NCBI GenBank assembly: GCA_913775315.1
Contig: CAJYIX010000016.1
Span: 1-47,032 of the forward strand
Reading direction: 5' to 3'
From: an uncultured Sphingomonas sp.
GTDB lineage: Bacteria; Pseudomonadota; Alphaproteobacteria; Sphingomonadales; Sphingomonadaceae
Length of the DNA: 47,032 bases
Shown: piece by piece, positions 1 through 47,032 of the stretch
Layout: every line of letters begins with the position of its first letter
Position numbering within the stretch: the first letter of the stretch is position 1
Program-made: the position numbers and the translations under genes
The notes under the pieces: model-generated
Database searches by the model: none
What the model saw: the letters and a program-made list of their open reading frames with translations, nothing else
Told to the model about the DNA's origin: nothing

Positions 1-72
1 GCCGTATAAGGCACATCCCTGCTATAGGCTGATATTGGTTAAGGTCATGTGAACAAGACTTTTATCGCCGAA

Positions 73-1431
73 TTATGCCGCCTCGCGCGTGACGAAGGCG
101 TCGGCCGCCTGTCGCAGCCCGGCCAGCGTCGAATCGATCCGGTTCACGTCGCCGCCCAGCCGTTCGATATCGGTCGCGACGCATTCGGTATCGCTGTGGA
201 TCGCAGCGATCGTCGCCGACATCGAATCCGCCGCCAGCGCGGTTTCGTCGACGGATGCAGTGATCGCAGTCACCGTCATCGCCTGCGCCTCCATGGCATA
301 GCGGATGCGGTCGGCGGACTGCTGTAGTTCGACGACGGTCGACCGGATGCCAGCGTTGGTATCCACAGCGACGCGGGTGGCGGACTGGATCGCGGCGATC
401 TTCGCGGCGATATCGTCGGTCGCCCGCGCGGTCTGATTCGCCAGGCTCTTCACTTCCTGCGCGACGACAGCGAAGCCGCGACCGGCATCGCCGGCTCGGG
501 CGGCCTCGATCGTCGCGTTCAGCGCCAGCAGATTGGTCTGTCCTGCGATGTCGCGGATCAGGCCCAGGATCGATTCGATCGACTTCGCATGGTCGCTCAG
601 CGCCTCGCTCATCCCCACGGCATCGCTCGCCTGGTCGGAAGCGAGGGTCGCGACGTCGGCGGCGGCTTCAACTTCCAGCCGGGCATCCTCGATCGCGCGG
701 ATCAGGCCCGCGGCGGTTTGGGCCGCCTCGCGCATCGCGACGGCCGACTGTTCGGCCGCCGCGGCAACTTCGCTCGCCTTGCCCAGCATGCCGCGGGCCG
801 ATCCGGACGCCGCCTGCGCCTGCCCGCGCAGTGCCGAGCCCTCGTGGCTCGCGCGCTCGACGCTCGAGACGATCTTGTCGCGGAACTCGCCCGCCAGCTT
901 CTCGCGCTGGCGATCGTTGCCGAACGCGACATGCTCGGCATAGATCGCCACGGTCAGGTCGGTTTCCAGCGCCGACAGCCGCATCAGCGTGTCGATCAGC
1001 GCGGCAAGCTCGGGGTCGCCCTGCGGCACCCGCTTCAGAAGAATGTCGAGCGCCACGCGGTCGCTGGCGTTGATCATCGACAACAGCGCCATCGGCGGCA
1101 CGTCGGCGGCATAGGCCGCGGCGACTGACCGCTCGATCGATTCGATCCACGCATGGCCCGCGGTGTCGAGGAAACGATTGCGAAGGAAGGTGACGCCAAC
1201 GTCGATCATCTTCTCGGTCTCGTACGGCGCCCAGGTCCGCGTGTCCGAGAAGCAGCGGATCCAGTGCCGCCAATAGGCCTCTGCCACCGCGCGGATGTCG
1301 CCCTCGATCAGGGTCCAGACGCGGCGCGCGCCGTCGATCATCCCGCCGTCGAAGTCGAAGACGCGCAGCCGCGCGCCGATCTCGACCTGGCGGGCGATCG
1401 AACCCGGCTCGGGCAAATCCTTGTTCTGCAT
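73..1431 (-). CDS. Soluble methyl-accepting chemotaxis-type sensor, possibly globin-like N-terminus
   Basis: 452 aa, no signal peptide or membrane helix, so a cytoplasmic receptor. The C-terminal half (roughly 200-440) is a typical MCP signalling coiled coil. Its hairpin tip reads [20 protein letters not shown] followed by [15 protein letters not shown], the CheA/CheW contact region. Residues about 20-170 are helical and share the spacing of protoglobin sensor domains (a [11 protein letters not shown] segment, then a [10 protein letters not shown] segment). Where globin-coupled sensors carry the haem-binding His just before the PP motif, this protein appears to have Tyr ([10 protein letters not shown]), so haem binding is doubtful. 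The MCP assignment is firm; the globin-like assignment is inference. No CheR/CheB-binding pentapeptide is visible at the C-terminus. It diverges from sdhC across about 185 bp and has no che genes beside it. Confidence 0.85.
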
Positions 1432-1617
1432 GGCGTCGTCGGCCCTTGTGACTATCTATATGGCAACAGGCCCCCTCGCCCGCACCTGTCCATGGGTTTA
1501 GGCCGCCATCCGTTAAGAGGCGGTTAGCCACGGACCGGGATCGGATGACGGACCAAGGGCCGATCTTGCATCTGCGAAGAACGGGGGCCATTAGCGCCTT
1601 CGAAAGGAACAGACCTC

Positions 1618-2031
1618 GTGGCATCAAAACCCGTGAACCGGCCGCTCTCCCCGCATCTGTCGATCTGGAAATGGGGGCCGCACATGACGGTCTCGATCGC
1701 GCATCGCGTGACCGGCAGCGGCATGGCCACGGTCGGCTCGATCCTGCTCGTCGCCTGGCTCGCCAGCGCCGCGACGGGCGAAGAGGCTTACGGCGTGTTC
1801 CGGGGCCTGTTCACCACCGCCGACGGCAGCCTGAACATCGTCGGCTATGTCCTCGGCATCGGCCTGACGCTCAGCTTCTTCCAGCACATGGCCTCGGGCG
1901 TCCGTCACCTCGTGCTCGACACCGGCGCCGGTTACGAGCTGAAGCGGAACAAAATGGGCGCGCAGGCGACCTTCGCCTTCTCGATCCTCGCCACCCTCGC
2001 CTTCTGGGCGTTTCTGACCGTGGGGAAGTAA
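1618..2031 (+). CDS. sdhC: Succinate dehydrogenase cytochrome b556 subunit
   Basis: 137 aa membrane anchor of complex II, which passes electrons from succinate to ubiquinone. The family signatures RPLSPHLSIW (residues 8-17) and SIAHRVTG (26-33) are present. A QHMASGVRHLVLD segment carries the conserved haem-ligand histidine region. Three hydrophobic stretches fit three membrane helices. Translation starts at a GTG with AAGGA about 10 nt upstream; the next Met lies past the conserved N-terminal motif. One base separates its stop from sdhD, so the genes are co-transcribed and probably translationally coupled. Confidence 0.95.
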   Translation: MASKPVNRPLSPHLSIWKWGPHMTVSIAHRVTGSGMATVGSILLVAWLASAATGEEAYGVFRGLFTTADGSLNIVGYVLGIGLTLSFFQHMASGVRHLVLDTGAGYELKRNKMGAQATFAFSILATLAFWAFLTVGK

Positions 2032-2032
2032 C

Positions 2033-2416
2033 ATGCGTACCAGCATCGGCCGCGTCCGCGGTCTCGGCTCCGCCAAGGAAGGCGCGCACCACTGGTGGAC
2101 GCACCGCCTGACCGCGGGCAGCAACCTGCTCCTGATGCTCTGGTTCATCGCCTCCATCGCGATGCTGCCGGGCTATGACTACGCCACGATCCAATCCTGG
2201 CTGTCCAGCCCCTGGGCAGCGGTGCCGATGGCGCTGCTGATCGTCAGCGTGTTCATGCACTTCAAGCTCGGCCTTCAGGTCGTGATCGAGGATTACAGCC
2301 ACGCCGAATCGCGCGTCGTGCTGCTGGTCCTCCTCAACCTCTTCGTCGTCGCGGCCGGGGCCACGGCGATCTTCTCGATCCTCAAGCTCGCCTTTGCGGC
2401 GGGAGCGGTTTCCTGA
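2033..2416 (+). CDS. sdhD: Succinate dehydrogenase hydrophobic membrane anchor subunit
   Basis: 127 aa, three predicted membrane helices. The N-terminal [16 protein letters not shown] segment followed by RLTA is typical of alphaproteobacterial SdhD, and [13 protein letters not shown] in the middle helix matches the haem/quinone-site region. It pairs with SdhC to hold the catalytic subunits on the membrane. The stop codon overlaps the sdhA start by one base (TGATG), so the two are tightly coupled. Confidence 0.93.
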
Positions 2417-4218
2417 TGAGCGACGCCTACAAGATCATCGACCACAGCTATGACGCGATCGTCGTCGGCGCGGGCGGCTCGGGCCTGCGCGCGACGATGG
2501 GCGCGGCCGAAGCGGGCCTCAAGACCGCCTGCATCACCAAGGTCTTCCCAACGCGCAGCCACACCGTCGCGGCGCAGGGCGGGATCGCCGCCAGCCTCGG
2601 CAACAATTCGCCCGATCACTGGTCGTGGCATATGTACGACACCGTCAAGGGTTCCGACTGGCTCGGCGACCAGGATGCGATCGAGTACATGGTGCGCGAG
2701 GCGCCGGCCGCGGTCTATGAGCTCGAGCATGCGGGCGTGCCGTTCAGCCGCAACGACGACGGCACCATCTATCAGCGCCCGTTCGGCGGCCACATGCAGA
2801 ACATGGGCGAAGGACCGCCGGTCCAGCGTACCTGCGCCGCGGCCGACCGCACCGGCCACGCGATGCTCCACGCGCTCTATCAGCAGAGCCTGAAGTACGA
2901 CGCCGACTTCTTCATCGAATATTTCGCGCTCGACCTCATCATGGAGGACGGCGCATGCCGCGGCGTGATCGCCTTGTGCATGGAGGACGGCTCGATCCAC
3001 CGTTTCCGCGCGCACGCCGTCGTGCTCGCGACCGGCGGCGGCGGCCGCGTCTATCAGTCGGCGACCAGCGCCCATAGCTGCACCGGCGACGGCAACGGCA
3101 TGGTGCTGCGCGCCGGGCTGCCGCTCCAGGACATGGAGTTCGTGCAGTTCCACCCGACCGGCATCTACGGCGCGGGCGTCCTCATCACCGAGGGTGCACG
3201 CGGTGAAGGCGGCTACCTCACCAACTCCGAGGGCGAGCGCTTCATGGAGCGCTATGCCCCCTCGGCCAAGGACCTTGCCAGCCGCGACGTCGTGTCGCGC
3301 TCGATGGCGATGGAAATCCGCGAGGGTCGCGGCGTCGGCAAGGAGAAGGATCATATCTTCCTTCACCTCGACCATATCGATCCGAAGGTGCTGGCCGAGC
3401 GGCTGCCCGGCATTACCGAGACGGGCAAGATCTTTGCGGGCGTCGACCTGACCCGCAAGCCGCTGCCGGTGGTCCCGACCGTTCACTACAACATGGGCGG
3501 CATCCCGACGAACTATCATGGCGAGGTCGTGCACCTTCGTGACGGCAACCCCGACGCCGTCGTCCCCGGCCTGTTCGCCGTGGGCGAAGCCGCTTGCGTG
3601 TCGGTCCACGGCGCCAACCGCCTCGGCTCGAACAGCCTGATCGATCTCGTCGTGTTCGGCCGTGCGACGGGCCTGCGTCTCAAGGAGCTGTTGAAGCCCA
3701 ACGCCGCGCACAACGCGCTGCCCAAGGGGTCGGAAGAGATGGCGCTGAGCCGTCTCGACCATTTCCGCCATGCCAAGGGCGGCACGCCGACCGCGCAGAT
3801 CCGCACCGAGATGCAGAAGACGATGCAGAAGCACGCCGCCGTTTTCCGCGACAGCGCGCTCCTGAAAGAGGGCGTCGAGAAGCTCGATGCCATCTATCAG
3901 GGGATGAACGATATCGGCGTGACCGACCGTTCGCTGATCTGGAACACCGATCTGGTCGAGACGCTCGAGCTCGACAATCTGATCGGCCAGGCCGTCGTGA
4001 CGGTGCGCGGCGCGGAGAACCGCAAGGAGTCGCGCGGCGCGCACATGCACGAGGACTTCCCCGATCGCGACGACGCGAACTGGATGAAGCACACCATCGC
4101 CACCTTCGACGGCTGGGGTGGCAAGGGCGGGACCTGCAAGCTCGATTACCGCCCGGTGCACGACTACACGCTCACCGACGAGGTCGAGTATATCAAGCCG
4201 AAGAAGCGGGTGTACTAA
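2416..4218 (+). CDS. sdhA: Succinate dehydrogenase flavoprotein subunit
   Basis: 600 aa, full length for the family. It oxidises succinate to fumarate with covalently bound FAD. The N-terminal dinucleotide fold GAGGSGLRA is visible, followed by [11 protein letters not shown], whose His49 is the expected covalent flavin attachment site. Further family segments are [21 protein letters not shown] and the C-terminal [20 protein letters not shown]. sdhB (iron-sulphur subunit), which usually follows sdhA, is not next: a strong terminator begins 25 bp after the stop and a TonB receptor follows. sdhB must lie elsewhere, since the complex cannot work without it. Confidence 0.98.
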
Positions 4219-4242
4219 ACCCCTTTTCCGACAAGCATGACG

Positions 4243-4276
4243 AACCCGCCCGGACCCCGCGTCCGGGCGGGTTTTT
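4243..4276 (+). terminator. Rho-independent terminator of sdhCDA
   Basis: A perfect 13-bp stem (4243-4255 with 4261-4273), a 5-nt CCCGC loop, and a run of T that starts within the stem end and extends to 4276. It lies 25 bp after the sdhA stop and is the clearest intrinsic terminator in the window. Confidence 0.88.
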
Positions 4277-4388
4277 CTTTGATCCCAAAGGGCGATCGGA
4301 CGCGACGCGGCTGTCACGATGCTGACTTGATTCGAGGTCAATGCCGCGCGCGGGCCTGAGGCGCGGGAACATGCGCACGGGTCCGAAG

Positions 4389-4410
4389 CGGCGGACGGAG
4401 GGGTCCGCCG
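4389..4410 (+). promoter_or_regulatory. Leader hairpin before the TonB receptor
   Basis: A perfect 8-bp inverted repeat (CGGCGGAC, 4389-4396; GTCCGCCG, 4403-4410) with a GGAGGG loop, 23 nt ahead of the GTG start at 4434. There is no T-run, so it is more likely a leader structure than a terminator. The exposed purine loop could be a ribosome standby or regulatory site; this is inference only. Confidence 0.3.
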
Positions 4411-4433
4411 TCCTCCATAAAGGGCAAACTTCC

Positions 4434-6746
4434 GTGAAGCTTTCGATTGCGCGCCGCACGGCGCTCCGTTCCGCCTGCGCGGGCCTCGCGCTGACCGTCG
4501 CCGCCACCGCCGCACAGGCGCAGGACACCAGCCCTGCCGCCCCCGCCGCCCAGGCCGACGATTCAGCGCTCGAGGAAATCACCGTCACGGCCGAGCGTCG
4601 CACCGCGAACCTGCGCGACGTGCCGATCTCGGTCGGCGTGGTCGCAGGCAGCCAGCTGCGTGAGTTCCAGCAGGCGGGCGAGGACATTCTGGCGCTGTCG
4701 GGCCGCGTTCCCGGCCTCTATGCCGAAACGACCACCGGCCGCATCTTTCCGCGCTTTTACATCCGCGGGCTCGGCAACATCGACTTCTACCTCGGCGCGT
4801 CGCAGCCCGTCTCGATCGTCCAGGACGACGTGGTGCTCGAGCATGTCGTCCTGAAGTCGAATCCGGTGTTCGACGTCGGCCAGGTCGAGGTGCTGCGCGG
4901 GCCGCAGGGCTCGCTGTTCGGCCGCAACACCACCGCCGGCATCATCAAGTTCGACACGATCAAGCCCTCCAACGTCTTCTCGGGCCGCGGCCAGGTGTCG
5001 GTCGGCGAATACGGCACGGTCAACGCCGATGTCGGGATCGGCGGACCGATCGCGGGCGACAAGCTGTCGGCGCGCTTCTCGGCGCTGGTCCAGCACCGCG
5101 AGGATTGGGTGGACAATACCTATGCCGGCCCCAGCGACGATGGCACGCCGCGCCCGCTCAAGAAGGCGATGGGCGGCTTCGACGACCGCAACGTCCGCCT
5201 GCAGCTGCTGGCGACCCCGACCGAGGCGACACGCTTCCTCCTGTCGGGTCACTACCGCGATTACAACGGCACTTCGACGCTGTTCCGCCGGGCGGCGCTG
5301 AAGCGCGGGTCGAACGACGTGTCGGGCGTCATCCGTGACGAGGTTCGCTACGACGAGGCAATGAACAACCCGCAGGCGTACGAGACCTATGGCGGCTCGT
5401 TCAACGCCAGCTTCGACTTCGGCGGCATCACGCTGACTTCGATCACCGCGTACGAAAGCGCCTCGGGCTACAGCCGCGGCGATACCGACGGCGGCGCGGC
5501 GTCGGACTATCCCGTCAACGGCGTGCGCAACGGCTTCGGCCAGAGCCAAGGCAATCTGCGCGACCTCGACCAGTGGACGCAGGAAGTGCGCCTCGCCGAC
5601 GACAGCGGCCGGTTCAAGTGGCAGGTCGGCGGCCTTTATTTCGACAGCCGCGACACCACCGACTTCTACCAGCGCGGCTTCTTCGTCACGACCGCCGCGC
5701 GCAACCCAAACAACTGGGTGCGCCTGCGCAACGTCAACACGAGCTGGGCGGCGTTCGGCCAGGCGAGCTACGACCTGACCGACGCGCTGACGATCACCGC
5801 GGGCGGCCGCATCACCGAGGACAAGAAGCGCACGCGCCTTCTGAAGACCGCGAACACCGCGGCGGGCGTCGTCACCTATCGCGGCCGCACCGACGTCGAA
5901 CTCGACGCGACCGAGCCGAGCTGGGACCTGTCCGCGCTCTATCGGCTCGACGACGAGGTCAGCCTCTATGCCCGCGTCGCGCGCGGCTTCCGCGGGCCGA
6001 CGATTCAGGGGCGCTCGGCGGTGTTCAACTCGGACTTCACGACCGCCAATTCGGAAACGATCGTGTCGTGGGAGGCGGGCGCCAAGTCGAGCCTGCTCGA
6101 CAACCGCCTGCGCCTCAATGCCACCGGCTTCTACTACACCGTCAGCGACATCCAGCTGAACGGCAATGATTCGGACGGCAACGGCGTCCTCTTCAACGCC
6201 GACAAGGCCAAGGCGTACGGCGTCGAGGTCGAGCTGGATGCACGGCCCGTCCGCAACCTGTCGCTGACCGCAGGCTTCAGCGCGCTGCACAGCGAGATCA
6301 AGGACGGCCGCGTCTATGCCCAGGTCTGCGCGCTCAACGGTCAGGTGGTGTGCAACGTCTATGACCCGACGATCCGGCGGAACGGCAACGTGTTTGCGCA
6401 GATCGACGGCAACCCGCTGCCCAACGCGCCGCGCTGGAACCTGAACCTCGCCGCGCGCTACGACATTCCGATGGATGGCGGCGATCGCTTCTTCGTGGCG
6501 ACCGACTGGAACGTGCAGGGCTATACGAGCTTCGTACTCTATCGCACCGACGAGTTCACCTCGAACGGCAATTTCGAGGGCGGCCTGCGCGCCGGCTATG
6601 CGCTCTCGGGCGACACGCTGGAGTTCTCGGTCTTCGCGCGCAACATCACGAACGAGAAGAACCTGAAGGGCGTGATCGAGAACTACATGGCCGCGGTCGT
6701 CAACGAACCGCGCGTCATCGGCGTCTCGCTCGCCGGGCGTTTCTAA
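4434..6746 (+). CDS. TonB-dependent outer-membrane receptor
   Basis: 770 aa from the GTG at 4434, chosen because it places the signal peptide (KLSIARRTALRSACAG... AQAQ) at the N-terminus; an upstream ATG in frame (4341) would add 31 non-signal-like residues. After the signal comes a TonB-box-like segment (EEITVTAERR). The plug domain follows, with VPISVGVV, IRGLGN and VEVLRGPQGSLFGRNTTAG. The rest is a beta-barrel rich in alternating aromatic segments, ending in a C-terminal Phe (GVSLAGRF) as the BAM complex requires. It imports a substrate that cannot be identified from sequence: no Fur box or siderophore genes adjoin it. It stands alone between the sdh terminator and a hairpin at 6772-6800. 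Confidence 0.93.
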   Translation: MKLSIARRTALRSACAGLALTVAATAAQAQDTSPAAPAAQADDSALEEITVTAERRTANLRDVPISVGVVAGSQLREFQQAGEDILALSGRVPGLYAETTTGRIFPRFYIRGLGNIDFYLGASQPVSIVQDDVVLEHVVLKSNPVFDVGQVEVLRGPQGSLFGRNTTAGIIKFDTIKPSNVFSGRGQVSVGEYGTVNADVGIGGPIAGDKLSARFSALVQHREDWVDNTYAGPSDDGTPRPLKKAMGGFDDRNVRLQLLATPTEATRFLLSGHYRDYNGTSTLFRRAALKRGSNDVSGVIRDEVRYDEAMNNPQAYETYGGSFNASFDFGGITLTSITAYESASGYSRGDTDGGAASDYPVNGVRNGFGQSQGNLRDLDQWTQEVRLADDSGRFKWQVGGLYFDSRDTTDFYQRGFFVTTAARNPNNWVRLRNVNTSWAAFGQASYDLTDALTITAGGRITEDKKRTRLLKTANTAAGVVTYRGRTDVELDATEPSWDLSALYRLDDEVSLYARVARGFRGPTIQGRSAVFNSDFTTANSETIVSWEAGAKSSLLDNRLRLNATGFYYTVSDIQLNGNDSDGNGVLFNADKAKAYGVEVELDARPVRNLSLTAGFSALHSEIKDGRVYAQVCALNGQVVCNVYDPTIRRNGNVFAQIDGNPLPNAPRWNLNLAARYDIPMDGGDRFFVATDWNVQGYTSFVLYRTDEFTSNGNFEGGLRAGYALSGDTLEFSVFARNITNEKNLKGVIENYMAAVVNEPRVIGVSLAGRF

Positions 6747-6771
6747 CGCCTTCGGGAACCAAGCTCACCCT

Positions 6772-6800
6772 CCCCGCATTCGTGAAACGTGGATGCGGGG
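6772..6800 (+). terminator. Stem-loop after the TonB receptor gene
   Basis: An 8-bp perfect stem (CCCCGCAT, 6772-6779; ATGCGGGG, 6793-6800) with a 13-nt loop, 25 bp after the receptor stop. There is no T-tract, so termination would be weak or Rho-assisted. It covers an in-frame GTG at 6789, which argues against that codon starting the next gene. Confidence 0.45.
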
Positions 6801-6959
6801 ATCGGTGATGCGCTGGCGTATGCGGCGTTCGCGGCCCTGGGGGCTGCGGGCGCCGCAATCGTGCTGGGCGCGCTGTTCCGGCCGGTCCGGCGAAAGCCCG
6901 GCCCCCGCCGCCGAAGCCCCTTCCGTGCGTCCGCCGATATCCAGCAAAGGTCCCGCCCC

Positions 6960-7610
6960 ATGTCCGACCAGACCCGTTCGATCGACCACGATGTTCTCGA
7001 GGCCGCGCGCGCCGATGCGCCGACCGGCCAGGCGCAACCCGCCGCCCGGAGCGCGATCAACCAGTATCCGCTGCTCGCCAACCCGCACATCAAGCTGGCC
7101 GGGCCGGTCGATCACGCGATGTACGCCAGCTTCTGCGACCAGCTTTCCGCCGCCCCGCGCGACGGCGCGATCGTCATCGCCATCTCGACGCTGGGCGGCG
7201 ATCCCGAAGTCGCGCGACTGATGGGCGACGAAGTGCGCCTGCTGCACGAGGCCGAGGGGCGCGAGCTCCTGTTCCTCGGCAAGGTCGCGGTCTATTCGGC
7301 GGGCGCGACGTTCATGTCCGCCTTCCCCGTCGACAAGCGCTTCCTGACGCGCGGCACCCGGCTGATGCTGCACGAGCGGATCATGAACAAGACGGTGGAG
7401 GTCAGCGGCCCGCTCAAGACCTGCGTCGCGGTGCTGAAAGCGACGCTGCACGAGATCGAGCATTCGATCGCGATCGAGGAGGAGGGATTCCGTCGGATCG
7501 TCGCGGGCAGCCGCGTCGATTTCGACGAACTCGTCCGGCGCGCGCCGGAGAATTGGTACATCGAAGCCGACGAGGCCAAGGAAAAGGGCCTCGTCCTCGA
7601 CGTGGTGTGA
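6960..7610 (+). CDS. ClpP/crotonase-fold serine peptidase-like protein
   Basis: 216 aa from ATG 6960. A longer reading from GTG 6789 would add 57 residues including a hydrophobic stretch, but that codon is inside a stem-loop. The core resembles ClpP: the nucleophile-elbow region reads KVAVYSAGATFMSAFP (candidate Ser in YSAGA), the His region LMLHERI, and the C-terminal NWYIEADEAKEKGLVLD matches the ClpP segment before its C-terminus. In that segment the ClpP catalytic Asp position appears to be Asn (PEN). An ATP-independent ClpP-like or SppA-like hydrolase is possible. No clpX or clpA neighbour is present, so partner and substrate are unknown. Confidence 0.75.
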   Translation: MSDQTRSIDHDVLEAARADAPTGQAQPAARSAINQYPLLANPHIKLAGPVDHAMYASFCDQLSAAPRDGAIVIAISTLGGDPEVARLMGDEVRLLHEAEGRELLFLGKVAVYSAGATFMSAFPVDKRFLTRGTRLMLHERIMNKTVEVSGPLKTCVAVLKATLHEIEHSIAIEEEGFRRIVAGSRVDFDELVRRAPENWYIEADEAKEKGLVLDVV

Positions 7611-7617
7611 TCGGGTG

Positions 7618-7640
7618 GCCCCGGACGATCCGTCCGGGGC
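7618..7640. terminator. Symmetrical stem-loop between convergent genes
   Basis: A 10-bp inverted repeat (GCCCCGGACG, 7618-7627; CGTCCGGGGC, 7631-7640) with a 3-nt loop lies between the ClpP-like gene and the convergent lipoprotein gene. It could act on both strands. No strong T-run follows on either side. Confidence 0.5.
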
Positions 7641-7649
7641 ACCGATTGT

Positions 7650-8297
7650 TTACCGCGTCGTATTGTAACGCAGCTGATCGTCGGTGAGCTGGAAGCCGAC
7701 CAGCGCCTCGAACGTCGCGCGGGCGACGGCGGCGCGCACGCCCGGCGCGGTCAGCGGGTCGACCGCAGCGTCTTCCTCGCCGGCCTTGCGCTTCTTGGTC
7801 AACTGATCGCGGACTTCCTGCGGCAGGGTGGCGGCGCTCTTGGCGATCACGCTGGTCACGGTCGCCTGTGCCTGGCCGCGAAGCTGGCCGGCGGGGAAGC
7901 TGATCGTCACGTCGGCGACGCGCTTGGCAGTAACGGCAGTGCCGCCGCGCACGATTGCGATGAAATAGGGGAGCGTGACCGACCGCGCGACATCGGCCCG
8001 GTTGCGCCGCGCCTGAACGTCGAAGGTGACCGTCGTAATAACGTCGTCGCCGCTCTCGCTGCACTGCGACCGCAGATTGGTGATGTTCGCCACCACGTCG
8101 ATCGCGGCCGCGTCGCGGCTGGCGGGCGGATCGAACAGCGTGACGTCGCCGGTATTGGCGGGCACGCCGACGATCGGGCACGCGGTTCGCGTCGCCTGGA
8201 TACCGACGCCGCCCTCGACACTGATCTCGCCATTGCGCGAGCAGCCGGCAAGCGCGGCGGCGACAGCGAGCGGTGCGGCAAGCCGGACGATCTTCAT
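7650..8297 (-). CDS. Conserved lipoprotein of unknown function
   Basis: 215 aa. A short basic N-terminus, a hydrophobic core and the lipobox LAGC (Cys about residue 19) predict a lipid-anchored envelope protein. The mature part has no motif I recognise. It contains mixed beta-like segments (DVVANITNLRSQC, VTTVTFDVQARR) and a Lys/Arg/Glu-rich linker (TKKRKAGEED) before a helical C-terminus. It diverges from ispH over 117 bp, a region with a 7-bp stem-loop at 8330-8348 and no clear promoter boxes. Confidence 0.7.
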   Translation of the reverse strand: MKIVRLAAPLAVAAALAGCSRNGEISVEGGVGIQATRTACPIVGVPANTGDVTLFDPPASRDAAAIDVVANITNLRSQCSESGDDVITTVTFDVQARRNRADVARSVTLPYFIAIVRGGTAVTAKRVADVTISFPAGQLRGQAQATVTSVIAKSAATLPQEVRDQLTKKRKAGEEDAAVDPLTAPGVRAAVARATFEALVGFQLTDDQLRYNTTR

Positions 8298-8414
8298 TGG
8301 GGCGGACCCTTCCCATCTTCATACGCGAACGGGCCGCAATCCGGCCCGCCGTTAGGGGGATTGCCATAGGAACCGCCTTTCGGACAAGCAAGCAATCGCG
8401 TAGAGGCTGGTGCC

Positions 8415-9368
8415 ATGACCGATGCCCGAAAGCCGACACTCGACCTGCTCATCGCCGCCCCGCGCGGCTTCTGTGCCGGGGTCGACCGCGCGATCCGCAT
8501 CGTCGAACTGGCGATCGAGCGCTATGGCGCGCCGGTCTATGTCCGGCACGAGATCGTCCACAACAAGTACGTTGTCGATACGCTGAAGGCGCAGGGCGCG
8601 ATCTTCGTCGAGGAACTGGACCAGGTGCCCGACGACGTACCCGTCGTCTTTTCTGCACACGGCGTGCCCAAGGCGGTGCCCGCCAAGGCGGCGGAGCGCG
8701 GCCTCTCCTATCTCGACGCCACCTGCCCGCTGGTGTCCAAGGTCCATCGCCAGGCCGAGCGGCTGGTCGCGGCGGGGCGTCACATCATCTTTATCGGCCA
8801 TGCCGGCCACCCAGAGGTCATCGGCACCTTCGGCCAGGTGCCCGAGGGGAACATGACGCTGGTCGAATCGGCGGATCAGGTCGCCGCGCTCGACGTGCCG
8901 GACCCCGAGAATCTCGCTTTCCTCACTCAGACCACGCTGTCGGTCGAGGATACCGCCGCGGTCCTGTCGGCCCTGCGCGCACGCTTCCCGAACATCGTCG
9001 CGCCGCACGCCGACGACATCTGCTACGCCACAACCAACCGCCAGACCGCGGTCAAGGCGATCGCGAGCAGCGTCGACCTGATGCTCGTCATCGGTGCGCC
9101 CAATTCGTCCAACTCGCTGCGCCTCGTCGAAGTGGCGGAGCGCGAGGGGACGACCGCCAAGCTCATCCAGCGCGCCGACGAACTCGACTTCGCCTGGCTC
9201 GAGGGGATCGGCGCGCTCGGCATCACCGCCGGCGCTTCCGCGCCCGAGGTGCTGGTGCGCGAGGTCGTCGACCGCATTGCCGAGCGGTACGACGTGGTTG
9301 AGCGAGAGGTCGAGACGACGCGTGAGACGATCGCCTTCAAGCTGCCACGTGGGCTGGAAGCGGCTTGA
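8415..9368 (+). CDS. ispH: 4-hydroxy-3-methylbut-2-enyl diphosphate reductase
   Basis: 317 aa. This iron-sulphur enzyme carries out the last MEP-pathway step, reducing HMBPP to IPP and DMAPP. The three cluster cysteines are visible: Cys20 in PRGFCAGV, Cys104 in DATCPLV and Cys203 in [11 protein letters not shown]. The substrate-site segments [16 protein letters not shown] and SSNSLRL are intact. It begins a plus-strand run ispH-thrB-rnhA, with 56 bp to thrB. Confidence 0.97.
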
Positions 9369-9424
9369 CCGCGCGGGCCTGAGGCTGTCCTAGGGCGGTC
9401 CACCCGCACGCGAACGGATCGCCG

Positions 9425-10390
9425 ATGGCCGTCTATACCCAGGTTTCCGCCGAGCTTCTGGCCGACTTCCTCACGCGCTTCGACGTGGGCGAACTCGTGT
9501 CCGCCAAGGGCATCGCCGAGGGGGTAGAGAACTCCAACTACCTCGTCGAGACGACGCAGGACCGCTTCATCCTGACGCTGTACGAAAAGCGCGTGTCGGC
9601 GGGCGACCTGCCCTATTTCCTGTCGCTCCTCGACCATCTGGCGGGCAAGGGCCTGCCCGTGCCGCCGGCGATCAAGGATCGTGACGGCAACGCGATCCAC
9701 GAACTCGCCGGCCGTCCCGCCTGCCTGATCCGCTTCCTGCCCGGCGTGTCGCTGTCGCATCCGACTCCGGCACAGGCGCTGGCGGCGGGCGAGGCGATGG
9801 GCGCGATGCACCGCGCGGTCGCGGATTTCGAGGGCACGCGCGAAAACTCGATGGGCGTCACCACGTGGCAGCCGCTGCTCGACCGCTGCGGCGAGAGCCT
9901 CGACGCGATCGCGCCGGGCCTGCACGCCGACATCGCCTTCGCGCTCGACGACCTGATGGCGACGTGGCCGACACAGCTCGACGCCTGCGCGATCCATGCC
10001 GACCTGTTCCCCGACAATGTGCTAATGCTCGGCGACCGGGTGACGGGGCTGATCGACTTCTACTTCGCCTGCACCGACCTGCGTCTCTACGACCTCGCCG
10101 TGATGCATGCCGCCTGGAGCTTCGACGCGACCGGCCGCGATTACGACGCGGCGGTGGGCGATGCGCTGATCGAGGGCTACGCGAAGCACTATCCGCTGAC
10201 CGACGAGGAGCGCGCGGCGTTCGACGACCTGGCCGTCGGCGCGTGCATCCGCTTCACGCTGTCGCGCGCGTGGGACTGGCTCAACACCCCCGCCGACGCG
10301 CTGGTGACGCGCAAGGATCCGCTCGCCTTTTGGCGGCGGCTGCGCGTCTACGATCCCGACCTCGCAAGCCTGTTGAAGACGCTCCAATGA
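9425..10390 (+). CDS. thrB: Homoserine kinase (aminoglycoside-phosphotransferase fold)
   Basis: 321 aa. It phosphorylates homoserine for threonine synthesis and belongs to the APH/choline-kinase-fold ThrB of alphaproteobacteria and pseudomonads, not the GHMP-fold enzyme of enterics. The N-terminal [16 protein letters not shown] is the nucleotide-binding loop. [10 protein letters not shown] is the catalytic Brenner-like motif, and GLIDFYFAC carries the metal-binding Asp. Its stop overlaps the rnhA start (ATGA), so the two are coupled. Confidence 0.93.
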
Positions 10391-10836
10391 CCGAACTCCC
10401 CCATGTTGAGATCGCCACCGACGGCGCGTGCAAGGGCAATCCCGGCCCCGGCGGCTGGGGCGCGCTCATCCGCCACGGCGCGCGTGAGAAGGAACTGTCG
10501 GGCGGCGAGGCGCTGACGACCAACAACCGCATGGAACTGATGGCAGCGATCCAGGGGCTGAACGCGCTGAAGAAGCCGTGCCGCGTCACGCTCTCCACCG
10601 ACAGCCGCTACGTCATGGACGGCCTGACCAAATGGGTGCGCGGCTGGCTGAAGAACGGCTGGAAGACCGCAGATAGGAAGCCCGTGAAGAACGCCGAGCT
10701 GTGGCAGGCGCTGATCGCCGCCGCCGAACCGCATCGCGTCGAGTGGAAGTGGGTCAAGGGCCATGCCGGCCACCCCGACAACGAACGCGCCGACAAGCTC
10801 GCCAGCGACGCCGCGCTGGCGGCGGGAAAGCGCTAG
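10387..10836 (+). CDS. rnhA: Ribonuclease HI
   Basis: 149 aa. It cleaves the RNA strand of RNA:DNA hybrids. Carboxylates Asp12 (ATDGACKGN), Glu50 (NNRMELMA) and Asp72 (STDSRYV) are in place, as is the C-terminal [16 protein letters not shown] with the catalytic His/Asp. The length is normal for a stand-alone type 1 enzyme. Its stop codon overlaps the stop of the convergent gene by two bases, leaving no room for a terminator between them. Confidence 0.97.
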
Positions 10837-12191
10837 AGCCCCTCGCCGCCCACCCAATGCGCGTTGGCGAGCGTGCGCGCGAGGTTCCAGGCCTGAACGC
10901 GGATGTCGGGCACCGCGACGACTTCCCACCACGCCCCACGCGTCATCGGGCCGATGGCGTAGAGCCGGTCGGCGGGGCGCCCGTCCGCGCCGATTACCCG
11001 CGTGTCCGCCGCCACGTCGATGCCGAGCCGCGCCGCATCGGGCCGGATCGCGCCCGCCGCCATCAACCGGCGCAGCAGCGGGTCGGCCGCGCGCTTCAGG
11101 TCGCCCTGCGGTCCGGTGCAGTTGACGATGCGGCGAAATCGCGCGGTCGTCGGCGCGTCGGCGCCGCGCGGACGCCATTCGACCGAGGCGCAATCGCCCT
11201 CCGGCCGGATTGCGGCGAGCTTGCCAGCCTGAAAGGCCAGCCGCCCCTCGGCCACCATCGCGTCGATCCGCGCGGCGATCTGCGGCGCGAGGCGGTGGCG
11301 ATGCACGTCCCAGAACGGACGCAGGTGCCGGAGGAAACGCTGCCGCGTGGCAAGGTCAGCGCCCGACCACATGAGCTGCGTCACCGGCCGCAGCGCATCG
11401 ACCGCGGCGCGCCACTCGCCCGCCGCCGCCGCCTGATCGCGCACCGCGTGGACGAGGGCCGGGAGCGTGCGCGCGGGCTTTTCGTCGGCGGGCGGTGCCT
11501 TTGCCTGCCCCTCGACATGCGCGCGCGGGACCAGGCCGCGGCGCGACATGGCGACGATGCGCCCTCGAAACCCCTGCCGGTCGAGCAGCAGCGCGGCGTC
11601 AATCGCGGTGAGGCCGGTCCCCAGCAACAGAACGGCATCGTCCGCGCCTAGTCGCTCGCCGATGTCTGCCGCCCATGGATCGTCGCAGTACAGGTCTCGC
11701 GGCAGCGCATCCGCGTTGATCCCCGGCGGCGCGTGCGGCGGCAGGTTTCCGACGGCGAGCACCGCGCGATCGAACCGTCGCTCGGCCCCGTCGATCACTG
11801 CGCGAACCGCGCCGTTCGCCTCGACCGCCGACACGTCGCCCGTCTCGACCACCAGCCGGTCGCCCGCGCCCGCGCACGCCGCGGCCAGCAGCGCGTTGAG
11901 GTAGCGGCCATAGGTCGTCCGCCGCACGAACGACGACGGCCCGCCCTCCCCCTCGGTCGCCAGCCAGCGGACGAAATGGTCGGGATCGTCGGGCAGCGCA
12001 CTCATATTCGACGCGCGCACGTTGAGCAGATGACTGTCGTCCGCCGCCGAATAGGCGACACCGCGCGCGACTTGGTTGGCGCGCCGCTCGACCAGCGTCA
12101 CGCGCGGGCCGTCATGGCGCAAGAGATTGATGGCGAGCAGCGTACCCGAAAAGCCGCCGCCGACGACGAGCACATGCTCCCGACCCAACAT
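10833..12191 (-). CDS. FAD/NAD(P)-binding oxidoreductase (NAD_binding_9 type)
   Basis: 452 aa from ATG 12191, which puts [19 protein letters not shown], the dinucleotide-binding loop, at the N-terminus; an upstream in-frame start would add 39 non-conserved residues. Further landmarks are [21 protein letters not shown], a second Rossmann-like [17 protein letters not shown], and the C-terminal [24 protein letters not shown]. This pattern is typical of YdhS-like FAD proteins whose substrate is unknown. It is last in a minus-strand run, 8 bp downstream of the DUF6356-like gene. Confidence 0.85.
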
Positions 12192-12199
12192 GAACCCGC

Positions 12200-12448
12200 T
12201 CAGATTTCGTATTCGGGCAGCCAGGCGGTGTCGCGCGCCGGTGCGGGCTGGCGCGCGGCGAGTTCGGCGTGGAGCGACTTGACCGCCTTGCTCGCGGTCC
12301 GCTCGCAAAGCGCGGGGACGAGTCCGTGGAGCACCGCCGCCCCGCCCGCCGCAAGCAGCCGCCCGCCGAAGCGGAAGGCGACGCCCATATGCTCGAAATA
12401 GCTTTCGCCCACCGAGGTGGGATGGCGAAGAAAGAGGCGATCGATCAT
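12200..12448 (-). CDS. Small DUF6356-like protein
   Basis: 82 aa from ATG 12448. The sequence begins MIDRLFLRHPTSVGESYFEH and continues with a hydrophobic stretch (GGRLLAAGGAAVLHGLVPAL) and TASKAVKSLHAEL. This matches my recollection of the DUF6356 family, small single-helix membrane-associated proteins common in sphingomonads, function unknown. It lies between the DUF1508 gene (40 bp upstream) and the FAD protein (8 bp downstream) and probably shares their transcript. Confidence 0.75.
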   Translation of the reverse strand: MIDRLFLRHPTSVGESYFEHMGVAFRFGGRLLAAGGAAVLHGLVPALCERTASKAVKSLHAELAARQPAPARDTAWLPEYEI

Positions 12449-12488
12449 GCTCGCGACCCTACGCCCGCGGGCCGGCGACCGCCACCCT

Positions 12489-12665
12489 TCACTCGGGTTC
12501 TTCGACCGGCGCATCCGGGCCGTTCTTCAAAACGGAGGCGATGGCGTTGCGCGCGCTCGCCTTCGACGAATAGCCTTCGGTCCAGAAGATCGTCTCGCTG
12601 TTGTGCTTGAACTTGGCGACATACTCGCCGGCCTTGTTCCGCTCGATCACGAACTTGTGCGCCAT
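12489..12665 (-). CDS. YegP-like DUF1508 protein
   Basis: 58 aa. KFVIERNKAGEYVAKFKHNSETIFWTEGY then SSKASARNAIASVLKN is a single DUF1508 repeat, a small beta-alpha fold whose role is not established. The start is ATG 12665 because GGAGG lies 6 nt ahead of it; an in-frame TTG four codons upstream overlaps that ribosome-binding site and is rejected. The acidic C-terminal tail (APVEEPE) is not part of the repeat. Confidence 0.85.
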   Translation of the reverse strand: MAHKFVIERNKAGEYVAKFKHNSETIFWTEGYSSKASARNAIASVLKNGPDAPVEEPE

Positions 12666-12714
12666 CTTATCCTCCAAGGATTGCAGCGAATCGCAATCTA
12701 GCGCGGCGACGGGT

Positions 12715-13824
12715 TCAGCGGAAGCGGTCGGGGGCGTAGCGTGCGGGATCGACGCCGGAGAGCCAGTCGGGCGCCGCCGTGCCGGTCAGCAGCGCGGCGG
12801 CTAGCGCAGCGGCGGCGGGGGCGGTCTGAATGCCGAAGCCGCCCTGCCCGGCGAACCAAAAGAACCGCTCGACTGCGGGATCGAAGCCATAGACGGGCAG
12901 CCGGTCGGGCGCGAAGCTCCTCAGCCCCGCCCAGCGGCGCTCAACCGCCTCGACCCGCCAGTCCACGGCCCCCTCAAACCGGTCGATCGCGACCGCCACA
13001 TCCAGTTCCTCGGGCGCCACGTCGCGGGGCACGTCGGGCACTTCGTCGTGCGGCGACAGCCAGACGCGCCCGCCCGCCTCGGGCTTGAAGTAGAAGCGGT
13101 CGGCGCCGTCGCGGACCAAGGGCAGATCAGCGGCCATGCCGGGATCGGTGCGAAGCTGCACCATCGTCCGGCGCAGCGGCGCGATGCCGATCGTCGGCAC
13201 CCCCGCGGCCTCGGCCACGCGATCCGCCCAGGCGCCGCCCGCATCGACTAGCACGCCCGCCGCGAACTCGCCCGCGCGCGTGCGGATCGCCCAGCCGACG
13301 CGCTCGCGCGTCGCGCTCTCCAGCGCCGCACCCGTGACGATCGTCAGCCCCCGCCGCCGCCCGAGCGCGAGATAGGCGCCGTGCAGCCGCCCCACGTCGA
13401 TATCCATGCAGGTCGGCTCATAGACCGCCTGCACCCAGTCGGGCCGCAGCCCCGGCAGGATCGCATGCGGATCAACCCGCTCCAGCGTAACGCCGGTATC
13501 GGCGAACTCGGCAATGAACGCATCGAGCGCGGCGGTGTCGCCCTCCCGCCCGATGAACAATTCGCCGCGCGGCTTCAGAAAGCTGTTGCCGCCCAGTTCC
13601 TCGGGCGGGTCGGTCAGGATCGGCCCCGATGCCGTCGTCAGCGGCTGGACGCCCGGCCCGCCATAGGTCTCCGACCAGAACGCCGCCGACCGGCCGGTGG
13701 CGTGATAGCCGGGCTGGTCCTCCGCCTCGAGCAGCAGGACGCGGGCATGTGCCGCCGCTTCCGCCGCCAGGCTCGCGCCGGCGATGCCGCCGCCGACCAC
13801 GGCAATATCGTAGGCTGAGGTCAA
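12715..13824 (-). CDS. DAO-family FAD-dependent oxidoreductase
   Basis: 369 aa. The N-terminal AVVGGGIAGASLAAEAA and LLLEAEDQPGYHATGRS bind FAD. DVGRLHGAYLALGRRRG and LVDAGGAWADRVAEAAG are DAO-family landmarks, and FFWFAGQGGFGIQTAPA closes the flavin site. Family members oxidise amino acids such as glycine, sarcosine or D-amino acids; the substrate here is not resolvable. The start appears to be TTG (13824-13822): no ATG or GTG lies upstream before the preceding gene's stop, and the next GTG would cut the first beta strand. The TTG overlaps the hydrolase stop (TTGA), so it is translationally coupled. Confidence 0.88.
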   Translation of the reverse strand: MTSAYDIAVVGGGIAGASLAAEAAAHARVLLLEAEDQPGYHATGRSAAFWSETYGGPGVQPLTTASGPILTDPPEELGGNSFLKPRGELFIGREGDTAALDAFIAEFADTGVTLERVDPHAILPGLRPDWVQAVYEPTCMDIDVGRLHGAYLALGRRRGLTIVTGAALESATRERVGWAIRTRAGEFAAGVLVDAGGAWADRVAEAAGVPTIGIAPLRRTMVQLRTDPGMAADLPLVRDGADRFYFKPEAGGRVWLSPHDEVPDVPRDVAPEELDVAVAIDRFEGAVDWRVEAVERRWAGLRSFAPDRLPVYGFDPAVERFFWFAGQGGFGIQTAPAAAALAAALLTGTAAPDWLSGVDPARYAPDRFR

Positions 13825-14762
13825 CGCGGGGCCTTTTCGTCGAGGAAACGGTCGATCGCCGCCAGCGCACGGTCGCGCACCGGATCGGCCTCGCGCAGGA
13901 GCTCGTGCGCCGCCTCTCGCCCGAAGGCAAGCGTGCGAGCGTGGGGCAAGCGCGCGATCAGCGCCTTGGCCGCTTTCGCATCGACCAGCCCGTCGGCCTC
14001 GGCGATCAGGCCGAGCACCGGCACCCGCATCGCCGTGACGCGCGCATCCTCGCGCAGCATTCGCGTCTCGGCAAAGGCGTCGGCGACCCAGGCCCAGCTC
14101 GGCGGGCCGGTCATCAGCCGCGGATCCGCCTGCTGCCAGAAGATCTCGTCGGCATAGCGGTCGGGATCATGCGTCAGCAGGCTCTCGCGCGTCTCGGTCG
14201 TCGCGGGCCGCTCGTTCCCCTTCCACGCCGGCCGCGCCGGATCGCCGAGCCCGCGCATCAGCCGCGCCAGCCGCTCGGCCAGCCTGGGCGGGATCGCGCC
14301 CTTCAGCCCCAGCATCGGCGCGACCAGCACTGCCGCCGCCGGATCGACCGCCCCGTCGACCAGACCGCGCAGCGACAGAAACCCGCCCATCGAATGGCCG
14401 ATCAGCACATGCGGCCCTGGCGTCGCCGCACGCCATTCGCTCCAGAACGCACGCAGATCGTCGTGGAACAGCCCGAACCGCTCGATATGCCCGCAATGCG
14501 GATGCGGGCCGCAGCGCCCCGACCCGCCCTGGCCCCGCCAGTCGAAGCTGGTGACGTGCCAGCCACGCGCGTGCCAGTGGTGGAAAGCCTCCAGATATTT
14601 CTCGAACACGTCGCCGCGGCCGCCCTGGAACAGAATCGATCCGCGGGCCTCGCCGTCCGCCGGCCAGTCGAAGCGGCGATGGATCCAGCCATCGGGCCCG
14701 CGCCACTCGCCGATGACGGCGCCCACCGGATAGGCGCGCCGCAAACTCAACTCTCCTGCCAT
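13821..14762 (-). CDS. Alpha/beta hydrolase, lysophospholipase-like
   Basis: 313 aa. SILFQGGRGDVFEKY and SFDWRGQGGSGR resemble the monoacylglycerol lipase/PldB group. The nucleophile elbow is GHSMGG, the acid is probably in AEADGLVD, and the base is in REAAHELL near the C-terminus, giving a complete triad. There is no signal peptide, so it is likely cytoplasmic. It heads the minus-strand run that continues into the FAD oxidoreductase and diverges from cpaA over only 48 bp. Confidence 0.85.
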   Translation of the reverse strand: MAGELSLRRAYPVGAVIGEWRGPDGWIHRRFDWPADGEARGSILFQGGRGDVFEKYLEAFHHWHARGWHVTSFDWRGQGGSGRCGPHPHCGHIERFGLFHDDLRAFWSEWRAATPGPHVLIGHSMGGFLSLRGLVDGAVDPAAAVLVAPMLGLKGAIPPRLAERLARLMRGLGDPARPAWKGNERPATTETRESLLTHDPDRYADEIFWQQADPRLMTGPPSWAWVADAFAETRMLREDARVTAMRVPVLGLIAEADGLVDAKAAKALIARLPHARTLAFGREAAHELLREADPVRDRALAAIDRFLDEKAPR

Positions 14763-14810
14763 CCGCGATGGTTACGATTTGGCAAGCCATGTCGTCTAGG
14801 CCTGTCGCTC

Positions 14811-15281
14811 ATGGGGGTGGGCTTTGCCTTGATATTGCCGGCGGCGCTTTTGTGCCTGCTCGTCGCAGCGGGCATTGAGGACGTGCGCCGGCGCGAGATC
14901 GCCAACTGGACGAACGGCGCGATCGCGCTGCTCGCGCCGGTCTGGTGGTGGGCGACGGGCATGACGCCCTGGCCTGACATGGCAATCCAGTTCGGCATCG
15001 CCGCGGCGATCTTCGCGATCTTCGTCGGATTGTGGGTGCTCAATCTGATCGGCGGCGGCGACGTCAAGTTGATCGGCGCGCTGGCTTTGTGGGTGCCGAT
15101 CGAACCGATGATCTCGATGCTGATCCTCATGTCGATCATCGGCGGCGTCATTGCCGCACTTCTTCTGATCGAGCGCAAATGGCGCCGCGATCCTGCGACG
15201 CCGCAAGTTCCCTATGGTGTGGCGATTGCCTGTTCGGCGCTGCTCACCTTTCACGAACCACTCCTTAACCATTTTCGGTGA
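14811..15281 (+). CDS. cpaA: Prepilin peptidase CpaA (A24 family)
   Basis: 156 aa integral membrane aspartyl protease that cleaves and may methylate Flp-type prepilins. The two catalytic aspartates are Asp24 in GIEDVRRREIANW and Asp84 in GGGDVKL, the second inside the invariant GxGD motif. Five or so hydrophobic helices cover the rest. The ATG at 14811 is the only good start in the 48-bp divergent gap; the frame is open further upstream only as a shadow of the opposite-strand hydrolase. First gene of the Tad operon. No pilin gene precedes it, although flp is commonly found there. Confidence 0.88.
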   Translation: MGVGFALILPAALLCLLVAAGIEDVRRREIANWTNGAIALLAPVWWWATGMTPWPDMAIQFGIAAAIFAIFVGLWVLNLIGGGDVKLIGALALWVPIEPMISMLILMSIIGGVIAALLLIERKWRRDPATPQVPYGVAIACSALLTFHEPLLNHFR

Positions 15282-15331
15282 CTGGTTAGCTTCCAGGAAA
15301 CCGGGCCCGAATCGGAAAGGCCAATCGCGTC

Positions 15332-16381
15332 ATGGATGCACGGAAGATCATTCTGCTGGTGGGAGCGCTCATCGTCGCGGCGATCACCGCTGTCATGGCG
15401 CGTAGCCTGTTCATGGGCGCGCCAGCGCCCACCGCCACCGCCCAGCCCGCACCGCCGGTCCCGACCGGGCCCAAGGTGATGGTCGCGACCAAGGCGCTGC
15501 CGGTCGGCACGATCATCAGCCCGGACATGGTCAAGTTCCAGCCATGGCCCGAAGAGCTGATCGAGAACGCCTATTTCGTCGAGGGGCCGAAGTTCGACCC
15601 GAAGATGGTGATGGGCACGGTCGTCCGCTTCCAGGTGCCCGCCGGCCAGCCGGTGACGCAGGGCAACCTGGTGAAGCCGGGCGATCGCGGCTTCCTTGCC
15701 GCCGCGCTGGGTGCCGGGATGCGCGCCGTGACGGTGCCGGTAAACGCCCAGTCGGCGGTCGCGGGCTTCGTCTTTCCGGGCGACCGCGTCGACCTCATCC
15801 TCACCCAGTCGGTGACCGGCGGCGGCGACGGCCCGCCGCTCAAGGCCTCGGAGACGGTGCTGCGCAACCTGCGCGTGCTCGCCACCGACCAGCGCGCCGA
15901 CAAGCAGACCGATGACAAGGGCAACACCGTCGTCAACACCTATTCGACCGTCACGCTCGAAGTGACGCCGCGCATCGCGGAAAAGATCTCGGTCGCGCAG
16001 CAGGTCGGCTCGCTCTCGCTGTCGCTGCGCTCGATCGCCGACAACGCCTCCGACCTCGAGGAAGCGATCGCGTCGGGCGAGGTCAACGTGCCCGAGGGCA
16101 ATGACCCGAACGCCGAAAAGGCGATGCTGGCCCGCGTCGCCGCCCGCCCGATCGAGGGCAAGGCAACCTATTCGACCGGTGCCGACGTGTCGCGCTTCCA
16201 GCGCGCCACCGTGCCCGGCCGCAGCGCGGGTACCGGCGGCATCAACGCCGGCCCCGCGCCGCAGATCGCCGCCACGGGCGGTAGCTTTCCGGGGGCACCG
16301 GCCCCGGTCGTGACGGGTCCGGTGGTCAGGGTTTCGCGCGGCACGGCTGTGACCGCGGTCGAAGTTGGGGGGAAGAAGTGA
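15332..16381 (+). CDS. cpaB: Flp pilus assembly protein CpaB
   Basis: 349 aa. One N-terminal membrane helix (residues about 5-24), then a Pro/Ala-rich linker, then a SAF domain (VMVATKALPVGTIISPDMV ... VPAGQPVTQGNLV). The RcpC/CpaB domain follows, with MRAVTVPVNAQSAVAGFVFPGDRVDLIL. CpaB is a periplasmic partner that stabilises the CpaC secretin. The C-terminal 80 residues are Gly/Ala/Pro-rich and probably disordered. Its TGA overlaps the GTG start of cpaC. Confidence 0.93.
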   Translation: MDARKIILLVGALIVAAITAVMARSLFMGAPAPTATAQPAPPVPTGPKVMVATKALPVGTIISPDMVKFQPWPEELIENAYFVEGPKFDPKMVMGTVVRFQVPAGQPVTQGNLVKPGDRGFLAAALGAGMRAVTVPVNAQSAVAGFVFPGDRVDLILTQSVTGGGDGPPLKASETVLRNLRVLATDQRADKQTDDKGNTVVNTYSTVTLEVTPRIAEKISVAQQVGSLSLSLRSIADNASDLEEAIASGEVNVPEGNDPNAEKAMLARVAARPIEGKATYSTGADVSRFQRATVPGRSAGTGGINAGPAPQIAATGGSFPGAPAPVVTGPVVRVSRGTAVTAVEVGGKK

Positions 16382-18009
16382 CCATCGCGACCAATTCGAT
16401 GAAGCGGGTGCTGGCTGCACTCTGCCTCGCGACCGCGCCGCTCGCGTTGGCCGCGGGCGCCGCGCCCGCCGCCGCGCAGAGCGTCAGCGCACCCGAGGGC
16501 ACGCTCCAGCTTGCCACCGGCCGCGGCCGCCTGGTGACGGTGCGCGAACCGATCAGCGACGTGTTCGTCGCCGCCGATGGCATCGCCGACGTGACCGTGC
16601 GCTCGCCCACCCAGTTCTGGGTGTTCGGCAAGGCGCCGGGCGAGACGACGGTCTATGCGGTGACCAAGGGTGGCAAGGTCGCCTATTCGTCGAACCTGCG
16701 CGTCGGCGACAATATCGACCAGATCGGGATGATGCTGCGCACGGCGATGCCCGATGCCAACATCACGACGACGCCGATGAACGGCCTGATGCTGCTGACC
16801 GGCACCGTCGCCAATCCCGCGGACGCGGCGGAGGCGGAGCGGCTGGCCCAGGCGTTCGTGGGCGAGAAGACCAAGGTCGTCTCGCGCCTGCGGACCGCCA
16901 CGCCGCTTCAGGTCAATCTGCAGGTCAAGATCGCCGAGGTTAGCCGTAGCTTCCTGAAGAATATCGGCGCGAACCTCCAGACCCGCGACACGACGGGCGG
17001 GTTCCAGTTCAACGTCGCGTCCGGCCGTCCGGTGGGCTCGATCGGCAATGTCGACACGTCGGGCTATCCGCAGCTCGACGCCTCCTCGCTCTACGGCTTC
17101 CCGGCCGGCACGCTGACGCTGCCGTTCGACGTGAAACGCGGCACCTTCGTGCTGCCGAACACGGGCTCCACGTATAATTTCTCGGGCCTCAAGGGCAGCG
17201 CGCAGACCGCGCTCGGCCTTGCGGGCAAACTGGCGGGTGTCGATATCCTCGGCGCGATCGATCTCGGCGAGACAATCGGTCAGGTCACGACGCTGGCACA
17301 GCCCAACCTGACCGCGCTGTCGGGCGAGACCGCCTCGTTCCTCGTCGGCGGCGAAGTGCCACTGGTTACGCAGAGCGGGCTCGGCGCGACCAACGTCCAG
17401 TACAAGCAGTACGGCGTCAGCCTCGCCTACACGCCGACGGTGCTGGCCGACGGCCGCATCTCGCTGCGCGTCCGGCCCGAGGTGTCGCAGCTGTCGGCCG
17501 CGGGCGCGGTCGTGGTCGGTGGCACGCAGATCCCCGCGCTCACCACGCGGCGCGCGGAAACGACGATCGAGCTCGGCTCCGGCCAAAGCTTCATGATCGC
17601 CGGCCTGCTGCGCAACGATCATGACAACCAGATCGAGAAGGCCCCCGGCCTTGGCGACCTGCCCGTCCTCGGCGCGCTGTTCCGCTCCAACGGCTTTCGC
17701 CGGCAGGAGACCGAGCTTGTCATCGTCGTGACACCGTATCTGGTGAAGCCGGTCGACGCCAACACGATCGCGCTGCCCACCGATGGCTACAAGACGCCGA
17801 CCGACGTCGAGCGCGTGCTGCTCGGCCAGCTCGAGAGCGTGAGCAGCAATCGCGACCGGCCCAAGCCGTCGATGGCACCGGCGCCCGCCGCGCCGCCCTC
17901 GGTCGGGGTGTCGACCCCGCTGCCGACCGCGACCGCGCCGGTGCAGCCGGTGCGCCGCGAAAAGGACAAGAACGCCAAGGGCGCCGCCGCCCCCGGCTTC
18001 AGCAATTGA
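16378..18009 (+). CDS. cpaC: Tad pilus secretin CpaC
   Basis: 543 aa with a signal peptide ending near AAAQS. An N-terminal pilus/BON-like domain (ISDVFVAADGIADVTVRSP, NGLMLLTGTV) is followed by the secretin domain: VNLQVKIAEVSRSFLKNIG, ALSGETASFLVGGEVPL, then the C-terminal GLGDLPVLGALFRSNGF and ELVIVVTPYLVKP. It forms the outer-membrane channel for the pilus. Translation starts at GTG 16378, overlapping the cpaB stop. The C-terminal tail is Pro/Ala-rich. Confidence 0.95.
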   Translation: MTIATNSMKRVLAALCLATAPLALAAGAAPAAAQSVSAPEGTLQLATGRGRLVTVREPISDVFVAADGIADVTVRSPTQFWVFGKAPGETTVYAVTKGGKVAYSSNLRVGDNIDQIGMMLRTAMPDANITTTPMNGLMLLTGTVANPADAAEAERLAQAFVGEKTKVVSRLRTATPLQVNLQVKIAEVSRSFLKNIGANLQTRDTTGGFQFNVASGRPVGSIGNVDTSGYPQLDASSLYGFPAGTLTLPFDVKRGTFVLPNTGSTYNFSGLKGSAQTALGLAGKLAGVDILGAIDLGETIGQVTTLAQPNLTALSGETASFLVGGEVPLVTQSGLGATNVQYKQYGVSLAYTPTVLADGRISLRVRPEVSQLSAAGAVVVGGTQIPALTTRRAETTIELGSGQSFMIAGLLRNDHDNQIEKAPGLGDLPVLGALFRSNGFRRQETELVIVVTPYLVKPVDANTIALPTDGYKTPTDVERVLLGQLESVSSNRDRPKPSMAPAPAAPPSVGVSTPLPTATAPVQPVRREKDKNAKGAAAPGFSN

Positions 18010-18020
18010 GGATGCGACCC

Positions 18021-18671
18021 ATGCGCCTTTCGCCCACCCGCCTTTCAAGCGCCGCCATCCTGATCGCCGCCACGGCGCTGTCGGGATGCACGGGCACCAA
18101 GAACCGCAGCGTCGATTCGGTCCACCAGCCGGTCGTCAGCCGCGCCGACTATGCGCTCGACATGGGCGTCGGCAGCGACGGCCTGGCGCAGGGCGAGCGT
18201 GAGCGGCTGGCCGGCTGGCTGGGCGCGCTCGGCGCCGGCTATGGCGACCGGATCGCGGTCGATGACGGCGGCAATCCCGATAGCCGCGTGCGCGAGGACG
18301 TCGCCGCTGTCGCCGGCCGCCAGAACCTGATCCTGACCGAGGGCGCGCCCGTCACCCCCGGCGCGCTGGCACCCGGCACGGTCCGCGTCGTCGTGACGCG
18401 CACAAGCGCCGCGGTGCCCGGCTGTCCCGACCACTCGCGTACCTATCAGCCCAATTTCGGGGCGCACACCTCGTCCGATTTCGGCTGCGGCGTTAACAGC
18501 AATCTGGCCGCGATGGTCGCCCAGCCCGAGGATCTGGTCCGCGGCCGCAACGGCAGCGCGCTGGTCGATCCGCTGACCGCGACCAAGCCGGTGCAGGCGC
18601 TGCGCGACCGCAAGACCGCAGTGGACAGCCAGCTTCAGGCCGCCCGCACCAGCCAGACGGGAGCGCAGTGA
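18021..18671 (+). CDS. cpaD: Tad pilus lipoprotein CpaD
   Basis: 216 aa from ATG 18021, with GAGG 9 nt upstream. TTG 18006 and ATG 18012 are in frame but lie on or beside that ribosome-binding site. Signal sequence with lipobox LSGC (Cys about residue 22) predicts a lipoprotein. CpaD-family features include a periplasmic region rich in Gly/Asp/Arg and the RTYQPNFGAHTSSDFGCGVNSNLAAMVAQPEDLV segment, which in CpaD proteins precedes the C-terminus. It is thought to help secretin assembly. 1 bp separates it from cpaE. Confidence 0.9.
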   Translation: MRLSPTRLSSAAILIAATALSGCTGTKNRSVDSVHQPVVSRADYALDMGVGSDGLAQGERERLAGWLGALGAGYGDRIAVDDGGNPDSRVREDVAAVAGRQNLILTEGAPVTPGALAPGTVRVVVTRTSAAVPGCPDHSRTYQPNFGAHTSSDFGCGVNSNLAAMVAQPEDLVRGRNGSALVDPLTATKPVQALRDRKTAVDSQLQAARTSQTGAQ

Positions 18672-18672
18672 C

Positions 18673-19953
18673 ATGAACGCACCCTGGAATCCCGCGCGCG
18701 CCGGTACGCGCGAGCCGTTCGTCGCCTTCGTCTGCGACGAGAACTCGGCCGAGACGATGCGCCAGGTCGCCAGCGAACAGGGCTGGGCCGCCGAAAAGGT
18801 CAACAAGGGCGGGCTTCGCAACGCCGTCCAGACGCTGTCGGTGTCAGCCAGCCCGATCATCCTGTTCGTCGACCTGTCCGAAAGCGGCGACCCGCTGAAC
18901 GACATCAACGCGCTGGCCGAGGTCTGCGAGCCGGGCACGATCGTCATCGCCTGTGGTCAGGTCAACGACGTGCGCCTCTATCGCGACCTAGTCGCCAGCG
19001 GTATCCACGACTACCTGCTGAAGCCGCTCAATCCCGACAGCCTGCGCGAAACCTTTGCACAGGCGCACGCCGCTCTGAACGCGCCCAAGCCGAGCGAGGC
19101 CACCGTCGAGCGCGCGCATTGCGCCGTCGCGGTCGTGGGTACGCGCGGCGGTGTCGGCGCCTCGACGCTCGCCACCTCGCTGGCGTGGCTGATGAGCGAC
19201 AAGGGCGGCCGTTCGACCGCACTGCTCGACCTCGACGTGCATTTCGGCACCGGCGCGCTGGCGCTCGATCTGGAGCCGGGCCGCGGCCTGACCGACGCGA
19301 TCGAAAATCCCAGCCGCATCGACGGGCTGTTCATCGAGCGCGCGATGGTTCGCGCGTCCGAGAAGCTGGCCGTGCTGTCGGCCGAGGCGCCGATCCATTC
19401 GCCGGTGATGACCGACGGCAGCGCCTTCTACCAGCTTCAGGAGGAGCTGCGGTCGGCGTTCGAATGCACCGTCGTCGACCTGCCCCGCGCGATGCTGGTC
19501 CAGTTCCCGCATCTCCTGAGCGAGATCCAGGCAGTGGTGATCACGACCGAGTTCACGCTGGCCGCCGCGCGCGACGCGATCCGGCTCCTGTCGTGGTTCA
19601 AGTCGAACGCCCCGCACGTGCAGGTCATCCTCGTCGCCAACCGCGTGCCCCCGGCCGCCAGCCTCGAGATCACGCGCAAGGACTTCGAAAGCTCGATCGA
19701 GCGCAAGGTCGACTACGTCATCGGCTACGACCAGAAGCTGTGCGCGCAGGCCGCCAAGCTCGGCAAGCCGATCGCCGAGGCCGGAAAGGGATCGAAGACC
19801 GTGGCACCGCTCGGCGACCTGTCGCGCGCGCTGCTGGCGATCGGCGATGCCGCCGCGGACAGCGACGCGCCGATCAAGGCCAAGAAGGCCGCATCGGGCG
19901 GATCGCTGATGTCGAAGCTGACCGCGAAGCTGCCGATCAAGGCGAAGAAGTGA
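18673..19953 (+). CDS. cpaE: Pilus localisation ATPase CpaE/TadZ
   Basis: 426 aa. Residues about 15-130 are receiver-like (IILFVDLSESGDPL, LLKPLNPDSLRETF). From about 150 comes a MinD/ParA-like ATPase with the deviant Walker A GTRGGVGASTLATSLAW, in which the usual Lys after the second GxG is Ala, as is typical for atypical TadZ proteins. LLDLDVHFGTGALALDLE is the switch-I/Walker A' region. It directs Tad machinery to its cellular site. The C-terminal tail is Lys-rich. The next gene would normally be cpaF but is tadB, after a 64-bp gap holding a stem-loop. Confidence 0.93.
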   Translation: MNAPWNPARAGTREPFVAFVCDENSAETMRQVASEQGWAAEKVNKGGLRNAVQTLSVSASPIILFVDLSESGDPLNDINALAEVCEPGTIVIACGQVNDVRLYRDLVASGIHDYLLKPLNPDSLRETFAQAHAALNAPKPSEATVERAHCAVAVVGTRGGVGASTLATSLAWLMSDKGGRSTALLDLDVHFGTGALALDLEPGRGLTDAIENPSRIDGLFIERAMVRASEKLAVLSAEAPIHSPVMTDGSAFYQLQEELRSAFECTVVDLPRAMLVQFPHLLSEIQAVVITTEFTLAAARDAIRLLSWFKSNAPHVQVILVANRVPPAASLEITRKDFESSIERKVDYVIGYDQKLCAQAAKLGKPIAEAGKGSKTVAPLGDLSRALLAIGDAAADSDAPIKAKKAASGGSLMSKLTAKLPIKAKK

Positions 19954-19957
19954 ACCC

Positions 19958-19985
19958 GCGCCGCCCCGACCGTTCGGGGCGCCGC
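19958..19985 (+). repeat. Stem-loop in the cpaE-tadB gap
   Basis: An 8-bp perfect stem (19962-19969 with 19974-19981) with a CCGT loop extends by three more pairs past one C-C mismatch. It occupies most of the 64-bp gap where cpaF is usually found. There is no T-tract. It may attenuate transcription into tadBC or be a deletion scar; neither can be decided here. Confidence 0.5.
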
Positions 19986-19994
19986 CTGACGGAT

Positions 19995-20000
19995 GGGAGG
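19995..20000 (+). promoter_or_regulatory. Strong ribosome-binding site for tadB
   Basis: GGGAGG lies 5 nt before an ATC codon (20006) that is in frame with tadB, but 17 nt before the first ATG (20018). The spacing favours initiation at the rare ATC codon. Confidence 0.45.
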
Positions 20001-20005
20001 CGACC

Positions 20006-20983
20006 ATCAGCCCCGAGATGATGCCGATCCTGATGCTGGTGATGGGCATGGTGCTCATGCTCGGCATGGTCGCGTTCGCCTTTACCGGTCCCTCGACCGC
20101 CAAGGCGAGCAACCGCCGCCTCGCCCAGCTTCGTGAGCGCCATAGCGGTCTGGACGGGGTGATGGAGGCGCAGATGCGCCGCATCGCCACCGCCAAGGCG
20201 ACGCGCATGGACCAGGCGTTCATGCGCTTCCTGCCCAATCCGGCCCAGCTTGCGAAGCGGCTCGCCATGACGGGCAAGAACTGGACGGTCGGCCAGTACG
20301 GCCTTGCCAGTGCGGGCCTCTTCGCTGTGGTGACGCTGGGCGCGTGGCTGAAGGGTTTTCCCTTCCTCCTCGCGCTGTGCTTCGGCGTTTTCGTCGGCGC
20401 GTTCGTGCCCCATTTCGTCGTCGGCAAGACGATCAAACGCCGAATCGCCAAGTTCACCGCCAAGTTTCCCGACGCGATCGAACTGCTGGTCCGCGGCCTG
20501 CGCTCGGGCCTGCCGATCACCGAGACGATGGGCGTCGTCGGTCAGGAAGTGCCCGGTCCGGTGGGCGAGGAGTTTCGCGCGGTCGCCGACAAGATGAAGA
20601 TCGGCCGAACCCTCGACGCCGCACTTCAGGAGACGGCCGAACGGCTCGGCACGCCCGAGTTCCAGTTCTTCGTCATCACCATCGCCATCCAGCGCGAGAC
20701 GGGCGGCAACCTGGCCGAAACGCTCGCCAACCTCGCCGACGTGCTGCGCAAGCGCGGGCAGATGAAGCTGAAGATCAAGGCGATGTCGTCGGAGTCCAAG
20801 GCGTCGGCGTACATCGTCGGGTCGCTGCCCTTCATCGTCTTCGGGCTGATCTGGTTCATCAACGGCAATTACATGCAGCGCTTCTTCATCGACGAGCGGC
20901 TGATCGTCGCGGGTCTGGGCGGCATGGTTTGGATGGGCATCGGCGCGTTCATCATGGCCAAGATGATTGATTTCGAGATCTGA
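20006..20983 (+). CDS. tadB: Tad inner-membrane platform protein TadB
   Basis: 325 aa if started at ATC 20006 (MSPEMMPILM...), 321 aa from ATG 20018. I prefer the former only on ribosome-binding-site spacing. An N-terminal hydrophobic helix (PILMLVMGMVLMLGMVAF) leads to a type II secretion F domain. Landmarks are FPDAIELLVRGLRSGLPI, VGQEVPGPVGEEFR and ETGGNLAETLANLADVLRKR, followed by C-terminal helices. TadB with TadC forms the inner-membrane base that couples to the CpaF motor, which this operon does not encode. One base separates its stop from tadC. Confidence 0.9.
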   Translation: MSPEMMPILMLVMGMVLMLGMVAFAFTGPSTAKASNRRLAQLRERHSGLDGVMEAQMRRIATAKATRMDQAFMRFLPNPAQLAKRLAMTGKNWTVGQYGLASAGLFAVVTLGAWLKGFPFLLALCFGVFVGAFVPHFVVGKTIKRRIAKFTAKFPDAIELLVRGLRSGLPITETMGVVGQEVPGPVGEEFRAVADKMKIGRTLDAALQETAERLGTPEFQFFVITIAIQRETGGNLAETLANLADVLRKRGQMKLKIKAMSSESKASAYIVGSLPFIVFGLIWFINGNYMQRFFIDERLIVAGLGGMVWMGIGAFIMAKMIDFEI

Positions 20984-20984
20984 T

Positions 20985-21980
20985 ATGCCAACCGCAAACG
21001 GCCCCATGCTGCTCGGCTTCGACGTCTACCTGATCGCCACGCTGCTGTCGGCAGTCGCGGCGCTGGCGACGATCATGGCGATCTATGCCGCGGTCAGCAT
21101 CCGCGACCCGATGGCCAAACGCGTCAAGGCGCTGAACGACCGGCGCGAACAGCTGAAGGCAGGCATCACCGCCTCGACCAGCAAGCGGCGCGCCAAGCTC
21201 GTCCAGAAGAACGACGCCGCCGACAAGATGCGCGACTTCCTCTCGTCGCTGAAGGTGCTTCAGGACGAGCAGCTCAAGGTCGCGCAGCGCAAGCTCCTGC
21301 AGGCGGGCATCCGGTCGAAGGACTGGGCCGTCGCGGTCATCTTCGGCCGGCTGGTGATGCCGATCGTGCTCGGCGGGCCGATGCTCTACTGGGTCTATGG
21401 CACCGACGGGTTCGCCGACTGGTCGCCGCTCAAGGCCTATGGCCTCGTCGCGATGACGTTCATCGGCGCTTACAAGGCACCCGACCTTTATCTTCAGAAC
21501 AAGATCAAGAAGCGGTCGGACGCGATCCGCAAGGGCCTTCCCGACGCGCTCGACCTGCTCGTCATCTGCGCGGAGGCGGGCCTGACCGTCGACGCCGCCT
21601 TTCACCGCGTCGCGCGCGAGCTCGGCCGGGCGTATCCTGAACTCGGCGAAGAGTTCTCGCTAACCGCGATCGAGCTGGGCTTCCTTACCGACCGTCGCCA
21701 GGCGTTTGAGAACCTCGCCACACGCGTCGACCTCGATGCGGTGAAGGGCGTCGTCACGACAATGATCCAGACCGAGAAATACGGCACCCCCCTCGCCTCC
21801 GCTCTCCGCGTGCTGTCGGCCGAGTTCCGCAACGAGCGGATGATGCGCGCCGAGGAAAAGGCCGCTCGCCTGCCGGCGATCATGACGGTGCCGCTGATCC
21901 TGTTCATCCTGCCGACTTTGTTCGTCGTCATCCTCGGCCCTGCGGCCTGCGACATCAACGACGCACTGCTCAAGGGATAG
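20985..21980 (+). CDS. tadC: Tad inner-membrane platform protein TadC
   Basis: 331 aa from ATG 20985. A TTG in frame at 20967 lies inside tadB and is rejected. Hydrophobic N-terminal helices are followed by the T2SS F domain: LPDALDLLVICAEAGLTVDAAFHRVARELG, LTDRRQAFENLATRVD and QTEKYGTPLASALRVLS. A final helix (IMTVPLILFILPTLFVVILGP) closes it. Last gene of the operon, followed by a 10-bp hairpin. TadD, TadE, TadF and TadG are not downstream. Confidence 0.92.
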   Translation: MPTANGPMLLGFDVYLIATLLSAVAALATIMAIYAAVSIRDPMAKRVKALNDRREQLKAGITASTSKRRAKLVQKNDAADKMRDFLSSLKVLQDEQLKVAQRKLLQAGIRSKDWAVAVIFGRLVMPIVLGGPMLYWVYGTDGFADWSPLKAYGLVAMTFIGAYKAPDLYLQNKIKKRSDAIRKGLPDALDLLVICAEAGLTVDAAFHRVARELGRAYPELGEEFSLTAIELGFLTDRRQAFENLATRVDLDAVKGVVTTMIQTEKYGTPLASALRVLSAEFRNERMMRAEEKAARLPAIMTVPLILFILPTLFVVILGPAACDINDALLKG

Positions 21981-21995
21981 CATCGACATTTCAGG

Positions 21996-22020
21996 GAACG
22001 GCGCGCGGGCCGCGCCGTTC
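21996..22020 (+). terminator. Stem-loop ending the Tad operon
   Basis: A perfect 10-bp GC-rich stem (GAACGGCGCG with CGCGCCGTTC) and a CGGGC loop, 15 bp after the tadC stop. There is only one T after the stem, so it is a GC-stem terminator of moderate quality. Confidence 0.6.
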
Positions 22021-22045
22021 TGCCCCCGTAACAGGAGGCGATGTG

Positions 22046-22591
22046 ATGCTGTTTTCCACCCCCACCCAGTTCGCGGTGCTCGCGCTGTGCCTGATCGCAG
22101 GCTGGCTGTTCGGCCTGGCGAGCCATCCCGGCGGCAAGAAGTGGAAGGAGCGCTACCGGACGCAGGAAGCCGAGTTCAAGACGACGCGTGAGGGCCTGAC
22201 GACGCGCGACGCGCGGATCAAGGAATTGGAGCGCGAGCGTGACGAGGCGCTGCGCCACCGCGGTACCGCGACCGCGACGACGGCGGCGGTCGGCACCGCG
22301 GCGGCCGCGACCGCAGCCAGCAGTTCGACCTCGCGCGGCGGCGGGTTCTTCGGCTGGGGTCGCGACAATCTCTCGCGCATCCACGGCATCGACGAGCCGA
22401 CCGAACAGGCGCTGAGGAGTGAAGGCATCAAGACCTATGCCGCGATCGAGGCGCTCACGCCCGCGGACGAGGCCGCGCTCGAGGACCGCCTGGGCTTCGG
22501 CCGCGGTCGCATCGCGCAGCAGCAGTGGCGTGAGCAGGCGGCGATGCTCCGCGAGGGGCATGACGATGAACATTCGCGCCGCTGGGCCTGA
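22046..22591 (+). CDS. Membrane-anchored coiled-coil protein with HhH-like domain
   Basis: 181 aa from ATG 22046 with AGGAGG 7 nt upstream; a GTG at 22043 is adjacent but too close. An N-terminal membrane helix (FAVLALCLIAGWLFGLA) is followed by a charged coiled coil (residues about 30-70) and an Ala/Thr/Ser linker. The C-terminal LSRIHGIDEPTEQALRSEGIKTYAAIEAL resembles the helix-hairpin-helix of DNA-repair and ribosomal-type proteins. Similar proteins are often annotated as predicted flap-endonuclease-like, but no catalytic residues are visible. Role unknown; its position after the Tad operon may be fortuitous. Confidence 0.75.
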   Translation: MLFSTPTQFAVLALCLIAGWLFGLASHPGGKKWKERYRTQEAEFKTTREGLTTRDARIKELERERDEALRHRGTATATTAAVGTAAAATAASSSTSRGGGFFGWGRDNLSRIHGIDEPTEQALRSEGIKTYAAIEALTPADEAALEDRLGFGRGRIAQQQWREQAAMLREGHDDEHSRRWA

Positions 22592-22602
22592 TCTGCGACC
22601 CC

Positions 22603-22688
22603 CGTCATCCCGGACTTGATCCGGGATCCCGCTTCTTCTTCGTTGCCGTCGAAAGATAGCGGGACCCCAGATCAAGTCCGGGGTGACG
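22603..22688. repeat. REP-like inverted palindromic repeat
   Basis: Two 30-bp arms (22603-22632 and 22659-22688), each with an internal palindrome around CCGGA-TTGATCCGGG, face each other across 26 bp. They are of the GTCATCCCGGACTTGATCC type that I recognise as a dispersed extragenic palindrome in sphingomonads. They lie between convergent genes, where such elements collect. Confidence 0.75.
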
Positions 22689-22720
22689 GTGTGGGTTTGG
22701 CTGACGTCTCCCCATTACAA

Positions 22721-22759
22721 CCCGTCATTCCGGGGTTGATCCGGGATGACGGGTTTTTT
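22721..22759 (+). terminator. Terminator built from a third REP-like unit
   Basis: A 13-bp stem (22721-22733 with 22741-22753, one T-G pair), a GGTTGAT loop and six T's (22754-22759). Its sequence is a variant of the palindrome at 22603-22688, so a repeat appears to serve as terminator for the plus-strand HhH gene. The convergent DUF853 gene ends 7 bp beyond it. Confidence 0.7.
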
Positions 22760-22766
22760 CCCTCAT

Positions 22767-24431
22767 CTAACCCTTGAACAACCCGCCGAGCACGCCGCGC
22801 AGCAGCTTGGCGCCGATCCCGCCGCCGCCGCGGCTCGATCCGAACACCGCCTTTGTCACCTCGTTCGCCACGGTGCGCCCCACCGCCGACGAAGCTGATC
22901 GCGTCGCCGATGTGACCGCCTTGTTCCAGGGCGAGTTCGCTGCCTCGCGCTCCGCCGCCCGCTGCGCCTTCTCAGCCTCACGCTGGGCGCGATCGGCCTC
23001 GCGCTGGGCCGCAAGACGGGCGCGCTCGTTCTCCTTGGCAAGCCGTGCGGCTTCCTTCGCCTCGGCAGCCCTGGCCTTTTCATTCTGGGCCGCCGCCTTT
23101 GCCTGTTGGGCCGCTGCCGCCGCCTCGCCCGCCTTGGCCGCGAGCAGTTCCTCGGCGGATTCCCGGTCGATGCGCGTGTCGTATTTCGTGCCGATGGCGT
23201 CGGTCTGGACCAGCACGCCGCGCTCGACGGGTGTCACCGGCCCCACCCGGCTGCGCGGCGGCTTGATCAGCGTGCGCGATACCGGCGACGGCGCGCCATC
23301 GGGCTGGAGCAGCGACACCAACGCCTCGCCGACCTTGAGCTCGGTAATGACGGTCGCCACGTCGACATCCGGGTTGGCGCGGAACGTTTCCGCCGCCGAC
23401 CGCACCGCCTTCTCGTCGCGCGGCGTGAAGGCGCGCAGCGCATGCTGGACGCGGTTACCGAGCTGCCCGGCCACGGTCTCGGGAATATCGATCGGGTTCT
23501 GAGTGACGAAATAGACGCCGACGCCCTTCGACCGGATCAGCCGCACCACCTGCTCGACCTTCTCGAGCAGCGCCGGCGGGGCATCGTCGAACAGCAGATG
23601 CGCCTCGTCAAAGAAGAAGACGAGCTTGGGTTTGTCGGGATCGCCCACTTCGGGCAGCGTTTCGAACAGTTCGGACAAGAGCCACAGCAAGAAGCTGGCA
23701 TAGAGCCGCGGGCTGGCCATCAGCTTGTCGGCGGCGAGGATGTTAACCATGCCGCGGCCGCTATCGTCCGAGGTCATGAAGTCGGCGATGTCGAGCGCCG
23801 GCTCGCCGAAGAAATGCTCACCTCCCTGCCCGCGTAGCTGAAGGAGCTGGCGTTGAATCGCGCCGACGCTCGCCTTGCTGACATTGCCGTAGGTCGTCGA
23901 AATCTCGTCCGCGCGGTTGGCGCACTCGGCGAGCATCGCCTGCAGGTCGTCGAGGTCGAGGAGCAGCAACCCCTCCTCGTCCGCCAGGTGGAACGCGATC
24001 GAGAGCACGCCCTCCTGCGTGTCGTTAAGGCCCATCAGCCGCGCAAGCAGCAGCGGCCCCATTTCGCTGACCGTTGTGCGGATCGGGTGCCCCTGCTCGC
24101 CGAACAGGTCCCAGAACTGCACGGGGCATTCGCGATAGGACCAGCCGGTGTCGCCGACCTCGGCCGCGCGCTCGGCGAAAATCGCATGAGTCTTGGCTTG
24201 GGGGGAGCCCGCCATGGCGAGGCCGGAAAGGTCGCCCTTCACATCGGCGACGAAGACGGGAACGCCGGCGTCGGAGAACCCCTCGACCAGCCCCTGGAGC
24301 GTGACGGTCTTGCCGGTGCCCGTCGCACCGGCGATCAGGCCGTGGCGGTTGGCGCGCTTGAGGACGAGGGCCTGCGGATCGGCGCCGCCCGGCCCCGAAC
24401 CGATGAAGATCGAACCGCCGACATCCGCCAT
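22767..24431 (-). CDS. HerA-like DUF853 ATPase
   Basis: 554 aa from ATG 24431. A GTG three codons upstream (24440) directly abuts the AGGAG site, while the ATG is 8 nt from it. [13 protein letters not shown] (Walker A, residues 35-42) is followed by [35 protein letters not shown] is Walker B, and [29 protein letters not shown] is the downstream core. This is the DUF853/YjgR family of bacterial HerA-FtsK ATPases, whose role is undefined. A roughly 80-residue Ala/Arg/Glu coiled coil precedes a Gly-rich C-terminal region. It is preceded by the start-site hairpin at 24434-24465. Confidence 0.88.
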
Positions 24432-24433
24432 TC

Positions 24434-24465
24434 CCGCCACTCCTGCTGGTTTCGAGCAGGAATAG
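24434..24465 (-). promoter_or_regulatory. Hairpin covering the ribosome-binding site of the DUF853 gene
   Basis: On the minus strand, CCTGCT pairs with AGCAGG across a 7-nt loop, and flanking CCGCC pairs with GGCGG past a small internal loop. The second arms contain the AGGAG site and end 2 nt before ATG 24431. The structure could hide the site and hold translation low until melted. Confidence 0.4.
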
Positions 24466-24494
24466 GCGGAAATGGCGGCGTAGTCAGCAGCCGA

Positions 24495-26021
24495 TCAGTT
24501 GTTGTTCGCGGTCAGCGACAACGCGAGATAGCGATTGACGCCGCGGCGCTGCATCTGGATCACCACCGACGGGCGACGTGCCGACCGGGCGGCAGCAACC
24601 TGCCGCTGGAGGTCGGCGGCGGTCGCCACGGGCTGTCCACCGACCGACGTAATGACGTCGCCGCGCTGCAATCCCTTGGTCGCCGCATCGCTCGACGGGT
24701 CGACCGCCGCGATGACGAGGCCGCGAACCGTGGCGTCGACGCCGATCGACCGTGCGATCTGCGGCGTCAGCGGCTGGACGGTCAAGCCCAGCGTCGCCGC
24801 GCCCGACGGAACCGCCGGCGTCGAATCGTCGCCCGGCGTCTGGTTCTGGTCATCCATCCGGAAGCCCTGAAGCTCCTCCTCGCTCGGACGCGTGCCGACC
24901 GTGGCGGTGACGCTGACGCGGCGACCGTCGCGGATCAGTTCGATCGGGATGCGCGTTCCCGGCGCCGCATTGGCGACCAGGTACGAGAGCGAATTGTCGG
25001 GATCGACGTCACGGTTGTTGACCTTGACGATGACGTCGCCCTGACGGATGCCCGCCTTCTCCGCGGCCTGGCCGGGCGAAACGCCGGCGATCAGTTCGCC
25101 CTTGTTCCGATCGATACCGAGGCCGGCGGCGAGGTCGTCGTCGATCGGCTGGATCTGGACGCCCAGATAGCCGCGCTGCGGTGCACGGCCCTTCATCAGC
25201 GTGTCGACGATCGGCTTTGCCTGCTCGGCCGGGATCGCAAAGCCAATGCCGACATTGCCGCCGGTGGGCGAGAGGATCTGCGAATTGATGCCGATGACGT
25301 TACCCTGCATGTCGAACAGCGGGCCGCCAGAATTGCCGCGGTTGATCGAGGCGTCGGTCTGGATGAAGCGGTCGAACGCCCCGCCCCCGGTCACGCGGTT
25401 GACCGACGAGATGATGCCCGCCGTCACCGATCCGCCCAGGCCAAAGGGATTGCCGATCGCAACGACCCAGTCGCCGACCCGCGCGGCACCCGAATTACCG
25501 AAGCGCACGAACGGGAACGTCGCGCCCTCGATCTTGAGCACCGCGAGGTCGGAGGTCGGGTCGCGACCCACCACCTTGGCGGTGAACTCACGCCGGTCGG
25601 CCAGCGTCACCTTGACCGATTCGACCGTCGCGTTGGGCGAGCCGGCCGAGATCACGTGGTTGTTCGTGACGACATAGCCGTCAGCCGAGATGAGGAAGCC
25701 CGAGCCGAGCGACTGCCCCTCCTGGGTGCGCGGACGGCCACCGCCGCCCTGCTGGCCGAAGAACTGCTCGAACGGCGTGCCCGCGAACGGGTTCGACGGC
25801 ACCGTCACACGCTGCGTGGTCGAGATGTTGACGACGGCGGGCTGAAGCTTTGCCACCATGTCGGCAAAGCTCATCGGCGCGCCAGCGCGTGGGGCGGCGG
25901 CGTTGATCGCACCGGGCTCGTTCTGCGCGGTCTGCGCGGAAATGGCCGAGGGCTGGACGGCGAGGGTGGCGGCGGCGCCGCCAAGGAGGAGCGCACTGGT
26001 GATCGCGTAGGCGTAACGCAC
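24495..26021 (-). CDS. degP: Periplasmic Do-family serine protease (DegP/DegQ/MucD type)
   Basis: 508 aa with a signal peptide (about residues 1-29, cleaved near ISAQT). The protease domain has the triad His in VVTNNHVIS, Asp in PTSDLAVLKI and Ser in GNSGGPLFD. Two PDZ domains follow: YLGVQIQPI... AGIRQGDVIVKVNNRDV, and LGLTVQPLTPQIARSIG... LQRGDVITSVGGQPV. A Gly/Gln-rich LoopA-like insert (FFGQQGGGGRPRTQEG) precedes the His. It degrades or refolds damaged envelope proteins. It lies 122 bp downstream of hflC in the same direction, a common alphaproteobacterial order. The symbol marks the family; DegQ or MucD are equally possible. Confidence 0.93.
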   Translation of the reverse strand: MRYAYAITSALLLGGAAATLAVQPSAISAQTAQNEPGAINAAAPRAGAPMSFADMVAKLQPAVVNISTTQRVTVPSNPFAGTPFEQFFGQQGGGGRPRTQEGQSLGSGFLISADGYVVTNNHVISAGSPNATVESVKVTLADRREFTAKVVGRDPTSDLAVLKIEGATFPFVRFGNSGAARVGDWVVAIGNPFGLGGSVTAGIISSVNRVTGGGAFDRFIQTDASINRGNSGGPLFDMQGNVIGINSQILSPTGGNVGIGFAIPAEQAKPIVDTLMKGRAPQRGYLGVQIQPIDDDLAAGLGIDRNKGELIAGVSPGQAAEKAGIRQGDVIVKVNNRDVDPDNSLSYLVANAAPGTRIPIELIRDGRRVSVTATVGTRPSEEELQGFRMDDQNQTPGDDSTPAVPSGAATLGLTVQPLTPQIARSIGVDATVRGLVIAAVDPSSDAATKGLQRGDVITSVGGQPVATAADLQRQVAAARSARRPSVVIQMQRRGVNRYLALSLTANNN

Positions 26022-26143
26022 GAAATCAGGTTCCTTCCAGACTGTGGTTTACAAGTGTTTTCGCAAACCGATGCTGAACTGCATTTGAATATGAACGGAC
26101 GGTCAGTTTGCCTGACTCGTCCCAACCCGCTTTGGTTCCGCCC

Positions 26144-27025
26144 TTAGTTTCCCCGGCCGCCGCGCGTGAAAGCGCGGAGATAATCGTTCTGCGGCGAGAG
26201 GATGATCGACGTGCCGCCGCGCTCGCCGTCGCCGTCTGCGCCGAAGCTGTAGCGATAGGACTGCATCGCACGATAGAAGTCGTAGAACTCGGCATCCTTG
26301 CCGAAGCTGGCGGCATAGACGCGCGCAGCCTCTGCATCGGCATTCGCGCGGATGATCTGCGCCTCCTTCAAGCCCTGCGCCTCGATCGTCAGCGCTTCCT
26401 GACGGCGGGCGGTCGCCATCCGGCGAAGCGCCGATTCGAGCGGGCTGCCGGTCGGCAGGTCGGCCTTGCGAATACGCACGTCGACGATCTCGGCGCCGTA
26501 CTGGCGCGCGACCCGGTCGAGCGCGACCTGGATATTGTCCATCACCTGGCCGCGCTCGGGGCTGAGCAGCGTCGCGAACTGGCGCTTGCCGAGTTCGTTG
26601 CGCAGCGCCGACGAGAGGAGCGGCTGAAGCTGGCTCGCAACACGCTCCTCGGTATTGGCGGTCGAGCCGGTCGAGATCACCGCCTGAAGCGGATTGACGA
26701 CGCGGAACCGCGCGAAGGCATCGACCTCCAGCCGCAGCTGATCGGTCGACAGCACCGGCTGGTTGTCGAGCTCGATGTCGAGCACGCGCTTGTCGATCCA
26801 GACCATGCGGTCAAGGAACGGAATCTTGGCGATGATGCCCGCGCCCGTCTGCCCGAACTGCTCGCGCGGCTGGTACTGGTTGATGAGCGAGATCGGCTTC
26901 TGGAACCGCAGGATCACCGCCTGCTTGGTTTCGGGCACGATCGCGAAGGTGTTGGCGAGGATGACGACCAGCGCCAGCAGGAGGATGCCGATCGCCATCG
27001 GATTGCGGAACAGGCGGGCGTTCAT
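26144..27025 (-). CDS. hflC: FtsH protease modulator HflC
   Basis: 293 aa from ATG 27025, which overlaps the hflK stop (TGATG) with GGGAG about 9 nt upstream. An N-terminal membrane helix (MAIGILLLALVVILANTF) is followed by a SPFH/prohibitin domain: FAIVPETKQAVILRFQKPI, LDIELDNQPVLSTDQLRLEVDAFARF, and the helical AEIVDVRIRKADLPTGSPLES. It forms with HflK a membrane complex that surrounds and restrains FtsH. The C-terminal tail is Gly-rich. Confidence 0.95.
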   Translation of the reverse strand: MNARLFRNPMAIGILLLALVVILANTFAIVPETKQAVILRFQKPISLINQYQPREQFGQTGAGIIAKIPFLDRMVWIDKRVLDIELDNQPVLSTDQLRLEVDAFARFRVVNPLQAVISTGSTANTEERVASQLQPLLSSALRNELGKRQFATLLSPERGQVMDNIQVALDRVARQYGAEIVDVRIRKADLPTGSPLESALRRMATARRQEALTIEAQGLKEAQIIRANADAEAARVYAASFGKDAEFYDFYRAMQSYRYSFGADGDGERGGTSIILSPQNDYLRAFTRGGRGN

Positions 27026-28176
27026 CACTGGGCTCCCTGCGTGGCGGCGGGCGTCTGCGGCTGGGCGGGTTCCTGCGCCGCGGGGGGCGTCGGCTCGCGC
27101 TTGCGTCCCGACGCTTCGGGCAGCGGCAGGTACGGGGTCACGCCCGGTGCCTCCACGATCGTCTTATTCGACTTGGCGAGCACGGCCTCCATCGTCTCGT
27201 AATAGAGGCGGCGGCGCGTCACTTCGGGCGCCTGGCGATACTGCTCGTAGATCTTGTCGAACGACGCGGCCTCGCCCTGCGCACGCGCGACGATCTGCTG
27301 GGCATAGGCGCGCGCCTGATTGATGTTGGCCTGCGCCTGCTGCTGCGACGCGCTCACCGCCTTGAAGTCCTCGTCCACCTGTTGCGGGGCGACGGCCTGC
27401 TTGATCGCGACGCCGAGCACGCGGACGCCCGAATTATACTCGTCGAGGATCGTCTGCATCCGCTGCTGCACGTCCGCCTCGATATTGGTGCGGCCGGCAC
27501 CGATCGCCTGATTGAGCGTCGCGCTGGCGACGGCGGCGCGCATCGCGCTTTCGGCCACCGCGCGCACCGTGTCGCGCGGATTGGCGAGCTGAAACGCGTA
27601 ATCCTCGGCATTCTGGATATTCCAGCGCACCGAATAGGCGAGATCGACGATGTTCTGATCCTCGGTCAGCATCAGATTCTCGGTCGACCCTTGCGGGAAA
27701 TCCTCGGGCCGGGCCTCCTGCACGTCGACCTTCTGCACCGTTGCGATCGGCGCGGGGAGCGTCACCTGGATGCCGGGGTTGAGCGTCGTCGAGTAGCGGC
27801 CGAACACTGACACCACGCCCTTTTCGTTGGGCGCGATCGAATGGAACGAGGTGAAGGCAATCCAGAGCAGCACGACCAGCCCCACCGCGATCAGCCACAC
27901 ATTCTGGCCGCCGGGCATCCGGAAATTGGCGCCGCCGGGAAAGCCGCCGCCCCCGCCGCCGCCACGCGCGCGCTTCAGAAACTCGTCGAGAGAGGTCGCG
28001 TTGGGCTTGGGCCGGCGCCCCTCGGGCGGGAACGCCCACGGATTGCGCGGGCCGCCATCGCCGCCACCGCTTCCGCTCCCGTTGCCGGATCCGCCGCCAC
28101 TGCCGCCCCACGGGCCCTTGGGGTTGTCGTTTCGAAGTACGCGGCCGCGGCCCATCCAGCCCATCCATCCTGTCAT
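27025..28176 (-). CDS. hflK: FtsH protease modulator HflK
   Basis: 383 aa. The N-terminus is Gly/Ser/Asp-rich and unstructured (residues about 20-80), as in other HflK proteins. One membrane helix (VWLIAVGLVVLLWIAF) is followed by the SPFH domain: FHSIAPNEKGVVSVFGRY, NLMLTEDQNIVDLAYSVRW and EYNSGVRVLGVAIKQAVAP. Then comes the long helix ASQQQAQANINQARAYAQQI and a Pro-rich tail. The pair hflK-hflC is coupled by overlapping stop and start. It diverges from mrp with 71 bp between starts. Confidence 0.95.
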   Translation of the reverse strand: MTGWMGWMGRGRVLRNDNPKGPWGGSGGGSGNGSGSGGGDGGPRNPWAFPPEGRRPKPNATSLDEFLKRARGGGGGGGFPGGANFRMPGGQNVWLIAVGLVVLLWIAFTSFHSIAPNEKGVVSVFGRYSTTLNPGIQVTLPAPIATVQKVDVQEARPEDFPQGSTENLMLTEDQNIVDLAYSVRWNIQNAEDYAFQLANPRDTVRAVAESAMRAAVASATLNQAIGAGRTNIEADVQQRMQTILDEYNSGVRVLGVAIKQAVAPQQVDEDFKAVSASQQQAQANINQARAYAQQIVARAQGEAASFDKIYEQYRQAPEVTRRRLYYETMEAVLAKSNKTIVEAPGVTPYLPLPEASGRKREPTPPAAQEPAQPQTPAATQGAQ

Positions 28177-28247
28177 GCTGATCTTTATAAGGGGCCGCGC
28201 GCCGATTAACAGTGGCGCGAAAGGGCGTATTCCCTAGATGGGCGCGC

Positions 28248-29192
28248 ATGGACCCCAAGGAACAGCTCGACGCCCTGCTCGCCCCCCTTGCCGCCGGCCG
28301 CGCGGTGGTGCGCGTGGACGGCGCGCGCGCCAGCATCATCCTCGACGTGAGCGGCCTGTCGGAGGACGCGCGCGAGGCGCTGTCCGCCGAGATCGAGGCC
28401 GCCGCCCGCACCGTACCGGGTATCGAAGCGGTACGTGTGGCGCAGACGAGCCAGCGCACCGCCCGCCGCCTTATCGCGGTCGCCAGCGGCAAGGGCGGCG
28501 TGGGCAAATCGACCGTCTCCACCAACCTCGCCGCCGCGCTTGCGGCGACGGGGCGGCGCGTCGGTATGGTCGATGCCGACATCTACGGCCCCTCGCAGCC
28601 GCGCCTGCTGGGGGTGGAGGGCGTGAAGCCCGAGGCGCGCGAGAACAAGCTGGTGCCCGTGCCCACCGCGGCGGGCGTGCCGCTCCTCTCGGTGGGTCAG
28701 CTCGTCGGACCGGACAAGGCGCTGGCCTGGCGCGGACCGATGGCGACCAATGCGCTCAGCCAGTTGATCGACGGCGACTGGGCCGGCACCGACACGATCG
28801 TCGTCGACATGCCGCCGGGCACCGGCGACGTCCAACTGACGATGATCCAGAAGCACAAGCCCGCAGGCGTCGTCATCGTCTCGACCCCGCAGGACCTGGC
28901 GCTGATCGACGCGCGCCGCGCGATCGACCTGTTCCGCCAGACCGGCGTCCCCGTGATCGGTCTGGTCGAGAACATGGCCGGCTATGCCTGTCCGCATTGC
29001 GGCGAAGTGTCCGACCCGTTCGGCGCGGGCGGGGCGGAGGCGGCGGCGGCGGCGATGGGCATCCCGTTCCTCGGCCGCGTGCCGCTCGCCATGGCGATCC
29101 GCGAAGCCTCCGATGCGGGGAACGTGGGCCAGCGCGCGGCGTTCGAGGTGATCGCGGCCCGTGTGGCCGATTGGATCGACCAACAGGGATAG
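28248..29192 (+). CDS. mrp: Mrp/ApbC iron-sulphur cluster carrier ATPase
   Basis: 314 aa from ATG 28248; an in-frame GTG 12 codons upstream is less likely. An N-terminal helical MIP18-like region (DPKEQLDALLAPL... VRVAQTS) is followed by a P-loop VASGKGGVGKSTVSTNLAAAL (residues about 79-97). DADIYGPSQPRLLG, VVDMPPGTGDVQLTM and ENMAGYACPHCGE follow; the last holds the CxxC that binds a bridging cluster. It transfers Fe-S clusters to apo-proteins in the cytoplasm. 4 bp separate its stop from the CoA-binding gene. Confidence 0.95.
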   Translation: MDPKEQLDALLAPLAAGRAVVRVDGARASIILDVSGLSEDAREALSAEIEAAARTVPGIEAVRVAQTSQRTARRLIAVASGKGGVGKSTVSTNLAAALAATGRRVGMVDADIYGPSQPRLLGVEGVKPEARENKLVPVPTAAGVPLLSVGQLVGPDKALAWRGPMATNALSQLIDGDWAGTDTIVVDMPPGTGDVQLTMIQKHKPAGVVIVSTPQDLALIDARRAIDLFRQTGVPVIGLVENMAGYACPHCGEVSDPFGAGGAEAAAAAMGIPFLGRVPLAMAIREASDAGNVGQRAAFEVIAARVADWIDQQG

Positions 29193-29196
29193 CGCC

Positions 29197-29628
29197 ATGC
29201 CGCTCACCACCGATGATGACATCCGCGCGCTGCTCGAAGGCGCGCGCACGATCGCGCTGGTGGGCGCAAGCGACCGGCCCGACCGGCCGAGTTACGGCGT
29301 CATGGCGACGCTCCAACGGCACGGATATCGCGTGATCCCGGTCAACCCGGCGATCACCGGCGAGCATTTGCACGGCGAGTTCGTGTTCCGCGACCTGAGC
29401 CAGCTCGGCGATCCGATCGACATCGTCGATATCTTCCGACGGTCGGAGGCCGCGGGCGAAATCGTCGATCAGGCGATCGCGGCGGGTGCGAAGGCCGTCT
29501 GGATGCAGCTCGGCGTCGTGAACGACGCGGCGGCGGCGCGGGCGGAGGCGGCGGGCCTCAAGGTAGTGATGGATCGCTGTCCCGCAATCGAACTGCGCCG
29601 GCTGAACATCGCGCCGGTCGCCGGATAA
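29197..29628 (+). CDS. CoA-binding domain protein (YccU-like)
   Basis: 143 aa from ATG 29197. A Rossmann-type CoA-binding fold: TIALVGASDRPDRPSYGVMATLQRHGYRVIPVNPAI, then VDIFRRSEAAGEIVDQAI, AVWMQLGVVND, and the C-terminal VVMDRCPAIELRRL. Family members are small stand-alone CoA-binding proteins without assigned reaction. It is probably co-transcribed with mrp, an arrangement that may be incidental. Confidence 0.88.
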   Translation: MPLTTDDDIRALLEGARTIALVGASDRPDRPSYGVMATLQRHGYRVIPVNPAITGEHLHGEFVFRDLSQLGDPIDIVDIFRRSEAAGEIVDQAIAAGAKAVWMQLGVVNDAAAARAEAAGLKVVMDRCPAIELRRLNIAPVAG

Positions 29629-29640
29629 GGCAGCGCCGGG

Positions 29641-29730
29641 TCAGCCGATCAGGCCGGTCCCGGCACCGAGGAAAAGGACCAGCGCCGTCGCGAAGAAGGA
29701 CACGGCGCCGATCCTGAGGCTTTCGATCAT
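29641..29730 (-). CDS. Possible 29-aa hydrophobic peptide
   Basis: The predicted peptide begins MIESLRIGAVSFFATALVLF and ends in a Gly-rich tail. It is a single membrane-like helix, with AGGA about 6 nt before the ATG. It resembles the larger peptide upstream (29766-29876) in having an S-L start followed by aromatic-rich hydrophobic residues, which suggests a tandem pair. Very short ORFs can arise by chance, so evidence is limited to the start-site context and the paired arrangement. Confidence 0.3.
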   Translation of the reverse strand: MIESLRIGAVSFFATALVLFLGAGTGLIG

Positions 29731-29765
29731 CGCATCCTGTCGCTGGCCGGTGCGGCTGCCCGCGG

Positions 29766-29876
29766 TCACGCGAAATGCACGGCGGGCGAGGAAGCCGCGA
29801 CCAGCATCGCGGTGAAGAAGAACGCGCCGACGAGCGAGACGACCGAGTTCTGAAGCGAGGAAAGACGAAGCGCCAT
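29766..29876 (-). CDS. Possible 36-aa hydrophobic peptide
   Basis: The predicted peptide starts MALRLSSLQNSVVSLVGAFF and ends VAASSPAVHFA: a short polar N-terminus and one hydrophobic helix, like a small membrane or secreted peptide. A strong GGGAG site lies 8 nt before ATG 29876. A sigma-54-like promoter sits about 50-60 bp further upstream. I recall similar short proteins in sphingomonads but cannot name a family. Together with 29641-29730 and the promoter region it fills the 413-bp space between the CoA-binding and diguanylate cyclase genes. Confidence 0.5.
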   Translation of the reverse strand: MALRLSSLQNSVVSLVGAFFFTAMLVAASSPAVHFA

Positions 29877-29935
29877 GGTGAAAACTCCCTGATCTTCGGT
29901 CTGCCGGACCATCCGGTGCCGATGCCAAGAGTGTT

Positions 29936-29951
29936 TGCAGGGGGCGTGCCA
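29936..29951 (-). promoter_or_regulatory. Sigma-54-like promoter upstream of the small peptides
   Basis: On the minus strand the sequence TGGCACG-CCCC-CTGCA matches the sigma-54 consensus TGGCACG-N4-TTGCW with one change, and GG and GC are 10 nt apart as required. The predicted start would give a leader of about 50 nt before ATG 29876. No enhancer-binding-protein site was identified, so this rests on consensus match alone. Confidence 0.45.
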
Positions 29952-30041
29952 ATTGCCAAAAAGCCAGGAATTCCGCGCTTTATGATTTGTTGATCCTGCG
30001 AGTTGGTTGTGTACGCCGACCCAGTTGGCGCAGGACACCAA

Positions 30042-31115
30042 TCAGTCGTGAATGTCGCCATCTGAAAAGATGCAATCACGGCCCGCGGCCTTTGCGGCAT
30101 AAAGCAGCGCGTCCGCCCGCTCGAACACCTGCTCGAGCCGTTCCGCGCCCGCCGCTGCGCTGATCCCGGTCGAGAAGGTCACGACCCCGATGATCTCGTC
30201 GCTTTCGCGGACGCGCAGGCGCTTGCGCGAGATACCCTGCCGCGCCTCGTCGATCGTCGCCACTGCCTGTGCGATGCTGCCGTCGAACAGGATGGCGAAC
30301 TCCTCGCCGCCGTAGCGCGCGACGAAATGACCGTGGCAGGCCTCTGCCAGCGTCCCGGCGATCGCGCGCAGCACCCGGTCGCCCACCGCATGGCCGAAGC
30401 GGTCGTTGACGGCTTTGAAATGATCGACGTCGCAGACCGCGACGCACGGACTGCCGCCCGCGGCGATCCGGTCGGCAAAGGCTTCCTCGAACGCGCGGCG
30501 GTTGGGCAGGCCCGTCAGCGGATCGCTGAGCGCATCGCCGCGCGCCTCCTCAAGTGCCTGGCGCAGCTCCTCGGCCTCCGATCGCGCGGCCTCCAGCCGC
30601 TGCTCGGCCTCGCGAACGCGGTCGATCATCGCGCTGGTGATGCGGGCCACGTCGTCGACGAAGAGGCGCGACGGCCCCTGCTCGACCCGGCTACGCTCGA
30701 TCGCATCGGCACTGGCGATCAGGTCGCGGCCGAAGTCGCGTGCGTGGCTGTGCATGCGAACCACGACGTCGGCGAAGCCGGCCATCTGCGTCTGCGCCCG
30801 CGCGGCAAGGATCTCGGCAGGGTCTGGCCCGTCCGCCGCCGGGCGCACGGGATCTGCGCTCTGCTCGATGCGCAGCCCAAGTTCGTCGATATCCCGCTGG
30901 CTGAGCCGCACGCCGCCGTCGGTGCGATCGGCGATGGCCTTTGCCACCTCGCTGGCCGGTTCGGTCAGCACGGCATAGGCGAGCGCGAAATTGGCGGGCG
31001 TGGGCGACAGCGCCTGCGCGAACAGAAAATCGCCGATCCGCGCGAACAAGGCGCGCGAATCGGTGCCGCCTTGGGCGCCGGGCAGATGCTCGAGCGGCGG
31101 CATTCTCTGTGGCAT
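30042..31115 (-). CDS. Diguanylate cyclase (GGDEF domain)
   Basis: 357 aa, no membrane helix. Residues 1-180 are helical with no recognised sensor. A coiled-coil linker (REAEQRLEAARSEAEELRQAL) leads to the GGDEF domain: SDPLTGLPNRRAFEEAF, VCDVDHFKAVNDRFGHAVGD and ARYGGEEFAILF, an active-site GGEEF. The RxxD inhibitory site normally just ahead of this motif is not present, so product inhibition through that site is unlikely. It synthesises c-di-GMP. It is the only c-di-GMP gene in the window; c-di-GMP often regulates surface structures such as the Tad pili encoded upstream, but no link is shown here. Confidence 0.92.
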   Translation of the reverse strand: MPQRMPPLEHLPGAQGGTDSRALFARIGDFLFAQALSPTPANFALAYAVLTEPASEVAKAIADRTDGGVRLSQRDIDELGLRIEQSADPVRPAADGPDPAEILAARAQTQMAGFADVVVRMHSHARDFGRDLIASADAIERSRVEQGPSRLFVDDVARITSAMIDRVREAEQRLEAARSEAEELRQALEEARGDALSDPLTGLPNRRAFEEAFADRIAAGGSPCVAVCDVDHFKAVNDRFGHAVGDRVLRAIAGTLAEACHGHFVARYGGEEFAILFDGSIAQAVATIDEARQGISRKRLRVRESDEIIGVVTFSTGISAAAGAERLEQVFERADALLYAAKAAGRDCIFSDGDIHD

Positions 31116-31213
31116 GGCTCCCCCGACGACCCGGACCCCTTCCGGTTCGACACGACTAGATGCCTAGTCTGTAATGCCTAACAACCCGTCAGCGAAAGCC
31201 CGAAAACCGCGGA

Positions 31214-31753
31214 TCAGCGTGCCTTCAGCGCCTTTACCGCCGCCAGCGTCTGGCGCACATGATCGACCGGGCTCATGTCGCTGTGAACAAAGGCGACCTT
31301 GCCGTCGCGGGCGATGACATAGCTCGTCCGGTCGCTCATCGGGCGCGGCATGCCCGCGCGGTCGAGCAGCACATCATACTGCTTGAGCAGCGCCGGGGTC
31401 GCGCTGGCGACGGGGAACTTGCCCGCGCAATGCTCGGTCGAGAATTTCTGGAGCTGCGGCACCGCATCGGCCGACATGCCGATCACCTGCGCGCCCGCCG
31501 CACGGAACTGCGGCACCGCCTCGGCAAAGGCCTTGGCCTCGGCATTGCAGCCCGAGGTGAAGGCCGCGGGGAAGAAATAGAGGACGACCGGCCCCTTCTT
31601 CAGCTGCTGCGCCAGGTTCACGCGGAACACCTTGCCAGCGAGCGCGCCCTGCGTCGTGAAGTCGGGCGCCTTCACGCCGGGCGCGAGCGCGGCTGCGGCG
31701 GGCAGCGCGAACAGGGCGGCGGCGGCGATAGCGGCGGTGCGGACGATACGCAT
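31214..31753 (-). CDS. Exported peroxiredoxin (AhpC/TSA type)
   Basis: 179 aa from ATG 31753. The long in-frame extension upstream lacks conserved sequence, whereas this start gives a signal peptide (RIVRTAAIAAAALFALPAAAAL). The mature part is a thioredoxin-fold peroxiredoxin: KAPDFTTQGALAG, VLYFFPAAFTSGCNAEAKAF with the peroxidatic Cys69 (usual FTPGC is FTSGC here), and EHCAGKFPVAS with a second Cys that may resolve it. Located in the periplasm, it would reduce peroxides. It follows the diguanylate cyclase in the genome but is 98 bp from it. Confidence 0.85.
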   Translation of the reverse strand: MRIVRTAAIAAAALFALPAAAALAPGVKAPDFTTQGALAGKVFRVNLAQQLKKGPVVLYFFPAAFTSGCNAEAKAFAEAVPQFRAAGAQVIGMSADAVPQLQKFSTEHCAGKFPVASATPALLKQYDVLLDRAGMPRPMSDRTSYVIARDGKVAFVHSDMSPVDHVRQTLAAVKALKAR

Positions 31754-31808
31754 GGTCGATCTCTCCCAGATTTGGCGCGACGCTACGCCCGCCCGCGACC
31801 CTTGTCGA

Positions 31809-32879
31809 TTACCGGCTAAGGGCGATGCCGAACCGAGCGTGCGTGTCGCGACGGTCATAGTCGTCCAGCGCCTCGCCATAGCCGGTGAACACCTGCCCGA
31901 AGGCATGGATGCCAAGGCCCCAGCCGAGCTGCGCCAGAGGATAGGAAGCGAACAGCTCCCCCGCCCCGCGCCCGGTGCCGGGATTGCCACGCGCGGTCAG
32001 TTGCAGCTTTAAGCCGTCGGTGCGGCCAATCGCGGCGCCCACCTGGCCATAGCCCAGATACCGCTCGATATCGCCCGCCACGCCCTGTCCGCCGATGTAG
32101 AACCAGAGCTGCGGCGTGACCTCGGCATACCAGTCGTCGCCGAGGTCGAACTTGCGCGTCACGCGGGCATAGATGCGGTTGACGTCGATCGAGCCGACAC
32201 TGCCCCGCCCGTTGGAATCATGAGCATAGCCGACCGCGGCGACGGCATCCTGCGCCAGCGGCATCTCGTAGAAGACTTCAGGGCTGTAATTGGTCGACAC
32301 GAACGGGCCGGAGGGCAGGTCCACGCGCCAGAACATCGTCTGGGTATACGCGAAGCGAAGGCCGTTGAGCGCGCCGTTGGTCTCGAACGGCTGGAACGCG
32401 AAACTGAACTGCAGCTTCGCGCCGGCATCATTTAGCCCGAACACGCCGTAGGTCGGGCGATAGGGCGTGAAGCGCGAGGCGATCGCCGAGGCGGTGCCGG
32501 CGGAGCCGAGCACCTCCTGCTCGCGCGAGGCCTCGATCGCCTCCGCCGCTTCGGCGACTGGGGTAGCGGGCGGCGGCGGCGCGGCCTCGGCCACCGCGAC
32601 CTCCGCCAGCCGGTAGCGCGCTCGGGCGAAGCCGCCGGCGGGCACCGGGAGCAGCGCCGGACCATCGCGGTTCAGCGTCAGGCGGCTGCCGTCGGCGGCG
32701 GTCACCTCGATCGTGTCGGGCGCGCGCGGGTCGGCGGGCGCCGTCCCCTCGTTGGGGAAGAACACGTCGACCCCGCCGCGCGCCGCCTCTGCCGAGGCGG
32801 GCTGCTGCGGCACGGGGACGATCTGCGCCGCGGCGGGGGCGGCGGCGAGGATGGCGGGCAGGATCAGGAGGGAGCGCAT
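31809..32879 (-). CDS. pldA: Outer-membrane phospholipase A
   Basis: 356 aa from ATG 32879; a GTG eight codons upstream is also in frame. A signal peptide ends near PAAAQ. After a Pro/Ala-rich segment comes the OMPLA barrel. The catalytic strand reads YAHDSNGRGSVGSIDVNRIY: His and Ser are two apart and the Asn 14 after the His, the same spacing as His142, Ser144 and Asn156 of E. coli PldA, and a Ser sits at the calcium-site position. YSPEVFYEMPL matches the preceding strand. It hydrolyses outer-leaflet phospholipids to keep lipid asymmetry. Extra N-terminal length is an unstructured extension. Confidence 0.9.
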   Translation of the reverse strand: MRSLLILPAILAAAPAAAQIVPVPQQPASAEAARGGVDVFFPNEGTAPADPRAPDTIEVTAADGSRLTLNRDGPALLPVPAGGFARARYRLAEVAVAEAAPPPPATPVAEAAEAIEASREQEVLGSAGTASAIASRFTPYRPTYGVFGLNDAGAKLQFSFAFQPFETNGALNGLRFAYTQTMFWRVDLPSGPFVSTNYSPEVFYEMPLAQDAVAAVGYAHDSNGRGSVGSIDVNRIYARVTRKFDLGDDWYAEVTPQLWFYIGGQGVAGDIERYLGYGQVGAAIGRTDGLKLQLTARGNPGTGRGAGELFASYPLAQLGWGLGIHAFGQVFTGYGEALDDYDRRDTHARFGIALSR

Positions 32880-32926
32880 CACGAGAATCAGCCTTGCACG
32901 CACATGTGACGGTTTGAGGTGGCGGG

Positions 32927-33547
32927 TCAGCCGGCAGCCGGGACCGCGGCGGTCGCCGGCCCCACGGGCTTCTCCTCGCCGCGCGAATAGGTGCCGGTCA
33001 GGACGCCTGCGGCCAGCACGCGCCCGCTCATCGCCTTGAGCATTGCCGAGCGGCTGGGATTGCGCTTGAGATCGGGGCCCTCGCCCAGCGCGAAAAGCTG
33101 GAAGGCGTAGTGATGGACGCCGTGCCCGGTGGGCGGGTCGGGGGGCAGCCAGCCTTCGGCGAAATAGCTGTTGCGGCCGACATCGCCGCCCTCCCCGCCC
33201 TCGCCATCGGCGACGATCGCGCCTTCCTTGAGTTCGCCATCACCGGCGGGCAGGTCCCATACCACCGCATGGACGAGCGGCGACGGGGTCGGCGCATCGG
33301 CATCCTCGACCAGCAGCGCCAGCCGCACCGCCTCGGCGGGCACGCCGGTCCAGAAGAGCGGCGGCGACACGCCCTCGCCATCGGCGGTGAACCGTTCGGG
33401 CAGTCGCGCGCCATTGGCGAAGGCGGGGCTGGCGAGATTGAGCGAGGCGAAGCTGCCAAGCCCCGGCTGCACGATCGCCAGCTTCTCCTCGCCCGCGCGC
33501 AGGCCCTTCAGTGCCTTGCCGAGCCAGCCGGGGACGTGTTCGAGCAT
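32927..33547 (-). CDS. YbhB/YbcL family (PEBP-fold) protein
   Basis: 206 aa. The phosphatidylethanolamine-binding-protein fold is indicated by ASPAFANGARLPERFTADGEGVSPPLFWTG, ALLVEDADAPTPSPLVHAVVWDLP, GRNSYFAEGWLPPDPPTGHGVHHYAFQLFAL and a helical C-terminus. Bacterial members are called Raf-kinase-inhibitor-like, but a biochemical role is not established. There is no signal peptide. It starts 1 bp after the GST-like gene's stop, so the two share a transcript. Confidence 0.9.
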   Translation of the reverse strand: MLEHVPGWLGKALKGLRAGEEKLAIVQPGLGSFASLNLASPAFANGARLPERFTADGEGVSPPLFWTGVPAEAVRLALLVEDADAPTPSPLVHAVVWDLPAGDGELKEGAIVADGEGGEGGDVGRNSYFAEGWLPPDPPTGHGVHHYAFQLFALGEGPDLKRNPSRSAMLKAMSGRVLAAGVLTGTYSRGEEKPVGPATAAVPAAG

Positions 33548-33548
33548 G

Positions 33549-34223
33549 TCAGTGGTCCAGCTTTTCGTAGTCGGCGTGCGGCGCGATCACTTCCATGCGC
33601 TCGGCGAGGAGCGGGCGGAACGACGGGCGGCTCTTCATGCCCAGATACCAGCGCTTGGACTGTTCATGGCTCTTCCAGTCAATCCCGCCGAGATAGTCGG
33701 CGACCGAAATCTGCGCCGCGGCGGCAAGGTCGGCAAGGCTGATCGTCGAACCCGCCAGCCACTGACGATGGTCGAGAAGGTAGTCGACATAATCGAGATG
33801 CGCGACCGCCGCCTTCATCGCCTCGCGCAGCCGCCCCGCATCGGGCGCGGTGCGCAGGACGAGGCGCTTTTCCATCCGCTCGGTCAGCAAGGGCTTGGTG
33901 ATGTCGCGGTAGAAATGAACGTCGAACCACGTCACCAGCCGGCGGATCTCGGCGCGATCGGCGGCGGTGCCGTTAAGCATCGCCGCGCGGTCGACCGTCT
34001 CCTCCAGATACTCGCAAATCGCCATCGAATCGATCATCGGGCGGCCGGGCTTCTCGGCATTCACCATCACCGGCGTCTCACCCGCCGGGTTCATGTCGAG
34101 AAACTCGTCGCGGCGCAGCCAGGGCGATTCGCGCACCGGCTCGTACCCCACCCCCTTCTCGGCCAGCAGCAGGCGGACCTTGCGCGAAAAGGGGCAGAGC
34201 GGGAACTGGTAGAGAAGCCACAT
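33549..34223 (-). CDS. fzlA: GST-fold protein, probable FtsZ-binding FzlA
   Basis: 224 aa. The N-terminal thioredoxin fold begins LLYQFPLCPFSRKVRLLLAEKGV (CPFS where GSTs have the active Ser/Cys), then PVRESPW with Trp35 near the position of Caulobacter FzlA Trp38. The C-terminal helical half, EIRRLVTWFDVHFY, MEKRLVLRTAPDAGRLREAMK, AQISVADYLGGIDW and the ending APHADYEKLDH, matches my recollection of the FzlA family. FzlA binds curved FtsZ filaments and is needed for alphaproteobacterial division. Ordinary GST activity remains possible. It diverges from the YdjM-like gene. Confidence 0.7.
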   Translation of the reverse strand: MWLLYQFPLCPFSRKVRLLLAEKGVGYEPVRESPWLRRDEFLDMNPAGETPVMVNAEKPGRPMIDSMAICEYLEETVDRAAMLNGTAADRAEIRRLVTWFDVHFYRDITKPLLTERMEKRLVLRTAPDAGRLREAMKAAVAHLDYVDYLLDHRQWLAGSTISLADLAAAAQISVADYLGGIDWKSHEQSKRWYLGMKSRPSFRPLLAERMEVIAPHADYEKLDH

Positions 34224-34267
34224 GCCCGTCTGTTATCGGGGCCGCCGATGAAGGGGAAGAGGCGAGC

Positions 34268-34825
34268 GTGGAAAGCATCATCTGGTTGTCGGGCGCGTGG
34301 CTCGTCTGGCGCTGGCGGCCGGCAGACGACTGGGCGTGGGCGGCGGCGACGCTGCTCGCGTGCGTGGCGGGCACCACGCTGCCCGACCTCGATTTCACGC
34401 TGATGCTCGCGCATCGGAGCGCGCTGACGCACAGCGTGCTCCCCGTGCTGCTGCTGGCGGTATCGCGCGGCGGGCGAGCGATCGCCCCCGGCCTCGCGAT
34501 CGGGATCGGCATCCACCTGGCCGCCGACTGTTTTCCCAATGCGATGCGCGGCTATGCGATGGTGAAGCTGCCATTCGCCGGGTCGATCGGGCGCGACGCG
34601 TCCTATCTGTGGCTGACGGTCAACGCAGTTGCGGCGATGGCGACCGGCATCTTTTGGCAGACGCGGCCGATCGCGTTCGGCTGGCGGATCGCGACGCTGA
34701 TCGGCTGTGCCGGGATCGGCGCGGCATATCTATTCGTCACCGATGGCGGCTGGCCGGCGCTGTCGATCTTCGGCCTCGCCGGATGGCTGGCGGTGCGCTG
34801 GCGAAGAGCCGCGCGCACCGCCTGA
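34268..34825 (+). CDS. YdjM-like membrane metal-dependent hydrolase
   Basis: 185 aa, GTG start with a GGGGAAGAGG purine site upstream. The motifs LPDLDFTLML, HRSALTHSVLPV and GIGIHLAADCFP place metal-binding Asp and His residues in several membrane helices, the pattern of the YdjM/DUF457 family. In E. coli ydjM is an SOS-regulated inner-membrane gene; no LexA box was recognised here. It ends 3 bp before the convergent gltB stop. Confidence 0.8.
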   Translation: MESIIWLSGAWLVWRWRPADDWAWAAATLLACVAGTTLPDLDFTLMLAHRSALTHSVLPVLLLAVSRGGRAIAPGLAIGIGIHLAADCFPNAMRGYAMVKLPFAGSIGRDASYLWLTVNAVAAMATGIFWQTRPIAFGWRIATLIGCAGIGAAYLFVTDGGWPALSIFGLAGWLAVRWRRAARTA

Positions 34826-34828
34826 GCG

Positions 34829-37800
34829 TCACTCGGCCGCCACCACTTCCGGTGCCGTCCGGTCGTCGATCGGCGCTTCGAGCCGTTCCAGCATCTCGCG
34901 CGGCACGACCTGCCAGAAGGCACCCAGCGTGCGGTCCCAGTCGCCCAGCAGACCGTTCGACCATTTGCTGTCGGTCGCCTCGGCATGAGCGGCGACGAGG
35001 TCCTTGAGCACGCCTTCCCAATGCGCCGAGGCGAGGCGATGCCAGGTCAGGCTCTCGCCATTGGCCCGCTCGGGGAACCTGCCCTCGGGATCGTAGACGA
35101 AGGCCATGCCCCCGGTCATGCCCGCCCCGAAATTGGTGCCGACCTCGCCCAGCACCACCGCGATGCCGCCGGTCATGTATTCGCAGCCATTGGCGCCGCA
35201 GCCCTCGACCACGACCTTGACGCCCGAGTTGCGGACCGCGAACCGCTCGCCCGCCTGCCCCGCGGCATAGAGCTCGCCCGACGTCGCGCCGTAGAGGACG
35301 GTGTTGCCGAGGATCGTGTTCTCCTGGCTGGCCAGCGGCGAGGAGACCATCGGCCGCACGACGATGCGCCCGCCCGACAATCCCTTGCCGACATAGTCGT
35401 TGGCGTCGCCGAACACCTCGAGCGTCACGCCCTTGCACAGGAACGCGCCGAGCGACTGGCCCGCGCTCCCGCGCAGCCGGACATGGACGTGTCCATCCGC
35501 CAGCCTCGACATGCCGAACCGCCGGGTGATCTCGCTCGACAGGCGGGTGCCGACCGCGCGGTGGGTGTTGCGCACCGAATAGGTGAGCTGCATCTTCTCG
35601 CCCCGCGCGAAGACGGGCGCGGCGTCCTTGATCATCTGCGCGTCGAGGCTGTCGGGCACCTCGTTGCGGAACGTGTCGAGGCTGAAGCGGCGCTCGGCGT
35701 CTGTGGCATCGACCTTGGCGAGGATGGGATTGAGGTCGAGGTCGTCGAGATGCTCGGCCCCGCGGCTGACCTGGCGCAGCAATTCGGTGCGGCCGATCAC
35801 CTCGTCGAGGCTGCGGACGCCGAGCCGCGCGAGGATCTCGCGCACTTCCTCGGCGATGAAGGTCATGAGGTTGATGACCTTTTCGGGCGTACCGACGAAC
35901 TTGGCGCGCAATTTCTCGTCCTGCGTGCAGACGCCGACCGGGCAGGTGTTCGAGTGGCACTGGCGCACCATGATGCAGCCCATGGCGACGAGGCTCAATG
36001 TGCCGATGCCGAACTCCTCGGCGCCGAGAATCGCGGCGATGACGATGTCGCGCCCGGTCTTGAGCCCGCCATCGGTGCGCAGCTTCACCCGGCCACGCAG
36101 ACCGTTGAGCGTCAGCGTCTGATTGACCTCGCTCAGCCCCATTTCCCACGGCGTGCCGGCGTACTTTATCGACGTTTGCGGGCTCGCCCCCGTCCCGCCG
36201 ACATGGCCGGAAACGAGGATGACGTCGGCATGCGCCTTCGCCACGCCCGCCGCGACGGTGCCGATGCCCGCCGAGCTGACCAGCTTGACGCAGACGCGCG
36301 CGCGCGGGTTGATCTGCTTCAGGTCGTAGATGAGCTGCGCCAAATCCTCGATCGAATAGATGTCGTGGTGCGGCGGCGGGCTAATGAGCGTCACGCCCGG
36401 CGTCGAGTGGCGCAGCCTGGCGATGAACTCGGTCACCTTGAAGCCGGGGAGCTGCCCGCCCTCGCCGGGCTTGGCGCCCTGTGCAACCTTGATCTCGATC
36501 TCGTCGCAGGCATTGAGATATTCCGCCGTCACGCCGAACCGGCCCGAGGCGACCTGCTTGATGACCGAGTTGGCGTTGTCGCCGTTTTCGTAGGGGGTGT
36601 AGCGGACCTTGTCCTCGCCCCCCTCGCCCGACACCGCCTTGGCGCCGATGCGGTTCATCGCGATCGCCAGTGTCTCGTGCGCCTCCGGCGATAGCGCACC
36701 TAGCGACATGCCGGGCGTGATGAAGCGCTTGCGGATTTCGGTGATCGCCTCGACCTGATCGATGTTCACCCCCTCGCGCGGGAAATTGAACTCGAGGAGG
36801 TCGCGCAGGTACACGGGCGGCAGGTCGCGGACGCCGCGCGCAAATTGCAGATAGGTCGAATAGCTGTCGGTCGACACCGACGACTGGAGGAGGTGCATCA
36901 GCTGCGCCGAATAGGCGTGCGTCTCGCCGGAATGGCGCTGGCGATAGAAGCCGCCGATCGGCAGGTTGACGACCGCGGCATCGAATGCCGCCTCGTGACG
37001 CTGGCTGGCGTTGACGTAGAGCGAAGCATAGCCCTCGCCCGAGATCTTCGCCGGCATGCCGGGGAACAGGTCGGCGACGAGCGCGCGGCTGAGCCCCACC
37101 GCCTCGAAGTTATAGCCGCCACGATAGCTGGAGATCACCGCGATCCCCATCTTCGACATGATCTTGAGCAGCCCCTCGTCGATCGCCTTGCGATACCGCT
37201 TGAGGCAGTCGGCTAGGCTGAGGTCGCCGAACAGTCCGCGCGCCTGACGATCGGCGATCGCCGCCTCGGCCAGATAGGCGTTCACCGTCGTCGCGCCGAC
37301 GCCGATCAGCACCGCGAAATAATGCGTGTCGAGGCACTCGGCGGTCCGAACATTGACGCTGGCATAGGAGCGAAGGCCCCGGCGGACGAGGTGCGTGTGG
37401 ACCGCCGCGGCCGCGAGCACGCCGGGGATCGCCACGCGGTCCTCGTCGATCCGCTCGTCGGTCAGGAACAGCTCGGTCCGCCCCTCGCGCACCGCCTGCT
37501 CGGCCTGCGCGCGAAGCTGCGCGATCGCGGCGCGCAGGCCCTCGGCCCCGCTGCCGGCCGCGAACGTCGTGTCGATCTCCGCCGACTGGCCGCCGAAATA
37601 GGCCTTCAAACGCGCCCATTCGCTGCCGACCAGCACGGGGGATTCTAGGATCAGCACCCGGCCCTTCGCCGCCTCGACATCGAGGATGTTGGCAAGGTTG
37701 CCGAACCGCGTCTTGAGGCTCATCACGTGCCGTTCGCGCAAGGGGTCGATCGGCGGGTTCGTCACCTGGCTGAAGTTCTGGCGGAAGAACTGGCTGATGA

Positions 37801-39349
37801 GGCGCGGCTTGTCGCTGATGACTGCAAGCGGCGTGTCGTCGCCCATCGATCCGATCGCCTCCTTCGAGGTTTCGACCATCGGCGCCAGGATAAGCTCCAT
37901 ATCCTCCAGCGTCTGCCCCGCCGCCACCTGTCGGCGAGCGAGCTCGGCGCGGTCGAAGCGAACGTCCGCGGCCTCCACCTGCGGCAGGTCGGCGACCGAC
38001 AGATAGCCGGCGATCATCGAGGCATAGTCGTGCTCGCCCGCGATCCGGTCCTTGATCTCGGCATCGTGGAACAGGCGTCCTTCGGACAGATCGACGGCGA
38101 TCATCTCGCCCGGCCCGAGGCGGCCCTTCTCGACGACGCTCGTCTCCGGCACGACGACCATGCCCGTCTCCGACCCCACGATCAGCAGACCGTCGGCGGT
38201 GCGCGTGTAGCGAAGCGGGCGGAGCGCATTGCGGTCGAGCCCCGCGACTGCCCAGCGGCCATCGGTCATCGCGAGCGCGGCGGGGCCGTCCCACGGCTCC
38301 ATCACGCTGGCGAGATAGGCGTACATCGCGGTGTGCGCCTCGGGCATGTCGGCGCGATCCTGCCACGCCTCGGGCACCAGCATCAGCTTGGCGGTGGGCG
38401 CGTCGCGGCCGGAGCGGCAGATCGCCTCGAACGTCGCGTCCAGCGCGGCGGTGTCGCTGGCGCCGGCGGGGATGACGGGCTTGATATCCTCCGAATGCTC
38501 GCCGAACGCGATCGAGGCCATCTTGATCTCGTGGCTGAGCATCCAGTTCTTGTTGCCGCGGATCGTGTTGATCTCGCCGTTATGGGCGAGGCACCGGAAC
38601 GGCTGCGCCAGCCACCATTGCGGGAAGGTATTGGTCGAATAACGCTGGTGAAAGATCGCGACGCGGCTCTCGAACCGCTCGTCATTGAGGTCGGGGTAGA
38701 AGTCCGACAGGCTCTCGGCGAGGAACAGGCCCTTGTAGATGATCGAGCGGCACGACAGCGAGCAGATGTAGAAGCCGGTGATCTGCGCGGCGATGATCCG
38801 CTTCTCGATCCGGCGGCGGACGAGGTAGAGATTCTTCTCGAACTCGCTTTCGTCCTGGTCGCCCGGCAGGGGGCCGGCGATCATGATCTGCTCGATCTCG
38901 GGCCGGGTCGCCTGTGCCTTCTGGCCGATCACCGACACGTCGACGGGCACCTGGCGCCAGCCATAGATGGTGTAGCCCGCCTCGATGATCGCGGCCTCGA
39001 CGATCGTGCGGCAGGTTTCCTGCGCGCCCAGATCGGTGCGCGGCATGAACACCATGCCGACCGCCAGCCGGTTGGGCAGCACGCGATGTCCGCTCGCCAC
39101 CACGGCGTCGTCGAAGAAGCGGTGCGGCAGGTCGACATGGATGCCCGCGCCGTCGCCGGTCTTGCCATCGGCATCGACTGCGCCGCGGTGCCAGACCGCG
39201 CGCAGCGCGTCGATCGCCGACTGGACGACGCGGCGGCTGGGCTTCCCGTCGGTCGCCGCGACAAGGCCGACGCCGCAGGCATCGCCCTCATATTCGGGGC
39301 GATACATGCCTTCGGTGGCAAGGCGGAGGCGTTCGGTCTCAAGGCTCAT
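34829..39349 (-). CDS. gltB: Glutamate synthase (NADPH) large subunit
   Basis: 1506 aa, full length. It transfers the glutamine amide to 2-oxoglutarate. Near the N-terminus, YEGDACGVGL contains Cys25, the expected glutaminase nucleophile exposed after propeptide removal. Central FMN-domain segments include SGEGGEDKVRYTPYENGD and SGHVGGTGASPQTSIKYAGTPWE. CIMVRQCHSNTCPVGVC holds the 3Fe-4S cluster. The C-terminal GXGXG-repeat domain ends with GVKVVVEGCGANGCEYMTGG and EGRFPERANGESLTW. It is translated 45 bp after gltD. Confidence 0.97.
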   Translation of the reverse strand: MSLETERLRLATEGMYRPEYEGDACGVGLVAATDGKPSRRVVQSAIDALRAVWHRGAVDADGKTGDGAGIHVDLPHRFFDDAVVASGHRVLPNRLAVGMVFMPRTDLGAQETCRTIVEAAIIEAGYTIYGWRQVPVDVSVIGQKAQATRPEIEQIMIAGPLPGDQDESEFEKNLYLVRRRIEKRIIAAQITGFYICSLSCRSIIYKGLFLAESLSDFYPDLNDERFESRVAIFHQRYSTNTFPQWWLAQPFRCLAHNGEINTIRGNKNWMLSHEIKMASIAFGEHSEDIKPVIPAGASDTAALDATFEAICRSGRDAPTAKLMLVPEAWQDRADMPEAHTAMYAYLASVMEPWDGPAALAMTDGRWAVAGLDRNALRPLRYTRTADGLLIVGSETGMVVVPETSVVEKGRLGPGEMIAVDLSEGRLFHDAEIKDRIAGEHDYASMIAGYLSVADLPQVEAADVRFDRAELARRQVAAGQTLEDMELILAPMVETSKEAIGSMGDDTPLAVISDKPRLISQFFRQNFSQVTNPPIDPLRERHVMSLKTRFGNLANILDVEAAKGRVLILESPVLVGSEWARLKAYFGGQSAEIDTTFAAGSGAEGLRAAIAQLRAQAEQAVREGRTELFLTDERIDEDRVAIPGVLAAAAVHTHLVRRGLRSYASVNVRTAECLDTHYFAVLIGVGATTVNAYLAEAAIADRQARGLFGDLSLADCLKRYRKAIDEGLLKIMSKMGIAVISSYRGGYNFEAVGLSRALVADLFPGMPAKISGEGYASLYVNASQRHEAAFDAAVVNLPIGGFYRQRHSGETHAYSAQLMHLLQSSVSTDSYSTYLQFARGVRDLPPVYLRDLLEFNFPREGVNIDQVEAITEIRKRFITPGMSLGALSPEAHETLAIAMNRIGAKAVSGEGGEDKVRYTPYENGDNANSVIKQVASGRFGVTAEYLNACDEIEIKVAQGAKPGEGGQLPGFKVTEFIARLRHSTPGVTLISPPPHHDIYSIEDLAQLIYDLKQINPRARVCVKLVSSAGIGTVAAGVAKAHADVILVSGHVGGTGASPQTSIKYAGTPWEMGLSEVNQTLTLNGLRGRVKLRTDGGLKTGRDIVIAAILGAEEFGIGTLSLVAMGCIMVRQCHSNTCPVGVCTQDEKLRAKFVGTPEKVINLMTFIAEEVREILARLGVRSLDEVIGRTELLRQVSRGAEHLDDLDLNPILAKVDATDAERRFSLDTFRNEVPDSLDAQMIKDAAPVFARGEKMQLTYSVRNTHRAVGTRLSSEITRRFGMSRLADGHVHVRLRGSAGQSLGAFLCKGVTLEVFGDANDYVGKGLSGGRIVVRPMVSSPLASQENTILGNTVLYGATSGELYAAGQAGERFAVRNSGVKVVVEGCGANGCEYMTGGIAVVLGEVGTNFGAGMTGGMAFVYDPEGRFPERANGESLTWHRLASAHWEGVLKDLVAAHAEATDSKWSNGLLGDWDRTLGAFWQVVPREMLERLEAPIDDRTAPEVVAAE

Positions 39350-39394
39350 TCATCGTCTCCAATCGCGCGGGGGCGATCGCAAAAGTCCATCGGA

Positions 39395-40837
39395 TCAGGC
39401 GGCGACCTTCGCGGCCTTTGCCTTGGCGCGCAGCCAGGCGTGCATCCGGTCGGCGACGTCGCGGCCGTCGCGGATCGCCCAGACGACCAGGCTGGCGCCG
39501 CGAACGATGTCACCGGCGGCGAACACGCCGTCGAGGCTGGTCATCATCGACTTGTTGTCGACGCGCAGCGTGCCCCAGCGATTGACGCCGAGCTCTGGCG
39601 CGCCGAACATCGCCGGCAGATCCTCGGGGTCGAAGCCCAGCGCCTTGATGACCAGATCGGCCTTCAGCATCTCCTCGCTGCCCGGATCGGGTTCGGGGGC
39701 GCGGCGGCCGCTGGCGTCGGGGGCGCCGAGCCGCATCTTCGTCACGCGCACGCCCGCGACATGCCCCTCGGCCGCCGCGTCAAAGGCCTCGGGCGCGGCG
39801 AGCCAGACGAACTCGACGCCTTCCTCCTCAGCATTGGTGACCTCGCGCTGGCTGCCGGGCATGTTGGCGCGGTCGCGGCGATAGAGGCACTTCACCGACT
39901 TCGCGCCCTGCCGCACCGCGGTCCGCACGCAGTCCATTGCGGTGTCGCCGCCGCCGATCACGACCACGTCCTTGCCCTCTGCATTCAGGCTGCCGTCGTC
40001 CCACGCGGCCACCTGATCGCCGAAGCTCTTGCGGTTCGACGTGATGAGATAGTCGAGCGCGTCGACCACGCCGCCCGATCCGACGCCGGGCGCCTTGATC
40101 GCGCGCGGCTTGTACACGCCGGTCGCGATCAGGATCGCGTCGTGGCGCGAACGCAGCTCGTCGAGCGTCGCGTCGCGGCCGACCTCGAACCCCTCGTGAA
40201 AGACGATGCCGCCGGCCTTCAACCGGTCGACGCGGCGCGTGACGACATGCTTCTCCAGCTTGAAGCCGGGGATGCCATAGATCAGCAGCCCGCCGGCGCG
40301 ATCGTGGCGGTCATAGACGTGCACCTCGTACCCCGCGACGCGCAGATACTCCGCCGTCGTCAGCCCCGCCGGCCCCGCGCCGATCACGCCCACCGACTGC
40401 CCGCGCGCGCGGCCGGGCACCAGCGGCTCGACCCAGCCCTCTTCCCATGCAGTGTCGGTGATGTACTTCTCGACCGAACCGATCGTCACCGATCCGTGAC
40501 CCGAGAATTCGATCACGCAATTGCCCTCGCACAGCCGGTCCTGCGGACAGATGCGGCCACAGATCTCGGGCATGGTCGAGGTGCTGTTCGACAGCTCGTA
40601 CGCTTCGCGCAGCCGCCCCTCGGCGGTCAGGCGCAGCCAGTCGGGAATGTGATTGTGCAGGGGGCAGTGCACCGAGCAATAGGGCACCCCGCACTGCGAG
40701 CAGCGACCTGCCTGCTCCCCCGCCTTGGGCGCGGCGAAGCGGTCGGCGATCTCGCGGAAGTCGCGGTTGCGATCATCGGCAGCGCGCTTCGACGGATAGT
40801 CCTGCGCGGTCCCGACGAACTTCAGCGTGGCATTCAT
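39395..40837 (-). CDS. gltD: Glutamate synthase small subunit
   Basis: 480 aa from ATG 40837, with an AGAGGGA purine site upstream; a longer reading adds 13 poorly conserved residues. The N-terminal CSQCGVPYCSVHCPL and CGRICPQDRLCEGNCV cysteines bind the 4Fe-4S clusters. VGVIGAGPAGLTTAEYL binds FAD and VVVIGGGDTAMDCVRTA binds NADPH. GVFAAGDIVRGASLVVWAI closes the flavin site. It feeds electrons from NADPH to GltB. It is first in the transcript, from the promoter at 40865-40892. Confidence 0.97.
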   Translation of the reverse strand: MNATLKFVGTAQDYPSKRAADDRNRDFREIADRFAAPKAGEQAGRCSQCGVPYCSVHCPLHNHIPDWLRLTAEGRLREAYELSNSTSTMPEICGRICPQDRLCEGNCVIEFSGHGSVTIGSVEKYITDTAWEEGWVEPLVPGRARGQSVGVIGAGPAGLTTAEYLRVAGYEVHVYDRHDRAGGLLIYGIPGFKLEKHVVTRRVDRLKAGGIVFHEGFEVGRDATLDELRSRHDAILIATGVYKPRAIKAPGVGSGGVVDALDYLITSNRKSFGDQVAAWDDGSLNAEGKDVVVIGGGDTAMDCVRTAVRQGAKSVKCLYRRDRANMPGSQREVTNAEEEGVEFVWLAAPEAFDAAAEGHVAGVRVTKMRLGAPDASGRRAPEPDPGSEEMLKADLVIKALGFDPEDLPAMFGAPELGVNRWGTLRVDNKSMMTSLDGVFAAGDIVRGASLVVWAIRDGRDVADRMHAWLRAKAKAAKVAA

Positions 40838-40864
40838 GGCGCATCCCTCTCGGTTCGAGGGCGC

Positions 40865-40892
40865 GTATAATTTCACGATTGCGCGCTGTCAC
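40865..40892 (-). promoter_or_regulatory. Probable gltD-gltB promoter
   Basis: On the minus strand GTGACA (40892-40887) and TTATAC (40870-40865) are 16 bp apart, about 27 bp ahead of ATG 40837, giving a leader near 20 nt. The 161-bp gap to uppP also has short AT-rich patches but no other clear signal. Confidence 0.45.
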
Positions 40893-40998
40893 GCACAAAA
40901 CGGCAATTATGACAGCAATGATGACCTAATCGGTTTTCTTGGCCTCGACTTGTCCAAGTTGACCTTCCCTTCGCATCCTCAATAGGGCCGAAGCGGTT

Positions 40999-41799
40999 CT
41001 ACCGTGCCAGCAGCCAGATCAGCGCTGCGCTGCCTGCCACGATCCGATACCAGGCGAACGGCGCGAAGCCGTAGCGCGATACCAGCGCGACGAACGCCTT
41101 GACCACCAGCAGCGCGACCACAAAGGCCACCGCGAAGCCGATCGCGATCGCGTGGAGATCGTCGAAGCTGAGCAGCGCGCGATCCTTGAAGAGCGCATAG
41201 GCCGTCGCGGCAGTCATCGTCGGCACGGCGAGGAAAAAGCTGAACTCCGCCGCGGTCTTGCGCTCGACGCCCATCAGGAGCGCGCCCATGATCGTCGCGC
41301 CCGAGCGGCTGACGCCCGGCACCATCGCCATGCACTGGACGACGCCGATCGTCGCGGCGGTGCCGAGCGGCATCCCCTCGACGCTGTTCACCCGGACGCG
41401 CTTCACCATCCGCTCGATGAGGAGGATCGCGACGCCGCCGACGATCAGCGCGACCGCGACGATCACCGGCGTCTGCATCGCCGCGCGCACCGCGTTATAG
41501 GCGACGACGCCGATGACGAGCGCCGGCGCGAAGCCGATGAGGATGTTGCGCACGAACCGCCACGCATCGGGCCGCCCGGCGATCATCCCGGTGCCGACGT
41601 TCCAGAACCGCCGCCAATAGACGACCAGCACCGCCAGGATCGCGCCGAGCTGGATCGCGATCTTGAACGCCACCGAACTGGCGTCGTTGAACCCGAGCAG
41701 CTCCCCCGCAAGGATCAGGTGGCCGGTCGACGACACCGGTAGAAATTCGGTCAGACCCTCGATCGCTCCGAGCAGGAGGACCGTCAGCAACTCGCCCAT
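40999..41799 (-). CDS. uppP: Undecaprenyl-diphosphatase
   Basis: 266 aa integral membrane protein of the BacA/UppP family, which recycles undecaprenyl pyrophosphate for peptidoglycan and other envelope polymers. Both signature regions are present: GAIEGLTEFLPVSSTGHLIL near the N-terminus and VPGVSRSGATIMGALLMGVER in the middle. About seven hydrophobic helices follow. It lies 45 bp downstream of the NDUFA9-like gene on the same strand. Confidence 0.95.
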   Translation of the reverse strand: MGELLTVLLLGAIEGLTEFLPVSSTGHLILAGELLGFNDASSVAFKIAIQLGAILAVLVVYWRRFWNVGTGMIAGRPDAWRFVRNILIGFAPALVIGVVAYNAVRAAMQTPVIVAVALIVGGVAILLIERMVKRVRVNSVEGMPLGTAATIGVVQCMAMVPGVSRSGATIMGALLMGVERKTAAEFSFFLAVPTMTAATAYALFKDRALLSFDDLHAIAIGFAVAFVVALLVVKAFVALVSRYGFAPFAWYRIVAGSAALIWLLAR

Positions 41800-41843
41800 G
41801 CAATCCCCCGCCGGCGTTGATCGTCAGTAATCAGGTGCGCCGG

Positions 41844-42782
41844 TCAGGCCGGCTGCTTGGTCTGGCCGAAGCGACCCTGGCGGCGATAGAGCACCAGCCA
41901 GCCCGGCGCGACCGCGGCCATCGGCGTCGGCGCGATGCCGAACGCCTCGAACCCCTCGACCCCGTCCGCCACGACATTGTCGCGCTGAAGCATCAGCCAC
42001 TGGTCGCGCGTGATCGGCGCGCCGGGCAGCTTGCCGAGGCTGGCCAGCGCCGAGCCCGCGAAATCGGGCAGCGGCGCGAAGGTCTTGTTTCGGCCCGTCG
42101 CCTCGGCGATCCAGCGGTGCAGGTCGAGCATCGTCAGCACGTCCGGCCCGCCAAGCTCATAGGTGTGGTCGCCATGCGCCTTTGGATCGGCAACCGCCGC
42201 GGCGGCGGCGCGCGCGACGTCGACGACATGGACCGGCTGGAACCGCGCATCGGGCTTCAACACCGGGATCACCGGCAGCGGGCTGGCGATCATCGCGGCG
42301 AAGCGATTGACGAACTGGTCCTCGCGACCGAACACGATCGACGGGCGCAGGATCGTGGCGTGCGGGAACGCCGCCTTGACCGCCGCCTCGCCCTCGGCCT
42401 TGCTGCGGCCATAGTGCGACGGGCTGGCCGGATCGGCGCCGATCGCGGAAATGTGGACCAGCGCCCCTGCCCCCGCGGCGGCGGCGGCTTCCGCCACCAG
42501 CCGTGCGCCATCGACCTGGATACTCTGATAGTCGGTGAAGGTGCCGACCAGATTGACGACCGCGTCCGCGCCGTCGACCGCGCGCGCGATCGTGTCGGGC
42601 CGCTTGATGTCGGTGCCGACGAACTGCACCTGGCCCAAGCCGCCCAGCGGCTTCAGGAAAAAGGCGCGGCGCGGGTCGCGCTGGGCGATACGGACGCGCG
42701 CGCCCGCCGCCATCAGTTCCTGGGCCACATAGCGGCCGACGAACCCGCCGCCGCCGATAAGGGTGATGAGCTTGTCGCGCAT
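41844..42782 (-). CDS. NAD(P)-binding, NDUFA9-like complex I accessory protein
   Basis: 312 aa from ATG 42782; an in-frame start 27 codons upstream adds unlike sequence. KLITLIGGGGFVGRYVAQEL is the dinucleotide loop of an atypical short-chain reductase. AVVNLVGTFTDYQSIQVDGARLVAEAA, SAIGADPASPSHYGRSKAEGEAAV and RPSIVFGREDQFVNRFA follow the family. Alphaproteobacterial homologues of NDUFA9 associate with NADH dehydrogenase; no nuo gene is nearby. It diverges from tRNA-Leu. Confidence 0.88.
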   Translation of the reverse strand: MRDKLITLIGGGGFVGRYVAQELMAAGARVRIAQRDPRRAFFLKPLGGLGQVQFVGTDIKRPDTIARAVDGADAVVNLVGTFTDYQSIQVDGARLVAEAAAAAGAGALVHISAIGADPASPSHYGRSKAEGEAAVKAAFPHATILRPSIVFGREDQFVNRFAAMIASPLPVIPVLKPDARFQPVHVVDVARAAAAAVADPKAHGDHTYELGGPDVLTMLDLHRWIAEATGRNKTFAPLPDFAGSALASLGKLPGAPITRDQWLMLQRDNVVADGVEGFEAFGIAPTPMAAVAPGWLVLYRRQGRFGQTKQPA

Positions 42783-42891
42783 GGTCTTGGAAACTGCCTT
42801 TCGAACCCGGTCGTTCGCGGCCCGCAATGCCGCGTCGCAACCCAAACGGCAAGTCGTCAGCAAGGCTCCGCATTTTTCCGCCGAAAGTGCG

Positions 42892-42921
42892 TTGACAACC
42901 CCGCGGCCCCTCCCCTAGAGG
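42892..42921 (+). promoter_or_regulatory. Promoter of tRNA-Leu
   Basis: TTGACA (42892-42897) and TAGAGG (42916-42921) are 18 bp apart, 16 bp before the mature tRNA 5' end. The -35 is a perfect consensus, as expected for a stable-RNA promoter. Confidence 0.65.
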
Positions 42922-42937
42922 CGCCGGCCTACCCCGT

Positions 42938-43024
42938 GCCCAGATGGCGGAATTGGTAGACGCACCAGCTTCAGGTGCTGGCGCTCGCAAGGGCGTGGAG
43001 GTTCGAGTCCTCTTCTGGGCACCA
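42938..43024 (+). tRNA. tRNA-Leu (CAG anticodon)
   Basis: An 87-nt type II cloverleaf including encoded CCA. The acceptor stem GCCCAGA (42938-42944) pairs with TCTGGGC (43014-43020). The anticodon stem CCAGC/GCTGG encloses TTCAGGT, giving anticodon CAG. A long variable arm and GTTCGAGTC T-loop follow. It is intact and sits directly before an integrase gene, so its 3' end is the probable attachment site. Confidence 0.97.
42990..43024 (+). other. Candidate attachment site (3' end of tRNA-Leu)
   Basis: P4-type integrases commonly recombine at the 3' part of a tRNA gene, and one starts 163 bp downstream. The crossover would regenerate the tRNA. No second copy of this sequence occurs in the rest of the window, so the other end of the island is beyond 47032 or lost. 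Confidence 0.45.
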
Positions 43025-43134
43025 TTTCCCTGTGCGCGAATGACCGCCACAGGTTGAAAAATCGGCAGAAATCTGCGATAAAACGGCACGATCTGGTCGC
43101 TGCCGTCCGCTATTGTTCGCCTTCAGCCGGGCAC

Positions 43135-43189
43135 TTTTGGGGGCCACGTTGGGGGCCATTTCAAAATGTGCTTCTGGAGTGGCCCCCAT
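43135..43189 (+). repeat. Repeated TGGGGGCCA motifs before the integrase
   Basis: TGGGGGCCA occurs as direct repeats at 43138-43146 and 43150-43158 and inverted at 43180-43188, where the last base is the A of the integrase ATG. Either direct copy could pair with the inverted one as a hairpin over the start codon. Arm-type integrase sites or a self-regulating operator are possible. Confidence 0.5.
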
Positions 43190-44384
43190 GCCCCTGAATG
43201 ACGTTGCGATCCGCGCTGCCAAGCCCGGCCCCAAACCGATCAAGCTCTCCGATGAGCGCGGCCTGTTCCTGCTGGTGCAGCCTTCGGGCGGAAAGCTGTG
43301 GCGGTTGAAGTATCGGATCGCGGGCAAGGAAAAGAAGCTGTCGCTTGGGCGATATCCCGATGTGGCGCTGAAGGAAGCGCGCGAGCGGGGCGCTGAAGCA
43401 CGAAAGCTGATCGCGGCTGGCGTCGATCCTTCGGAGAAGAAGCGGATTGACCGGCTGGATGCGACGCTGAAGGCGGCAACCACGTTCAAGGCAGTGTCGG
43501 ACGAGTATATCGAAAAGTGCGAGCGTGAGGGCCGCGCCGATGTGACGGTAGGCAAAGCGCGATGGCTGCTGTCGCTGCTGGAACCGGCTCTAGGCACCCG
43601 GGCGATTGACGAAGTTAGCCCGGCTGAACTGCTGGCGGCGCTGAAGAAGGTTGAGGCGCGGGGCCATCTGGAAACGGCGCGACGGATGCGATCCTTCGCC
43701 AGCCGCGTGTTCCGCTACGCCGTTGCTACATCGCGCGCCACTGCTGACCCGGCCGCCGCGTTGCGCGGTGCCTTGGTAGCTCCGAAGGCCACGCATCATG
43801 CCGCTATTCTCGAAGCCAAGGGCGTAGGCGCACTGCTGCGCGCGATCGACGGATACGAAGGGCAGCCCATGACGCAACTCGCGCTCAAGCTCGCACCGCA
43901 TGTATTCGTGCGACCGGGCGAGCTGCGGCAAGCCGAATGGTCGGAAATCGATTTGGAAGCGGGCGTGTGGAAGATCGCCGCCGAAAAGATGAAAATGCGC
44001 CAGCCGCATATGGTGCCGCTATCCCGCCAAGCGATCGAAATTTTCCGGGCGGCGCAAGCGTTAACCGGCCGCCATCAATATGTGTTTGCGTCGCTCTATC
44101 CCGGCACTCGCCCCATGTCGGAGAACACGATCAACGCGGCGTTGCGACGGCTGGGCTATGCGGGCGACGAGATGACCGCACACGGCTTCCGCGCCATGGC
44201 CAGCACGCTGTTGAATGAAAGCGGCAAATGGAATCCCGATGCGATCGAGCGTGCCTTGGCGCATAAGGCGGCGGACGGAGTGCGCGGCGCATATCATCGC
44301 GGCGCGCATTGGGCTGAGCGCGTCGAAATGGCGCAATGGTGGTCCAACCATTTGGACACGCTTCGCTTGAACTCGCTAGCGTAG
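43188..44384 (+). CDS. Tyrosine site-specific integrase (P4/DUF4102 type)
   Basis: 398 aa from ATG 43188 with GGAG about 9 nt upstream; a longer reading from 43113 is in the repeat region. The N-terminal arm-binding DUF4102 domain (LNDVAIRAAKPGPKPIKLSDERGLFLLVQPSG, KKLSLGRYPDVALKEAR) and a central core-binding domain precede the catalytic domain. That has Arg in RPGELRQAEW, His and Arg in MTAHGFRAMASTLLNE, and the Tyr nucleophile in GAYHRGAHWAERVEMAQWW. It catalyses integration and excision of the island at the adjacent tRNA-Leu. Codon use is core-like, unlike the two genes that follow. Confidence 0.95.
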   Translation: MPLNDVAIRAAKPGPKPIKLSDERGLFLLVQPSGGKLWRLKYRIAGKEKKLSLGRYPDVALKEARERGAEARKLIAAGVDPSEKKRIDRLDATLKAATTFKAVSDEYIEKCEREGRADVTVGKARWLLSLLEPALGTRAIDEVSPAELLAALKKVEARGHLETARRMRSFASRVFRYAVATSRATADPAAALRGALVAPKATHHAAILEAKGVGALLRAIDGYEGQPMTQLALKLAPHVFVRPGELRQAEWSEIDLEAGVWKIAAEKMKMRQPHMVPLSRQAIEIFRAAQALTGRHQYVFASLYPGTRPMSENTINAALRRLGYAGDEMTAHGFRAMASTLLNESGKWNPDAIERALAHKAADGVRGAYHRGAHWAERVEMAQWWSNHLDTLRLNSLA

Positions 44385-44455
44385 TGCGTTCCAATAGCTG
44401 TAGCCGAATGGCCTGATGGGCCGTCGGACGCCGCCGCCTCAGCGGCCCGCTGTGC

Positions 44456-44465
44456 AATTCGAATT
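44456..44465. promoter_or_regulatory. Palindrome upstream of the ATPase gene
   Basis: AATTCGAATT is a perfect 10-bp palindrome (GCAATTCGAATTTGC is near-symmetrical), 44 bp before the ATPase ATG in the 125-bp gap after the integrase. It could be an operator for a phage or defence regulator. No regulator gene accompanies it, and no convincing -35/-10 pair was found. Confidence 0.3.
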
Positions 44466-44509
44466 TGCTGAGGTACGGTTTTTCGCGGCACAAACAGGAA
44501 CGATTGACC

Positions 44510-46027
44510 ATGCAGTTTCACGTGATCGACCGAGGTACATGGCCGCCCCAAGCGGCCTCCAATTCTGTATATCTGCGGATTGATTACTGGAACGACTATT
44601 CGTTCGTCACATCCTTTGAGGTGATAGCGTTTGACCAAAATGGCAAAAAACACGAGCTGCCGAGTGTTCGTATCGGATTTCCGAAACAAACAATAGATAC
44701 TCCTACCTACAAGAACCTCCCCCGCACGTTTGATCGCGTTCCGCCGGGATTCTTTTCCCTGGGTATTAGCGTAGATTACTATCGAACACTTTTTAGGGAC
44801 TTCGACGTTCATTGGCGAAGAGACTTTCTTGACCGCCTCTGTGATGTAGTTTTTAGGCCTGATGTTCTAGAGAAGGCCAAGGATGAGGAGGTCTTTAAAA
44901 CGTCGTTTCTGCGTTCGGTTTCTCTTACGGAAATCAAAGATCAATATGTCAGTGTTCTTTCCGGGGATGTTTCTCTTACCGACTTCGAGTTTGGGTTCAT
45001 ACTGCCCCAGTCACCGAGTTTTGCCGGGTTTGACCTAACATTCGAGGTTAAGGCCAATTCGCTTCCGAGCTCTAATATGCATGCTCTAATCGGAAGAAAT
45101 GGGGTCGGAAAGACTACTTTGTTAAATTCAATGGTTCGTGCGATAGTCGAGCCGGACGAAACCCGCGCGCACTTTTATACTCCATCCGGTTTTGGTAATC
45201 TAGTTCTGCCACAAGATTACTTTTCGAGTATTGTCTCGGTCGCATATAGCGCATTCGACCCATTCGACCTTCCCGCTGAAGACGAGCGCGGCCGTTACTC
45301 GTATATTGGGATGACCGATTATTCTGAAGGTGATGACGGGGCTATAATTAAGTCGCAACGCCAGATTATCAACGAATTTGTAGCCGCCCTGGAGATTTGC
45401 CTTAGCGACGAGGCGCGAAAGAATAGATGGCTTACAACGATCACTATTTTGCAAAGTGACGACAACTTTGCCGATATGAATCTTTCAGCGCTTGTTGATC
45501 TGCCTATCGCCGAGCGCGAAGCTGTTGCGCGAAGGCTCTTTATCAAAATGAGCTCGGGTCATTCTGTCGTTATCTTAACTATGACGCAGTTGGTAGCAAG
45601 ATTACAGGAGAGAACGCTGGTTCTTATTGATGAGCCTGAGAGCCATCTGCACCCTCCACTACTGTCTGCTATGATAAGAAGTTTAAGCCAACTTCTGCAC
45701 TCTAGAAACGCGGTCGCGATAATCGCGACTCATTCGCCGGTGGTCCTTCAAGAAGTGCCCCGGTCATGTGTTTGGAAGGTGTTCAGGTCAAAGCTGGCTT
45801 CCAAGAAGAAGCGTCCAGATACCGAGACTTTTGGAGAGAATGTAGGGACGCTTACTCGAGAGGCGTTTGGCCTTGAGGTTGAGCGCTCGGGATTTCACAC
45901 AGTACTTGCGGAAATGGTAGAGTTAGGCGGTTCATATGACGACATCATACGTAGACTTGGGGGATCGCTTGGCAATGAGGCCAAAGGAATACTCCGTGCC
46001 CTGGTCATAAATCGCGATGAGAACTGA
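44510..46027 (+). CDS. ABC/AAA-type ATPase of a candidate two-gene defence module
   Basis: 505 aa from ATG 44510, with AGGAA 9 nt upstream; a TTG 15 codons earlier is rejected. Residues 1-about 170 match nothing I recognise. The ATPase core has Walker A GRNGVGKTT (195-203), an MSSGH signature-like segment (347-351), Walker B LVLIDEPESHLHPP with Asp374-Glu375, and an H-loop IATHSPVV with His408. This is the SMC/RecF-like single-subunit ATPase class that includes PtuA of Septu and OLD-family proteins. No nuclease domain such as Toprim is visible. The gene is AT-richer than the core. It sits 5 bp before an HNH gene, so it probably controls that nuclease. Confidence 0.82.
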   Translation: MQFHVIDRGTWPPQAASNSVYLRIDYWNDYSFVTSFEVIAFDQNGKKHELPSVRIGFPKQTIDTPTYKNLPRTFDRVPPGFFSLGISVDYYRTLFRDFDVHWRRDFLDRLCDVVFRPDVLEKAKDEEVFKTSFLRSVSLTEIKDQYVSVLSGDVSLTDFEFGFILPQSPSFAGFDLTFEVKANSLPSSNMHALIGRNGVGKTTLLNSMVRAIVEPDETRAHFYTPSGFGNLVLPQDYFSSIVSVAYSAFDPFDLPAEDERGRYSYIGMTDYSEGDDGAIIKSQRQIINEFVAALEICLSDEARKNRWLTTITILQSDDNFADMNLSALVDLPIAEREAVARRLFIKMSSGHSVVILTMTQLVARLQERTLVLIDEPESHLHPPLLSAMIRSLSQLLHSRNAVAIIATHSPVVLQEVPRSCVWKVFRSKLASKKKRPDTETFGENVGTLTREAFGLEVERSGFHTVLAEMVELGGSYDDIIRRLGGSLGNEAKGILRALVINRDEN

Positions 46028-46032
46028 GTAGG

Positions 46033-46911
46033 ATGCGGAAGCTTGATTTGCCTGCTTATGGCGTCCTCGACCTCTACGATGCTGCAACGAGAGAGATAAC
46101 TGATCCCGCCCTGAGAGCAAAGTTCGCTGCAAATAGAAGTGAAATTGAGCCTGCTTTCAATGCTTACTATGGCGTATCATCCGGTGCGACATGGCACAAT
46201 CTGCCGCGGGCCCTTTGGGGGCAGGAGCATCAACTCGTCGTGGGCCAGCTCACTAAAGGTGAGCTTAACTCTCTATACAGCACCTGGGTCGTCAAAACCG
46301 CTGGTGACGCTAGACGCATATATGACGCGATCAAAATCTCCTCCGGTGGGGAATGCCCTTATTGCGGTGGCGTATCCGACATGGGCGAAGAGGGGGAGCT
46401 TGGGACTTTAGACCACTTTCTACCCAAAGCGTACTTTCCTACTTATTCAACCCATCCGTTCAACCTCGTCCCGGCTTGCGCGGTCTGCAACAAGGGAATG
46501 CATAGTAGTTTCCCTGTCGCACCAGATAAGCAGCCTTTGCATCCCTACATGGATGCAGACATGTTCTTCTCGGAGCAATGGGCTCGAGCCGTGGTTCGGG
46601 AAGGTGTTCCGGTCGTAGTGGATTTTGATGTTGACGCGCCCAACCACTGGAATGCTGTCGCTCGAGGGCGGATTATCCAGCACTTCTCTAGCTGCAATCT
46701 CCGGAAGCGATATCGTTCTCGAGTATCGCAGGAGGTTATCCCGTTAATCGATCAGAGGAATACCTCACTCCGAGACCTTAGTGTAGATCAATTCCGCGCG
46801 CATCTCGCGGTGGTATCCGTGCAGCAATCTTTACCCATCAACGGCTGGAAGCGAACCCTTTATAGGGCCTTAGCTGCGTCGGATTGGTTTTGCAGTTACG
46901 ATTTCACCTAG
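46033..46911 (+). CDS. HNH endonuclease of a candidate two-gene defence module
   Basis: 292 aa. The HNH core has CPYC (Cys108, Cys111), the catalytic DH pair (Asp127-His128, in TLDHFLPK), the Asn in FNLVPAC (Asn144), and CAVCN (Cys149, Cys152, Asn153). The N-terminal 100 and C-terminal 130 residues are helical and unrecognised. PtuB of Septu is likewise an HNH nuclease beside an ATPase, but this protein is longer and the family link is not shown. The stop is TAG 46909-46911, whose G is the first base of an adjoining IS element: an in-frame IS insertion may have set the present C-terminus. Translation is probably coupled to the ATPase. Confidence 0.8.
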   Translation: MRKLDLPAYGVLDLYDAATREITDPALRAKFAANRSEIEPAFNAYYGVSSGATWHNLPRALWGQEHQLVVGQLTKGELNSLYSTWVVKTAGDARRIYDAIKISSGGECPYCGGVSDMGEEGELGTLDHFLPKAYFPTYSTHPFNLVPACAVCNKGMHSSFPVAPDKQPLHPYMDADMFFSEQWARAVVREGVPVVVDFDVDAPNHWNAVARGRIIQHFSSCNLRKRYRSRVSQEVIPLIDQRNTSLRDLSVDQFRAHLAVVSVQQSLPINGWKRTLYRALAASDWFCSYDFT

Positions 46912-47032
46912 GGTCAGGACTCGTTGATCACAGCCAGAAGATGATGGTGGCAGCGAGGGCGACGGCGGAGAAGAAGGCGTTTGGGCACCGATCGTAGCGG
47001 GTGGCGACACGGCGCCAGTCCTTCAGACGGCC
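46911..47032 (-). mobile_element. Right-hand IS5-family element, end and partial body
   Basis: The left boundary of the IS is taken as GGGTCAGGACTCG at 46911, immediately after CTA, matching the TA/CTAG-type targets of IS5-family elements. A partial transposase on the minus strand runs to the window edge, so the far inverted repeat is not visible. Confidence 0.65.
46928..47032 (-). CDS. IS5-family transposase, C-terminal fragment (cut by window edge)
   Basis: The minus strand reads GRLKDWRRVATRYDRCPNAF then FSAVALAATIIFWL and a TGA stop (46928-46930). This is the conserved C-terminus of IS5/IS427-group DDE transposases, with the K-R-x-R-Y-D-R segment including the family's YREK-like region downstream of the Glu. 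The rest of the gene is beyond 47032, so intactness is unknown. Confidence 0.8.
   Translation of the reverse strand, partial: GRLKDWRRVATRYDRCPNAFFSAVALAATIIFWL

Follow-up and report, generated by a model that had tools for sequence, protein, structure and literature searches.

Septu systems pair a PtuA ABC ATPase with a PtuB HNH nuclease. For Septu EcB88, PMC13096335 states that substitutions in the PtuA Walker or the PtuB H-N-H residues abolish immunity, that the tRNA-Tyr variable loop is cut upon infection and that the growth of infected cells is impaired. PtuA and PtuB are also found in type I-A retrons. According to PMC11555353, the PtuAB proteins of retron Eco7 deplete tRNA-Tyr and Eco4 leaves tRNAs unreduced; for a different Septu, the reported target is nicked DNA. 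A third related entry is PDC-M01 (M01A/M01B), a phage defence candidate in PADLOC. The PDC systems are presented as unpublished candidates in PMC11811056, where Septu calls coincided with 41 of those for PDC-M01. Within the literature searched, PDC-M01 appears in two papers, both of them genome surveys.

The window analysed here, 47,032 nucleotides from an uncultured Sphingomonas sp., is the entire contig C16 of a 3.25 Mb genome in 44 contigs. The original prediction had described an ATPase and an HNH nuclease 5 bp apart, AT-richer than the core and following a tRNA-Leu integrase, as an anti-phage module resembling Septu. Both reading frames are present on the same strand with that spacing, and the tRNA-Leu and an integrase with recognizable Pfam domains lie upstream of them, as had been claimed. 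Coordinates are collected in Table 1.

Table 1. Features of the window and of related loci discussed in the text; positions given without a locus name refer to the window.
Feature	Position	Strand	Remarks
tRNA-Leu(CAG)	42938–43024	+	ARAGORN, Rfam tRNA; island starts at the tRNA 3′ end
Tyrosine integrase	43113–44384	+	Pfam Arm-DNA-bind_3, Phage_int_M, Phage_integrase
PtuA-like ABC ATPase, Ea59/PDC-M01A family	44510–46027	+	505 aa
N-terminal region ahead of the ABC domain	44510–44974	+	ATPase residues 1–155
PtuB-like HNH protein, Ea31/PDC-M01B family	46033–46911	+	292 aa
Insertion sequence end (transposase C-terminus)	46912–47032	-	Translation; contig stops inside
Type ISP enzyme and pair	L003:3–4463, L008:3–4445, L010:3–4478		Shimia, Sulfitobacter, Celeribacter
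Lambda ea59-ea31	L046:1910–4374		NC_001416 24509–26973
E. coli pair	L155:6001–8375
Second integrase of the same family at tRNA-Leu(CAG) in G027	L172:468–1718

The ATPase-HNH pair has a G+C content of 50.0% and the integrase one of 62.9%, against 68.2% upstream of the tRNA, where 811 sampled stretches of 2402 bp range from 65.3 to 72.1%. The two 60-base counts from which the difference was first noted (25/60 in the pair, 40/60 in the core) are exact. For the integrase, an ATG near 43190 is a likelier start than 43113. Over 395 aligned residues, the protein shares 58% identity with the integrase of L002, an uncultured Sphingomonadaceae locus in which that gene likewise lies at a tRNA-Leu.

In the nearest relative found (G038), an alignment of 94% identity breaks off exactly at 43024, the tRNA 3′ end. 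The L002 locus has an identical layout of tRNA-Leu(CAG), integrase, ATPase and HNH gene. From the alignment break and the shared layout, the pair therefore rides on an island at the tRNA-Leu site. Three relatives were read beyond their tRNA-Leu(CAG): an integrase of the same family is present in G027, and none was found in the 6–8 kb read in G038 and G010. Since G027 has another integrase of this family there, this tRNA-Leu probably serves as a hotspot for integration. The island itself may be a satellite, a prophage remnant or another kind of genomic island.

The visible island stops with the contig, 121 bp past the HNH stop codon and inside a repeated insertion sequence which we take to be IS5-like. 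Six other copies of this element occur in the genome, 98–100% identical over the end seen here, along with one 35-base partial match, and because all six lie at contig ends, the assembly is probably broken at each copy. The element abuts the HNH stop codon, and the CTAG at 46908–46911 is common to all six other copies. The HNH protein looks intact since its C-terminal end coincides with the ends of its relatives. With up to two mismatches allowed, a 25-base pattern taken from the tRNA 3′ end has one occurrence in the genome; as the six other copies of the insertion sequence also lie at contig ends, the right junction of the island was not found.

The ATPase matches the PADLOC model PDC-M01A over residues 1–504 of 505 (3.8e-188) and the PADLOC PtuA1 model PDLC00282 from end to end (4e-172). 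An HMM search against PtuA and PtuB had been proposed as a check of the Septu-like reading; these PADLOC matches, together with that of the HNH protein to PDC-M01B, support it, while the NCBIfam cut-offs were missed by both proteins. With NCBIfam PtuA the ATPase scores 52.5 bits, far below the cut-off of 500; the NCBIfam PtuA and PtuB models are equivalogs that describe the retron Ec78 effectors. When the NCBIfam PtuA model was searched against 240 genomes of the class, one genome gave a match, below the cut-off, and this genome is the source of one of the PtuA/PtuB-type pairs used for comparison. In PHROGs, the ATPase belongs to phrog_8066, listed as unknown function.

The Walker A, signature, Walker B and H-loop motifs that characterize the ABC/OLD-type ATPase of Septu are all present. 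Walker A Lys201, Walker B Asp374/Glu375 and H-loop His408 are identical in 53/53 aligned pairs, as are G195, N197, G200, S348 and G350. T202 is shared by 49 of the 53 and is replaced by Ser in the other four. The original prediction had singled out Lys201 of the ATPase and Asp127 and His128 of the HNH protein for mutation, and its motif assignments hold up, with all three residues invariant in this set.

The predicted model of the ATPase (pLDDT = 88.5) matches PtuA above unrelated folds in a comparison made with a second aligner that used Foldseek's ranking. Residues ~155–505 of the model are closest to the solved PtuA structures of Septu and type I-A retrons, and the PtuA-like fold includes the C-terminal helical part. 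A profile-profile comparison of the ATPase family with four PtuA-type proteins gave a probability of 96.9% (E 1.7e-10, 139 columns).

Ahead of the ABC domain lies the N-terminal region that had been put at roughly 170 residues without a match. The region is real and has no clear match, but its length is nearer 155 residues: residue 1 of E. coli PtuA (PDB: 8eea) aligns to residue 158 of the ATPase model. The Walker A motif starts between residues 184 and 241 in 53/53 family members and at residue 33 in two PtuA-type proteins that have no reverse transcriptase. Within the region, Trp27 and Asp29 are conserved in 52/53 members and Arg135 in 53/53. For residues 1–155, the only Pfam match, PIH1, stays under its cut-off (E 0.0009; 19.2 bits, cut-off 24), and sequence matches in the PDB reach E 1.2 at best. 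The ABC domain dominated the structure comparison of the ATPase model, which hardly probed residues 1–155, and no new fold is claimed for them.

The HNH protein matches PADLOC PDC-M01B over residues 1–288 of 292 (2.3e-88). Of 50 PADLOC families matched, the 25 best include no PtuB model. Its scores are far below the cut-off for NCBIfam PtuB (15.2 bits, cut-off 150) and below that for Pfam HNH (15.0 bits, cut-off 21.4). Seven residues, C108, C111, D127, H128, N144, C149 and C152, are found in 53/53 aligned pairs, and those of the HNH motif are presumably catalytic. In PHROGs, the protein is assigned to phrog_10378 (HNH endonuclease).

The predicted model of the HNH protein (pLDDT = 93.7) matches PtuB above unrelated folds, and among 39 chains compared with the second aligner it is closest to the PtuB structures solved for Septu and for type I-A retrons, with a PtuB-like fold predicted over nearly the whole protein. 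Foldseek returned no match for this model in the PDB, and the PtuB match comes from the second aligner only. A profile-profile comparison of the HNH family with four PtuB-type proteins gave a probability of 93.7% (E 1.9e-7, 152 columns). When the family profile was searched against the PDB, Cas9-like and other HNH proteins (E 1.7e-4 to 2.9e-4) ranked above PtuB (E 0.01 and up). A Foldseek search of both models against viral structures gave nothing telling, with no protein named Ea59 among the 50 matches listed. From the predicted folds and the full-length PADLOC PtuA match, the Septu-like reading gains support, and the proposed structure search against PtuA and PtuB came out in its favor for both proteins with the second aligner.

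A search of 50,697 phage records connects the pair to bacteriophage lambda. The ATPase and lambda Ea59 share 43% identity along their whole length, while for the HNH protein and lambda Ea31 the figure is 31.8%, with a coverage of 98%. In lambda, ea59 and ea31 occur in the same order as here, overlap by 4 bp and adjoin attP and int. The two lambda genes are thus built like a Septu-like pair. In the literature searched, which lacks most subscription papers and bioRxiv, no paper on the function of Ea59 or Ea31 or on a link to defence was found, nor a phage assay for any member of the family.

The pair is consistently kept together. A profile scan of viral contigs identified 64 ATPase loci, and the HNH gene lies directly downstream in 58 of the 60 ATPase ORFs above 100 bits, the other two running off the contig; this count excludes the weak loci L107–L110 (<100 bits) and includes near-duplicates such as L101–L105. 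A separate viral HNH scan, outside this count, gave 45 loci. The genes are adjacent in 9/9 loci from genome contigs. Among the relatives, the HNH protein was matched in nine of 150 genomes, G000 included. Five of the other eight have an adjacent ATPase ORF (L037, L039–L042), one is cut by a contig end (L038), one has a weak adjacent ATPase match (L019) and one has none in the stretch seen (L018). Across the class, 4/385 genomes were matched, G000 included, and the ATPase adjoins the HNH gene in the three others. The divergence of the ATPase and of the HNH protein over 53 pairs is correlated (Spearman 0.89), a value that shows only co-inheritance of linked genes.

The pair is also found in plasmid-collection records and in E. 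coli genomes. In the plasmid collection, 62 records carry the ATPase, 20 of them Streptomyces, and an HNH frame follows the ATPase in all four plasmid regions that were read. Five records (OR902850, OR902857, NZ_CP104294, NZ_CP068597 and NZ_CP082339), filed as E. coli, Stenotrophomonas, Paenibacillus and Salmonella, are ~48.4–48.5 kb in size with an ATPase identity of 43–44%. Given this size and the lambda-like match, these records may be lambda DNA. An E. coli pair (L155) is 48% (ATPase) and 31% (HNH) identical to that of the window. Close copies of it occur in 90/5426 E. coli genomes, at 89 chromosomal and two plasmid places, and 68/5426 contain 80% or more of the lambda pair. The L155 pair lies 436 bp past icd, a prophage site, and although its record is classed as a plasmid of E. 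coli, it carries chromosomal genes. A BL21(DE3) record matches only ~35% of the DNA of the lambda pair.

In the relatives, the pair has defence genes and parts of mobile elements as its genomic neighbors. In three of the nine genome-contig loci (L003, L008 and L010), a type ISP restriction-modification enzyme precedes the pair, and its stop codon overlaps the ATPase start codon by one base (TGATG). This arrangement suggests that the pair is an embedded accessory module; embedded defence systems have reportedly been described by Payne and colleagues. Within ~5 kb of other loci are a CD-NTase (L037), AbiEii (L041), a C5 DNA methylase (L039) and an MmeI-like gene (L002). On the phage side, L004 adjoins a capsid gene, and L005 adjoins GTA/phage-tail and glycosyl hydrolase 108 genes. 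The survey is of a small sample with neighbors picked by hand and no random control.

Since the predicted structures are closest to PtuA and PtuB, the pair probably works like Septu, as an anti-phage effector module, a reading by analogy to which a probability of about 0.72 is assigned. Following the Septu and retron literature, the PtuA-like ABC ATPase would assemble with the PtuB-like HNH nuclease, the ATPase complex would silence the nuclease in healthy cells, and infection would release or activate it to cut nucleic acid. Cutting would halt phage growth, probably at the expense of the infected cell. Candidate substrates are tRNA, which Septu EcB88 and retron Eco7 target, and nicked DNA, on which one other Septu is reported to act. 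As a guess, the N-terminal region of the ATPase may replace the retron reverse transcriptase and msDNA in setting the trigger or as the sensor. Two ORFs with the expected catalytic residues, their close pairing in relatives, the predicted PtuA and PtuB folds and carriage on mobile elements come from the analysis itself, and from sequence and predicted models an anti-phage role is likely.

That lambda carries the pair is a counterpoint to defence, as a phage gene may serve the phage. One way in which it could do so is superinfection exclusion, where the pair shields the lysogen, and thus the resident prophage or island, from competing phages. The main mechanism would be shared with the Septu-like module and the difference is in whom the pair serves. 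The position of lambda ea59-ea31 beside attP and int, the 60 viral-contig loci, the capsid, GTA/phage-tail and glycosyl hydrolase 108 genes next to L004 and L005, and the placement of the window pair behind an integrase at a tRNA all point this way. The pair also occurs behind type ISP restriction enzymes, near defence genes and in 62 plasmid records, where this explanation fits less well. Exclusion is quite plausible, if somewhat short of even odds, and it overlaps the main explanation instead of competing with it. A function in the lytic cycle, such as cutting host or competing nucleic acid, would leave the bacterial copies as prophage remnants. While the lambda pair lies near int and many viral contigs carry the pair, the catalytic residues are kept in 53/53 pairs, genome loci included, and a one-base overlap with type ISP genes occurs at three loci, both of which speak against this role. 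A CRISPRi study (PMC10695390) lists ea31 and ea59 as nonessential for lambda, which also counts against a lytic function and fits an accessory role without proving it. A lytic-cycle role is improbable.

Addiction of the toxin-antitoxin kind, in which the ATPase restrains a toxic nuclease that is freed upon loss of the element and the mobile element is thereby stabilized, is slightly better placed than a lytic-cycle role and is still unlikely. The pair is linked to mobile elements, as this explanation would have it, but two large enzymes are unusual for an addiction module, which counts against it. The Eco7 data bear on both sides: in PMC11555353, PtuAB is toxic without the reverse transcriptase and msr-msd, whereas PtuA alone and PtuB alone are nontoxic. 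Since neither protein is toxic alone, the Eco7 ATPase is not an antitoxin. The least credible explanation, with very little probability, is a homing or mobility module, with the HNH protein acting as homing endonuclease and the ATPase in an accessory role. The HNH motif, even at a Pfam score under its cut-off, and the varied insertion places would agree with homing, but the ABC ATPase partner is constant and the predicted PtuB-like fold spans nearly the whole nuclease.

On its own, the window pair merely adds a member to a candidate family that is already catalogued; the lambda connection raises its interest. The value lies in the link to lambda genes beside int for which no function in print was found, and the solved PtuA and PtuB structures offer an immediate model for how Ea59 and Ea31 might act. 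Because this branch has neither the retron layout nor the bare PtuA layout, it helps to separate what Septu needs, an ATPase and an HNH nuclease, from what triggers it. Tentatively, Ea59-Ea31/PDC-M01 could be a separate type of Septu, spread by phages, where an N-terminal ATPase domain, and not a retron, senses infection; lambda would then carry an unrecognised exclusion system near int, and the window pair would be a working bacterial copy.

Compared with the described systems, the pair shares with Septu an ATPase and an adjacent HNH gene on the same strand. The E. coli PtuA-PtuB (PDB: 8eea, 8ee4) is without the ~155-residue region that precedes the ABC domain here. As the original prediction had it, the HNH protein is larger than a compact PtuB, with 292 residues against 213–223 in four PtuB-type proteins; the catalytic His lies at residue 128 instead of 57–65, reflecting a longer N-terminus. 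Relative to the PtuA/PtuB of type I-A retrons (Ec78/Eco7, Ec83), the Walker A motif starts at residue ~195 and not at 93 as in two retron PtuA. A retron reading was rejected: the flanks that can be seen contain no ORF for a reverse transcriptase, and the gene directly upstream is the integrase. An Rfam search of 42800–47032 gave no RNA family except the tRNA, and thus none of the msr-msd that marks a type I-A retron. Lambda Ea59-Ea31 has the gene order, full-length homology and integrase adjacency of the window pair and differs in being phage-borne at attP. With PDC-M01, both proteins match near full length, the genes are adjacent and no difference was found. The suggestion of a possible new variant is thus right about the N-terminal extension and is overtaken by a family already catalogued: the pair is a member of the PDC-M01/Ea59-Ea31 family, a branch related to Septu and not a new kind of system.
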